Assembly: GCA_021234155.1 (NCBI GenBank)
Contig: JAJEKV010000112.1
Span: 2,474,282-2,538,281, forward strand
Direction of reading: 5' to 3'
Source: Isoetes taiwanensis
Taxonomy: Eukaryota; Streptophyta; Lycopodiopsida; Isoetales; Isoetaceae
DNA length: 64,000 nt
The notes below the pieces were generated by a model, which saw only the letters and a list, made by a program, of their open reading frames with translations, was not told the origin of the DNA and searched no databases. Numbering within the stretch: the first letter of the stretch is position 1; the number at the start of each line of letters is the position of its first letter. Made by a program: the position numbers and the translations under genes. Positions 1 to 64,000 of the stretch are shown here, one piece after another.

Positions 1-25
1 AATAAAATTGTGGTGGCTTGTTCAA

Positions 26-375
26 GGCACGGTCGGCTCCACATCGAGTGAAGGGGACTAGGTGTCTGAGTCCAAGTCCACTTTTCTTGTCATTTTTAGG
101 TAGAGATGGCTAGGACAAAGGCATGGTCGGCTCCACCACGAGTGGAGAGGACTAGGTGTTCGGTTCATAGTTCACATTTATTGTTAGTTTTAGGTAGAGG
201 TGGCTAGGGCAAAGATACGGTCAACTCCACCATTAATGGAGGGGACCTGGTGTTTGGGCCCTAGTCCCATACTTGTTGTCATTTTTAGGTAGAGGTGCCT
301 TAGGGCAAGGGCATGGTCAGTTCCACCATGAGTGTAGAGGGCCAGGTGTTTGGGTCGTAATCCCACTCTAGCCTA
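26..375. repeat. Imperfect tandem repeat, about 94-bp unit, 4 copies
   Basis: Four successive units begin near 26, 120, 214 and 310. Each starts with a version of GGCAYGGTCGGCTCCACCA and contains ACTAGGTGTTYGG and TTTTTAGGTAGAGGTGGCTAGG. The last unit fades at about 375. The left end may continue outside the window. No coding potential is visible. Confidence 0.8.
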
Positions 376-506
376 ATCCACCCGATCAAGCCTATTCTAT
401 CTAGCCTATGCCATCATTGTAAAGCCTACTATATCTAGCTTATCTAGCCAAATCTAGCTTTTGATCTGACTAATCTAACATGTTTAGTATTGCCTCTTTT
501 TTTTTG

Positions 507-792
507 GATGAGAGAGAGAGAGAGGGAGGGAGGGAGGGAGGGGGAGGGAGGGAGGGAGGGAGGGGGGAGGGAGAGAGAGAGAGTAGAACACCTTAGCAAA
601 AGCTAAACTCTCGATTCTAAATCTTAACAAACCTAACTGTAGGATAGTATTACATATATGACCGTAAGAGTATTCTTTTAGAGTAATAATAAAAAACATT
701 CAGACAAACAGAATAATCTACTCCCTTGAAGGAAAACTCTGTTGTCCAAATACATCAAAGGTCAAAGGGAGGGGGAGGGAGGGAGAGAGAGC
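507..792. repeat. Polypurine GA/GGGA microsatellite tracts
   Basis: A purine-only run at about 507-582 moves from GA repeats to many GGGA units and back. A second short tract lies at 767-792. The many GGG runs could form G-quadruplex or triplex structures. Proline- and serine-rich ORFs read across the tract are artefacts of the repeat. Confidence 0.85.
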
Positions 793-799
793 ACCCATT

Positions 800-2230
800 C
801 AAGCCTTGAAATATCTGGTCTGCAAAGGTGCGTCAGAGCCTATAGAGCATTCGTTTCATTCCATTTGTTCTATGGTGCCATGGAATAATGCATCTTGTGA
901 AATTTCAAATTCATGAAACAACAAGTTTTGGACCACATTTTGACCCTATGCTAGAAGGCTTAGAGCTATGTTGAATTGGAAATAACTTGGTTCCTAGGTC
1001 GTGAACGTTTCTCTTTCCAATCCTCATGCCCTTACTTAAATAAAGGCTGAAGATTGTGCTTGGATCATGTGTCAATCTAAGACCGTGCGTGGTTTGAACC
1101 CGCGCTATTGCCTTGCATTCCTGAGCACATGCGGTACATGGATGCTGTGGTCGACAACCATGAGATTCCCATTATTAAGGATAAATGTGAAAACTATGAA
1201 CCAAATGTATTTTAACGTGCAACAACGTGCGATTGAGTAAGCTAAGGCCAATGTGAAAAGCACATAGAACATGTGAACAAATTCAAGAAGAGCTCCATAT
1301 TTCATTGAATTTATTAGGGTGCTTAGCAAGAGCCCAAGTGCTCTTTTTTTTCCCTATCATATATTCATTTGTATCATTGTTTGTAGTTGTTACATTTTTC
1401 TGTTTCTCAGACACGGACTGATATCGTCTCTGCAATAGAAAAGAAGGACACACCATTTTGCTACAGCGGCGGCGTTAAAAATTGGCTAAGTTTAGATGAG
1501 TGTACCATTTTGCTATAGTGCTGTAGATTTAATATACCCTACACAGCGGTGGCGTTAAAAATTGGCCAAGTTTAGATGGGTGTACCACAGGGAATAAATT
1601 ACTAATCGCACATTTTGTATTGTGTACAAGTACCAAACTTTGCTATAGTCCCAAAACTTTCTGTGGTTTAGCTAAACTCTACACATTTTTCCTCTCATAC
1701 TTTCTAGCGTTTAGCTAAACTAACCCAAACATCGACCCAAAAATTTCTATGGTGTGAAAAACAGAAAATATTAAGCCAAATTACTATACCATTTTTTAAT
1801 ATTCCATTTATTTTAGTCATTTTCTTTGTGAAAACGTTTAAAATAATGCTAACCAAAGTCTAGGACTCAAATTAATTCATAATGCTGAAACTAAACTACT
1901 AATCATATAAACTAGAATGATGTTAGCAACATTATTCTCAAGTTTCTATGGTTTAGCTAAACAAACAAAATTTCACTCTCTTACTTTCTAATTTAAAGAG
2001 CTAAGGTTGGTGTGAAAAAGTTTAAAATTATTATTTTTTTCCCAATTTTTTCCATTTACTTTAGCCAAATTTTTTTGAAAATGTGCTAAAAAATCGCCAA
2101 ATAGCTAAGTTTAGCCCTTAAATTATTCCATGGTGTACCATTTTGCTATAGTGTTGTAGATTTAATATACCCTACATGTAAGTTGATAATTAGAAAGTCA
2201 ACATTATCTCACGAGAAAATGAATTTATAG
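800..2230. other. AT-rich intergenic DNA with short duplicated blocks
   Basis: I see no supportable gene. A block containing GGCGTTAAAAATTGGCYAAG occurs at about 1468 and again at about 1546. The block ACCATTTTGCTATAGTG followed by TGTAGATTTAATATACCCTACA occurs at about 1503 and again at about 2137. Degenerate TTTAGCTAAAC words recur between them, which suggests decayed transposon sequence. Confidence 0.5.
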
Positions 2231-2693
2231 TGTGACATGTTTATCAAAGGTTTTCTACAAATATTTGCCTAGGCTATCCTACCTTGTTACAATATATATT
2301 GTGCCAAGAACCTCCATTGCGTTAAACATTTGGGCATCATTTATTGCTATCAAAACTAAAGCTAGGAAGCTCCAAGTTCAGTTTCCACAAAATAGTGCAC
2401 TTAACAAATTTGTTAAGGTAAATATTGTGAGTTCGGATGGCAGCGTCAAACAGTCTACTGCTCTTTTTTTTCTTTGAGATTCTGTAAGATCGTTGAATTT
2501 GCGAAAACACATTTAACATTTTTATCTGCATTTTCAGATTTTAACTTCCACGAAATAATATATGAAAGATAATTTAGCGTCCCCGCATATCTACAATCAT
2601 TTATATTTAGCAAACTAAGATTGACCTCGCAAGGTCTCTGGCCATAGAGTGAGTTCATTTTGGATTGACTGAAATTGAGTCAAGAACTGGCAC

Positions 2694-2696
<3 letters not shown>

Positions 2697-2725
<29 letters not shown>
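2697..2725 (+). repeat. Poly(A) tract of about 29 bases
   Basis: An uninterrupted A run. It could be the tail of a retroposed sequence, but nothing recognisable precedes it on the plus strand. Confidence 0.8.
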
Positions 2726-2729
<4 letters not shown>

Positions 2730-2829
2730 TCTTCAGATTGATCTCCTGCGAGTCCATCCAGATCCTGCTCAGCTAATGAATCATCTGACCTTATTGTGTT
2801 GATGATCTTCCCAGATTGCATAAGGGAGG

Positions 2830-3075
2830 GTGCCCACCTACGGTTCACCAGTGGGCAAAATGGATCGTTGATGGCCCTCCAGGGCTCGGATGAGAGTGAA
2901 CGATGGTTCATTGGGTGCCCTGAGAATGGGGCTTTCATATGACCCTAAAAACGCCCACTCCGGTGCCCTAATAAGTGAGTAACGAGGCCCCAAATGGAGG
3001 GACCTTTCTGCCCCTGATGGTGCACCAACGTGCCCACAATGGTGCATATAGCAAACGTGCTCCAAATGACACGTG
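2830..3075. repeat. Dispersed repeat, copy 1
   Basis: About 245 bp that reappears with moderate divergence and in the same orientation at 45305-45555. Shared landmarks, in order, are CACCTACGGTTCACCAGT versus CACAAACGGTTTACCAGT, AAAATGGATCGTTG, GGTTCATTGG, GAGTAAYRAGGCCC, and CCYTGATGGTGCACC. It has no clear coding potential and is probably an unclassified transposon fragment. Confidence 0.75.
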
Positions 3076-5890
3076 TGAGTACTTGTTTTAAAGCTCTTGG
3101 TCTTTACTTCAGCTAGGCAGAATGCACTGTTCTTGGGATTGGACCATCCGTTCCTTGCAATCGGCCACAGAGCTCTTATTCTTAGCATGTAAAAATCACA
3201 TTGCAACCTGCTTCAAATCGACCCAAACCAATTTTATTCCGCAACAAAGCATCTTCACAGAAGCCCAACAATAGTAATCTGCCAACACTGGCCAAAAGTG
3301 ACTTGGCTAAGAACCAAGGCGGCCATGCAGCAGGGCAGATGCATGACGACAGAAATAAAGCAAGGCCAGAAAACCTATGTACTCTACTTGGCACATAATT
3401 TGTTTTCACTATAATAGCAGAGCAAAAATGGGAGACTCAATTAGCCTTTGAGTTGGGCCAAAATGTAAAATAGATGTGGATTCAATCTGAGCAAATTCTC
3501 TGCAAAGAATCATCAGGCTCATTTATGGAAAATACAGCTATCTTGCATGCTTGCAAATGATCTTGCAGCAAAAATACGAAGTCCTTGCTATTCCAAGTTT
3601 GCAGAGATGTGATAAACCAGTTAGCTTTGCTGTGCCGATTGGCACCCATGTCACAAAGGCTTTGGCCATCATCACTATTGCTTTCCATACATATCATCTA
3701 CGGTTTATGAGGAACTATTTGCAAGAAATGAGAGAGCAAGGTGAGAAAGATTACCGGAATATGGCGGAATAGGTTTTCCAAGAAGACTTGCGCAATTTAG
3801 GAGCGACTGCAGAAGCTCTCCGGCTCTTACATATACCTCAATCCAAGTTTTTGTGGTCTAGCTGCTGCCAGACAAATTCCAGATGTCTAGATTTTGTGAT
3901 TTAGTTGCTGCCACACAAATCCCGGAAGTCGAGACAGCTAGAAACAGAAACAGGTGGAGCTCGAAGGGAAAAACGATGCCTTAATCGGCAAGCAACCTCC
4001 ATCCTCCGTTAGATGGGCGTTAGATCGTATGGCGTGCTATGTGGCACGAGGAGAAGAGCGTCGATTGCGGCGCAGAACAAGAAAAAAGGAAAAAGAAAAA
4101 TTACAAACTGATTTATATATGTTTAGATAAGACTAATCTAACTCATATAATTATTATTGGCAAGATGCCTTTCAAATCTAACAAAGACACGTTAAGTTTT
4201 AGCATATTCCGTGTTTCGGGGGGCAAAAAATAGCATTATTAAACAGAAAAAAAGACCCAGCCAACAATAAATGGTTGCCACGTTTCTTCTCTGGCCAATT
4301 CTGTCTCGGTGCTTCCTTGACACATGTGTATTCGCCAGAACGACATCCGCCAGATCCTCCGCTAATAGATCGGGGCAGTTTCCTGATGAGTTCTAGCATC
4401 GGCAGAACTTTCGCTGCCAGATCGGGGATATATTGGGGACGGCTAGCTACGGCTTTGTTTTTGTTGAATTGGTTCGCCACGGCTGGCCTGGAGCTTAGAC
4501 ATGTGGTGGGCAAGAAAACGAGCTCTAGCTATGGTAAGAAGGTAATAGGCCTCATGTATTTTGGTTCTGGAAAGAAAAACCTGTGTTCTAGTTCTTACAT
4601 TTGCACACTTGCACTGTTTAGATCTGTTACAGCTTTGGTTGATCAAGCAGGTATACTCTTAGATTGGAAAAAAATTCTAACTTTGTGTTAAAGCTAGAAA
4701 TAGCGATTTGAAGAAAGACAGAAATAGACAGAAAATCTTCCGCTGCTTTAGAAGCACTTCAGCGAGAAGGCTCCTAATAAAGATATCTTTGCTTCTTGCT
4801 TACTGTTGTGATCTACTAATAGTTTCTGAAGAATTAGAACTGACATATTGTCTTTTCATTTACAATCGATGCAGGTTAATGTCCTTTCATCATATCAGTA
4901 TGGTTCTTTTTACCTACACGAAAAACGATTCGTTGGAGGTTTTTGAACTAATGCAGGCCCTGAGCTATTCCTTTCAGAATATTATTATGACATAGCTTTA
5001 TTTCTAAATGATTCCATATGAGAAGATCCAGGACAAAAAGGAGATACTTTGATATCTTCCTTTGAAAAACTTGCAAGAAGCTGAAAGTGTTTATGGCTAA
5101 TGCATTGCAATGGTAGAAATCAGGAGATAAAAATGCATTAAAGAAGCAATTCAAAATCAAGCTAACTTACAGGCATAGAACCCTAATCTCCAGATGATTT
5201 CAGAGCTTCACCTCCGAGCTGAGCAGTAAATAAATTTTCACCTGGAAGAAAATGGAACCTTCTATATTGAAGATATAGCCAGGTGGATCCATAAACTAAG
5301 CCTCACCTTTAAAAAATTGGAGCATAATGTTGAATTACAGCATAATGTTGTGAATACTAATTGGAGTATATTGCACAAACTATATGGTTGATCAGCATAG
5401 GAACAAACATAATACCGTGCTCCAAAATGTTTACTTCTGATGGTTGCTACGGGCTATCAAATTGTGCCCCATATATGTATTTGAGACATGAAGACCGAGT
5501 AATTGTCTAAATAATGTAGCAGCGGCATTTAGCAAGCTTGGCGCAAGGATGATTTTTGGCCAGTCTGGCATAAGGATATTAAAACCATTTGTGTGCTTCA
5601 CAATATATGGTGCATGTTTGGTGGACATTTCTCATCATATGATATACTAGTCTTCGAACCGATTCATTAAAAATTCAGATTTGGCAATATTGATATGTTG
5701 GAGTAGTAAAGATATGTGAAGTTATGTTCTTTTGTTGTACACCCAAATTCCCTTTCATGTTTTATGCATTAAATTTTACACGCAATTTTGACATCTTCTT
5801 GACAACAGTCTCGAATGAACAGCAAGTTTGACGAATGGACAACAAGTTAGATGTTCATATCATTTTCAATTAGAACAAATTCAATAAAGA
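3076..5890. other. Intergenic region without a recognisable gene
   Basis: Several open frames of 60-140 codons exist on both strands, for example at 4275-4691, but none shows a known motif, a conserved composition or a convincing start context. I see only AT-rich unique-looking DNA. Confidence 0.4.
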
Positions 5891-5928
5891 GAAATGTTCG
5901 CGACGGCCAAGGCCGCCGCGATAAATTT
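5891..5928. repeat. GC-rich near-palindrome, copy 1
   Basis: The sequence GAAATGTTCG is followed by GCGACGGCCAAGGCCGCCGC, whose arms are near-perfect inverted repeats. The same GAAATGTTCG plus palindrome occurs at 27953-27986. It stands out sharply in AT-rich surroundings and may be the end or core of a small transposon. Confidence 0.6.
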
Positions 5929-6129
5929 CTTGTATTTTTAATAGTTTTCGTATTACACACCTTTACTACTTCTATGGGCTATGAATATATTCCCATAGCA
6001 ATAAGAACTTGACCTTTTCAAACTTTTGCCTTTAAATCAAACTTAGGTGAAATATATCATATAGGTAAAGAAGCTCAATCTGTCATCTTGAAATAACATT
6101 GGTAAAGCTAGCGGAAAAGCTTTTTGATG

Positions 6130-6864
6130 AACCAGTCTACGTTGCTATCAAGTGTTCTAAGCTTGTTGCGACTTTTTTAGGAGGACACAATGTCAATCTC
6201 CAATCTGAACATCTTAGAAGAGAAATGCTTACCACAACTACAACTACAATGCTTACCGGAACTGCTACTGCCACAGAAATGATAGGGAAAGATTTTTTGC
6301 TTTTCGAGACACTAGTTTGATTTGGCTGCAGCCCTGAAGGAGAGGGGCTAACCGATGCTGCAGGTGCACATAGTCTGTCTTTGTTAACTCCACAAGCAGA
6401 GGCTTCAAATGATCCGTTTGCACAACGAGAGCAATCCAAACAAATTTTCTCGCCAGAATTTGGACAATAAGACCCAAAATGGTAGAATCCATTTCATACT
6501 GGTCTTCATTACACTTAGACTGGCAAGCGCTTCACTAATGTTGCTAGAATACTTTTGGTTATAATTTCCCCAGCAATAAATTGCCATAGGCTGATCCAAC
6601 CTTACGCCACATGTGTATGTATCCCTAGCAGAGATTACCGTAAACTTGATTCCAGCTCCAACATTTAACATTCAATTGTGCCTGATTCATCTGTTCTAAT
6701 AGCACAAGCATGCCAGCCACCTAAATTCAAATTGGAATAGCTAATATTCTGCAAGGACAAATATCACCCCAGCAAATGGGTGTTCGATCCTTGTAAGTAA
6801 GGCCAGAGTAGCTGCACAAGGTCGAGAACACTGAGATCATCAGCCACAACAAAACGCCTTTCAT
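6130..6864 (-). pseudogene. CRINKLY4-like receptor ectodomain fragment
   Basis: Read on the minus strand from an ATG at 6864, it opens with a signal-peptide-like hydrophobic stretch (MKGVLLWLMISVFSTLCSYSG). Crinkly (RCC1-like) repeat pieces follow: PICWGD, GGWHACAIRTDESGTIEC and DTYTCGVRLDQP..IYCWGN. Next comes a TNFR-like cysteine cluster with the C-S-R-C-A-N-G-S-F-E and KDRLC spacing, then a hydrophobic transmembrane helix rich in I/V at about 6190-6250. This is the domain order of CRINKLY4/CCR receptor kinases. Only about two of the usual seven crinkly repeats remain, the reading frame changes at several single-base positions, and no kinase domain follows downstream. I therefore call it a truncated, frameshifted pseudogene. 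Confidence 0.68.
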
Positions 6865-6894
6865 TTATGCAAATGGTCAATTTTTGCCTTGCTT

Positions 6895-6960
6895 AGAACA
6901 TATGGGATTGTCACTGAAAAACCACGTAGAACATATGGGATTGTCACTGAAAAACCACGT
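6895..6960. repeat. Perfect 33-bp tandem duplication
   Basis: Two identical adjacent 33-base copies, each starting AGAACATATGGG. They lie just upstream of the CRINKLY4-like fragment. Confidence 0.95.
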
Positions 6961-7752
6961 TATAATTTATGATTTTCGAAACATCCTTTTAAATAAGCAT
7001 TTGAGGCTGAATATTCCTTTGGACAAGTCTATCTACACATAAGTTTGAATAAGTATATTTTTAAGGCCTCTGAATTTGTCAAAGCTATTTTTTAACTATA
7101 ACGAACATTGGGTCCCCACCTATGTATAAAAAAGAAAATGCAACCACGATGTCATTCTTGTTCCGGAAATAAAAAATTTCAGTTCAACTAGGGCATTGCA
7201 GAAAAATTTCTGGTAGATTTTTATGTATATTTCTATGAAGGGAATACAAGTTTCCAATTGGGAACTTGAAATATTCAATCATTTAAACGACATTAAGAAA
7301 TTTCCATTTGCGTTTAAGAGTTTGCCCAACACTAGTTTTAGCAATACATGCTATCTTGCAATCCGATATGTGGCCTTATTATTCGAAAGCATGCATTTTG
7401 CAACATAATGTGTGGCCCGTATGACGTGTTCAAAAATCATACAACTAGATGGTAGTCCTTTTATTCTCTAAAGCCACATGCTTATACCATTTTCAACAGG
7501 GATGTTAAACTATATTATTAGCAATAAGTAAATGGGGATTGTAAAATGGCCTTGTACCTTGTGATGCTTTTTGGGTTGCCCCTAGGGGGCAAACCCTTGC
7601 TCATGTGGGTTTTTGGCATATTCTAGGGATATGTTAGTATATGCTTAGAATATTTGAAGAACTGCTCCAAACCTGCTATCGCCCTTAAAGTGGCAGTCAC
7701 CTCTGTTAGTGTGCGAGGCCTATCGCTGCTCTTCATACTGTGTAACCGGATC
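6961..7752. other. AT-rich flank of the retrotransposon
   Basis: No gene is supported. The short open frame at 7654-7757 is cut by the LTR and continues poorly after 23248, so I could not identify an interrupted gene. Confidence 0.4.
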
Positions 7753-7757
7753 ATGGA
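7753..7757 (+). repeat. Target-site duplication ATGGA, left
   Basis: The five bases immediately before the 5' LTR are identical to the five immediately after the 3' LTR (23244-23248). Five bp is the normal Ty3/gypsy target duplication, so the element is bounded at both ends. Confidence 0.93.
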
Positions 7758-9300
7758 TGTGACGTTCCAGGTATCTATACGGTATGCGTATGCATACCAT
7801 GACACATCACTGGGACACAATGGGCTTAATGGTCCAAGTGAGGGGTTAACCACAATGGTTTTTATTAGCTATGTTAATAAAGCCAAAGGGAATAATTATG
7901 CATTATAATGGCCTAATTAACCTAATTAAGTCATTATGGTCTAATTAACTAATTATCACCAATAGGGGGATGCCACCTGGCCCAAATCGATTGGCCAGAA
8001 GGGACTTACCATTTTGGGCCTAGGAATAGGGGTCCTACCCCATTTTCTGTCCCAAATTCGAATTGGGACTAAGGAGGAGCAGCAGCCTAAGCTTGTTTTG
8101 CCAACACCTACCTACCAGTTTCGGGAAATGGATGCCTACCGTGACCATGATTCCAGCCAGGACACTGGTTAGTCAGTAGACAAGTCTCTTTTCTGCTGAC
8201 ACTTCTTTGAGTAGATGGAATGGTTAAATTCTCTTTATGAATTGTCTTGAATACATGGATGGTAGTTACATTAGTTCTTCCTGCTTCTTCCGTGTATTGG
8301 GAATTAAGGGAAGGGTAGTGGCCTAAAAGCTTCCTAGGATTAGAGATGTCTAAAGTTAGATCCCTTAATACCCAATAATGCGGCCTGTGCACAAGAGCCA
8401 ACCTGGCTGGGGATGCTATGATGTGGTTCAGCACCATATAACGAGTATGATGGTGAATCGGGGGCGGGGTCTTGCCTAGCGCGGCTACAGGACTCCTATA
8501 GTGTGCTAGGCTTATAGCCGGTCACCGTGTGTGGGCCGTGTATGGGTCTGACACTCTCTGGGCCGGAGGGCCTGAGTCATAGATGGCCGTCCTGGGCTCG
8601 AACAGGTTGGTGAGCTGACCTTTAGATTTAGGAGAGTAAGTCGGGTATGGATGCAGGGGTCACTGAGGGGGCACATGTTCTCTTGCACACCCAGGGATCC
8701 GTCATACTCGGGAAGGAGACGCCTCTCTGTCCTGCCTCATCGGACCGGGGAGATGTAACCCGGAGTAGTCCCGAAGGGTGATTCCTTGGGATTGCGCCTC
8801 CGGAGGGCTACAAGCACGTCATAGCATGATTCAGCCTATCTGCAAAGTGTGCACAGGAGGGGCGGATGGAGTGGACAACCCTAGCCATTGTCTTATGCCA
8901 GCCAATGCCATGTTATACTTCCGTCTGTTGATATCTTGAGGCCCTGGCCGTCAGTTGACACCTTGGAGTCTGAGTCCGGGGTAGCGCCCTGTTAGTGTGT
9001 TATTTCATGTTGTTACGAATGGATTATCTTTGCCATGATGATGAGGATGGGCCAGCCTTCGTGGTGGTATATTATTTTGTATTATGATTGTATGCTACCA
9101 TATATGTATGCTTCCGCTGTATAGGATTCCCCATAGAGGACGTGGGGCGAATGACACCTCCGTGATCCTCGCCCGGATACTTGGCCATCCCAAGTAGTCC
9201 GAGTACGCCGAGGGTCTTGCCATGGTGAGTTAGTCGCCATGGGAGGGAAAGTCCCGTGTCTATATGATGGGGGCATCGTATGGATTCTGGGATCGTCACA
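7758..9300 (+). repeat. 5' LTR
   Basis: Begins TGTGACGTTCC and ends GATCGTCACA, so the ends themselves form the short inverted repeat TGTGAC/GTCACA. It aligns along its whole length with 21694-23243, with scattered substitutions and small indels. It holds an inverted repeat GGTATGC..GCATACC near the start and an AATAAA at about 7870. Confidence 0.95.
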
Positions 9301-9301
9301 G

Positions 9302-9319
9302 TGGTATCAGAGCATGGTT
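9302..9319 (+). promoter_or_regulatory. Primer binding site for initiator tRNA-Met
   Basis: TGGTATCAGAGCATGGTT starts one base after the LTR. The first 12 bases exactly match the complement of the plant initiator tRNA-Met 3' end, the usual primer for plant LTR retrotransposons. Confidence 0.93.
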
Positions 9320-9717
9320 TTGGTGGACCAAAACTGTTGCACTGGCCATGGTCTAACTCGTTAGTTGACGGTACGTTCTCCTAGGATAGAGCGTCCCAAC
9401 TCTGTATTTAGTGTCTTAGTTAGTCTAGTTATGGGAGGAATGACCTAGTTGTGGAGGGAAGTGTTCTCTAGTGGAGTGGCTAAGGCCAAAAAGTGGAGTC
9501 AGAGATTCGAGCTTTGTAGTCGCCATAACTTTCTCCACATAGCTCGGATCGACGAGATTTTTATTCCAATGGTCAGGCGTACTCCAAATACCCTAGGGGG
9601 TTTGTTAACCGGCATCAAAATATCGAGCAAGGGGCAAAACCGAACAGCGGCGCCGCTCGTCTTTGGACGCTCCAAAATCGTGAAACAAACTCGTATAACC
9701 GGACCGGCGCCGCTCCG

Positions 9718-9726
9718 TATATAAAA
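9718..9726 (+). promoter_or_regulatory. Candidate internal TATA box upstream of ORF1
   Basis: TATATAAAA lies about 90 bases before the ORF1 start. It follows a GC-rich stretch with the palindrome AGCGGCGCCGCT (about 9647) and a second GGCGCCGCTCC. T-rich leader sequence follows. An internal promoter separate from the LTR is plausible but inferred. Confidence 0.4.
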
Positions 9727-9816
9727 ACGCATATTTTCTGCCGTATAATTTTATTTTATTTTATTTTATTTTTTTTTAGTTTTAAACAAGAAATTTTTCA
9801 AAATTTAAAAAGTTAA

Positions 9817-10743
9817 ATGGCCGTTTCTTTTTGCTTGTCCCGTGCGCCTCCGCCTGACTATCTGCCCGCCCGCCATAGCCACCGGACCCGAGCTCATCAC
9901 CTTGCCTTGGTTGCGCCTACACCATCCCTACACCTCAGCGCCTCACCTTTTGCCTCCATAACCGCCAGCGCCTCAACCATGGCCAACCTTAGGAGCACTT
10001 TGGACCCTGCCAGCCTTACTCTACCCCAGATCTATGCACTGATCAGGAAGCACTTGGCCACCGACAGTGACATGATCGACATCCTCCTAAATGAGTTGGT
10101 GCAGCGCTTCAGCAACGACATTAGGATACCTTACCCCATATTCCATTACTCTGAACAATTCCTGATCAAACTTAATCTCCAACAGCTGCCGTATACCATG
10201 GCCGAGCAACCTGATCAGGTGATGATGCTGATCAAGTTCTATCCCCCTGAATGTGAGGAATATTCTGAGGAGGAGGCCATCCGAAGAGAGGCCACCCGTA
10301 TTCGGACTTTGGCCCGAGAAGACGACCTTCGAAAGGTGGAACGGGCAGACACTGAAGCCTGGGGTCGTGAGTACAGATACTTAGGAGATGGGAGAGCCAT
10401 TATTAACTGCGAGCCTTTCGAGCTTCCCCCATACCAGTGGCATGAGGCCTCCCAGCACTTCATGTGGACTGAGATCCCGGATATCAACCTAGACTATCTG
10501 ACCATAGTCCAGATTGATATGAACCTCCGGCCCGACCGCTACCATGCTGAGCTAATCCGAAGGGTCGCGGCCCGGCGGCTTGCTCAGATGGAAGCCGATA
10601 TGGCACGAGCACGTGAGGCTCGGGAACAAGCAGAACAGGCTCAACAGGAGCAACAGCAAAAGGGGCAACAAGAGAAGGCCCAACAAGAGCCACAACAGCA
10701 GCAGGCCAACACAGAGCAAGAGCCCCGTGTGGGCCTGATCTGA
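9817..10743 (+). CDS. Accessory ORF1, unknown 308-aa protein of the retrotransposon
   Basis: One uninterrupted frame of 308 codons from an ATG at 9817; a second possible start is Met at about residue 55 (9979). I recognise no family. The first 54 residues are rich in P, S, A, H and R. A central region with several acidic and hydrophobic segments follows, then an arginine/alanine helix and a coiled-coil-like glutamine/glutamate tail at about residues 255-300. It lies in the usual leader region before gag, where some plant Ty3/gypsy lineages carry extra ORFs. The stop overlaps an open -1 frame that leads through a basic KKRCRK segment into the histone H3 sequence, so ORF1 and H3 may originally have been one protein. 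It is the longest undamaged frame in the accessory region. Confidence 0.7.
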
Positions 10744-11239
10744 AGGACAAGCCGCCCAGCAAAAGATGTAGGAAATTCACAGCCCACAAGTCCGGCAGCC
10801 AATACAAGGAAAAACTAAAGGCTGTCGAAAATTTGGGTAAGCACACCAGCTCCACGCGGCGGCAGGAAAGAGTGGATGCTGCCCGGCCCCACTCCACCAC
10901 AGCAGGCAAGACAGTGCCAAAGATGACGGGGCTGACTCCAAAGGCTACTACATCAAGGAAGCCTCATCGCTTCAGACCGGGCACCGTGGCCTTATGGGAG
11001 ATCCGTAAGTACCAGAAGACCACGGAGCTGCTAATAAGGAAGCTGCCTTTCCAGAGGTTGGTTCGAGAGATAGCACGGGAATTCAAGACTGACCAAGTTT
11101 GGCGCTTCAAGAGGCTGCTGAAGCCTACCTAATAGCGCTCTTCAGTGATGCAAATCTTTGCGCCATCCACGCAAAGAGGGTCACTATAATGACCAAGGAT
11201 TTAGCCCTTGCCCGGAGAATCCGGGGAGATCAGTTGTAG
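10743..11239 (+). pseudogene. Captured histone H3 (histone fold, novel tail, one internal deletion/frameshift)
   Basis: The frame 10743-11132 carries a basic NLS-like segment (SKKRCRK), a long unfamiliar tail, and then an unmistakable H3 core: [19 protein letters not shown] followed by [18 protein letters not shown] and EFKTD. The C-terminal half continues in another frame at 11102-11239: [27 protein letters not shown], then LARRIRG and a stop. Between FKTD and ALQEAA canonical H3 has nine residues; here only eight bases remain, a net 19-base loss that removes loop L1 and the start of helix alpha-2 and shifts the frame. Differences from canonical H3 include Arg to Trp in VALREIRKYQ, QD to RE, ED to SD, and a DQL end. 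The tail lacks the ARTKQTARKS start. There is no ATG before the fold except an internal one at about 10919. It sits between the unknown ORF1 and ORF2, inside the LTRs. It could derive from a canonical H3 or from a CENH3-like gene; similarity favours canonical. Confidence 0.92.
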
Positions 11240-11279
11240 CTGCCTTCGGGCATTTCTATTGTAACAATTTTGTTATATT

Positions 11280-11285
11280 AATAAA
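11280..11285 (+). terminator. Possible poly(A) signal after the H3 copy
   Basis: AATAAA lies 41 bases beyond the H3 stop, in a T-rich region (TTGTAACAATTTTGTTATA). This suggests the captured H3 may have brought, or acquired, its own 3' end. Confidence 0.35.
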
Positions 11286-11367
11286 AATCCCAATTTTGTT
11301 ACTGTATCCCTGTTATAGGTTAGATAGCTAGTTTTAATAATTCTTTTTTAAAAAAAAATTAATCACA

Positions 11368-11396
11368 ATGCTGACGTCAGCATAAAAGTTATAAAG
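11368..11396 (+). promoter_or_regulatory. Candidate internal promoter: bZIP palindrome plus TATA box
   Basis: ATGCTGACGTCAGCAT (11368-11383) is a perfect 16-bp palindrome centred on TGACGTCA, an ACGT-core bZIP-type site. TTATAAAG follows at 11389-11396, then about 75 bases of CT-rich leader (TTCATCTTCACTCTTCAGC) before ATGs at 11474 and 11497. The arrangement resembles a compact pol II promoter driving ORF2. Function is inferred. Confidence 0.45.
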
Positions 11397-11473
11397 GTAC
11401 TTCAAAAGTTTTAGGGTTTCATCTTCACTCTTCAGCTCTTGTTTATCATCTTTCTTCCTTTCTTCTAGCACCT

Positions 11474-12818
11474 ATGGCTGCCCTCGACCTGCTTGCATGG
11501 TACCAAGATGGGGAGCACTGGGACCCCCAAGTGCCTTTGATCTCCTAAGGCCCTTTCTACTCCAGCATATTGACCTCATCTCAAACATGCAGAATCATCC
11601 TGATTATGCCAGGTTCTTACAGTTTTATACCGAGGAGATGCTTCCTCTTTGCATTCCACAGCTATACATTGAGCGAGCTGTGGTGAAGGAGATGCTGGGA
11701 GGAGGTAAAAGTGGTTACGCGGTGCTCAGGGGCAAACTCCAATGGGCCCGGCATCCACCTGTTGTGGTGCACAAGGGACAAGAGCTTCTCGAAGTATCTT
11801 TTGCCCTGGCCATCCTCATGGACTAATATGTGGACGACAAGACCTTGGCCGCTGAGAAGGGCAAGGTTCCTGAATCCTCAGATGAGGAAGAGGATGAGCA
11901 TATTGGAGTGAACGATTTCGCCCGCTGGAAGCAGCTAGCCCAAGAAATGCCGCCATGACGGGAGCGGGGAGGACATTTAACTGGATTGGATGTTCTTCCC
12001 GTCATATATCACCAGGGCCAGGAGCTTCTCCTCCTGGATGATATTTTATGGACATACCATGTAGTGGCCGGCCTCAAAGGACGGGAGAAAGCGCAGATTC
12101 TCTATGAGCTGGCCGAATATTGCATGGATGACTTTATTGATTTCTCGTCCGTGGACCTCCCTCCTGAGGTACAGCAGCTGCTTCACTTCCATCAACAGAC
12201 CATTGAGCCGGCTGAGACACTTCTCAGGCTTAGGGATCTTGTGCTTCAAGATCCTCCATCTCAACCTCCTCCAGAAGCTTTCATGGCTATGGGGTCTCAA
12301 GTCCCAAATATCAACATGGTAGAGATTCCTCACATTCAGATGAAGAAGGGGAAGACTTGTACCATAACCCGGGCCATGTTTAGGAGGAAGAGGAAGAGCT
12401 TAAGGAAGAGGAGGTTCCTATGGACCTAGAAGGGGAAGTAGCCACTTTGGTTACAATCCAGGGGAAACCAGCGGCAAACCATCTTACCCGCTTCTTCCTG
12501 TCAGCTTGTAGGCATGGGCAAGTTCCTTTTGTGGCCCGTGATCTGGCCATAGAAGCAGAGGCATCGTGGTGGAGCCTCCGTGCCCTATCCACCCTGGCGG
12601 GGCACAAGAAGTTGCCATATCGCATTTTCACTTACGTGTTGGTACGTCGGGACCTCGCCTTGACCGCCTTGGGTCAGGATATCACACCGTGGATGAGCAT
12701 GAAGCTCCTTACAGCGGCCCCATTAGCTGCCGCCTATCCTCCAGAGGTTGCTTCCATTGCGGCCGCCACTGTAGCTCCTCCTACCCCAATGGATCAGGAT
12801 GCGGGGCCTAGCTCCTAG
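11474..12818 (+). pseudogene. Accessory ORF2, copy 1, unknown protein (broken)
   Basis: An unknown protein of about 440 residues, readable in pieces. A short frame from the ATG at 11474 stops after 25 codons, and another ATG at 11497 opens the main frame. That frame has stops at 11824 (TAA where copy 2 has CAA) and 11956 (TGA where copy 2 has CGA), and a one-base deletion near 12328 relative to copy 2. The remainder reads 12420-12818. Recognisable blocks are a helical start (YARFLQFYTEEMLPLC), an acidic segment ESSDEEEDEH, a central LYELAEY..DDFIDFSSVDL, and a proline/alanine tail ending DAGPSS. I know no family for it. A second copy lies at 14830-15908. Confidence 0.6.
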
Positions 12819-13006
12819 CCATTTATGTTATGTATTGTGGAGTATAGCCTTTGGCTACTCAAACATATGTAATTTTGCATTGATTTTTCATGCACTTTTG
12901 AATACAAGCAAATTGTTTTTTTCCTACAATACTTGTCTTTCTCTTCTAGAGTTTGAAGTATGAGGAATAATTCATTTGTTGTATACCCATTCCTGCCTTC
13001 TTACAG
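12819..13006 (+). promoter_or_regulatory. ORF2-ORF3 spacer ending in a strong splice-acceptor-like site
   Basis: After the ORF2 stop, a T-rich spacer ends in CCTGCCTTCTTACAG (AG at 13005-13006), directly before the acidic codons of ORF3. The same structure is preserved in the second copy (AG at 16095-16096). It fits an intron 3' end used to express ORF3 from a spliced transcript. No donor could be fixed. Confidence 0.4.
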
Positions 13007-13467
13007 ACGAAGAAGTGGAAGAAGACAAACAAGAATTGCCTGAAGAACTACAGCAAGAGGACGAGCCACCGCCAGAACAAGACTATGAGGAAGATGATGG
13101 AGAGTATGAAGATGACGATGACGATTATGAAGAAGAGGGACCAGAGGATGAAGGAGAGCCATACGACCCCATCAAGGGTTTTGAGATTGTTAATATCTTT
13201 CGTGATCACGCTTTCGAGCACTTGCAGCAGACGCTCTGTCGCACTTGGAACTATTGGGATATGACTAAACATGAAGCCTTTGCTGATGCAAATGATCACC
13301 TCTGGCAGATATTTTATGCACTTCGAGACCTCTTTAACTTGTTAATCATTAGCCCTACCTTGGACTATCAGTATGTTATAATTCAGGCTTGGGCTAGGTA
13401 CAAAGTGGTTCGAGCCGTGAGGGAAAGTATTCGATATTCTATCCTATACCCCTTCACGCAGCCCTAA
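12976..13467 (+). CDS. Accessory ORF3, acidic unknown protein, copy 1
   Basis: An open frame of about 163 codons without an ATG at its head; real coding may begin at the acceptor-like AG at 13006. The first 60 residues are extremely acidic (runs such as EEDDGEYEDDDDDYEEE). A folded-looking segment follows (GFEIVNIFRDHAFEHLQQ, then RTWNYWDMT, then a hydrophobic region to TQP). I recognise no family. An acidic N-terminus next to a captured histone would suit a histone-binding role, but that is speculation. Copy 2 lies at 16066-16551. Confidence 0.55.
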   Translation: MLYTHSCLLTDEEVEEDKQELPEELQQEDEPPPEQDYEEDDGEYEDDDDDYEEEGPEDEGEPYDPIKGFEIVNIFRDHAFEHLQQTLCRTWNYWDMTKHEAFADANDHLWQIFYALRDLFNLLIISPTLDYQYVIIQAWARYKVVRAVRESIRYSILYPFTQP

Positions 13468-13548
13468 GCTTGTTTCAGAACCTTTCTTCTCGACATGTAA
13501 CCATGTCTTTTCTTTTTTTCTATTTGTATAGCCAACAGGCTTGTAACC

Positions 13549-14829
13549 ATGGGTTTTATCTTAATGACAAATCTGTTTCCTTTTTGTACTCTTGTTGTTA
13601 TAGCAAATGCAATGAGTATGCTTATCTTTGATTTGTTCTATTTAGACGGTGCACGCCCTCCCCCTTGGGCGACACCCGTTCAACCGGGCCGTCTTACCCC
13701 GGAACAGGAGCTCACCATTATGAAACGTCAGCTTACTGAGCTCCAAGCATACGTATTGCAGAAGAATCCACCACAGGAATATGGACCAGAGATTCCCGTT
13801 CCACTGAACCCGCCGCCGCCACTTGCACCTGTACCTGCGGCCGCTACGGCAAGTCGATCTAAGAGGACACGCCCTACTTCATCTTCGGATGCTGCCTCGG
13901 AGTCTTCTGACTCTTATGATTCCTCTGAGGATGAGGCCGACCATGCCAAGGCCAGCAAGAAGGATTACCAGAAAACAGTAGATTCCGCCATCACTAGCAT
14001 CTGGAAAAATCGGAAGCTCGCACAATTCTCAGGCAAAACTAGGAATGGTATGGATGCCGAGCCATGGTTGGATGAAATGCAGCAATTTGGAAAGTCATAT
14101 GGGATGACTGATAAGGATGGCAAAGTTGCCACCACTAATCTTACGGGGTCGGCACGGATTTGGTGGAAGGGGTATGCCCGCTCTCATGGGCTTACAAGGG
14201 AAAGATGCTGTTACAAGGTTTTTGCTAAAGCCTTCAAATCACATTACGTACCAAAGGCTCATCGTTGCCAGCAGATCCAAACTTTCTATCGCTTGGAACA
14301 TAAAAATATGACTGTCCAGGCTTATACAGATGAATTTATGTGCTTACGCTTATATGTCCCAGGGATTAATGAGCCTAGGGCAGTTGAGGGCTACATAGAG
14401 GGCTTATCCCCTACCCTAAAGAAAATGGTTCGAGCCATAGATCCTAAGACTGTCGCAGAAGCAAAGGCTAAAGCACTTAGCCTAGAGGAAGATACGTCAA
14501 AGTAGCAGCCGCCACGACCCTCTTCGTTCACTCAGAACAAGGGATATACGCCTTACAGAGGGCGCTCGCCTAGTCCAGGACCTCCTTCCTCTACTGGATA
14601 TCAGAAGGCTGATAAGAAGGTTTCCTTCACCGTGCCAGAGAATCCCACCAACAATGCCGGAGCTTTCAGAGCTTTCAGGGATATCCTTCAAGCTATCCCT
14701 AGGGATCAGCGTGAACAGTTACGTAGGGAGAAGGCCTGTTATCGGTGTTTCCGCCCGGGCCACCGTATGCAGGAATGCCCATTCATCACACAGACAGTCC
14801 AAGCTGCCCTAGCGGACATGGATTGGGAA
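13549..14829 (+). pseudogene. gag: gag, copy 1 (one in-frame stop)
   Basis: The frame from 13549 is probably entered at an acceptor-like TTCTATTTAG (AG at 13644-13645). It includes a proline-rich linker, a serine/acidic stretch, and the plant Ty3/gypsy gag core (ARIWWKGY.. F.KAFKSHYVPKAHR). The TAG at 14503-14505 interrupts it, then the same frame continues to a CCHC zinc knuckle CYRCFRPGHRMQEC (CX2CX4HX4C) at about 14737-14778. Gag would form the virus-like particle and bind the RNA. After the knuckle the frame runs directly into ORF2 of the second unit, a fusion created by the duplication. Confidence 0.9.
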
Positions 14830-15908
14830 GAGCTTCTCGAAGTATCTTTTGCCCTGGCCATCCTCATGGACCAATATGTGGACGACGAGACCTTGGCCGC
14901 TGAGAAGGGCAAGGTTCCTGAATCCTCGGATGAGGAAGAGGATGAGCATATTGGAGTGAACGATTTCGCCCGCTGGAAGCAGCTAGCCCAAGAAATGTCG
15001 CCACGACGGGAGCGGGGAGGACGTTTAACTGGATTGGATGTTCTTCCCGTCATATATTACCAGGACCAGGAGTTTCTCCTCCTGGATGATATTTTATGGA
15101 CATAGCATGTAGTGGCCGGCCTCAAAGGACGGGAGAAAGCGCAGATTCTCTATGAGTTGGCCGAATATTACATGGATGACTTTATTGATTTCTCGTCCGT
15201 GGACCTCCCTCCTGAGGTACAGCAGCTGCTTCACTTCCATCAACAGACCATTGAGCCGGCTGAGACACTTCTCAAGCTTAGGGATCTTGTGCTTCAAGAT
15301 CCTCCATCTCAACAACCTCCTCCATAAGCTTTCATGGCTATGGGGCCTCAAGTCCCAAATATCAACATGGTAGAGATTCCCTCACATTCAGATGAAGAAG
15401 GGGAAGACTTGTACCATAACTCGGGCCATGTTCGGGAGGAAGAGGAAGAGCTTAAGGAAGAGGAGGTTCCTATGGACCTAGAAGGGGAAGTAGCCACTTC
15501 GGTTAGAACCCAGGGGAAACCAGCGGCAAACCATCTTACCCGCTTCTTCCTGTCAGCTTTTAGGCATGGGCAAGTTCTTTTTGTGGCCCGTGACCTGGTC
15601 CCAGAAGCAGAGGCATCGTGGTGGAGCCCCGTGCCCTATCCACCCTGGCGGGGCACAAGAAGTTGCCATACCGCGTTTTCACTTACGTGTTGGTACGTCG
15701 GGACCTCGCCTTGACCGCCTTGGATCAGAATATCGCACCCTGGATGAGCATGAAGCTCCTTACAATGGCCCCATTAGCTGCCGCCTATCCTCCAGAGGTT
15801 GCTTCCATTGCGGCCGCCACTGTAGATCCAGGGGTTACCTTGTTGCGTCATCGACCGCCACCACCTCCTCCTACCCCAATGGATCAGGATGCGGGGCCTA
15901 GCTCCTAG
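14830..15908 (+). pseudogene. Accessory ORF2, copy 2, 5'-truncated
   Basis: Lacks the first roughly 95 codons of ORF2. It is joined in frame to the end of gag copy 1 (frame 14632-15105), then stops at a TAG near 15103 where copy 1 has TAC. The rest is readable at 15112-15327, 15334-15714 and 15618-15908 with further stops and frame changes. The acidic stretch and the DAGPSS end match copy 1. Confidence 0.7.
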
Positions 15909-16065
15909 CCATTTATATTATGTATTGTGGAGTATAGCCTTTGGCTACTCAAACATATGTAATTTTGCATTGATTTTTCATGCACTTTTGAATACAAGCA
16001 AATTGTTTTTTTCCTACAATACTTGTCTCTCTCTTCTAGAGTTTGAAGTATGAGGAATAATTCAT

Positions 16066-16551
16066 TTGTTGTATACCCATTCCTGCCTTCTTACAGACGA
16101 AGAAGAAGACGAACAAGAATTGCCTGAAGAACTGCAACAAGAGGACGAGTCACCGCCAGAACAAGACTATGAGGAAGATGATGGAGAGTATGAAGATGAC
16201 GATGATGATTATGAAGAAGAGGAACCAGAGGATGAAGGAGAGTCATACGACCCCATCAAGGGTTTTGACATTGTTAATATCCTTCGTGATCATGCTTTCG
16301 AGCACTTGCAGCAGACGCTCTGTCGCACTTGGAACTATTGGGATATGACTAAACAGGAAGGCTTTGCTGATGCGAATGATCACCTCTGGCAGATATTAAA
16401 TATGCACTTCGAGACCTCTTTAACTTGTTAATCATTAGCCCTACCTTGGACTATCAGTATGTTATAATTCAGGCTTGGGCTAGGTACAAAGTGGTTCGAG
16501 CCGTGAGGGAAAGTATTCGATATTCTATCCTATACCCCTTCACACAGCCCT
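16066..16551 (+). pseudogene. Accessory ORF3, copy 2 (frameshifted)
   Basis: Same acidic head and RTWNYWDMT segment as copy 1. A small insertion near 16397 changes the frame and ends the long frame at 16431; homology continues out of frame to the common stop near 16551. Confidence 0.7.
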
Positions 16552-16637
16552 AAGCTTGTTGTTTCAGAACCTTTCTTCTCTACATGTAACCATGTCTTTT
16601 CTTTTTTTCTGTTTGTATAGCCAACAGGCTTGTAACC

Positions 16638-17876
16638 GTGGGTTTTATCTTAATGACAAATCTGTTTCCTTTTTGTACTCTTGTTATTATAGCAAATGCA
16701 ATGAATATGCTTATCTTTGATTTGTTCTATTTAGACGGTGCACGCCCTCCCCCTTGGGCGACAACCGTTCAACCGGGCCGTCTTACCCCAGAACAGGAGC
16801 TCACCATTATGAAACGTCAGCTTACTGAGCTCCAAGCATACGTATTGCAGAAGAATCCGCCACATGAACATGGACCAGAGATTCCTGTTCCACTGAACCC
16901 ACCGCCGCCACCTGCACCTGTACCTGCGGCCGCTACGGCAAGTCGATCTAAGAGGACACGCCCTACTTCATCTTCGGATGCTGCCTCGGAGTCTTCTGAC
17001 TCTTATGATTCCTCTGAGGATGAGGCCGACCATGCCAAGGCCAGCAAGAAGGATTACTAGAAAACAGTAGACTCCGTCATCACTAGCATCTGGAAAAATC
17101 GGAAGCTCGCACAATTCTCAGGCAAAACCAGGAATGGTATGGATGCCGAGTCATGGTTGGATGAAATGCAGGAATTTGGAAAGTCATATGGGATGACTGA
17201 TAAGGATATTGGCAAAATTGCCACCACTAATCTTACGGGATCGGCACGGATTTGGTGGAAGGGGTATGCCCGCTCTCATGGGCTTACAAGGGAAAGATGT
17301 CGTTACAAGGTTTTTGCTAAAGCCTTCAAATCACATTACGTACCAAAGGCTCATCGTTGCCAGCAGATCCAGATTTTCTATCGCTTGGAACATAAAAACA
17401 TGACTGTCCAGGCTTATACAGATGAGTTTATGCGCTTACGCTTATATGTCCCAGGGATTAATGAGCGTAGGCAGGGCTACATAGAGGGCTTATCCCCTAT
17501 CCTAAAGAAAATGGTTCGAGCCATAGATCCTAAGACTGTCGCAGAAGCAGAGGCTAAAGCACTTATGCTGCCACGACCCTCTTCGTTCACTCAGAACAAG
17601 GGATATACGCCTCACAGAGGGCGCTCGCCTAGTCCAGGACCTCCTGCCTCTACTGGATATCAGAAGGCTGATGAGAAGGTTTCCTTCACCGTGCCGGAGA
17701 AGCCCACCAACACTGCCGGAGCTTTCAGGGATATCCTTCAAGCTATCCCTAGGGATCAGCGTGAACAGTTACGTAGGGAGAAGGCCTGTTATCGGTGTTT
17801 CTGTCCGGGCCATCGTATGCAGGAATGCCCTTTCATCACACAGACAGTCCAAGCTGCCCTAGCGGACATGGATTGA
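16638..17876 (+). pseudogene. gag: gag, copy 2 (two stops)
   Basis: Homologous to copy 1, with a TAG at 17058-17060. The same frame then continues through the gag core to a second CCHC knuckle CYRCFCPGHRMQEC at about 17788-17829. A TGA at 17874-17876 replaces the TGG seen in copy 1. The protease follows in the same frame, so gag and pol were once one continuous reading frame here. Confidence 0.9.
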
Positions 17877-18360
17877 GAGGAGCCGGGTAATACCACTGAG
17901 GATGGGGCGCCTGACTATATCACAGGTGAGTCTCACATTTACGCTGCTATTGAAACCGGTCAAGCCAACCACCAGCCCTCTGTCATTTCTATGGTTGGCC
18001 GAGTAGATTGTAAACCTTTTGTCATTCTTATGGATACGGGTAGTACTCATAACTTTGCATCTCCTAGAATTTACCCCTTTGAAGTCTAAGCCGTGTCCAG
18101 TTACTCTGGCAAGTGGTGCTATACGCCACACCCGTGGTCGTCGGATCAATTTGAATATTCAGCTGCCAGGAGCACCTGTTGCTCTAGGGGCTGAGATAAT
18201 GGATATTGGCCGCTATGATCTTATAGTGGGCATGGAATTCTTGGCTGCTGCCAAGGCCAACATTGACTGTGAAAAATGGGAAGTCACCTTCAACGCGGCC
18301 AATGGAGCCCGAGTTACTATAGCAGGTAAGCCGGTTAACCCTATTATGCAATGTATTTCC
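17877..18360 (+). pseudogene. pol: Retroviral-type aspartic protease domain
   Basis: The active-site motif [10 protein letters not shown] lies at about 18027-18056 (DTGS at 18033-18044), in frame with gag copy 2. A frameshift near 18065-18085 moves the rest of the domain ([16 protein letters not shown]) to the frame 18019-18954. It would process the polyprotein. Confidence 0.9.
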
Positions 18361-19340
18361 TTACGCCAATTGCATAGGGCTCTCAGGAAGTCACAAATCA
18401 CGAGCATGATCCGACTTGCTTCCGTGGAAGCTAAGTCCAAACAGGATGAAGCCCTTGATGCCTTGCCTCTAGCAATAGCCATGATTCTTCGTGAATACCA
18501 TGATCTTTTTCCTGATGAGATCCATCGGCTACCACCTTTCAGAGGGGTAGAATGTGAAATTACCTTGGAACCAGGCACCAAGCCTACCAGTAAGGCCCCA
18601 TATCGGATGAGTCTTTTTGAGTTAACCGAGCTTAAGAAGCAGTTACAGGAACTCCTCAAGAAGTTAGGCTTCATCAGGCCTAGTGTTTCACCCTTTGGAG
18701 CCCCAATACTCTTTGTTAAGAAGAAAGATGGCACCATGAGGATGTGCATTGATTACCGGCAACTCAATAAGCATACTATTAAGAATCGATATGTTTTACC
18801 GCGGGCCGTTCATCTTATGGATCAATTGCAACGGGCTAAATATTTTACGAAGATTGATCTTCGTTCAGGATATCACCAGATACGAATTAAAGAGGATGAC
18901 ATCCATAAGTCTGCTTATCTTGAACGGCATGAAGATCATCTTCGAGGATCATGAACGGCATCTTCGATTAACATTACAAAAACTGAGACGTCATCAATTG
19001 TATGCCAAATTCTCTAAGTGTCGTTTTGCCACCACCAAGGTGGATTACCTGGGCCATATTGTATCCGCAGATGGAATAGCCACCGACCCAGCTAAGATTG
19101 AAGCAGTCAAAGAATGGCCCATTCCAACCAACGTGTCTGAGGTTCGCAGTTTTCTAGGCTTAGCCGGGTATTACCGTAAATTTGTCAAGGACTTTTCCAA
19201 GCTCGCTGCACCTTTAACTGATCTCACCAAGCATGAAAAGGTGAGAGATTGGATGGCTCATTGGAAAGACATGGTACAGACCGGCTTTCAAGCCCTAAAG
19301 GATGCTTTGACAACAGCTCCTGTGCTTACGATGCCAGATC
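18361..19340 (+). pseudogene. pol: Reverse transcriptase with catalytic block deleted
   Basis: The N-terminal RT is clear: [33 protein letters not shown] and [17 protein letters not shown]. After KSAY (about 18918) the sequence jumps to a region matching the EEHxxHLR block, then [21 protein letters not shown] and [16 protein letters not shown] in another frame (18749-19399). Roughly 55 codons expected between them, including PFGLTNAP and the catalytic FLDD/YVDD motif, are missing. The junction holds a short near-duplication: GAACGGCAT occurs twice within 40 bases. Confidence 0.92.
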
Positions 19341-19926
19341 CTCAAAAGGATAAGTGGGTTGCAACAGATGCCAGTAAAATTGCTACGGGGGCGTCTTAAT
19401 GCAGGAAGGTCGGGTTATCGCTTATGATTCTCGAAAGATGAACGATGTTGAACAGCGATACCCCACGCATGACCAAGAATTACTCGCCGTTGTGCGTGCC
19501 TTGCGTATTTGGAAGCATTATTTATTTGGAAAGCGATTCCAGTTGGACACGGATCATCAAAGCCTCCAATACATTTTTACGCAACCCCATCTTAATTTGA
19601 GGCAAAGACAGTGGATGGAATTCCTGGAGGAATATGACTTTGAGGTCATTTATAAACCAGGCAAGCATAATGTAGTTGCTGACGCCCTTTCCAGGCATCC
19701 ATTCGTCACTCGCACGCATTGTAATGCTATCTCCACACTCTCCAGTGAGTTTGACAAGCAGATCCAGCAGACCCTTCCTACCGATCATGAATTTCAAGAG
19801 GTATGGCAAAGTGTATCTAGGGAAGCCAGAACTGACAAGGAGATGGAGACTTTCCGCCATTATAAGAAGGAAGCTCAACTCCTTTATTACAAGGACGTCT
19901 GGAGTTTGAAAGCTCATTCTCCATGA
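19341..19926 (+). pseudogene. pol: RNase H domain
   Basis: The first catalytic Asp ([10 protein letters not shown]) is at about 19367. A one-base frameshift near 19396 leads to the frame 19399-19926, which has VIAYDSRKM, the HDQELLAVV glutamate, LDTDHQSL and VVADALSR. All catalytic positions survive, though in two frames. Confidence 0.9.
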
Positions 19927-21247
19927 TACACATAACAGTCCGATAGCAGGGCATGCGGGGTTTATGAAGACATATTTCAAAATCCGCCCCAGCTATTTCT
20001 GGCCAGGCATGAAGAAGCATATTACCAGGTACATTAAGCAGTGCCGGACTTGTCAGCAAACAAAGGCAGAACAGTTGCGTATTCCAGGTGAATTGCAACC
20101 CCTCGACGTATCCAATGCTAAGTGGGAGGTTATTACCATGGATTTTATCGTGGGGCTTCCGCGTACCTTAAGGGGGTTTGATGCCTTAATGGTAGTGGTC
20201 GACAAACTCTCTAAAATAGCCCATTTCTTGCCATGTCGTACCACAGATACTGCATTGGATACTTCCTTGCTCTTCATCAAGGAGGTGTTTCGTCTGCATG
20301 GGATGCCCCATACCATTATATCGGATAGGGATCCTAAGCTTGTTAGTGCATTCTAGAAGGATTTCTTCAGCACTATTCAGACTAAGCTGGCCATGAGCAC
20401 AGCTTATCATCCGCAGACAGATGGTCAAACCGAGCGTGCCAATCGCATCATTGAAGATATGCTGCATAACTATGTCTGGAACAAACAGTCTCAATGGGCA
20501 GATTACATTTATTTGGTAGAGTTTGCCTACAATAGTACCAAACAGGAGTCCTCAAGGATGTCTCCTTTCATGATTAATTATGGCTATCAATGCCTTACAC
20601 CAGACACGTGGCATAATCCAGTCTCCAAGGTGGAGGTTTCCCAGCAATTGCTTGCAGACATGCAAGGCCTGGTTGAAGAGGTTCGAGCATATTTCTTAGC
20701 TGCAAGAGCTCGACAGAAGAGTCTAACAGATCGCCACCGTACTCCTCGAGAGTTTCAAATTGACGAGTCCGTTTGGCTAAAGATCAAGGTGAAGCAAGCC
20801 AAGCTTAAAATTGGCAACTGTAAGAAGCTTGCACCTAGATGGGCGGAGCCCTTTCGGATAACCAAACGGATAGGACCTCAAGCCTACCGGTTGGATCTAC
20901 CCGCATATTTAAAGATCCATAAAGTCTTCCACGTAAGTCTTCTCAAGAAGCACCATTTGAATCCAGAAGAGATACTGCACACACCAACACTTCTGGAAAT
21001 GACTGAGGAGCAATTGGAGATTGTGCCAGAAGCTCTCCTTGATCGTGCCTATAAACAAACCTGTCGAACTCAAATTTTGCAATACTTGGTTAAGTGGAAA
21101 CATTTACCCACAGAGGACGCAACATGGGTTCTTAAGGCAGATTTGCATAAGACTTACCCCGACTTTATGAAGGAGTGCCAGGGCCGAACCATCCAAGATG
21201 CGATCATCTCCAACCCAAATGGTAAGCAGAGTGGTCTGTTAGTGTGA
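19919..21247 (+). pseudogene. pol: Integrase with GPY/F module and chromodomain-like C-terminus (one stop)
   Basis: The HHCC zinc motif starts at LHDTHNSPIAGHAG and ends KQCRTCQQTK. The catalytic core has MDFIVGLP (D), ISDRDPK (D) and TDGQTERANR (E). TAG at 20354-20356 interrupts the frame, which otherwise continues to 21247. A GPY/F-type segment (RWAEPFRITKRIGPQAYRL) follows. The C-terminus has the chromodomain-like ILQYLVKWKHLPTEDATW at about 21073-21126. Chromodomains direct integration to particular chromatin, classically through methylated H3 tails. Confidence 0.92.
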
Positions 21248-21683
21248 CAGGGGTCATATGAGTGCAATCCGGCACGGATTCTTTTAGGGGTTGGGTTACA
21301 TGCATCCTAGATAGGGAAAGTGGGCATATAGGCATTCATGATAGGACGCATTCGTCTACGGCCATTATGGGAATACTGCCATTTCTTACGCTGAGACGAC
21401 ATGCAAGCCCTAGACAAACACTAATGCATGTACTTCTGCAGGCCAGTAGAGCGTACTCATAAGCTGCAGAAGACTGGAGGCCTCACGAAGTAGGCCAACT
21501 TGTGTTTTTGAATTTGACTTGTTTTTGGAATGTGTTTCAAAATAATTTCTTACTGTTTTGTTTAGAGGGGACTTCTTGTCCTACTGTTCCCTGTGTAAAC
21601 CTTTTCTATTTCAATAAATTAAAGTATTTCTGCTGTAACTTGCTCTCCACTAACTCTAATGCTGAGGACAGCATTAATCCAAT

Positions 21684-21693
21684 GGGGGGAGAA
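21684..21693 (+). promoter_or_regulatory. Polypurine tract
   Basis: GGGGGGAGAA lies directly before the 3' LTR and is the expected plus-strand primer. Confidence 0.92.
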
Positions 21694-23243
21694 TGTGACA
21701 TTCCAGGTATCTATACGGTATGCGTATGCATACCATGACACGTCACCGGGACACAATGGGCTTAATGGTCCAAGTGAGGGGTTAACCACAATGGTTTTTA
21801 TTAGCTATGTTAATAAAGCCAAAGGGCATAATTATGAATTATAATGGCCTAATTAACCTAATTAAGTCATTATGGTCTAATTAACTAATTATCACCAATA
21901 GGGGGGTGCCACCTGGCCCAAATCGATTGGCCAAAAGGGACTTACCATTTTGGGCCTAAGAATAGGGGTCCTACCCCATTTTCTCTCCCAAATTCGAATT
22001 GGGACTAAGGAGGAGCAGCAGCCAGCAGCCTAAGCTTGTTTTGCCAACATCTACCTACCAGTTTCGGGAAATGGATGCCTACCATGGATATGGTTCCAGC
22101 CAGGATACTGGTTAGTCAGTAGATAGGTCTCTTTTCTGCTGACACTTCTTTGAGTAGATGGAATGGTTAAATTCTCTTTATGAATTGTCTTGAATACATG
22201 GATGGTAGTTACATTAGTTCTTCCCGCTTCTTCCGTGTATTGGGAATTAAGGGAAGGGTAGTGGCCTAAAAGCTTCCTAGGATTAGAGATGTCTCTAGTT
22301 AGATCCCTTAATACCCAATAATGCGGCCTGTGCACAAGAGCCAACCTGGCTGGGGATGCTATAATGTGGTTCAGCACCAGATAACGAGTATGATGGTGAA
22401 TCGGGGGTGGGGTCTTGCCTAGCGCGGCTACAGGACTCCTATAGTGTGCTAGGCTTATAGCCGGTCACCGTGTGTGGGCCGGGTATGGGTCTGACACTCC
22501 CTGGGCCAGAGGGCGTGAGTCATAGATGGCCGTCCTGGGCTCGAATGGGTTGGTGAGCTGACCTTTAGATCTAGGAGAGTAAGTCGGGTACGGATGCGGG
22601 GGTCACTGAGGGGGCACGTGTTCTCTAGCACATCTAGGGATCCGTCATACTCGGGAAGGAGACGCCTCTCTGACCTGCCTCATCGGACTGGGGAGATGTA
22701 ATCCGGAGTAGTCCCGAAGGGTGATTCCTTGGGATTGCGCCTCCGGAGGGCTACAAGCACGTCATAGCATGATTCAGGCTATCTGCAAAGTGTGCACAGG
22801 AGAGGCGGATGGAATGGACAACCCTAGCCATTGTCTTATGCCAGCCAACGCCATGTTATACTTCCGTCTGTTGATATCTTGAGACCCTGGCCGTCAGTTG
22901 ACACCTTGGAGTCTGAGCCCGGGGTAGCGCCCTGTTAGTGTGTTATTTCATGTTGTTATGAATGGATTATCTTTGCCATGATGATGAGGATGGGCCACCC
23001 TTCGTGGTGGTATATTATTTTGCATTATGATTGTATGCTAACATATATGTATGCTTCCGCTATATAGGATTCCCCATAGAGGACGTGGGGCGAATGAACC
23101 TCCGTGATCCTCGCCCGGATACTTGGCCATCCCAAGTAGTCCGAGTACGACGGAGGACCTTGCCATGGTGAGTTAGTCGCCATGGGAGGGGAAGTCCCGT
23201 GTCTATACGATGGGGGCATCGTATGGATTCTGGGAGCGTCACA
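21694..23243 (+). repeat. 3' LTR
   Basis: Begins TGTGACATTCC and ends GAGCGTCACA. It aligns with the 5' LTR throughout. Differences in the first 160 bases amount to about five substitutions. Confidence 0.95.
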
Positions 23244-23248
23244 ATGGA
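23244..23248 (+). repeat. Target-site duplication ATGGA, right
   Basis: Identical to 7753-7757. Confidence 0.93.
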
Positions 23249-24090
23249 GAGTCCAAAAAAAGGCCACAGATGACTGCAAGTGCAACTCGTGATGATCTAT
23301 TGGATGCCACATCTGAAAAGATAGAAGAAGATTTTATCCCGGGACACCACAACAATCAAACATCCTGCGTTCTCCTCATGTGACGATGCTCTGCTATTAC
23401 GGGTAAAAAATAAGGTTAGATGCATTGCACGCAGTAAAACTCAAAAAAGGATGTAAATTGGCAGATGCTTTTGAGCAGAATGACAAACTGCAAGGGATGC
23501 ATTCGAGAAGCTTGGACGCAACAGAGACCCTAATGTGACTGAATGTGAGAACCAGACCTAGCTACTTTTGAGTTGCTTTCTCAAAATATAAGACAACATC
23601 GTCTGCTTCAGGAAGAGTCTGACAAGCAGGTAGTCCCTTTAAAATAGTATTGTATCCATTTCTAATCCAAATATCCAATATTCTGGTGTTGTCAGGTTTG
23701 ATGAGAATACTACGTTGATGGGCGAGCTCATGCTGCCACTGAAGACCTTAAAGTGCAACGTGGTGAAGCAAATTTGTAAAGTGCAACGTGGTGAAGCAAA
23801 TTTGTAGCATAATGAAGAATGTGAAATTCCTAGAAGTCTGATAGTAGCACAACCACCTCAAGCAGGAACTCTAAAGGCTCTCAATGAACTTAATGAGGAA
23901 ATTAGAAATTTGGAGGCTGAGAAAATGAATGCATCCCATTGCTCCCACGTCTTTATCTATCTATTATTTTTATCCTTTGTGCCTCTCTTTGAAATTTTTT
24001 GTTGTATTCATTCTCGGAAGCAGGGAAGCATTTTTTCTTTTATCCTGGCCTTCTTTATCTATTTGTGCCCCTCTTTGATACAGAGTTAAC
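23249..24090. other. Intergenic, possible LINE scraps
   Basis: No gene is supported. A 27-base block (AAGTGCAACGTGGTGAAGC...) is duplicated at about 23750 and 23778. On the minus strand near 23570-23630 a frame reads EADDVVLYFEKA, weakly LINE-RT-like. Confidence 0.35.
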
Positions 24091-24091
24091 T

Positions 24092-24190
24092 TCTGTTCTG
24101 GAAGAACTCAATTGGCAAACCATCCAAACCTGGGCATTTGCCTCTTTTTAGTTCAAAGACGGTCGAACCTAAATCATCAGCTGTCATAGC
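24092..24190 (-). pseudogene. LINE reverse transcriptase scrap
   Basis: The minus strand reads DDLGSTVFELKRGKCPGLDG and then LPIEFFQ. This matches the conserved start of non-LTR RT (ELKxGKxPGxDGLPxEF). Nothing else of the element is evident around it. Confidence 0.65.
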
Positions 24191-24530
24191 CACCTCTATG
24201 ACCCATTGATGACAAACCATTGATGGAAAATACAGCAGGAATCAAGACAATCTTTCTGAGTCAGCCTTCACGTACATGCCTTTCAGATGCTTTTTTGTAG
24301 CAAATTTTGTATCTGATGTTTAAATGAATAGACAAACTTTGTGTATCTAGCCTTGCATAAGTTGCACAAAATTAGAATTGGCATCGAAGCAGTAAAATTT
24401 TGCATCTACTTTCTTTGTGATGCCCTTTTGCTCTTTGGGTTTATAGGGTATTGAATATTTTGAGGCTTTTTTTGCATTTGATGCATGGGACAATACGCAT
24501 TTTTCTCTATGTGAATGCTTGATCAGGTTA

Positions 24531-24640
24531 GGAAAGAAAGAGATTATGCTCTTTGGATTGACGGATTGGTATGCACTTGAAACTAAACAAGATTATGCTC
24601 TTTGTATTGAAGGATTGGTACGCACTTGAAGCCGCACATT
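24531..24640. repeat. Imperfect tandem duplication, about 49-bp unit
   Basis: GATTATGCTCTTTGGATTGA...GCACTTGAA occurs twice in succession with a few substitutions. Confidence 0.75.
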
Positions 24641-24649
24641 TGACAGAGC

Positions 24650-27080
24650 ACATAAACATATTCCTCTATTGTGTGTAGTAGTAGAAGTAGCTCAACATCA
24701 ACACATCTTTATGTGCACACTTGGAGCTTAAAGAAGGAAAATAGTTGGTTAAACTGCAGGTAGTAAATTATAATTCTATTCCGATGGATCCCATGCTATT
24801 CTCATACATTTATGTATATTGAATTTTATTAAACACTTGTCAGGTTTAGAAATGTTGCAGATGTTTGAGAAATGCAATAGATAAACAAGTAATGTTCTAA
24901 GTTTTTTCTGACCAGTAGCAGAGAAACTAGAAACAACAAACCAACAAGATATGCAATCCGCTTTGGCACATCGCCGCCATTAGGCTCTTTCCATATTAGA
25001 GGCAATGGCTCAATTCAAATTTTTTTGTCCAAAGCCAGGTTGTGTTATACTCCACTCTGAAAATCTTTCTGACCAAATTTTTGTATGTGCGCTGGTATTG
25101 TTTCACCTATCTCCAAATCCCGTTCATTCATGCATCTAAAACCTGGGACTAAGACCCAGACCTCTGCCTGAAAGGGGCTTTTCTTTATTGGCTTTAAAAT
25201 CTTTGGATTTTTTGCATCCCCGAAAAACCTGTGAGCTCAAACTAGCAAAAAGCAATTTGTGTTCCATCCCAGCATTTGTCATCTGTTATTTGTGGTTGAT
25301 CACTGAAGGCTCTGTGTCAGACTAGAACCTAGATCTCAGGGCACTATAGAAGCAAGGAACGTGGGGCTGCTATTGCTCCTTGATAGTCTTTCTCATGATT
25401 AATCTCATTTTCAGTTTGCTGCTTCTCATAGGGCTTATTGTTCATTCCATTTATGATGCAGCTCAAGACACGAATGAATTTCATGCCTGCTTATGAACTA
25501 CTCGTCTGCATCTATACAGTCGATATTTGCTTGAAAAAACAAATGCTAACTCTAGCTATGAAGGATTTCAGTCAAAAGAAAATCATATGCATACCAATCG
25601 AACCCCATAGTAGCCAAATCCGTAATAACTGAAACCACAACATTAGTTTCCACTGCTTCAATAGCCATGGGCATTTGTGTCATACAACTATGCAAAACAT
25701 GTATAGAAATATACAATTGATGTTTGTTACTGATGATAGGGCTGTAATATCACCACGGGATCTACAATTAAAGTTGGCTATGAAATAGTGATGGGATTCC
25801 AGAAATTCGAGGGACTGTTAGATCTCCTACCTTTGCCTTCTGCCAAAGTAATTCTGCATGGAAATATGACGGGTAGTTGTAGTCTTGTGACTAGTTCATG
25901 ATCTCGTGCATCAAATGCTATGTGGTTCTTTGATGACATAGTAATACCACTACTGGATATGCAGCTAACATGTCAGTTTTAAATCCATTTGCTATCTGTG
26001 TGTTACTTTGTTGTAACTTAGTATACTGCACAGTAATTTATGTTTAACATAACACGGGTTGTTTCATTCTATTGATCAAACAACAGAGTGAAGTCAAGAA
26101 TGGGGCAATCCAAGGCATCGCCCAGATACTCTTTCACGATGCCAAAATAATTCGTTGAACCTTTCAACCAATTCCATTTTTTACTACATAGCCCGACCCA
26201 TAGGAAGGTAGCATAGTAATTAGGGAAAAATTGCTTAGGGCATATAAAACTCTACACAAAATTTCTTTTCGTTTGTATTATTGCTAAAACGTGTATTATG
26301 GCTTTTGGGCCTTTAGATCCTGGCACAATGCATAGAATATTCCCTCTATGCACATCTTGCACACACATTGAAGGTCTTCATGGGGTCAAATTGACCCGCT
26401 TTTAAAGGGGCGCCCCCTGACCCAACACCATGGCTTAAAACGGTATTTACGCAAACTGCATCCCATACAATACAGTAGCACATGAAATCGTAGTGTGCCC
26501 ATGGCATTCACATAAACACAAGAATCTGTGCATCCATGTTCACAATGGGACTACCACAATTTCCAACGGCATCAAATTTCTTGCTTTTCAGAACAAACCA
26601 AATAGAGGAATTGAACCTACCAAATCCAAGCCCAGAGGAATTGAACCTCTGTGTCTCACCAGAAGCTTGTTTTCCATTTGTATGGAAGGCCGTTATCAAG
26701 TCCTTTTACAGACTGGGAATAAAATAAGGAAAAGGGAAGATCAAATACCAACAGCCGTCTTCTGCTCTTCAGGGCAGAATCATGCCCGATCAACCAGCGT
26801 TTATGCCCAACAATCCATGGCCACGACCCCTGTTTTTCAACTACAAATTGCATTAGACCTTTCTTTTCCTTAAGCCCAGAGGAATTGAACCTCTGTGTTT
26901 CACCAGGAGCTTCCTTTTCATTTGTATGAGAGGCCGTTCCTTTTGCGTCTAACAACCCATGGCCACGCCCCCTGTCAAAACAGACTAACAAACAAGCAAC
27001 AGAAAAAAAAACCCCAAGCCGCCATCCATAGTATTCCTACAGAAGAAAGAAGAAACGGAGGCGCCATAGCTGCCACAGTG
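24650..27080. other. Intergenic region with a duplicated tRNA-arm-like word
   Basis: No gene is supported. AGCCCAGAGGAATTGAACCT is present twice (26630 and 26875) with similar downstream sequence. The minus-strand reading contains a T-arm-like CAGAGGTTCAATTCCTCTG, but no full cloverleaf can be drawn. Confidence 0.4.
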
Positions 27081-27081
27081 C

Positions 27082-27321
27082 CTACACAAGCATGGAAAAA
27101 TGCAAGAAACTAATATGGAAAAATGAAGAGGTGATAAGACGACAATGCTGGCCCCGAGAAACTACGGTTTCATAGCTCAATCCCACATCCAAGTAACCTA
27201 TGTTCTTGTTTTGAATGTAAAACCAGATAGCGGAACAAATGGCGATTAAACAACTGGTTACAGGTACGGAAGGCATGGATTTGCAAAACAGGTCTGATAT
27301 CTGTACTATCAGAACCGCCAA
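27082..27321 (-). pseudogene. Rhomboid-like protease, N-terminal fragment
   Basis: From an ATG at 27276 (the frame is open from 27321) the protein reads MPSVPVTSCLIAICSAIWFY, then QNKNIGYLDVGLSYETVV and CRLITSSFFHISFLHF. This matches the first transmembrane helix and the WRxITSxFSHISxLHLxFN motif of plant rhomboid-like (RBL) proteins. It stops at TAG (27082-27084) just before the expected FNMSALW; the downstream bases still read ALW. The catalytic GxSG and later helices are absent nearby. Either an exon boundary was missed or this is a decayed gene; I favour decay. Confidence 0.6.
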
Positions 27322-27599
27322 TCACAGCGAATTTGAAAGGAGAGCCGCCACCTGCAGCCACCTGCAGGAGACGAAATTGGAAAGCCCTTGGCTGCTCAGG
27401 CTCAGCATGTGCCAAGGGTGCACGCAGGATCCTATCCACAGGCCGACCTTAGCGAACTCAAAAATACAGTTTCTTCCCGAAAACCAATTGCCAGCGTCAG
27501 CAATCTACGTATTCTTATACGAATACACCATAAAACATTCAACAATCATAGGTTATAAACATACGCTTTTTGATCGTGCAAACATTATTATGTAATCTT

Positions 27600-27952
27600 A
27601 AAAACAATGCCTGACTTTAATATTAGGCTCAACCTTCAAACATTTCAAGCTGACAGAACCTTTAAATGTTTGAAGTTGACATAGAATTCCCAACAATAGT
27701 CAAGACATCTCCACTTTGATGCAAGAACCTATGTTAATGACCCTTAGAAAGGTTGTATTTTGATCAATTTATTGAAGTAGATTTCCATTATAGTAGGGGA
27801 TATGTGCTCATTGCAGGCATTTATTTCAATGCATGCATGTGGAACTAACTTGATAAACAAAATTCCTTCTTTCTATTGGATATCTTCAGCACCTGATAAC
27901 TTGCACCAAATATCTTCTACACAGGGTGGCCTTTGAGCCGAGTCGAACAAAA
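27600..27952. other. AT-rich intergenic DNA
   Basis: Nothing recognisable. Confidence 0.4.
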
Positions 27953-27986
27953 GAAATGTTCGTGGTGGCCTTAGCCGCCGCGGCAA
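27953..27986. repeat. GC-rich near-palindrome, copy 2
   Basis: GAAATGTTCG followed by GTGGCCTTAGCCGCCGCGGC. It is related to 5891-5928, with the same lead-in word. Confidence 0.55.
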
Positions 27987-30900
27987 AGTGTTGCTTTATT
28001 ATGCTTTGTAAATAAAAGTAAGATTCCTTCTAGTTCTTGTGAGGATCCCTAAGTTCAAGAAGTACCTCAATTACACAGTCTAGTTCTTGTAGGAAAAGTA
28101 GGCCCTGATAAAGAGTACTGTAGGTTCAATAAGGGCTAAAAGAAGGATGGTATGATGGAGCTGGTTTCCATCACATTTTGAAAACCAGCCCCATAATACC
28201 ATCCTCCTTTTAGTCCTCTACACCTGCAAAAATATTTCTGGACTCAAAAGTAACTACTGGTACCAATTTTCGTTGGAAACCTCCTTTGCTTGTACTTTCT
28301 TTGTCTCAATGGCATTTTCAGAAGAGATTGCCACCACATGCCAGAGCTTAAAGAACCACAATCCTGCCAAAAAAAAGTCCAGCGTGCCATCAAACCATGA
28401 GAATGCAGGAAAATCTGTTTACATTTTAAGTATAACTTATAAAAAAGCCTGCACACATTCAACAGCTGCTTTAGCTTCATATCATGTTGCCCCAAACTAA
28501 GAACTAAGTTTGCAAAAGCAAAGAGAGGAGTTAAAGAGGAATCTATGTCAGAGGAAGAAGCATTTAACAGACTCGGACAATTTTCGACGAATAAACTGTT
28601 ATTAACTCACAAATGTTGATTATTAAACCCTAACAAAAGGACGTTAAATGAAAGAAACAAACCATTTTCTGCGCTTAAGTTAGTAGCAAAGAGAAACACA
28701 AACAGACAGCAAAAGAAAAGAACTAAAGAGAGAGCTTCGTGTTAAGTACCTGAGATCGGGCAAGTAGGGCAGCTTAAGCTCCGCCGGTAAAGCTGTACAT
28801 TTATCTTACAGAATGGAAGTACTTACAGTGTCTTTAAATCAAGGGTTTGCATTGTGTGCAGGTGCCAGCTAATTAGACAGACAATTGTTCACAACAACAC
28901 GTTTGCATACCGCGTTATCTTAATTCAGTTCGACCCTACCAATTTAATATGCTATGTGCCCGTTCATATACACCCACAGGAAAAACATTCAATATTTCCA
29001 AACCCATGTTAGAAATACAATTTGCACATGGTTCTAGACCCCATTTTAGATTGCACATACACCAATGTTGCATCCAAGAAAGAGTGACCAATGTAAAGCA
29101 TACCATACTTCCTCATGCATGTAGCTCAATTTTATCAAAAGCCTTGGGTTTTTTTAAGTGCAAAGCTCGCATCAATGGTAAGTGGATTGATGACGTCAAC
29201 AGATCAAGCAAACTGCTAGAGGCTTAAGAATAAGGAACTTTTTTTATGCCTAATCCAACACTAATTCAAAGTCAAGTGATAGATGTGGAGAATTAAGGGT
29301 CAAATGATAGGTATGGATTATTGAAGCAATGGCGTCAAGGTGCATTTAAACATGAAGGATAGAAGATTGTGTCTAGCGCAAGATCAAAGGATTTGGAAAA
29401 TGATAATCATTGAAATGCTTTGCTTGCGAACAAGTGAAATGTGTACAATAGAAGAGACTAAAATTGCAATATGTAGCATAATAACAGGGGGTTACTTTTG
29501 TATTTTTGTACGCTTTTCACTAAGGTTTTGCTATGATTTTGTGGTGTATTTCAATTGATGTACTAATGCGTACATCTAGAGCGCGCATACACAGATAGTG
29601 ATTTTCATGTTTTCTTTCAATGGTGGGCACCCATGCTTTTTTTGTTTTTTAAACTGGTGGTATATTAGTGGTCTACATGGCATGCAGGCCTCGAAGGTCT
29701 TAATTTTAGGGTTAGAAATTTCTTTATCAAACTCTGGATGTGGCTTCAAGGGCTAATTTGGGCAAACATAGATAGGGCCTGGACGTGCTCCTGTGTTTCA
29801 TTATGTTAAAAAATGGAGACGCGTGCATAACCTAGGCAGAAGCCACCGATCTTGTTTGAATGGGATCAGTAGCGTTGAATCCAAATTGATCTTATTTCAA
29901 AGGAATCACAAGGTGAGTCCGGATTCATTTGGTGCATAAAATTTTGCCATTGCGGGTTGAAGAGGCCTTGTAGAACCGGAGGCCGAGTTCGATGAAGATG
30001 GGTAACGGAGTTCGATTCTTTGGCGCGGCCGGTCGGGATAGGTTGCATCCCGTTCCCACGCATTTCTTGGTTTCATGTAGCTTGATCCGGGCCCGGCTTC
30101 TCTTATTATCATCCGACAAGGGGATTCATAGAGTTTTTGAACAGGATTGCGGATTAACTATTAACTTGAATATCTAGCACAATCGCTGCTAATATTTTCT
30201 CATCTATGCTTTTTCTCATATTTACAGATCGCAATGAGACATATAGGATATTTGTGGATCCGGCATAAGTAGAGCATAGTATACAGACGAATCAGACTGG
30301 ATATTAGAGTAGAGTCGGACAACTTATTTTTGGGTTTTTTGTAACACTATCATGCATGTAACTTGTCTCTCGCATGCCGAATCGTAGGAATCCAACCGCA
30401 ATGCATCTGCTTCGGATGTCTGGATGACGTCTATGGAAAGTCCAAGAAAAATGGGCCACAAACTTGAGGTAATTCAATCCTGCCTTCCCAGTCCGTGATT
30501 CTTGTATTGTGTTAGATACTTTTCTTAAGCATCAACTTCGTCTGCTGCATCTGACTTAGCAGACTTGAATATTTTGCCTGCCACGGGAATGTTTTTGATG
30601 GAGATGTGTTACTGGTTTCTTCTAAGAGAATAAAACCACTCGAAGAAGAATATGATGTGGTCATTTTTCCCAGCAATGCACACATGGACAGAACCAATAT
30701 TCTGAGTGGCAGAGACACATATAAAACCAATACTCGGAGTGACAGAGTTGGGCTGAGAACTCTTTTGCTTCCCTTTCCTATTATATCTTCGTGCTTTACT
30801 TGGAATGCTCAACTCAACACATCCATCAGGTTCTGGGCAACGGCTGCAGCCAATATGACTTATGATTTGCCTAAATGGTTTAGGAAGATGGGCATTTGAG

Positions 30901-31283
30901 ATAGAAACAAGCATGGATACAAAGTGGAATGATGGTAATCCGAACTCTGGTTCCAAAATGCAGAGAAATTTGTCACATCTCTTCTTTGTTCATATGTCCA
31001 TGAGATGTTATCTATGGAATGATGCAAAAACTTGCTATGTATCTAGTGGTTATTGTTGGTGAAAATTGCAAAATATCATAGCAATAGGTGCTATGAAAAA
31101 TATAGAAATTTATCCAAACCTTCTGTGGTTATAGCAATCTACTCCTCTATGAACTCGTTGCCCATATATAAGGTATATTTTTGCAGAGCCTTGAAAGATA
31201 TACCATCCATCATTAGAGTATTAGGTAATATCCCCTACACCATCCTTAAGGCCCCGAAGGGGCCAAAATTTTTTTTAGTTAAC
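27987..31283. other. Intergenic region without a recognisable gene
   Basis: Open frames of up to 115 codons occur (30609-30956 minus, 28949-29227 plus), but none has a known motif. A GC-richer patch at about 29930-30130 looks like decayed transposon sequence. A small hairpin GGCCCCGAAGGGGCC lies near 31250. Confidence 0.4.
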
Positions 31284-31732
31284 ACAAACCATTAATACAA
31301 TTAATAACATTATTAACACAAACCATTGCATTTGACATATTTAAATTAAAATCCCCCTTAAACCCCCTTTGGTTTGGGTGCATATTCACACGGGGGGTTA
31401 CTTCGGGCAACGAGAGCTGTCGGATGGGCATATTTGCCCTTTATTCCAAGATCTGGACTGTACATAGCGATCCTCGTTTGTGGGGTATGCATGTACAAGT
31501 TTTTATATACTGTATATTAAAGTTTGCAAAATACTATAAGATTTGAGAGAATGTACTTAATGGTGTTAATTTTGTACATGTATTGTAAATTTTTTGAGGC
31601 TCTCGCTGCCCTACGTAACCCCCCGTGTGAATATGCACCCAAACCAAAGGGGATTTAAGGGGGATTTTAATTTAAATATGTCAAATGCAATGGTTTGTGT
31701 TAATAATGTTATTAATTGTATTAATGGTTTGT
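31284..31732. mobile_element. Foldback/MITE-like element with 133-bp arms
   Basis: The left arm (31284-31416) begins ACAAACCATTAATACAATTA and contains GGTTTGGGTGCATATTCACA. The right arm (31600-31732) is its reverse complement with only a few mismatches. The spacer (31417-31599) is AT-rich and non-coding. No target duplication is obvious. It is typical of a non-autonomous inverted-repeat transposon. Confidence 0.8.
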
Positions 31733-34380
31733 ATCATGGACTTAAAGAAAGGATTTTGCAAATTTCAAACATAGGCATGATATAGTCTTTCAAATCAACT
31801 TTTCAATATGGAAAAGCTCATTGGAAAGAAGCCAAAAGACTAGTCACGGTTTCTCAAGAGATTAAGTAACATGTCATATCTTTCAATGATAGTTCCAGAA
31901 GCTTTTGCCGATGTGAATAGTAAAAAATCCATCTTTGTGTATGGGACACAAAGGACTAATATGTGGCAAAAGGGTAAGTAACAATTATTAGTTGCTTCAA
32001 ACCAACTTTTGATTTGTGGGTTTTGGATCAACCTCTATAAACGTGGAGTCCTTGCAAGGACATCCCCTATATGGTGCAATACACATAAAGCAATATGTGT
32101 GTGGTGTGCACATTTCATAGACATTTATTCTATCTACTTTGTTAATTTAAAAGTTTCCGGTTTGGCTAGCAATGTTTTTGGAATTTTTCTTATTTTTATT
32201 TCCTAAGATTTTAGGGGTTCTGTTGGCCGGGAAAACTTCCCGATAGATTTTTTTCCGCGTGATTTTTGGCTCTTGGATTTCTATCCTTGATCGCATCGAC
32301 AGAGCATGCCACATGCATCTCAAGGGCATATTGCATGCATCTCGGTGGCATCTATGAAGATATATTCAAAGGGATTTTCTTTGCATCGGAGCGCATCTAA
32401 AAGTTTCTTTCATAGGGAGTTTTTTCTTCGAATGATTTTTCCTTTTCGGCAATCTAGGCATCGATGTTGACCGGATGGAAGACTCTGAGGGGACGTCTAG
32501 AAGCCAGGCTATTATGTTTTGGCATCACAAGTTTATTGGGCAAGCCAGTTACAAGTTATGCATGAGATAAAACCTATCTCGATACAGGTATGTTTCACCA
32601 TTTTTTGTGCCATAGCTTTAGAGTACTCTAAGCTTCTTTTAAGCTTAGAATATCGGCAAATAATAGTGGGCCTGCATACAAGAAAAAACAATCTGCTTTC
32701 TTAATTTCAAGCTTCAAACCATGTTATTTATTCTTTGTTATCCGTATCTATTTTGTTTCTACTTGAAGGTTCAGTGGAAGGACTTATTGTTCATCAATAA
32801 GATGGCCACAAAGTTCTTCTACAAAGTGATATTCAAATCATTTCTATTTGTTCTTTGTTATCTATATGTATTTTGTTTCTCCTTGAAGGTCCATTGGAAG
32901 AAGTTGTCGCTCATCAATAAGGTGGCTACAAAACTCTTCTACAAAGTGATATTTTACCAGGTGTGCTCTATAATATTTATTCTTACCAGGCATGCCCAAT
33001 CATTTCACTTCCTTTTTTTTTATCAAATTATGCTTTTGAGGTGTCCTTTGGGTTCAAGTTGGTTGTAGTCCTTTGTTGCTATGCATTTACATACGAATGT
33101 CTTGGTTTGGGTTGGAGTTGGTGTCGTTTTTTGATGCTATGCATTTAGATATGAATGCTCTAGCTTTATTAAAAACATAATGTTAGACCTTGGTTCTCTG
33201 AATGCATTACTTTTGCTTTCTAATGTAAGATTACCCTGCCCTACTGTGTTTTGTTATAGGGTCCAAATATGCATGCTAATGTTATACAACGCTGGAAGAT
33301 TCTTCTCAAGCATTATATGCCTAATAGAGGCATGTAAAGCCACCGTACAAGTTGCCATGTCTCTAGGAGAGTGCTCTTGCTCATATATTTAAGACAAATG
33401 CATTTCAGTTAATGCCGCATGCATTTGTTACAACAGCTACGTACGTGACATAATGAGTGTGTTGTATCAGGTAAACCAGAATGAATGTCGTTCAATAAAA
33501 TTGAAACAAAAGTCAGTTACTGTTCAAATTGTATGACAGTCCATGTCTAATGGATTTGTGTAGTCATCAAGTCAGAACCTTACATTTAAACATCTTCCGG
33601 ATGGACAAGAAAATGCTTGACATTCAGACAAGTAGGATTTTTAAAATTGGGGAAATTTTCTTCCGCATATTCTATATAATAGATTCTATGCCAACGTAAA
33701 GAGAATGGACCAACATGAATATATGTTATCTGATGATGTACATGTTGAAACTCCATGCATTAGTTAATAAGGCCATATCTAAGCATGAAGGCACTAATGC
33801 CAATGTTCTCTTCAATATCTAATCTTTTGGTTACTGCCCGAGCTCTTAGAGACAATAATGCAATGACAAGGAGAAAGCACAAGGAAGAAAGCAAGGAAAG
33901 TAGGTTATATCAACATCTGAGAATGCAGCTTGATTTACAATAACAGCTGCAAAATACAGCTGGAATTATTACATCAGTCCATGTAGTCTCCTAGAGATGT
34001 GCATAAGAAATGGAAAGAAACTACGGAACATTTGTCTGCTGGTGCAAATATGAAGCAGTGTCTAAATTGTCCTCTCTTTGGGAGGACTGCTTACGTTTTT
34101 CCTTTGTTAAAGAAGGGACGAAGCGGAGGACTGAGGCAGGGTCTATGAACATACAAAATTTGGATCTGCATGAAGGGCAATAGCCTAAGACACTTAAAAC
34201 AGTCTATTCTGCAAACATTTGCCTTCAATGAGAAATTCCTAGGAAGCTGTTCCATTTGCCATCCCACAGATCCATTTGAGGTACTTGGCTCAACAAAAAC
34301 AGTCAATTGTCAATGCATGTGTAAAAAGCGCAATGGACATTGGAGCCCAACATTATCCAATACCTAAAATCTGGTATATA
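31733..34380. other. Intergenic region with a local duplication
   Basis: About 115 bp at 32718-32831 is repeated at 32833-32950 (shared TCTTTGTTATC, TTGAAGGT, CATCAATAAG and TTCTTCTACAAAGTGATATT). The 115-codon frame across it is itself internally duplicated and has no known motif. Nothing else is supported. Confidence 0.6.
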
Positions 34381-34383
34381 TAC

Positions 34384-35171
34384 TATGTAGATATTTGGTT
34401 GCTTATCTCAACCGATATTTGATTGTTTCTACGACGCTAAGTTTTGATTGTATGCTGACAACGAGCTGCATTTTATATTTGAAGTTATAGTCTTACATTT
34501 GCATGCTTTCCCTATATTCGTCTCTTGCAAAACATCAAATAGGTCTTGCTTAAATAGGTTTCTGGGGATCAGTTTTATCTGCCTTCTTGCACATGTTGTA
34601 TGACCTATTGCTTTGGTATGCACAAACGCATGGCAGAGGTTTTTGGATTGGAGCATTTTCAATGGGAAGCATATGGCCTATACACAGGAGGTCTACAAAG
34701 AAAGAGATTACTATTGAGCATGACGTTTTTGGTCAGTACAGGATGAGAATTGATCGAATTTCTGTTATTCAGCATTTAAAATATGTAGATATTTGGTTGC
34801 TTATCTCAACCGATATTTGATTGTTTCTACGAATGCTAAGTTTTGATTGTATGCTGACAACAAGCTGCATTTTATATTTGAAGGTATAGTCTTACATTTG
34901 CATGCTTTCCCTATATTCGTCTCTTGCAAAACATCAAATAGGTCTTGCTTAAATAGGTTTCTAGAGATCAGTTTTATCTGCCTTCTTGCACATGTTGTAT
35001 GACCTATTGCTTTGGTATGCACAAACGCATGGCAGAGGTTTTTTATTGGAGCATTTTCAATGGGAAGCCTGTGGCCTATATACAGGAGGTCTACAAAGAA
35101 AAAGATTACTACTAAGCATGACTTTTTTGGCCAGTACAGGATGAGAATTGATTGAATTTCTGTTATTCAGC
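34384..35171. repeat. Tandem duplication, about 397-bp unit, 2 copies
   Basis: Unit 1 (34384 to about 34780) and unit 2 (about 34783-35171) share TAGATATTTGGTTGCTTATC, GCTGCATTTTATATTTGAAG, CACAAACGCATGGCAGAGG and CAGGATGAGAATTGAT, with few differences. Matching minus-strand frames in each unit are shadows of the repeat. Confidence 0.9.
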
Positions 35172-38100
35172 ATCTAAAAATGTTCTTCAAGAGGTCAGTA
35201 ATAAGTCCTTTCTCCTTTTCAAAACATATCAACTATATGTGCTTAGTAACAGCTCTCAACAAAGTTGTTTGTTTGTTATAAATAGAGGGCAAAAACTGTA
35301 ATAGATGGTTGCATCAATAAATCTAAATTTGTCATGTCCTGTTGCAAAAGTGCCCCTTTCACTGTGAATAAGCTCTCACGTTTTAGCTCAGTCTAAGGAC
35401 GTGTGAAGTTTCTTTATAAAGTGGTTGAAGGCAAGTGGCTGCGTTCTTTTTATTGGCACAACTGTATAATTGCTACGATGCTTCTCTGCATTACTTCTCA
35501 TTTTCCATTGTGGCATTTCTACAGATGAACAAAATATTCTCTATGTCAATATTCCCTATCTTTCAGGCACAACCAGGCTTAGACAAATTAGTTATGCGTA
35601 GGTTATCATGCTTTAGGTCAAAGGTATATGGGAAATAACTCATTGTCGAACTAGCTGAATTATTACACACAATTCGTTGCAGATAAATGTTCCTACACAA
35701 AGACATCGCACGCCTGAAGTTAGGTATGAACATTCTGAAACATTTACTTATTTTGCTTGCTTAATGGATGATTTCTTCATATTCTCTTTATATATAAAAT
35801 ACCCAGCCTTTCATGCCTGTCCCAGTTGAGGGTATTCATTTGATTGTGTATGAGACAATTCCTCTCCCTGTATGAGAGGGCTTCTCTCCCTCGTCCACCT
35901 ACAGGCTTGAATAAAGATAAACCCAACATTAAAAATCTAGTCATCAAAATTTATACTGTAAAATAGGCTAGACAACAACATATGCACTTTAGACCAAAAA
36001 CTTGGCGGTGAGCTCAAGGAGTTTAAGAGCTTTCAAAGAAATTGCATGTTTACCCTGTGCCATTAAATTGTGATAAGAATCCTAAACTCTAAGATCAGAT
36101 CAAGCCATGTCTAAGATATGTCCATTGAAGCGCATATATAATGGAGTCCCAACAACCATTACATGTTAATAGAAACTTCCAAGTTGCGGCAAATCAAATG
36201 TAGACATTAACAAATGAGCAAACTTACTCTCAGGTTATACGTCTGCCATGTGTAAAATCTGTTCATTGGTGCATCTATGGCGAAGTCCCAATAATCATAA
36301 GGGATAATAGAAATGGACACAATTGATGCTGGTGGAAGAAGCAACTCAGTCATAATTTAGCAAACTTACTTCCCAAGTTTTTCCAACAATCATAAGGGAT
36401 AATAGAAATGGACGGAATTGATGTTGGTGGAAGAAGAAACTCGGATGTAATTTAGCAAACAGACTTCCCAGATTGTGCATCTAACCAATTCTATTCAAAG
36501 TCAAATATTCTATTCTAGCAAAAAATATATACTTACTTTGGAGAAAATGAGTCAGCTCTTTATCTGCTGGCAATCTTGTTGAGCTTGCATCTGTCTGGTC
36601 ATTCCTATAGGCAAAAAATCTAGATCAGGCATAGGCGAAGACCTGTTCAAGAAATAGAAAATTTGAAGGAATAAAACTCATGAAACCTCATACACATGAT
36701 ACTGCATGTACACGGATGCAGTGCAAGCATTGTGTAATGCAACAGTGACCGCAATTGCTCATTGCAGCCACTTGAAAGTGAACGCAAGGTCTAGTGGTAA
36801 CAAACGACATAGGGAAATACATATTGGTAGAATATATTGAAGTTCAGCAATAGTTATTTACAATTATCATGATAAATCAGTATATGTCCATGTGTTTCCT
36901 ATGCAACCTAAATGAGTTGTTCTATAGCAAAGATATGTTTTGCCCTGCGCATGCAACACAAATGTGAAGAATATGAACCATTTGCTTCCAAGTTCGGCAC
37001 TACAAACATTTTCTATGCTCTATTAACCATGCTCTAAAAACAATCGAATAGAGCTTCAAAAGATTCAAATACATGATTCTAATAAATATATGCAAGAAAT
37101 TACCTGAACGTTGTGGATTGATCACGGCATAAATCTGGATTAAGCACCCACAAACTTAGAAGAGAACAACAAATCCAGAATTTAGCAGTTTCTAGATCCT
37201 AAGGGCTTACCAAGCACATGATTTCGGCTGCCGTAAAGAAGCTATACAACTCAATATCTGTGAGCTTAAAAAGCCAAGGCAAAAATGACCAGAGTCCAAG
37301 AAAAATAGGAGCATCAACAGTATGCTTCAAATCCAAACGAATACCATGAGAAAACAAACTTTGATCGCCATACAATGCATCCAGGATTAGGAGAATCATA
37401 GCACACCCAGTCAAAATGTCTAAATAAAAAAAAAAGCAGATCAGAGACAAATAGAGATCGTAAGCTTACAAATCAGAGACAACAGTTTTCTTACTTTGTT
37501 AGCATAAAACATGGAGATCTAAAAGCAAAGAGCACAATAGATGTTTTTACTCCACGTGAAGATTCCAAGTGGAATGATCTTTGAGATTGGAGATGAAGCT
37601 TCTAATAATAAACAAATTTCTGTTCTTATTCCTCTAATCCTCTGGAATTGTATTCGTATATAAACACAAAGCCCTAATTTTGCAAGACAAAGAATGTTAT
37701 ACTCAAAGACCAGCTAAGCTTAAAGCAAAACTACTTACCTCTGTTTCTTTAATTCTTCAACCTCTGCTTCGTCCATTCTTCAATCTCTACCCCCTCAGAA
37801 GGTACTTAAGAATATATACATGCTTCTTGTAGAAATGATATTATCAGTGTTCGGATCTACAGTGTAGAACTTTGCATGACGACTTGAGCATGAGCAGAAG
37901 ATCTTGAGCTAGCGGCCATGGCATCATCCATAAAGATGCAAGCCGACATCATAAGACTTGGCCCAATACAAACACGATGCATCATCCATCTTCCCTGTTT
38001 GGCAACATGCAAACCTATTAAAACTTTTTAGACAAATAAAATTTTAAGTGAAGCTCCTCTTCCAACAACTCTTGCCGGCTATTCAAAACGCCATTTGAAC

Positions 38101-40244
38101 ATCAAGAGCAACTATACATGCCGATGTGATTCATTCTGAACTTTGATTCGTGGCATGTATGCCGAATCTGACACCCCCTCTCCCGCCCATTTTAGGCATT
38201 TCTATATGCAAAAACCCAAAGCCCAAATTATTTCCTGATTTTTGGAGCGTCGGACTTTTTTCCGACAGCAAAAACTTTGAAAACCTTAGAAAATCAATCT
38301 TAAAAAAATTCCAAAAACTTTTTTGGCCATACCGGATAATCCCAAATTAAAAGAGTTGATTATAAATCACATGTATGAAAATGAAGCTAGCAATTGCAAA
38401 TAGGCACAATTGACTAGGGAGTTTAATGTTGTACAAGTGCTCTATTCTATGAGCAAAGTTAATAGATTATATAGTTGTTTTACCGTTATCTATTGATTTT
38501 TATGATTTGCTTGCCTTCTCTCGTGATTCCACTGTTAAGGAACGCCAAGTGTAAACATTCTAATTTTTCTAGAGATGTAGCTTCATTTGTACACAAACCT
38601 TGAAGATCATTTATTCATCAATGCATCAATATTAACAAGTCCGTCATTCTAAAAATGAATCAATCTGGGACTTCCAAAAGCATTTACCATCAATATATTT
38701 ACACAAGTCTAATGCTCAAAAACATAAATCTCAACAACACCTATCTACTATCAATAGCACCTTCATCATTGTGTTGGCCATTGTTCTCAAAATCACATGT
38801 CTAAATGCATTTTTGAAATTCAAGTCCATCTTTGAAAGTTTCCAATGCAAAGTCAATTAATTTGACCTTTAACTATTAGGTTACAAGTGTTATAAAGCAT
38901 TGTACTTCTCTTCGTGCATTTTATTTTGGCCAATGTTTTAGAACATCCTATTTAAGGAGTTGTGACTAAAGCCTGGGATGCCAGACACCAGGTTAGATGA
39001 CTGCACATTATGATGACTAACAAAATTGTTGAACAAGGCCATGGGACCTCATAAAAAGTGGGTTGATAAAATGCCACTTCATAGATATTGTTTCATGCCT
39101 ATTGGAGGGATCTTTTGCTATGATAATATTTTGCAATGTTATATTGTACTTTCCTTCAAATTCTACATCTATCTACAAGAAAGGAATGCTATGCCAGCTT
39201 ATTGCACAAAGGATGTAGAGTGTCATTTGAGATAGATAAATGGATAACAATCTCGACGGGCCTAAATTTTAATCACAGACGACCAATTCTTTAACGAAGT
39301 TGAGGTATATGTCTTGTCCTACTCGAGGTTTCTGTGCTGTCTACAGGGCTTCTGCATTGTTTTTCTCTTTTGCCTGTTGTTGCTTATCTTTCTTTCACAT
39401 GCATAATAAATTGCAGTTTGTTGCCCAATTTGCCCTTACAAGCACATGCATTTTATAGATGGATTAGTTGAATAGTGCAATTTAGTTATAACCATGGCTA
39501 CTAACTATGGCCTATTTTAAAGTTGAAACCCAATCCTCTAATAACTTAAATAAATAGAAAACATAAAGCAAGTTGCCCCTCATTATGGCAAAGTTGCCAA
39601 AAACTTATGCTTAGATCATCCATTTATTTTATGCTCACATATAAAGAAAAGGACCATGAGATGAGTTGAATTAAATCTTGAAGTCTTGCTACGTTTCAAA
39701 TTGTGGGAGGTCAATTTGTTAATATCAACTGAATGTCATCAGCATTTGAGCTTCAATATACATAAGAGTTTAGTACTATAGACTCTCCTAAATGTACGGG
39801 AGGTACACTTCATTTATTTTACTAGAGCTGCTCTTTATTTATGTTTCTAGCTATTGTTGATTGTATGGAAGCTGCACTTTCTCTATTGTCTATCTTCCAT
39901 ATCATTGAACATAATATTTTGCTATTTCGGTCTTGGTGAGTTTTCTGATTGCTTTATAACATTTGGCTCATTCCATGCCATGTTGATGGGGGGTCCATTA
40001 GTGCAATGGACGAAATAACCAAGGATCATAACTCCTTGACTTTTACAAGGCTCGCCATCGTTATCTCAAGTTATAGATCACCATTATTATCATTATCTCA
40101 GTTGTAGATCACCATAATTATCTCAGCTTCTTATAAGCTCTATAAAAGAATGTATTGGGCTTTCAATTTATAAGTTATTAGTTATGCTTTCATGACTACG
40201 TGATAGCTTTAGATAATCCAAAACATTGGGCATTTATTTTGTGA
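35172..40244. other. Intergenic region without a recognisable gene
   Basis: Five kilobases of AT-rich DNA. A roughly 97-bp tandem duplication lies at about 36288-36477 (shared AATCATAAGGGATAATAGAA). Open frames are short and motif-free. Confidence 0.5.
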
Positions 40245-40253
40245 TGTCTACAA
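40245..40253 (+). repeat. 9-bp target-site duplication TGTCTACAA, left
   Basis: Identical to 42729-42737. Nine bp is diagnostic of Mutator-type insertion. Confidence 0.85.
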
Positions 40254-42728
40254 GCGTGAAAATATTTTTACCCCGGTTATTGTGATTCCATCGCAAGATA
40301 TTCCCTCCCGCGGAATCACAGACCCTCTAGGAACGGGATCCGTTCTGGAGGCCCCGTTTTCCGTACCTGACAACGTCAGGTGTACCTTCTAATGGATCCC
40401 AGCCATCCGTTTGTAGGGTCCATCCTGGCCGTCCGTTTTATACCTTCCGGCGGAATCACATCCGCAAAATACCGCCGGATGGAATCACCACTCTGTTATT
40501 CCATGCGACGGAATCACCATTTGAAATATAAAACTAAAAAATTCAAATTTTTTTTACGTCCTTTTCTTCTTGGAGGTTTTTTCAGCCAGTGCAGTGCTGG
40601 CTATGGCGGCTTGCTCCGGGCGATCTTCCTTCTTTTCTCTTCTTGTTATCGTTTTACTTTCTTCTACAGATCCGGAATGGTGGCTATGGCGGAAAACATT
40701 TCGGTGCTTCATTTTTAAGAGCTATTTCGTGCTTCATTTTTTAAGCTTTAGGGTATGGCGGCAGTAAGACTTAAGCAGCTGTTGGTTTTCTTCTGATAGT
40801 TATACTTCTTCATGGTTCCGTCCGGCATAGGGTAAGGGATCCGGCGCTGCTTCACCTTATATTCTTCCTTCTTTTCTTAATAATCTTTTTATTTTCTGAT
40901 ACAGATCCGGCAGCATGGCTAGGCTATGGCAGAAAACAGGGGGTCGCTAGAAACCTCGATTCTGGCATGAGATGAAGCATAAAATGATCGGCTTTGAGAA
41001 GAAGAATCAGCCAGCTTTGCATTTCGATCGGAAGAGTTAGGTTGGGGTTTTGATTTATCATATTAATTCGATTATCCTGATAAAAAAGACTCGGTTGCTG
41101 CTTTTATAGGCTTGAAAAGCTTCTTAGAATCCTTTTTCTGTTAAAAAATGCAGTAGGGTTCTCATCAAGATCGAAGCCCAGACCACAGGAAAATTTCGCC
41201 CCTTTCGATGCTTTGTTTGAATCAGTCTAATGGTAGGAGACGCGTTACTGTTAGATGTGCCCTTTGTGATGAATATCAGTTTGTTGGAAGAAAGAACTCG
41301 GATCAAATTCAGAAAACAAGGATATGCGTCATCGGAATACTATGGCGCTTTAAAAAGAGGAGTAGTATGGTTTGGTAGAAGGCTATGGGAAAAATCCATG
41401 GTTACGCTCTCAGCATGTTGCTCTGTTATGTTGCCATCTCCGGTAGTTGTGAGCGATTAAAGCCCAGCAAATCATGGAGTGACCTTCCCGACTTATCTTC
41501 TCCCGTTCCACAGAGTATTCCAGCGAGGAGGTCTACTTCATCTATTAACATTTCCTGTCACATTTTTTCACAGACCCTGTTAATCCTTCTGCATTTTTTT
41601 ACAGATCCCATAGTTAATCCGGCATTTTTGCTGCCTTCATCCACATTTTTACATATCATCTTCATTCCGGTTACATTTTGCATAGAACACATTCATCTTG
41701 CATCTTTGCTTGCTGTTCAATCCGGTTAAACAGATTGATTTTTTTTTTTTCTCCCGGAGTCCCGTTTTTATCTTGTTCTTACTTGAACAAAATACCCTGT
41801 TCCTTGTTTTTTTTCCTTGCGTTAAAGCCATGGCATTGCCAATATTGGCAAGGGGTTCAAATCCCCATCCATAAAATTTTTCGAGGCAGTGCATAGAAAA
41901 ACAATGGACAGGCACACTGCATAGAATAACAATGGACATGCACACAACAAATGGAGTAGCACAACTTTATATTTTCTTCCAATTCAATCCACCCTGCTTG
42001 CACAACTTTATATTTTCTTCCAATTCAATCCACCCCGCTTGCTTTTGCAAGCAAATGTAAGTTATACCTTGAGAATCTGCCGCTCATCTGCAAAAATTGA
42101 TTCCATCTGGCAGAATCATGGAGGAGTGATTCCATCTGGCGGAATCACGGCGGAGTGATTCAATTCGACGGAATCACTAAACTGTGATTCCGTCCCACGG
42201 AATAGCGCGGTTGTGATACCGTCGGGTGGAATGCATTCGTGGTGATTCCATCTCGAAGAATCTTACATTTGTGATTCCACCGGGCAGAATCGCATGGTTG
42301 TGATTCCATCATCCGCTAATAGCAATATTGTGATTCTGCCCGGCGGGATCACGTAGTGGTGATTCCATCTCACGAATCGGGCGTTCGTGATTCCATCCGG
42401 GCGGAATAGCAAGGTTGTGATTCCGATGCGGCGGAATAATAACACGATTGTGATTCCGTCTCGCGGAATAAATAATACGGTTGTGATTCCGTCTGGCGGG
42501 ATACATGAGCGGTGATTCCATCTCGAAGAATCGTAAATTGGTGATTCCATCTGGCGGAATAGCAAAGTTGTGATTCCGCCGGAAGGTATAAATGACTGGA
42601 AGCGACCGTCCAGTCTCACGGATAAGGGGGCTCTGGGTACGAATATAACGGGGTCTCCTACCGTGATTCCGCGGGATGGAATTTTTTGCGATGGAATCAC
42701 AATAACCGGGGTAAAAATATTTTGTTCC
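40254..42728. mobile_element. Mutator-like (MULE) non-autonomous element with palindrome array
   Basis: 2,475 bp bounded by a perfect 9-bp target duplication. The left end reads GCGTGAAAATATTTTTACCC. The right end, reverse-complemented, reads GGAACAAAATATTTTTACCC; both continue CGGTTATTGTGATTCCATCG and then diverge slowly over roughly 250 bp (shared GCGGAATCAC, ATACCTTCCGGCGGAATCAC). Long inverted repeats with a 9-bp duplication define Mutator-like elements. No transposase is seen. The interior (about 40560-42060) is T-rich, with repeated ACAGATCCGG blocks (40660, 40900), a 40-bp tandem duplication (41960-42045) and no convincing captured gene. The right arm holds the palindrome array described separately. 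Confidence 0.85.
42098..42590. repeat. Array of 17 degenerate palindromes, about 31-bp period
   Basis: Each unit has the form GTGATTCCRTCYGGCGGAAT plus a variable spacer. The two halves, GATTCCRYC and GGYGGAATC, pair to form a small hairpin. Seventeen units can be counted. About three related units in opposite orientation occur in the left arm (40440-40525). Open frames across the array (for example 42263-42700 minus) are repeat artefacts. Confidence 0.9.
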
Positions 42729-42737
42729 TGTCTACAA
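42729..42737 (+). repeat. 9-bp target-site duplication TGTCTACAA, right
   Basis: Matches 40245-40253 exactly. Confidence 0.85.
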
Positions 42738-43457
42738 TGCCTTATGCTATGCTGAATGCTTTACAAAATATATTGTTGTGTAAGCTAAATCTCTGTTTTT
42801 CCAAAAGATGAAAAACCAAGAACCATACCCCAATGTTATCTTTCTATAGGGTTGGCAATATCCTACAAAGGACAATTATGGAGTGTTATTTGAAAAATGA
42901 CACCAAAATGTGTGCAATGAGAGGAACTATTTATATAATTTCAGTATTTGTTTGCTTTTTTGCCAAGCTGGAAAGAAAATTTAAATATAGCTTTAAAAAA
43001 ATGTATTCAAAATTAAAATTGTACTCGAATTAAAACAATGTTTTCGCATTCTTCGGTTACCATTGACGTGTTTCATCATCCTCCAACATAAGTAAACCCT
43101 TGCAACTTCAACTTTTTCAAAAAAATGCACCTCTCCTCTAAATAAGATAGTATGTATCACAAACAAAATCTACACAAACAACAAAAGACATCAATTCTTT
43201 GTTACAAAGCAATGTTAGACGTGCGTTACTTTGCTCTACTTACATGACATCTTTCAGAACCGTATTATCAAATACATCATAACTTTTATTTTCTGATTTC
43301 TTGACAAACAACTGCTAAATCCCGGAGCTCTGGGATCCATCATAATATTTATTAAGATACAATCTACATGCAACTCAGAATTATGTGAGAAGATAATCTT
43401 TGGCCTCATATAATCAACATTTGTACTAAAGTTCCAATATTTTATGCCCTACAAAAA

Positions 43458-43485
43458 GCCCAGCAACGCTGGGCACTTTTTCTAG
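43458..43485 (+). mobile_element. Helitron 3' terminus
   Basis: The perfect hairpin GCCCAGCAACGCTGGGC (43458-43474) is followed seven bases later by CTAG (43482-43485) and then T. A hairpin, short spacer, CTRR and following T is the Helitron 3' end signature. The matching 5' TC end upstream could not be fixed, so the element's size is unknown. Confidence 0.65.
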
Positions 43486-43949
43486 TAACTTTAGAGCTGA
43501 TTTCCTGACATCTTACCCATCCTTCCAACATCATCTAATTGTTTAGCAGGGCAAGAAGTTAACCCAATGCTTCCAGTACTATGATGACATGATTGAAGCA
43601 TGTGTTAAGCCTACCCATAGCCATTTCAAAGTCTCCAAATGCTTACTACATCGTGGGTACTTGATGCTATAACCACCAACATGTGCAACATAAGCGCATT
43701 GCGCAGTGGTATCAATACGGAATGGCGATGGTGTACTGCTTATACTCAAAATGCTCAAGCATTATCCTAGCACATTCGCCAAGTAGAACTTCAGTAAGAA
43801 AAGAAGGTTGCTGTTGGATGAAGTAGTCCGAAAGTGCTTGGATAAATTACAGCATCTCCAATCTTCTTTAATGTACAAGCAACACTCAAGAATGCCACAA
43901 CATTCACAAAATACTGTGTAGAGAAATAATACAAACATCAGTCTACAAT
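43486..43949. other. Intergenic, probable 3' flank of the uS17 gene
   Basis: AT-rich. No feature is supported beyond lying downstream of the minus-strand uS17 stop. Confidence 0.4.
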
Positions 43950-44275
43950 TCAGCTCTTCTTGTCAGACTGTGAAGGATCAGTTCGTTTTACTATTTCAGT
44001 TACAATCCATTGTCTGCATTTACATAATGGATCGACAGGTTCGAGTCTGACCTGCATGAACAGAAGGAAAAACCAAACATGGAAATAAGAAGAGATCTAA
44101 ACAGGGGAAAAAAAAAACTTACCTCATCACCTAATCTGCAGCTGCTCTGCTCATCATGTGCAATAATGCGCTTCACATATCTCTTATGGCGTTCTTGGCG
44201 AAAAGGGCGGTCTACTTTCACAACCACCTTCTGTCGCAGCATATTGGAAACCACTATTCCGATAACAGGTTTCAT
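43950..44275 (-). CDS. Organellar (probably mitochondrial) ribosomal protein uS17, two exons
   Basis: Exon 1 is 44123-44275 (51 codons) and exon 2 is 43950-44051 (33 codons plus TGA). The intron (44052-44122, 71 bp) has GTAAGT at the donor, a T-rich body and TTCATGCAG at the acceptor; the junction is in phase. The protein starts MKPVIGIVVSN, as bacterial-type S17 does, and carries VVVKVDRPFR, KRYVKR and AHDEQSSCRLGDEV, then RQWIVTEIVKR. These are uS17 landmarks; S17 binds 16S-type rRNA in the small subunit. The 84-residue length fits the family. The direct MKPVxGxVVSN start without a long transit peptide resembles plant mitochondrial S17. A telo-box lies 30 bases upstream. This is the best-preserved host gene in the window. 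Confidence 0.87.
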
Positions 44276-44304
44276 TCTATCTTAAGATTTATCTTGTATG
44301 ATTC

Positions 44305-44319
44305 AGGGTTTAGGGTTTT
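44305..44319 (-). promoter_or_regulatory. Telo-box motif in the uS17 promoter/leader
   Basis: The minus strand reads AAAACCCTAAACCCT, about 30 bases before the uS17 ATG. AAACCCTA telo-boxes are common near transcription starts of plant ribosomal-protein genes. Confidence 0.65.
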
Positions 44320-44380
44320 AGCGTGCTTGGTCAAAAGTCCGACTATGAGAAATATTACAGCTCCGATTTGTAAAGCTTCC

Positions 44381-45250
44381 TCAAAGAGCAGGTTCTATCG
44401 AGACATGACTAACTAGCCCTTCACCAGTGCTGCCTTCAACTGCTATGGCTGTCACAAATCCCAGCATGGCCAATCTTCCATTTATGGTCTCAGGAGCTGG
44501 GCCAGAAAATGCGAAGATGTCTCCGAACCCGGTGCTCGCCTGTTAAGAAAATCTTCCATTTAAGCTGAAATCTTTATTGTTGTAAAGCATAAAAACTTGA
44601 ATGTCTTTCTTCATGATATGCATAGAACTAAAATGCAGACTTAAATTGTTTTTTTTTTCTGTTTGACATGGACAACAGGCACATTACTTATTAGTCTTTC
44701 TACTTGTTGGAGATACACACTAACTGTTCTTCATCATGATTCATGTGTGAATAACTACAGCAGAAATGGCTCGGTATAGATTTTGCACTGACAATGAAAC
44801 ACATATGTCACTATACGTGTATTCTAACTCTATATGGCTATGGCAAAGTCTTACCTTGGGCTGCGCTTTCGGAGTCTGAACTTGAGCTTCAGGATTTGAA
44901 ATCTTTCCAGACGTAGGTGGAGACACTTTTGGTGCATTCTCTGCAGGACCATTCTGCAAAGTAGATAAAGGAAACATACATTAAAAAACATTTGTTACCA
45001 TCAGATATCCATCATATCATTCATTCATATAAGTCATGCAATAGCAGTGGAATTGAAGTTTTACCTCTGCCGTGCATCTCACAATGGACCTCTCTGAGGG
45101 CAGTGGAAGCCATTCTATGCTCAGTATTAGGTTAGAAATAACAGTAGTAAAGAATGTGAAGCTTGAGAAGGCATGTTAAGGAAAAAATGTAGATAATTTT
45201 ATAGGAAGATGCAGAAGTATCGAGAAGAAGAGAGCAATACCGGCAGCCAT
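44381..45250 (-). CDS. ELIP-like chlorophyll-binding protein, truncated to one helix
   Basis: Four exons can be traced with phases that agree: 45241-45250 (ATG at 45250; the 5' limit is uncertain), 45065-45114, 44855-44953 and 44381-44539, giving about 105 residues. The second exon ends RSIVRCTAE, like a chloroplast transit-peptide end. The third is a Pro/Ala/Lys-rich linker. The last has FGDIFAFSGPAPETINGRLA and MLGFVTAIAVE, the first chlorophyll-binding helix of early light-induced proteins. ELIPs normally have three helices; here a stop follows helix 1, and the telo-box and uS17 start come within 110 bp. The 3' part seems lost, so the gene is probably truncated or a pseudogene, although all splice sites remain. 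ELIPs act in thylakoids under light stress. Confidence 0.68.
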
Positions 45251-45304
45251 GAAGCCACGTTTTGGGCGGAAGCAGAGGCTGGGTTCCTGTACCTTTAGAG
45301 CAGT

Positions 45305-45555
45305 AAGGGAGCCTGCCCACAAACGGTTTACCAGTCGCTAAAATGGATCGTTGGAGGTCTTTCACAGATCAGAATCGGACCAAATTTGGTTCATTGGATG
45401 CCTTGGAAATGAGGCTTTCTAAAGACCCCAAAACCGCCTACTGTGTTGCCTTAACATGAGAGTAATAAGGCCCTAAACGGAGCTCCTTTTTGGCCCTTGA
45501 TGGTGCACCCCCATGCCCTTCTACGGTGCACAACGATCCCCTTGTCCAAATCGGG
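45305..45555. repeat. Dispersed repeat, copy 2
   Basis: Related to 2830-3075 in the same orientation. It lies immediately beyond the first ELIP exon and may have replaced the original promoter region. Confidence 0.75.
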
Positions 45556-45559
45556 TGTA

Positions 45560-48200
45560 TGAACATTCAAATTAAAGCTTATTACAAGCTCTATTTTTTG
45601 CCCCATGTCCGTTGGATTTTCGCCTACTACCGAAGTGTCTCATTTTCCACCGAATAACTTTCCGCTACATCAGAAAAAAAAAAATAAACTTGTTTTTCCA
45701 CACAACGAAATGAGGCATGTCCCAAACTCATTCCGTACGAACTGGGAGTCCCATTTTCTTCCGGGGGAAATCCCCCGGAACATAATACGACAGCAACTAT
45801 GTGCCAATCGGAAGGCTTCCTGCCCGTAAAATTTGCAAGGATGGAAAGCGGGATCGGTGTTGCCAAAACAAGAGCGCATGCAGTTTCCCTCCATCGAAAT
45901 TCCTGTTGTTTCCCTCCATCGAAATTCCTCCATCGAAATTCTCTGCTAGCGCCATTGCCTTCCTGTGAATTTTATTGAAAGAGGTCAGTGTTCTTCAAAT
46001 TCGTAGGGTTCTAAACAGGAGTTTTATTGTGTGTATTCCTCAGATTTGGCTCATTGTATTTTCTAAATGTGCTTATGCTGATTGATTTTCTGTGTCATGA
46101 TGCATCAATCTCATTGAATTAGGATGTACATGGTTTCCTAATTATTTGCTAATGCTGAAATTTTCCGTGGCATTTGACATTGTCATTGATGTTTCATTCA
46201 ACTGTTTATTGACGTTGCTGTGCATTTTCTCAAGTTCTCATTGTAGAATAGGGCAAGCCAAACTCTAATATTACTTTGACCGAATTAGAGATTTTGCTGA
46301 GTTTTTTTTGCTGATTAGGCTGCCAGATAGTTTTCAGTTCCACAGATACAAGGTTCTTGCTCTGACTTGTCATATTCAAGTGTAATGATGTTAATAAAAA
46401 AATAACAGTTTTCCTTTGAGCATGCAGTAATATTTATGACCTATTTATATTTCTTCTAATTGAACTCTGAATTTTTGTTATCCTATATCAAAAATTGGAA
46501 GAGAGATCATAGAGAGTTGGATAGCAGTAGATAGGATTAAAATATGGGACTGTAGGTTGTATAGAATGAAAAAGAAGTTTAGGAGGAACATCTTAATGCT
46601 ATTGCGGATGTTTATGTCAGAGTGCTTTAGCCAGAAGACCTTAAATGGCAGGATGCAAAGCTCACTGAAGCAAGTGCATGTTCAAATTTGATCTTTGATG
46701 ATCGGCCATCTTGTTTATCTATTTTATATCTCTCTCCTGGTTTAATGTATTTCTGACTTGGTCATTTGACAGATATCAATTTGTTATACGGATAGTCTTA
46801 AAAGTATATCCTCTTTTGGAAATGCATTATATAGATTGCATGCACAAGGAAACAAATTGATAGATTTCTTCTTTCATATATTGTTTAACCTGATATTTGT
46901 TATTTGGTCTTGTTTTTTTGAAGATTTGGACTCGTTTGGTATGCTATTTCCTTGGAAGTTTTGCTTTAAAAAAGTTTTTGGGTTGCAAAAGTAACATAAT
47001 TTTAGCAGGTGATGATCGGCCAGCTTGATTTTCTATGATCTTTTTGAACCTATCAAACTGAGTCTTTTGAACCAAATAGGAGCTATGGATCAAGCAATAG
47101 GTTCCTCTGGCCCATGCTTACATGACAAGAATGAAAAAAATGAACGAGATAAATTGTCTTGATAAATCATTGTTTGTCGTTTCTGAGCTTGGTCATTTAT
47201 CTCTGAAAGTTTGGCAACCACTTTTCATCTAAACATGTATGGGATTATACCACTGGGTTCTGATGCTTAGGATAAGAAATGCGCTTGCAAAGAAATGATG
47301 GGATTCATAGTTCGATGACATCCACCAAGAATGTACTAAGGGATCATTAAACTAGAAGAATGGAGGAGATACAAACAAGGGAACAATGATGGAAATGGCT
47401 ACAGTATAATAGATGTTTATATTCTAGTCAAAGATATAATAGTTAATAGCCAAAGAGATTGCGAAATACACAATAATATAAGAAGTTACATTCGACATTA
47501 GGCTCGAGATTTGGACATCTTAGCGTCAAAGGTAGGGGCATGATAAGGACCTAAACCTTGGCGAGATCAAGCCACAAAAAAACCTTGGTTATACTCTAGA
47601 TAAATTTGCCCCAATGGCAAGGCATGGATGAGAAGATTGGCATATAAGCAAATAAAAGGCCTAAGAATGAGATCCCGCAAGAATACAATCAAAAGTTATG
47701 CCTTTGTTACTGGAGAAGGGGCTCACTGTCAGATTGCGTGTTATTGAAGTTACAAAGCAACAAGGTTGGACGAAACAAAAATAAACCATTGAATTTTATA
47801 TATGCCTACAAAAGTCCAAATTTGGACGACAAAGTAGCAACAAATGGACTGGACTTTTGGACGCGTAATGCTGTCATGACGTTTCGAAATCTGTTACTGG
47901 ATTTCCTTAGCTCCGTTGTTAGATGACAGGGAACTTTAAACCTGCCATGGAACTCCAATATATATGTTCTTGATTTCCTTTGCTCAGTTACTTCACTGGA
48001 AACTGAAAACCTGCCACATAAAGACTCCATCTTTTTGTACATTTCTTTAGACAATTTAAACCCATTATTAAAGAAACCCTAGCTCCACTCGGGATGCTGC
48101 AAAAACAGGTTTGTGACTACCAAAACCAGCGCCAAACATTCTCAAACAAGTAGACTATACCGATGATATATATGTACACAGGAAGCTCTGGGATTAGTTG
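45560..48200. other. Intergenic region without a recognisable gene
   Basis: AT-rich. The word CCTCCATCGAAATTC is repeated three times near 45892-45940. Nothing else is supported. Confidence 0.45.
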
Positions 48201-48223
48201 TTTGAGACTAACAGATGGCTCAT

Positions 48224-48295
48224 GGAGTATTCCGAGAATTGAACTCGGGACCTCTTGCACCCTAAGCAAGAATCATACTACTAGACCAAATACCC
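48224..48295 (-). tRNA. tRNA-Pro(AGG), copy 1
   Basis: A 72-base cloverleaf reads on the minus strand from GGGTATTTGGTCTAG. The anticodon arm is CTTGC-TTAGGGT-GCAAG (anticodon AGG) and the T arm is CCGAG-TTCAATT-CTCGG. The acceptor has one G-T wobble, and the D loop has AGTAG where AGTGG is expected, which weakens the A box. It may be functional or slightly decayed. Confidence 0.75.
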
Positions 48296-48415
48296 TAAGA
48301 CGTTTTGTGAGGCTATTATGAAATATAAATGTTTATTGGCTTTTCATCCTTTTGACATCCTGACATGAGTGGATATTAAATGCTTATATCAAATAAGAGA
48401 AAGGACATAGTTCAT

Positions 48416-48487
48416 GGGGTATTCCGAGAATTGAAATCGGGACCTCTTGCACCCTAAGCAAGAATCATACCACTAGACCAAATACTC
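48416..48487 (-). tRNA. tRNA-Pro(AGG), copy 2, probably a pseudogene
   Basis: Same family and anticodon arm as copy 1. The 5' acceptor reads GAGTATT against AATACCC (one mismatch), and the T stem has a G-to-T change giving one mismatch. The flanks are shared with copy 1, so it arose by tandem duplication. Confidence 0.7.
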
Positions 48488-48937
48488 TAAAACATACCAT
48501 GAATCTACAATCTCAAGTGTGCAACCCTTTCACATCCATTGTATAATTGGACATTCTGTTTTGACACCTTGCATGTCCAGATAGAGCTGTCTAGAGTGGT
48601 TCTTGTTGGTGAAAATGGTTGTACACATTTTTACTTAAGCTCACAATTAGGCTTATAATTAAACTATTTTACGTGAGCAATTTATCTTCTATGAATACTC
48701 AATTGCTTTTACATTATTTTCTTTTTGAATATTCATAAAGATTGAGATATAGTGACGACTTGATCTTGGGATTTTTGAATAAGCACTCGAATGGTATAAC
48801 TAGATTGCATCTCTTTGGCGTATTGCTAGAGTGACCGAATTAGAATACATCCGTCGTAACATTAGGCAACCTAGAGTGTTTAATTCAATCATGTCATTGA
48901 ATGTTGCACGAAGTGATATCCTCACAAAAAGCATAAT

Positions 48938-49009
48938 GGAGTATTCCGAGAATTGAACTCGAGACCTCTTGCACCCAAAGCAAGAATCATACCACTAGAC
49001 CAAATACCC
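48938..49009 (-). tRNA. tRNA-Pro(TGG), anticodon-changed copy
   Basis: Same body, but the anticodon loop is TTTGGGT instead of TTAGGGT, so the anticodon is TGG; it still encodes proline. Stems are intact, with one G-T in the acceptor and one in the T stem. A TTTTT run lies about 10 bases past the 3' end on the minus strand, as a pol III terminator would. Confidence 0.8.
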
Positions 49010-49120
49010 TTATAAGTCTATTACGAAAATAAAGTTGTATTGGCTTTGCATCCCTTTAACTTTTTGACGCGAGTGAGATGTTAAATGCTTATATCAAATA
49101 AATGAAACACCATAGCTCAT

Positions 49121-49192
49121 GGGGTATTCCGAGAATTGAACTCGGGACCTCTTGCACCCTAAGCAAGAATCATACCACTAGACCAAATACCC
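49121..49192 (-). tRNA. tRNA-Pro(AGG), best-preserved copy
   Basis: A fully paired acceptor (GGGTATT/AATACCC), anticodon stem and T stem, and a canonical A-box region TGGTCTAGTGG. The flank beyond its 5' end (49193-49275) repeats the flank of copy 1 almost exactly. Confidence 0.87.
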
Positions 49193-49278
49193 TAAGACGT
49201 TTTGTGAGGCTATTATGAAATATAAATTTTTATTAACTTTTCATCCCTTTGACATCCTGACATGAGTGGATATTAAAT

Positions 49279-49372
49279 TAGCTCAGATGGTAGAGCCCTT
49301 GCTTTGTATGCAAGAGGTACCGGGATTGATATTGACGATTGCAAGAGGTATCGGGATTGATATTGACGACTT
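49279..49372 (+). pseudogene. tRNA-Ala-like pseudogene with internally repeated 3' half
   Basis: TAGCTCAGATGGTAGAGC is joined directly to the tRNA-Pro flank. The anticodon loop has decayed to TTTGTAT, and the segment GCAAGAGGTAYCGGGATTGA is duplicated. The acceptor stem is not recoverable. Confidence 0.7.
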
Positions 49373-49439
49373 CAATTTTTTTTTTCTCCATCTAATTAAA
49401 TCTTTTTCCTTAAACTTTCATATATGGATGTTTTTTTTT

Positions 49440-49518
49440 GTGGATGCATGGTATAGTTCAGATGGTAGAGTGCTCGCTTTGCATGCGAGAAGTATCGGGA
49501 TCGATACTTGGCATCTTC
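49440..49518 (+). pseudogene. tRNA-Ala(TGC)-like pseudogene
   Basis: The anticodon arm CTCGC-TTTGCAT-GCGAG is perfect (TGC). The D arm is TAGTTCAGATGGTAGAG. The T stem carries several C-to-T changes, and about five extra bases sit between the acceptor and the D arm. Confidence 0.7.
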
Positions 49519-49605
49519 AAATTTTATTTTTCTCCATTTAATTAAACTTTTTTCCTTAAACCCTCCTCCATATGGAGATGTTTCTCAATAAATGCATTAA
49601 ACACA

Positions 49606-49680
49606 TATGGCAGGTATAGTTCAGATGTTAGAGTGCTTGCTTTGCATGTGAGAGGTACTCAGATCGATGTTTGATGCTTG
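49606..49680 (+). pseudogene. tRNA-Ala-like pseudogene, most decayed copy
   Basis: TATAGTTCAGATGTTAGAG and GCTTTGCATG remain, but stems are broken. The sequence after the previous copy and around this one (CTCCATYTAATTAAAYTTTTTTCC) is shared, so the units of about 165 bp were tandemly duplicated. Confidence 0.65.
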
Positions 49681-50499
49681 TTTTACTAGGGAAGATGCAG
49701 AGTTAAAAAGATCAAAGATGTCTGGGCATGGCGCCTTCAAGACCATCGCCAGAGCAGGACACAGAAAAAAACATTGTCGTCTCCAAGCCGCCGTCGCTGA
49801 AGCGCGATTCTGTAAGAAGTGCCACAGAATTTTCTTAAGTTATTTCCATGTTAAGAGAATGTATGTTTACCAAACATTCCGGTGTGTCAGGCACGCCTCC
49901 GTGCTGACGCGCATCGACATGCCTTTTACACTGGAATGCCTTCCACACAGACATTCCTTTATATGTAACGTTTCTTCATTGGCACGGTAATGTTCTTTGT
50001 TACAGCCTTATACACGTAGATGTACACATTTTATAAATTGAACTAAATTAAATTGAATTGAACTGAACTGAATTTAATTTAAATCTACACCTCCAAGCCT
50101 CTCGCTCGGCAATACAAGTTTTCTTAAGAAAGAACTTCTTTCGCAATTACTTCTTTTGCAATTTAGCCACAGGAATATATGTCAACAGAGGACTCCAAGT
50201 GCAACATAACGTCAATATTTGTCCATGAGTGTGAAGAAGAACTCAAGAGCTATTACACTGGAGTGTGCTTCTCCCTGCATAGTAAGGAGCCACTCACAGA
50301 AGCATGGATTCTTTCTTTAGATGAGACCTCTTTGAAAACGGAGTTTATCAACTGTTTAGTCCATAAATTCATTCCTATTCCACATCATAAAGGTAAAGTT
50401 CTGGCTTATGAGCTGATCCGACCACTTACATATGACCATTCAATATTTTGAAAGTAGATAGTATTTTGAAATTACTTTTAACTGAAAATAACCTTTTGC
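49681..50499. other. Intergenic region, two motif-free ORFs
   Basis: Frames at 49667-49990 and 50179-50451 (90 codons, ATG start) are open but match nothing I recognise. They could be chance. Confidence 0.35.
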
Positions 50500-50850
50500 T
50501 TGAAAATACCATAATATTTTAAACAATCCTCTGTTTATTTGGTAATTTCCCTTTCACTCAATCCTCTTTTATTTAGAAATACTCTAATCCATTTGCAAAT
50601 TTGCTTTTGAACTAGTCACCTTTTCTTAAAAATAACCCCAATCCATTCGCAAATTCCCTTTTTGAACAAGTCCCCTTTTGTTGAAATTACCCCAAACCAT
50701 TGGCAAATTCCCTTTTGGCCCAATCCCCCTTTCTTCAAAATACCCCAATGTGCATTTGTAATCCCCTATTTCTATTAATTCCCCCATTCGAATATGCCCT
50801 TTTTGTTCAACAATCCCCCATTTTTACTAATCTCCCCCTGTACAATATAC
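50500..50850. repeat. Degenerate tandem repeat, about 57-bp unit
   Basis: Repeated blocks of the form CCATTSGCAAATTCCCTTTT followed by CAAKYCCCCTTTT and an A-rich link recur about four to five times with heavy divergence. Confidence 0.65.
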
Positions 50851-51899
50851 CCTTTCGTTCAAGAATTCTCCGTTGCAAAGAAAATTATCCATTGCTCTCG
50901 AGTTCCCGGTTCCTCAATGGGGGAATTTCCAGGGGATATAAGCACCTTTTTTGTTGTGTATTGTTGTGAGCAAACATTTATCAAAGAAGAGAGCGGATTA
51001 GGGTCCTACTTAGGAGATGCTATCTCGCTTAGAAGAGTCGCCGTCCATTCCGCATCGAGAAAGTGAGATACTATGGTCGGGGAACCCGTTTGCCGGGGCC
51101 AATAATGACCCTTAGGGTGAGTGCAACTTGCCATGGTTGCACAAGTCCCGCGGAGTTGTTGCCACCACAGCATGGGTCTACACAAGGTAGCCTTCTAATA
51201 TAAAACGGAGCCATTATAAATAAAATGAGAAACCATTGGTAAAGGGGTTGGCTTGGGTCCAAGAGGTTAGCGGTTCAATCGCACCGTATGCCTCTTTCTT
51301 TTTAAAAGAGTTGTGGTCTAGAAATAGAACATTAGCTATGTATAACAAATATATAAAACATAAATATTACATAAAAAGAAAGTTGGCATGGCGGTAAGGA
51401 TCTAAGGTTGGAATTAGGAGGTCACGGGTCCAAAATGTGGGCGATTTTTTTTTTTTTTCGGTTGGTCAATGGTCAAACTGGCGCAGTTCTGTTTTTTTTT
51501 TAGTTTAAAATTGCAAAATAAAATGCTTTTTCCCAAGTGCGCCGATTTGGCATTTTGGGCTGTTTTATGATCCTGGGAACTTGGCCAAAGAATGTTCTAG
51601 ACTAATTAGGGTATTCCGGCGCAATGGAATGAAACTTGCTGCAATCTGAGTTTTCTAGAGAAAGTTATGGCCTCTGGAAGAAAGGGACCATATTCTGCCG
51701 AAACAACATAACTTCATCCTAATATTTTGAATTTTTTTCCTATCTAGCTCATTCCTCACCTACTTAGGCCAAAATTCATCTTACTTACGGATTTGGTGTA
51801 ACTTTCCTACATTGGAGGTCCCCTACTATCTAAACGGTCTAACGAGTTAGACATGGCCATGTCACATTTAAGGGTCTGAAAGGCCAGTGCTATGATCTG
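50851..51899. other. Intergenic region with tRNA-like/SINE-like words
   Basis: GGTTAGCGGTTCAATCGC (about 51265) and GGAGGTCACGGGTCCAAAA (about 51416) resemble pol III B boxes, but no complete cloverleaf or SINE body is visible. Confidence 0.35.
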
Positions 51900-52220
51900 G
51901 TCTACCACCTTAATAGTCGGATGGAAGTGTCCCAGTACATAGCAAAAAGAAACTCCACTCTCAAATATTTGTAGGTGGGTGCCGCTTCCACATTTTGCCC
52001 CTGGTAACTGAAGGAGGAGCCCTCAGCTGATGTGAGGATGATATGAGGAGGACCACCTTAGTCTTGGCTACTTTGACCCGCATGTCAGTCGCCGAGCAGA
52101 ATGTGTCCAAGGCATCGAGATGGTGGTGCTGCCCGCTGGAATGTAAGTTAGGAGATCCACATCATCAACATATATTAGCTGCCTGGTGATCTGTTTTGCC
52201 TTGCAATAGGTGATTTGATC
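51900..52220 (-). pseudogene. LINE reverse transcriptase fragment (YVDD)
   Basis: The minus strand reads QLIYVDDVDLLTY near 52165-52190 and, after a frame change, HLDALDTFCSATDMRVKVAK and TKVVLL. This is the catalytic YxDD block and the following motif of non-LTR RT. It lies in opposite orientation to the next LINE. Confidence 0.75.
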
Positions 52221-52225
52221 GAGAC

Positions 52226-53885
52226 TGCAAGCTACAAAGGAAGAAATTTAAATTGGCAAAGGGAGAGGCAAGGGTCAAAGCAAGGAAGGACTATGTTTAA
52301 GAGGAAGAAAAAAGCCTACTTACATAGATTATATGAATAGATGATGATGGAGTTGCTTAATGGTCCAAAAAAGTTCTGGAATAGATTGAAACCATCCCAA
52401 AAGCAGAGTACACTGATTGAGATTGGCGTATTGAAGAGCATGTTGAGCAGCTTTATTACATACCAGGGGTTGTCACGAACATGGATGGCATGGACGGTGA
52501 GAGGTTGTGTTTCTCACTAGAGGATACATGTGGTGGGCTTCAAAGGATGTCCAATGGTACGGCGGTTGATGCAGAAGGGGTGATGGCTGAAATGTTTTAG
52601 TGGGCAGGAGATAGAGTGGCAAAAATTCTAATGAAATTATTCGATGCTACCATACAAGAAGGTTTCCCACATTACTTGGCAAATTAATAGGGCAATTCTT
52701 CTTCATAAGGCAAATGATGATTCTGACCCCAATAACTATCGTATTATTATGATCTGTAGTTTTGATGCTAAGCTCTTTGCCACCATGTTGGACACTAAAA
52801 TCAACACGTGGTCTGAGGCCAATGACGTGAGGACTAAAGGGCAACCAGACTTCAAGGTTAAGAAATCTACAACCGACCATTCAGTCATTATGAGAGCCAT
52901 GATGGACTCTGTTATTGGGAAGCGGAAGCCTTTGTTTGCACTATTTGTACCTGGAGGTTTTCTCCAGGTCAGAATTCCTTCTGGAGGGTTCCCATGAGCA
53001 CCTGCTTTCGACGAACTTAGGTTTCAGGCCTAGACAAAAAGTAATGCATCACTTTTTCCTAGCGCCCATGTCTTGGACCTGAATCTGAGCAATCGGCTTA
53101 GATTTTATCCTTGTGCATTAATTCAGATTTGCAAGAAAAAGCCTTAAGGTCTACTGATTCATGGAAATGCAAAAACCTTCACTCCAGGTTTAGCATTCAG
53201 GTCTTCGGCTCCAGATCCTTTCATGGGAAAGCCCCCTTAGCATCTCCTTCTGGGACAACCAATAAGCAAAATTCATTAAGTAGAAGTATAAAATGCACAT
53301 CCTTTGGTCATGTGATGAAAAGCCTTTGACATGGTTTGAAGAACACATCTATGGGACAGAATGGCAAGGCTTGAGGTACCCTTGCGTATAGACAGGCAGT
53401 CGCAAGGCCTTATGATAAGGTCAACTTTCTTTTCCATACAATAGTGCAGAGTCTATTGAGAGCAATGCGGGGTTTAAGCAAGGCTGCCCTCTCCTGCCTA
53501 CACTTTTTGGTCTTTTATAGGTCAATTGGAAGACTGTGTAGTTTAGAATGGCGGTGCTGGGATGCCCTTGAATGGATATGCTCTTTTGCTATTGTTGTAT
53601 GCTGATGATATGTTGCTATTGTCTAAGAGTGTGGCAAGCCTACAGAAACATTTAAATGTCCTGAGTGATTTCTGTGATACAACGAGCATGCAAGTCAATA
53701 TGACTAAGACCAAGATAGTAGTATTTGGGACTACAAAGGTGGACCATGTAAAAGTATTCTACAAGGGGGAGCAAGTTGAGCTTGTGGATAATTATAAGTA
53801 CCTTGGCCTGGTTGTGGACAAGATCCCCAATTGGAATATTGCAACTGAACAAAAGCATCCAGGAGCTTCTACTTGCTGGTGATTT
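52226..53885 (+). pseudogene. LINE fragment with RT domain, interrupted
   Basis: The region before the RT core is read in broken frames near 52340-52620. The RT start (DPNNYRIIMICSFDAKLFAT) is at about 52722, and RKPLFALF is followed, after an insertion, by KAFDMV at about 53320. GFKQGCPLLPTLFGLL lies at about 53468. The catalytic LLYADDMLLLSKSVASLQKH is at about 53590, then MQVNMTKTKIVVFG and NYKYLGLVVD. The order matches a non-LTR retrotransposon RT. Multiple stops show decay. Confidence 0.85.
52950..53316. mobile_element. Insertion inside the LINE RT
   Basis: About 367 bp separates codons that are adjacent in intact RTs (FALF and KKAFD). It starts with a small hairpin CCTGGAGGTTTTCTCCAGG. 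No clear terminal repeats or target duplication were found. Confidence 0.5.
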
Positions 53886-54008
53886 ATGATCTATAGGAGC
53901 TATAAGTCTTTGCTTTGAAGGCCTTTAGAAAATTTGTTGAAACTAGAAGTGGAAAGCTTAACGAGAGTGATCTGAACTTACTAGCCTCCTTTTTTTTTAA
54001 GAAAAACC

Positions 54009-54142
<134 letters not shown>

Positions 54143-54179
54143 TATAACGTCCACAGAGACCAAATTGGCCATGGGACAC

Positions 54180-55065
54180 AAACAACAAAAGGGGTATGGA
54201 AACCCAAAATGTATAAAGAAAAAGATAATGCTAATGCTAATGGCAACAACTAAACAAACTATTGGAAATCTATACTTGATCTTTTTCCCTTTTGTTTTAA
54301 GGACATCTTTTCAAGACTTCATCATCAGAAGCTGGGCACTAACCCGAGTCACAAAAAAGCTTCAACTTAAGCTCATACCTCAAAAGATATGTCAAGATAT
54401 TTTTTTTTTTTTACCAATTTGCTATTACAACCATCATTCAATTAAATTGGGATTATATCTATTCCAAAATCGTGCCGTATAAGCCTATTATTTACCTTTG
54501 TATTGATTTAACCATACTTTTGCACTGAGTTCATTTTCAACCTGGGAATATGCATTTTGTGTTGAAATTGAAGGACATTCAAAAATACGATGCAAATCAC
54601 CCATATTATGACTGAATGTTGGCAATATGAAAAGTAGAAAATTGCATATTATTTTATAGCATCTTAGACGACTGCGAAATTTATCTAATAAAATAAGAAA
54701 CCTTTTTCAATAAATAACGGCAAGCAAGTGGCTATAAAACAAAGATTTTCGTAGTACAAATCGCGCCTGGCGCGATTTTGTTGGCATAAATATAGCATGA
54801 TCAAATAATATAAATGCCAAAAATTATTCTGATTCATCGTTAACAGGCACTCCTGAGATCCTTTCGATCATGAACAAACCATGCTCTGGATTCCATAGCA
54901 TATGGATCACAACATCGAAGGGATCGGGATAGAAGCGGACAAGATTCATAGCAACGACAGTCAGCCAGTCTTCAAGTTCTATGCCTCGCTGTCGGCACCT
55001 ACAGAGGTCCTCATGGTTTGTCTTGCAGGTAATGGAATGGGGGTCAGAAGCAAAATGTGCCATAA
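54180..55065. other. Intergenic region, LINE-end remnant and a palindrome
   Basis: 54143-54180 is a LINE 3'-end remnant (minus orientation). At 54758-54778 lies a perfect palindrome with arms AAATCGCGCC and GGCGCGATTT around one T, the same motif as in 62944-62964. No gene is supported. Confidence 0.5.
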
Positions 55066-55068
55066 CAA

Positions 55069-55104
55069 GAAGGAAGGAAGGAAGGAAGGAAGGAAGGAAG
55101 GAAG
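55069..55104 (+). repeat. (AAGG)n microsatellite
   Basis: About nine AAGG units immediately adjoining the 3' end of the minus-strand LINE (read as CCTT units on the LINE strand). Confidence 0.95.
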
Positions 55105-56890
55105 TATATTTTAACGTCCACGGAGGCCAACTGGCCTATGAGACGGTGATACAATATAGCGGAAAGTTTCCAAACACAAAAGAAAACCACAGAAACCCTG
55201 TACAATGTGTCTCTACCACTGGGATGAGAAAACCCCCCATGTGGGAGGAAAAACCCTTGTAGTAGGCGTTGAGAGGCCCTATCTGGACGCTCAAATTCCC
55301 TGTGTTGTGAGGGACTCCCTGACGGTAGAGACTTGCAAAATGTAGGATGCGAGACGTGCAACCATTGGCGAAGCCAGCAGTTGATGAGTTGCTATCTCAG
55401 AGCATCTGAGATCGACATGAGTTGCTCGGATGTGTGCATATGATGGGCATTCCTGTAGAGCATGGTGTTCATCTTCTACTATCTGCATATGACAAAGACC
55501 GCATAATCTCTCATCTTAGGGGATTCCACGCCCTCCATCTGTACCCCGTGGCTGTCTCAGATTACGAGATGGTGGGACCACGTCCTTATTGCAGCTATAG
55601 CTCTCCGTTTCTTGGTAGAGATGTGTGCCTTCAAATCTTGGTGGGGGCCATGTTCAAGCGGCGGATTAACTGCGTGTGGTAGTGCTGTTTTGGGCTTTGC
55701 AAGAGTGGGCGATCCTACGAGAGGCGACAAAGCGCTCATTCAAATGCGACTCTGTTCAGCGATATCCGACATATCCATAATGTGTTGATAGTCTATGGAC
55801 CATCTTGCGAACCATCCCCTACAATGCTCCCCGCCATACTCTCTTGGACATTGTGGCCCTTGTGCCAATAATGAGCCCAGGGGAGGAAGGCGTTGTGCAT
55901 CCATTACATCAACCTTATGGAAATATGCAAGGTGCACGTGCATAGTAGAATCTTTGCGGGGGCCAAAAGCCGATCTCATACAACAAAATCGGATAAGGCA
56001 CCATGTCCTTGGCGCCTAGGTCGTATGTCGGAAAGCCTTCAGACTCTCTCTAGCTTATCCCAAGTACCCTTGCTAACCGCCCCCGGACCTCTACCCCATC
56101 AAACAATACGGGTTCCACGAGTGCTTTCCGAATGAGTGTGCTTTTATGTGCCCAATCAGCGAGATCTATTACATAATGACTATTACTCATTGCATCTGGG
56201 GGCTTTCCATCCCATGGCCGTGACCCTTCTTTCTACCACGGTCATCCCATAGCATGTTAGCAGAGAAATCGATTCCCAGATACTTAAAGGTCCTTACAAC
56301 TTCCATCCTTTGTCCTCTGTAATAGAAGTCTGGGATATCATGCTGCGCAGACAGGATTGGCAACATCTTGGTTTTCTGCTGGTTGACTGTCATTCCTGCT
56401 ATGTCACAGAATTGACTGAGAGCATCCAAATGTTCCTGCATACTCCTAGCTGTATGGGACAATAAGCCCAGATCGTCTGCATAGAGCAACTGTTTTACTG
56501 TATATGCCTCTGGCAACTGCGGGCCACCACCTCCATGTTCTTGCATCCAGGTCTCCAACTTGTCAATATAGAGTCCAAAATGCGTTGGAGATAACGAGCA
56601 TCCCTGTTTAACACCTGTTTACCCGGTGGTCTGATGCAGGCAAAGTGGCATATATTCCGTCATAGAGCCAGTAGATGGCATTCTGCAAATCCTGTGGGAC
56701 ATGTAGCTCCTGCAAGCGTTGCCACAACAGGTCCCAAGGGACCGTATCATATGTCGTCTTAAAATCCATGAAACAGCAATACAAGTCACGTCGTGCATTG
56801 CGGCTAGTAAACAAGCGGAGGCCAAAGTCGATGGCTTGGCAATTTGATGTATATCTATTTATACCTACCAAAATTATTGACGATATATAC
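55105..56890 (-). mobile_element. 5'-truncated LINE with microsatellite tail
   Basis: Minus-strand reading, from high to low coordinates: CCFMDFKTTYDTVPWDLLWQ (about 56770), the catalytic QLLYADDLGLLSHTARSMQE (about 56490), MTVNQQKTKMLPIL and VVRTFKYLGIDF. Near 55470 comes EDEHHALQECPSYAHIR, the Cys/His motif found after RT in many LINEs. The element ends near 55105 and is followed on its own strand by a (CTTC)n tail. Several stops and frame changes occur and nothing remains upstream of the RT palm, as expected for 5' truncation during reverse transcription. Confidence 0.85.
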
Positions 56891-57054
56891 ATACAAATTA
56901 TTGGACGTAATATAGCAAATCATATACATAATAGAATAATACAATATGCATACAGAACCAATAATGCTGCTACAGTTGTATTTCGTCTCTAATAATCAGA
57001 CAAGATGAACGCCATAAAACATTGCAAAGTTATTTTACAATAACACAATATATA

Positions 57055-57618
57055 TTGTCGTCGATTCGCGTAGCGAATCGGCATTCTTGCTCAAGACGAG
57101 CATGCATGCATTGCATGCGTCGCATGCATCGCATGCGTTTTGGACCGTTCGTCAAGTTGGGCGTTTGCTACTTATTGCAGAGTTCTTCATCGACGTTTTC
57201 ATCGGCGCTTCCTCTTCTCTCAGCAGTACCTTATTCTCTTTGATTTGTTTCCAGGCAGGGGAGGGGCTTCTTCCTGCCTGGTTTGGCCAATTTGCGTTGC
57301 TTTCCTGCTGTCCTTTTCGGCCTTTAGCCTTCATCCTGTGACCTTCGTCCTCGATCCTAGTTTGTTAAGGAAGTCCTTTGGTATTCGGGCGCTTTGTTGG
57401 TTTCATGCGAGTCGCAGTGCAAGAATGTCGTCGATTCGCGTAGCGAATCGGCATTCTTGCTCAAGACGAGCATGCATGCATTGCATGCGTCGCATGCATG
57501 CATCGCATGCGTTTTGGACCGTTCGTCAGGTTGGGCGTTTGCTACTTATTGCAGAGTTCTTCATCGACGTTTTCATCGGCGCTTCCTCTTCTCTCAGCAG
57601 TACCTTATTCTCTTTGAA
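57055..57618. repeat. Direct repeat pair, about 190 bp each, with hairpin
   Basis: 57055-57242 and about 57424-57618 are almost identical. Each begins with TGTCGTCGATTCGCG, contains the perfect hairpin CGATTCGCGTAGCGAATCG, then runs of GCATGCATGCATTGCATGCG, and ends CAGTACCTTATTCTCTTTG. A related 40-bp block (CGGGCGCTTTGTTGGTTTCA...) occurs at 57387 and again at 58095, so a larger unit is rearranged here. Confidence 0.9.
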
Positions 57619-57849
57619 CCCACCCTCCCCCCTTCTTTGTTTACTATATTTTGTACAAGTTCTGTTTATCATGTTTTTCCACCCGGTGGGTGATGCTTTT
57701 TTTCCACCCACTGGGTGATGCTATTCTTTGGTATGTTTCTCGTTTGTTGTTGGTGATGTGCAGGTACAGGTTGGCGAGTGCCATCCGTTTTGGCTTCTCC
57801 ATGCGCGGGTTTTTGGGAGCGATTCTATGCCTTACGTTTGTCTAAGCCC

Positions 57850-57935
57850 CTTGCCGAAGGCTTATCACTAGGGTTTTTCCTCGAAAACCCGAAAGGGCGG
57901 GGTTTTTTAATCCCGGTGATAAGCTTTCGGCAGGT
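57850..57935. mobile_element. Small foldback sequence
   Basis: The arms GCCGAAGGCTTATCACTAGGG and CCCGGTGATAAGCTTTCGGC are near-perfect inverted repeats around an inner stem (AAAACCCG..CGGGGTTTT). It is MITE-like but short, and no target duplication was identified. Confidence 0.6.
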
Positions 57936-58440
57936 ACATCAGCCACTCATTAATTAGCATTGTATTTGTTTTTGGGGTCCAAATGTTATAATTGGATTTT
58001 CCCTTTATTTTTCGTGGGTAGTTCGCATGTGTGCGGCTACTCACTGTCCACCATTGTAGAAATCTGCTGAGATGAATGAGAAGCCTATCTATCGGGCGCT
58101 TTGTTGGTTTCATGCGAGTCGCAGTGCAAGAATCAAAGCTTTTGTGTAAAGTATATTTCTTTTTCAAACATTTATGCAAAGTATATTTCTGGTATACATA
58201 TACCAAAATAGCTCCCTTTCTAGAACAATTTTCTCAAGGTCCCTGTCAATTTCCCCTGTCCGATCAAGTTGCGGGTATAGTGTTTGTATCTCTTCGACCG
58301 ATTTTCCTGGTGATATTTCTTGTAAGACACTGAACGAAGTAGAAAGTCATCTGTGTTAAACATATCAAGATGATAGGATGGTGGATTTAATGACTGTGAC
58401 TGATTGAAGCAATACTTGAGGGCGTCATCATCAACCATGA

Positions 58441-58773
58441 TCATGCCTCCTTTTTCTCAACACCTAGAGCATCCATCATGGTGCGCAAGCATTTCACGAA
58501 TATCTTTTTACCCGTAGGGTTTATGAATGAAGCACATTTGCTTTGATCCCAGATGGAAGCCCAATCTCTATTTAGCTCAAAAGGATACCCAACAAATGGT
58601 GAAAAACCAACAAAAGAATTATTGGTATTGATGTAGGCATCAGATTGGAATAGCAAATATGCAAAGGCAGACATCGGTACCGTCAACAAGTAGACTAATA
58701 TGGACCAATTCAAAGAGGCCAAGCATGCTAGTAACACCACAACTATCATCAAAACTCTACAACTCCAAACCAT
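58441..58773 (-). CDS. Unknown 110-aa ORF with N-terminal membrane segment
   Basis: ATG at 58773. The first 45 residues are hydrophobic, suggesting two transmembrane helices; the rest is soluble (NRDWASIWDQSKCASF, then TGKKIFVKCLRTMMDALG). I recognise no family. It could be one exon of a gene or chance; there is no supporting context. Confidence 0.3.
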   Translation of the reverse strand: MVWSCRVLMIVVVLLACLASLNWSILVYLLTVPMSAFAYLLFQSDAYINTNNSFVGFSPFVGYPFELNRDWASIWDQSKCASFINPTGKKIFVKCLRTMMDALGVEKKEA

Positions 58774-61600
58774 TGGAGAAACTCCTCTTCAACTCAAGCA
58801 AACAAAATCAGTACTCAAGGCATTCCATAGATCTGAGGCATTTCAACTATTCGAACCTAAATATCTACCAAATAGCAATAAAACTCATATGATCAGTATT
58901 TGAACACTCAAGGATATTAGAAAAGTTATTCACATTGGATAAGCAAAATATGATCCAAAGTAGCAAGTGGAGACGGGCAGGACACTAAAAACTTATAATA
59001 TTTTCCTAACTTCCAGAAAGCGAATGTCATAACATGTATACAGCCTAGAAACTTATGATTACCTTATAAATTTATGATAATATAGACATGTGAACATCAA
59101 ACAATGCTGAGAATGCAATAGAAGAAATACTGACGAAATAGAAGACACTGTGATCAAATCCTCTAGTTTCCAACCCAACGTTCTTGTTCAAAAGAATGAT
59201 AAAAGTCAAATCAAAACCCCCAAGAAAGTTGAGAGAAAATAGAATGTTAAAACGACAAAATGGTCCATGGTGAAATTTAACAAAAGAGTTCAAGAAACTC
59301 TATAGTAATATAAAACCTTCATAAATCTCAAGCCACACATATATAGGGTCGGAGGTTCATTCGCCGCTAGCAGCGAAGAAGACTGTGCTCTTCGGACTGT
59401 GCGTGGTGGTTGCCCATCATACGGCTCTCTAACCTAACCCCTCTGTTGGTATGTATGGACCTCTTCCCCATTTGTTTTCTTCTCTCGCCCCATTCATAGC
59501 GTGCCTATGTGGCCGACTTTCATCCCTGTTCGACGGGTCAGTCTCATAGTGTGGCGAGGAACTAGGATTGGAAGTGAAACCAGATAGATTGAATTTTTGG
59601 CGCGCATCACCATCACACCAAAGACTGAAGGGACTCAAGATGGTACTCAAAACGGTACTCAAGATTCCATAAAATTGCACAAGATTCGACAGCCTATCAA
59701 ATTCAACATCTATACACAAATGCTCGTCCTAAAGTTACACCTTAAGTAATATTGAGTAAGATAGAGTTGCATAAAAGGGCCAAAATAGTAGCTGCCATGT
59801 TGAAAGCCTAAAACTCTATGTTTAGTAAACTATAGACAGACCTAATGCAATGTTGGAGGCCTAAAACTCTAAGTTTAGAAAACTATAGAAGACATATCCA
59901 TAAGTGCAACTTCAGAAGAGCTATACTAACTTCTCCTTCAACATCAAAGTTCAAAGGCGCACATCAACTATAAATGACCCCAAACAATGAGCAAACTATG
60001 CCAAGCATCTTGAAAATATGTAACACAATTAGACAAGATCAGGTGAGGTCAAGGAGGCTAGCTAAACAAGAAAAGGCAAGGCACAAAAAATATTAAATAG
60101 ATAGGGTAGAATAAATATTGCTATTAACTACATCTCCAAATGGTTTGCCATTTATGCAACAACTATAATACAGTCCTCAATCTAAATGTAGGTAGAAACA
60201 ATTCAATATGATTAAGTCAACCATTAATTTCTCGGCTAAAAATATCCAAGTTCGTCACAAAATTTTATTCAATCTCAGTTCCCAAATCACCAACGAAGCA
60301 ACTAAAGAGAACAAAGTCAAGAGCAAGATGCCAAAGACAAATAGGCATGATATCCTATAGCTCTATAAGCCATACTTTCAAATAATATTCTAAGAGGTAC
60401 CAAAATGAAAGAAAAAACCCCAAAGAAACTAGAGAACCATGAGGTTCTGCCCACCATGAACCATGCCAAAATATAATGCAACATGTTCAATACTTCCCAA
60501 TTGCAGCTGATACAACACTGGAGAAGGTGAACGTGATAATGGTCTGCAGTGAAAATTTTAGTGGCCCCGGCCATAGGCTTAACAGTTGAACATTCTAGGC
60601 ATGATATAAAGAAAATGGAGCGAAACTAGAATGATAAAATCTTGAAGATCAAAGGCAAGATAATCTGGGATGAAGCTCGAGCTTCCTGCTGCACATTAAG
60701 GTCATAATCTAGAGAAACTGCAGAATAATGTAAAACTAAAACAACCACAGTCCAAAGCTGAACAGTCCATCTGATTTGATTCATGCTTTACACTGTTAAT
60801 ACTGTGCTTCATATAGACATTGGGTTCCTTGCTTCACTTCCACAAATCACCAGACCAAATAACAAAGCCTTCTTGTGTACGAACCTGCTTCAACCCCACA
60901 AATTAAGAGAGCAGATAACAAGCTGAAAAACTCTTATTAAAATATAGCCGGAAACCCCACAAATAGAGAGCATATAGCAGAGCCAAAACTTGCAGACAAA
61001 CTCTTGTAAAATCATCATCTTGGCCAAGAATAGACTGGTACATTCAACATCAGCTTTTTTATTCTAGAAAATTCCTTTTGCAAACGTAAGCATCCGGAGG
61101 GCTCTTTCGAATAACAGCTAGATGCTATATTCTGGAGAAGGGTAAACGAAATCAGTGACCAAACATTTCATCTTGCAAGAAGACAAGCCGAACCACAAGG
61201 ATTCGATACAGCCACCGAAATAGTAGAGCCATAAAACAACTTTGCAGGAAACCCTTGATCTACTCGAAGATAAAATTGGAGCAGACAAATGGCCTGAGAA
61301 ATGACCCTTGATATAGCCAAAGACAAATTGGAGCAGTTAATGGCTTGAAGACACTAAATCCTAGAAAGTAGGGAAGAGCTTGCACTGGTCAGAAGCAAGT
61401 AGGCTCTGGGGTTAGGGTCGCACGACAAAAAGAAAAAAAAACCCGCGAAATTCTAATCAGGCATGGCTGAACACTAAGAACGAAACTCTGCATGCAAGAA
61501 ACGAGAAGAAATTGGGAAGTAGAGGATCAAAGCCAGAAGCGCGAAGATGAAGATGCGGTGATGAAGGAAAGGATAGACCAAAAGGGGTATATAAAAAGCA
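58774..61600. other. Intergenic region without a recognisable gene
   Basis: AT-rich, with only short motif-free frames. A GC-richer patch at 59340-59560 looks like transposon debris. Words such as CCTAAAACTCTA are repeated near 59808 and 59852. Confidence 0.4.
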
Positions 61601-61614
61601 AGAAAGCCTAACTG

Positions 61615-64000
61615 TCAGGTAACCGAACTAACTAAATGGCACTGGTTTTTGATAATTACATCAAGCGACCATCTGGTACCTCGGCTATCAAGCACGAAAA
61701 GTGTGATATCGTGTGGTCCTTTACCCACGTTTGGCATTGCGTACTTAAAACCAGTGGACACTTGGTAAAAGAAAGTGGATTCTTCTTTCGGGGTCTGCTT
61801 CACCAACGCGACTTTTCTTTTTAAGTCGGATGCCACTTTCTGTGAAGCTCACATAGGTGTGTAACGTTTTTCGATTTCTGCTGTTTGACAAAGTCTTTCG
61901 ACCAAAAAACATACTTCTTCAAATCATCATTGGAGACATTGTATTTTTGCATTAGTCCTAGCTCCGACAATGACCACTCCTCTGTAAGTCTTTGTAATTC
62001 CTCTCCAACTGCCTTCTTGAGCACTCGAATATTTTTCAGTTCGTCGCAGGCGTCTTCAAATGATACCCTGTCCTTCGTTGTAAAACTTTTCTTGTAGACT
62101 TCTTTTCTGATGCACTTGTCGAGAACTGAGATCAGTTCTTCATCATCTAATCCTGGGCCTTCCTCATCTCTGTGACATGGAGATCGAATTTTGATGTGTC
62201 GACGCAGGGGGAACTGCCTTGTGAATCAGGCAACTTCTTCTCCACATAAGCATCCTAGAATTCATTCCATTTATCCCAGACCTGGCCAGAAGCAAATATT
62301 ATCTTGCAGGCATCTTTGGGTACAGTAGGGGGCTTTGGAAGCATCTCCTATTTCATCTCTTTTTTTTTCTTCGATCTGGTGCTCTTACTCTTGTCCTGTA
62401 TTATGGTCTGACAAAGTGTCCTTTCTAGCAATTTGAATTCAACGCTTTTGGACTGACCCCGTCTGGTCGGCATTGGTTTCCCATATTCTATCCATTGGTT
62501 ACGAGCATGCCGTAATTGCTCTATATAAGGACTGCAAAAAATAAATTTGTTAGTTCCAAGTTAACAACAAATCACGCCGCGATTTGCCTATTCTGAAAAG
62601 AGACTGCTTTGAAGGCGTAATTTCAAAATGGAAGGAAAATCGCGCAATTTGCCTATTCTGGAAAGAGAATGCTTTGATAGAGTGAAGCACTCCCGTTTCT
62701 AAATATGCAAATCGCACCTGGCGCAATTTCAAAATGGAAGGGGAATCGCGCCAGGCGTGGTGTGATTTGCCTATTCTAAAAAAAGAATGCTTTGACTGAT
62801 TGAAGCACTCCCGTTTCTGAATATGCAAATTGCGCTTGACGCGATTTCAAAATGGAAGGAAAATCGCGTCAGACGCGATTTGACTAATCAGGAACTGGTT
62901 AACTGGTTCTATTCAGTTAAACATATCAAGTTTCTGAATAGACAAATCGCGCCAGGCGCGATTTGCAAATACCAAAACAATTGCACTAATTTTAGCTAGC
63001 TCGGCAGGAATTGTTGAGCTGCTTAGGAATCGGCAGTTTCTGACCGAGTAGCGCCTATGGAATAGCTGATTTTCAGTATTCTGTGCCTTTTGAATCAGAA
63101 TCTTCTGAGCCTCTATTGAGTGCTGCCCATCTATTATCATGAAATGTATGTCAAGGTTATCGATGAAGTCATCCAGCTTGTTCCACATCAGTACCTTCCT
63201 TGTCTTCGTATCGTAAAGTACTACATCTATCGGCATTGGTATCTGCCCTGGATTTTCGATCATGCTGTTGACTATTTCCAAGGAGTGCTGCTTGTCGTAC
63301 CTTCTGCTGACATAAATAGCTTTAGTGGACCTGAAAAGCCTATCGATGTGGATGGGATGGGTGAAGCTAAGGCCCAGTGGATACTTATCAGCATATTTTT
63401 TGAGCTTGCTCATCGCCTCTAACTGCTTGGCCTTGTCATCATCACTTATAAAGCTGCTGTGACTTCTGTAGTGTCCCTGCCTTTAGAACTTGCATCTTCC
63501 TTATCCTTCAATGTCTGCATGTAGACACTGCATGAGGGCCTCGTGCTGACAGCTCATCGTACAGTTGAAAGCCCTTCGCACATTCTTTTAGGCATCAAGG
63601 GCTCGCCAACTGTCCAGCCATATTTGAACAGGGTGTCGACAGAGTCATCTGATCTTAGAGAAGTCTCTTTAAAACAACTAGAACTGTAGCGATTAATCTT
63701 CTTTAGGCTCTTCTTATTTTTTTGCCCCACTTCAAGTAACACTGAACAATATAAATCGTCCTGTTCTTCGCATGTGGTAACAATTCCCTGCTTCTTCATT
63801 TGATCAGTCTCTTTTACCCTAGACATAAAAATAAGATATGTCTTCCCACTAGTCTTGAAGATCTCGACATACCATTCTGACCCCTCTATAAGATCTTCTT
63901 CTGGACAGGGAGGTTCTACCCGAGCCTTTATTATTCCAGATATATCTTCTAATGTCAACACATGCTGTAAGTCTGTAACGGTTATGTCTTCATCTGTCTT
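61615..64000 (-). pseudogene. Unknown protein with a DGQHS motif, partial and broken
   Basis: The minus strand is open from the right edge to 63554 (start outside the window), then continues in other frames: 62913-63413 (up to 166 codons), about 62030-62531, 61821-62024 and 61615-61836. The 62913-63413 piece holds HFMIIDGQHSIEAQKILIQK, resembling the DGQHR motif of DndB/DGQHR-type proteins, after a SRRYDKQHSLEIVNSMIENP segment. Later pieces include QLRHARNQWIEYGKPMP and DDLKKYVFWSKDF. A good splice acceptor (TTTATTTTTTGCAG, AG at 62533-62532) precedes QLRHARNQW, and a GTATTT donor at 62972 would end the DGQHS exon. The phases do not match cleanly, and two in-frame stops occur near 62250-62350, so I lean to a decayed gene. 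Function is unknown. Confidence 0.5.
62570..62965. repeat. Palindromic satellite, about 120-bp unit, 3 to 4 copies
   Basis: Units share CAAAATGGAAGGRAAATCGC, TTTGCCTATTCTRAAAAGAG and TGAAGCACTCCCGTTTCTRA. Each has variants of a palindrome with arms AAATCGCGCC and GGCGCGATTT; a perfect one is at 62944-62964. The block lies in the putative intron (62532-62972) of the DGQHS-motif gene. A single perfect copy of the palindrome also occurs at 54758-54778. Confidence 0.85.

What the first reader, a model, noticed from the sequence alone, without database searches (positions are those of the whole stretch)
10743..11239. Histone H3 captured inside a Ty3/gypsy retrotransposon
Between the 5' LTR and gag lies an H3 histone fold with long near-exact matches to H3 ([43 protein letters not shown]). 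The N-terminal tail is unlike any H3 tail I know. The LTRs, target duplication, PBS and PPT all place it inside the element. I know of no described plant LTR retrotransposon family carrying a core histone. If the family is real and repeated in the genome, the histone is cargo that may influence chromatin at new insertions.
Basis: partly seen in the sequence, partly recalled or inferred. Interest (0 to 1): 0.95.

Follow-up and report, generated by a model that had tools for sequence, protein, structure and literature searches.

The report
Retrotransposon family encoding its own histone
A plant jumping-gene family carries its own altered version of the DNA-packaging protein histone H3, joined to an unknown protein and kept in working order by natural selection, which suggests that a genomic parasite may build its own chromatin.

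Summary
A Ty3/gypsy element with an integrase chromodomain (7758-23243; TSD ATGGA) carries a histone H3 fold between 5' LTR and gag. It is no isolated capture: in the same genome (1.66 Gb; size and contig count fit Isoetes taiwanensis) I list 174 distinct element-type H3 places on 82 contigs, a lower bound. In 20 long-frame copies the H3 ends one 404-453 aa protein: an unknown N-terminal region (ORF1), a ~60 aa basic tail unlike the H3 tail, and a complete H3 fold. dN/dS in the fold is 0.13 in copies found by DNA similarity and 0.03 within the main group of long-frame copies; wrong frames give at least 1.09. The deepest groups share 35% of ORF1 but 85% of the fold. H4 is not amplified. The window's own copy is broken. 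Its action is inferred: an element-encoded H3 variant that pairs with host H4 and enters chromatin, perhaps to evade silencing. Fungal hAT DNA transposons with H3 are the precedent; I saw no retroelement with a core histone in eight paper searches.

The parts
7758..9300 (+). 5' LTR (TG...CA), preceded by TSD ATGGA at 7753-7757
   Evidence: self-comparison 95.7% to 3' LTR; ends and TSD read
9302..9313 (+). primer-binding-site-like TGGTATCAGAGC (initiator-tRNA-Met type, from recall)
   Evidence: sequence directly after the LTR
9979..10740 (+). ORF1, N-terminal part of the ORF1-H3 fusion; out of frame with H3 in this copy
   Evidence: open frame; alignable in 20 other copies, dN/dS 0.29, and 0.10 within group B of the long-frame set
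10744..10958 (+). basic tail of the H3 part, no significant similarity to the host H3 tail
   Evidence: dN/dS 0.21
10959..11236 (+). histone H3 fold, here in two frames (10959-11093 and 11093-11236), stop 11237-11239; loop 1 is 19 nt short in this copy
   Evidence: PF00125 2.3e-15 and 7.6e-17
11280..11285 (+). AATAAA after the H3 stop
   Evidence: AATAAA within 120 nt of the stop in 15 of 21 copies (3.0 expected from shuffles) and in 16 of 20 long-frame copies
11368..11396 (+). palindrome ATGCTGACGTCAGCAT (11368-11383) and TATAAAG (11390-11396): promoter-like site before ORF2
   Evidence: exact TGACGTCA within 300 nt after H3 in 15 of 21 and 16 of 20 copies, absent in both group C copies
11497..12818 (+). 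ORF2 region (acidic stretches, no Pfam match), frame broken here
   Evidence: matched downstream of H3 in 19 of 20 copies read
12976..13467 (+). ORF3 (strongly acidic), no Pfam match above a curated cut-off
13549..14832 (+). gag, first copy
   Evidence: Ty3_capsid 2e-15, Retrotrans_gag 1.1e-11 for 13501-14502
14828..17883 (+). second copy of a tandem internal duplication (first copy 11780-14833), includes a second gag
   Evidence: 93.6% identity; K2P 0.034; Ty3_capsid 6.9e-14 for 17061-17873
18007..20353 (+). protease, reverse transcriptase, RNase H, integrase zinc-binding part (several frames)
   Evidence: PF08284, PF00078, PF17919/PF17917, PF17921
20357..21244 (+). integrase C-terminal part with chromodomain
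   Evidence: SH3_Tf2-1 8.4e-21, Chromo 7.3e-08
21694..23243 (+). 3' LTR, preceded by a purine tract and followed by TSD ATGGA (23244-23248)

Best explanation
This is one damaged member of an old, large family of Ty3/gypsy chromodomain retrotransposons whose first gene, between the 5' LTR and gag, codes for a fusion protein: an unknown N-terminal region (ORF1), a new basic tail and a complete histone H3 fold. SHOWN: many copies, constant position in the copies read, fused frame, purifying selection on fold, tail and ORF1 (strongest on the fold), kept DNA- and H4-contact residues, no recognisable H3 tail. INFERRED: the protein pairs with host H4 and is placed in nucleosomes or tetrasomes as an element-encoded H3 variant. 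It thereby shows the ORF1 region on chromatin and takes away the normal tail with K4, K9, K27 and K36. Its most likely gain is that chromatin formed on newly made element DNA, or around the element, is harder to silence by H3 tail methylation, or recruits the element's own machinery. I put 'an element-encoded H3 variant fusion gene kept by selection' at about 0.95, 'it acts through H4 pairing and chromatin' at about 0.6, and 'its gain is escape from silencing' at about 0.3; the score below is for the chain up to chromatin.
For: Family: DNA search, 40 scored of 1398 first look, all 40 match (the window itself and 39 others at 75-85%). Canonical H3 query: 150 scored of 9022 first look; 15 are host H3 genes, 135 are element type, of which 51 lie in one open frame of 400 aa or more and 6 have a stop inside. 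ORF1-only query from group C: 150 of 150 scored match (2957 first look); 77 of 150 have a separately listed H3 59-258 bp downstream, 0 upstream, 0 on the other strand. Integrase query: 22 of 132 scored (26844 first look) have a listed element H3 3.1-9.6 kb upstream on the same strand, 0 downstream, 0 opposite. Selection: fold dN/dS 0.135 and tail 0.21 in 21 copies; within group B of the long-frame set fold 0.031, tail 0.22, ORF1 0.10; gag 0.22; wrong frames 1.09 to 7.3. Fold: 72 of 99 sites are invariant and equal to the host H3; T45, R49, R52, K56, R63, R69, R72, K79, R83, C110, H113, K115, R116, T118, K122, D123, L126 and R129 are unchanged in 20 of 20 (their roles are recalled). Specificity: H4 has 69 first-look candidates and 16 full-length genes, no amplification.
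Against: No expression, protein or binding data. The 20 long-frame copies were chosen from hits ranked by similarity to canonical H3 and for open frames, which lowers their dN; the 21-copy set, chosen by DNA similarity to the window copy, is free of that choice but more decayed: 10 of 21 have a stop in the H3 tail or fold, and others, the window copy among them, have frame changes or gaps. One pair within group A gives a tail ratio of 0.38. 73 of 150 ORF1 hits and 110 of 132 integrase hits have no listed H3 near them; the lists are capped, but these places were not inspected. Against simple escape from K9 methylation: an ARKS or ARKT motif stands 50-59 residues before the fold in 7 of 20 long-frame copies, all group B. 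ORF1 has no Pfam domain and its single-sequence model is useless (mean pLDDT 46).
Confidence: 0.6

Rival explanations
1. The histone fold is used inside the particle or pre-integration complex rather than in host chromatin: it condenses the element's RNA or cDNA, or borrows histone import factors and chaperones to reach the nucleus.
For: The gene stands upstream of gag; the tail is basic and DNA-contact residues are kept. Site 87 is F in 20 of 20 long-frame copies where the host has S, and 86, 102 and 105 are changed too; sites 87, 89 and 90 are recalled as chaperone-sorting sites of H3.
Against: A packaging protein need not keep H4-pairing and H3-H3 contact residues, yet C110, H113, R116 and D123 are invariant in 20 of 20. 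The gene has its own stop and, in 15 of 21 and 16 of 20 copies, a following AATAAA, apart from gag.
Confidence: 0.2
2. It is a targeting tether: ORF1-H3 sits in host nucleosomes and marks where the integrase, through its chromodomain, brings new copies.
For: The integrase carries a chromodomain and the same element carries an H3; some tails carry ARKS or ARKT.
Against: No insertion-site preference was tested. The ARK motif is missing in 13 of 20 long-frame copies.
Confidence: 0.2
3. Passive passenger: the histone was captured once and is carried along without use, as reported for H3 in the hAT elements of Pseudocercospora.
For: Many copies are damaged; the captured H3 copies of Pseudocercospora fijiensis are all inactivated (PMC6710886, abstract).
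Against: dN/dS 0.03-0.14 in the fold, with wrong-frame controls of at least 1.1. The fold is kept at 85% between groups whose ORF1 is only 35% alike.
Confidence: 0.03
4. The copies are host genes (an H3 variant family) next to or inside which retrotransposons inserted.
For: Some copies are clean open frames followed by AATAAA.
Against: Constant order ORF1-H3-ORF2, with LTR sequence upstream in 14 of 20 copies read; two elements read to both ends have the H3 between their LTRs and TSDs.
Confidence: 0.01

Closest known systems
Histone H3-like (H3L) genes in hAT DNA transposons of Pyrenophora tritici-repentis (PMC3538342; passages)
   Same: A transposable element carries a full-length H3-like gene beside an ORF of unknown function and multiplies it; the H3 differs from typical fungal H3; ESTs are reported.
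   Different: DNA transposon, fungus, 10 almost identical copies of the long form in the reference genome; an LTR element and a fusion to an ORF1 are not described in the passages seen. Here: retrotransposon, plant, fused to ORF1, old groups, measurable purifying selection.
H3 captured by hAT elements in Pseudocercospora fijiensis and relatives (PMC6710886; abstract and passages)
   Same: H3 captured and multiplied to hundreds of copies by a transposable element.
   Different: There all captured copies are inactivated by RIP; here many are open and constrained.
Bracovirus histone H4, CpBV-H4 (PMC5423620; listing and start of abstract)
   Same: A parasite-encoded core histone reported to join host nucleosomes and act through its N-terminal tail; the nearest functional parallel.
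   Different: H4 not H3, polydnavirus not retroelement; no long fused protein that I know of (recall).
Viral histones of large DNA viruses, some fused to unknown protein segments (PMC9145170; passages)
   Different: DNA viruses, histone singlets to quadruplets; the words 'retrovir' and 'retrotranspos' have 0 occurrences in the review's main text.
Ty3/gypsy chromoviruses (features recalled)
   Same: LTRs, gag, PR-RT-RH-IN, integrase chromodomain.
   Different: The extra histone fusion gene upstream of gag, plus ORF2/ORF3 in groups A and B.
CENH3/CENP-A (from recall)
   Same: H3 fold with a long, divergent N-terminal tail.
   Different: Fold aligns to canonical host H3 without gaps, so no longer loop 1; multi-copy mobile gene.

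Membership tests
Ty3/gypsy LTR retrotransposon, chromodomain-bearing | two LTRs bounded by a short target duplication | tested here: met
   LTRs 7758-9300 and 21694-23243, TSD ATGGA; second element with TSD AGTTC
Ty3/gypsy LTR retrotransposon, chromodomain-bearing | gag, then protease-RT-RNase H-integrase | tested here: met
   window pieces; the group C stretch L058 has gag, PR, RT, RH, IN in this order
Ty3/gypsy LTR retrotransposon, chromodomain-bearing | chromodomain at the integrase C-terminus | tested here: met
   PF00385 E 7.3e-08 at residues 224-273 of window 20357-21244
Histone H3 | complete H3 fold | tested here: met
   long-frame copies: PF00125 2.5e-41, 2e-43, 2.2e-41 for three of the 20 scanned; all 20 have 99 ungapped fold residues against host H3. 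Not met in the window copy itself, which is frameshifted
Histone H3 | H3 N-terminal tail (ARTKQTARKS..., AARKS) | tested here: not met
   TARKS and AARKS in 0 of 20 long-frame copies; no significant tail similarity in 7 copies (151 to 980 of 1000 shuffles as good) and 8 others (281 to 1909 of 2000)
CENH3 | longer loop 1 than H3 (recalled) | tested here: not met
   fold of 20 long-frame copies aligns to host H3 without any gap, 99 residues each
CENH3 | groups with CENH3 in a tree | not tested
   no verified plant CENH3 sequence was in hand; the cell rows of the tree are H3 only
CENH3 | location at centromeres | not testable with these tools
   needs immunostaining or ChIP
Processed retrogene inserted in an element | own target duplication around the H3 | tested here: not met
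   no shared word of 8 bp or more between 10500-10965 and 11230-11430
Transduplicated passenger gene fragment | no selection on the captured gene | tested here: not met
   dN/dS 0.03 to 0.14 in the fold

The most novel reading that the evidence does not exclude
A retroelement makes its own nucleosomes: ORF1-H3 pairs with host H4 and replaces H3 on the element's DNA, so that the usual K4/K9/K27/K36 marks cannot be written at their normal places and ORF1 is displayed instead, as counter-silencing or integration-site control. This would be, as far as my searches reach, the first retroelement known to code for a chromatin building block.
Probability: 0.35. Interest if true: 0.98.

Novelty: new variant of a known kind. 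Interest (0 to 1): 0.93.

Why it matters
Plants hold LTR retrotransposons down mainly by marks on histone H3 and on DNA (established knowledge). An LTR family that has kept its own H3 variant under strong selection, with the modifiable tail replaced, points to a counter-move at the level of the nucleosome itself and makes it testable. It also gives a natural experiment on which H3 residues can change while nucleosome contacts are kept: seven sites (86, 87, 102, 105, 107, 124, 135) where none of 20 long-frame copies has the host residue, in an otherwise little changed fold. It offers a datable case of a host chromatin gene becoming a structural gene of a retroelement.

Tried and rejected
Led nowhere: homologues of the window's ORF1 (2045 candidates, none at E <= 1e-3) and gag (367 candidates, none) among 5.8 billion proteins; H3 tail plus fold there is swamped by tandem cellular histones (best 120 of 7986 shown), and its length limit (94-299 aa) excludes the 404-453 aa fusion, so only bears on fusion proteins; viral contigs with ORF1 (8 pattern matches, none confirmed); AlphaFold of ORF1 alone (mean pLDDT 46; no fold search was run). 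Papers: ten searches ran, eight on this question and two on the organism; one search failed on a term. I saw listings of at most 20 papers each, so absence from print is only as good as that.

Considered and rejected: separate retrogene insertion; single-copy oddity; general amplification of histones (only H4 was tested); CENH3 capture (ungapped fold; best structure matches canonical H3); tail as a plain relic of the H3 tail, although one C-type tail has STGGK (L057, 281 of 2000 shuffles as good). A first idea of mine, that the tail has lost every K9-like site, was wrong: ARKS or ARKT occurs in 7 of 20 long-frame copies. Donor: the host H3 has E at 77, groups A and B E or Q, group C D, so site 77 does not settle the donor.

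Limits: the genome search scores only the best candidates, so counts are lower bounds. 20 of the 51 long-frame hits were fetched, picked by hand. Open-frame lengths were tallied and those (63 of 150 at 400 aa or more); stops were counted by eye. In one search the second half of the script failed, so ARK motifs were counted only in the long-frame set. The second element read to both ends (L010) shows no gag match, though an integrase match lies in it.

Full report
OBSERVATION. The window holds an LTR retrotransposon, 7758-23243, with LTRs 95.7% alike, a 5-bp target duplication ATGGA, a PBS-like site and a purine tract. Protein pieces fit Ty3/gypsy: gag twice (Ty3_capsid 2e-15 and 6.9e-14), protease, RT, RNase H and integrase, and an integrase C-terminus with chromodomain (7.3e-08). 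Between 5' LTR and gag lie two matches to PF00125 in neighbouring frames, 2.3e-15 and 7.6e-17; the best PDB matches are canonical H3. So the histone is real and inside the element. In this copy it is broken: the frame changes in loop 1, where 19 nt are missing, and it stands out of frame with ORF1, whose end it overlaps. No direct repeat of 8 bp or more brackets it. A tandem duplication of ~3.05 kb (11780-14833 and 14828-17883) explains the two gags.

WHOSE GENOME. The assembly has 1,658,258,908 bases in 1110 contigs. The Isoetes taiwanensis assembly is reported as 1658.30 Mb with 204 scaffolds and 909 unplaced contigs (PMC8566536, passages). I take it to be that quillwort; this is inference.

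FAMILY. A DNA search with the H3 segment scored 40 of 1398 first-look candidates and all 40 match. I read 20 of them over 9.3-9.7 kb. All 20 have ORF1 followed by H3 and the post-H3 segment; 19 of 20 go on into ORF2; 14 of 20 show some LTR sequence upstream and 12 of 20 gag sequence downstream, within the stretch fetched. One copy read to both ends has its own duplication AGTTC and LTR K2P 0.031; it shows no gag match but holds an integrase match. A search with canonical H3 scored 150 of 9022: 15 host genes (96-98%) and 135 element-type matches (71-86%), 51 of these in one open frame of 400 aa or more, 6 with a stop. Together 174 distinct element-type places on 82 contigs. Control: H4 gives 69 first-look candidates, 43 matches, 16 full-length genes.

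ARCHITECTURE. 20 long-frame copies picked by hand from those 51 were fetched. Trimmed from the likely start to the end of the fold, each is one frame of 404-453 codons: ORF1 (about 240-295 residues), a basic tail (59-65 residues in those measured), and a 99-residue H3 fold. Three groups: A (like the window), B (16 of the 20), C (L055, L057). In C, gag-protease-RT-RNase H-integrase follow the histone gene within 0.4 kb, without ORF2/ORF3. A 4-kb stretch after one B copy shows ORF2-like frames (by eye) and no gag frame; two other B copies (L043, L050) have a listed integrase match 6.5 and 9.5 kb downstream. Position controls: 77 of 150 C-type ORF1 hits, found by ORF1 alone, have a listed H3 59-258 bp downstream, none upstream or on the other strand; 22 of 132 integrase hits have a listed H3 3.1-9.6 kb upstream on the same strand, none downstream or opposite. 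Because each list is the top of thousands, these are lower bounds; the other 73 of 150 and 110 of 132 were not inspected, so lineages without H3 are not excluded.

SELECTION. Over 21 copies chosen by DNA similarity, the window's included (210 pairs), dN/dS is 0.135 in the fold and 0.21 in the tail; ORF1 0.29 (210 pairs) and gag 0.22 (10 sequences, 45 pairs). Within group B of the long-frame set (120 pairs): fold 0.031, tail 0.22, ORF1 0.10 (116 pairs finite); the single A pair gives 0.04, 0.38 and 0.20, the single C pair 0.03, 0.23 and 0.19. Reading the same alignments in the two wrong frames gives 1.09 to 7.3. Between C and A/B, ORF1 is 35% and the tail 33% identical but the fold 85% (dS is saturated there and finite for few pairs). 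The long-frame set is biased towards low dN by the way it was found; the 21-copy set is not, and 10 of its 21 members have a stop in the H3 part. Both point the same way.

WHAT THE PROTEIN LOOKS LIKE. In the 20 long-frame copies 72 of 99 fold residues are invariant and equal to the host H3. Of 20 sites that I recall as DNA contacts or as H3-H4 and H3-H3 contacts, 18 are unchanged in all copies; R42 and K64 vary conservatively in two copies each. The host residue is absent from all 20 at 86, 87, 102, 105, 107, 124 and 135. A tree of 25 element and 5 cell rows separates element H3 from cellular H3 by a 100/99 branch, as one capture would, but the fold has few informative sites and the tree is unrooted. 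The tail has no significant likeness to the H3 tail in the 15 copies tested; TARKS and AARKS are absent in 20 of 20, while ARKS or ARKT occurs 50-59 residues before the fold in 7 of 20. ORF1 has no Pfam domain and no annotated homologue was found with the window's ORF1.

EXPRESSION SIGNS. AATAAA within 120 nt of the H3 stop is found in 15 of 21 copies (3.0 expected by shuffling) and in 16 of 20 long-frame copies; exact TGACGTCA follows within 300 nt in 15 of 21 and 16 of 20, not in the two C copies (no chance expectation was computed for it). I read this as a separate transcript for ORF1-H3 and an internal promoter for what follows in A and B; it is not tested.

MECHANISM. Shown: a mobile, repeated, constrained fusion gene with an H3 fold. 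Inferred: H4 pairing and entry into chromatin. Guess: the gain is escape from, or use of, H3-based chromatin states. Rivals are packaging or import in the particle, and tethering for integration.

PRECEDENT. In eight searches of open-licence PMC papers (listings of up to 20 papers each) I found H3 in fungal hAT DNA transposons (PMC3538342, passages; PMC6710886, abstract and passages) and histones in DNA viruses, among them a bracovirus H4 reported to act in host nucleosomes (PMC5423620, start of abstract; PMC9145170, passages), and no retroelement with a core histone. Subscription papers and preprints were not searched.

Noticed in passing
window 11780-14833 and 14828-17883: Tandem internal duplication of ~3.05 kb covering ORF2 part, ORF3 and gag; its divergence (K2P 0.034) is close to that of the LTRs (0.039), so it probably arose near the time of insertion.
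   Followed up: partly
window 11497-13467; L058, L059: Two further unknown, acidic ORFs lie between the histone gene and gag in the window and its near relatives but not in the C copy read; acidic stretches are a habit of histone chaperones (recalled), so they may belong with the histone.
   Followed up: partly
window 11368-11396 and other copies: TGACGTCA after the H3 gene in 31 of 41 copies, with TATA-like sequence nearby in some: possible internal promoter.
   Followed up: partly
window 48224-49192: Four tRNA-Pro genes on the minus strand within 1 kb, in locally repeated DNA.
   Followed up: no
window 6137-6671, minus strand: Short frames that look like a CRINKLY4-type receptor kinase fragment (by eye, recalled).
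   Followed up: no
genome, 15 places: The eight host H3 genes read are intronless and encode one identical protein with E77 and L90; four of the 15 lie within 0.3 Mb on contig C1025 and two within 0.06 Mb on C445.
   Followed up: partly
L038-L057 tails: ARKS or ARKT, a K9-like motif, in 7 of 20 long-frame fusion proteins, only in group B: a possible histone mimic far from the normal position.
   Followed up: partly
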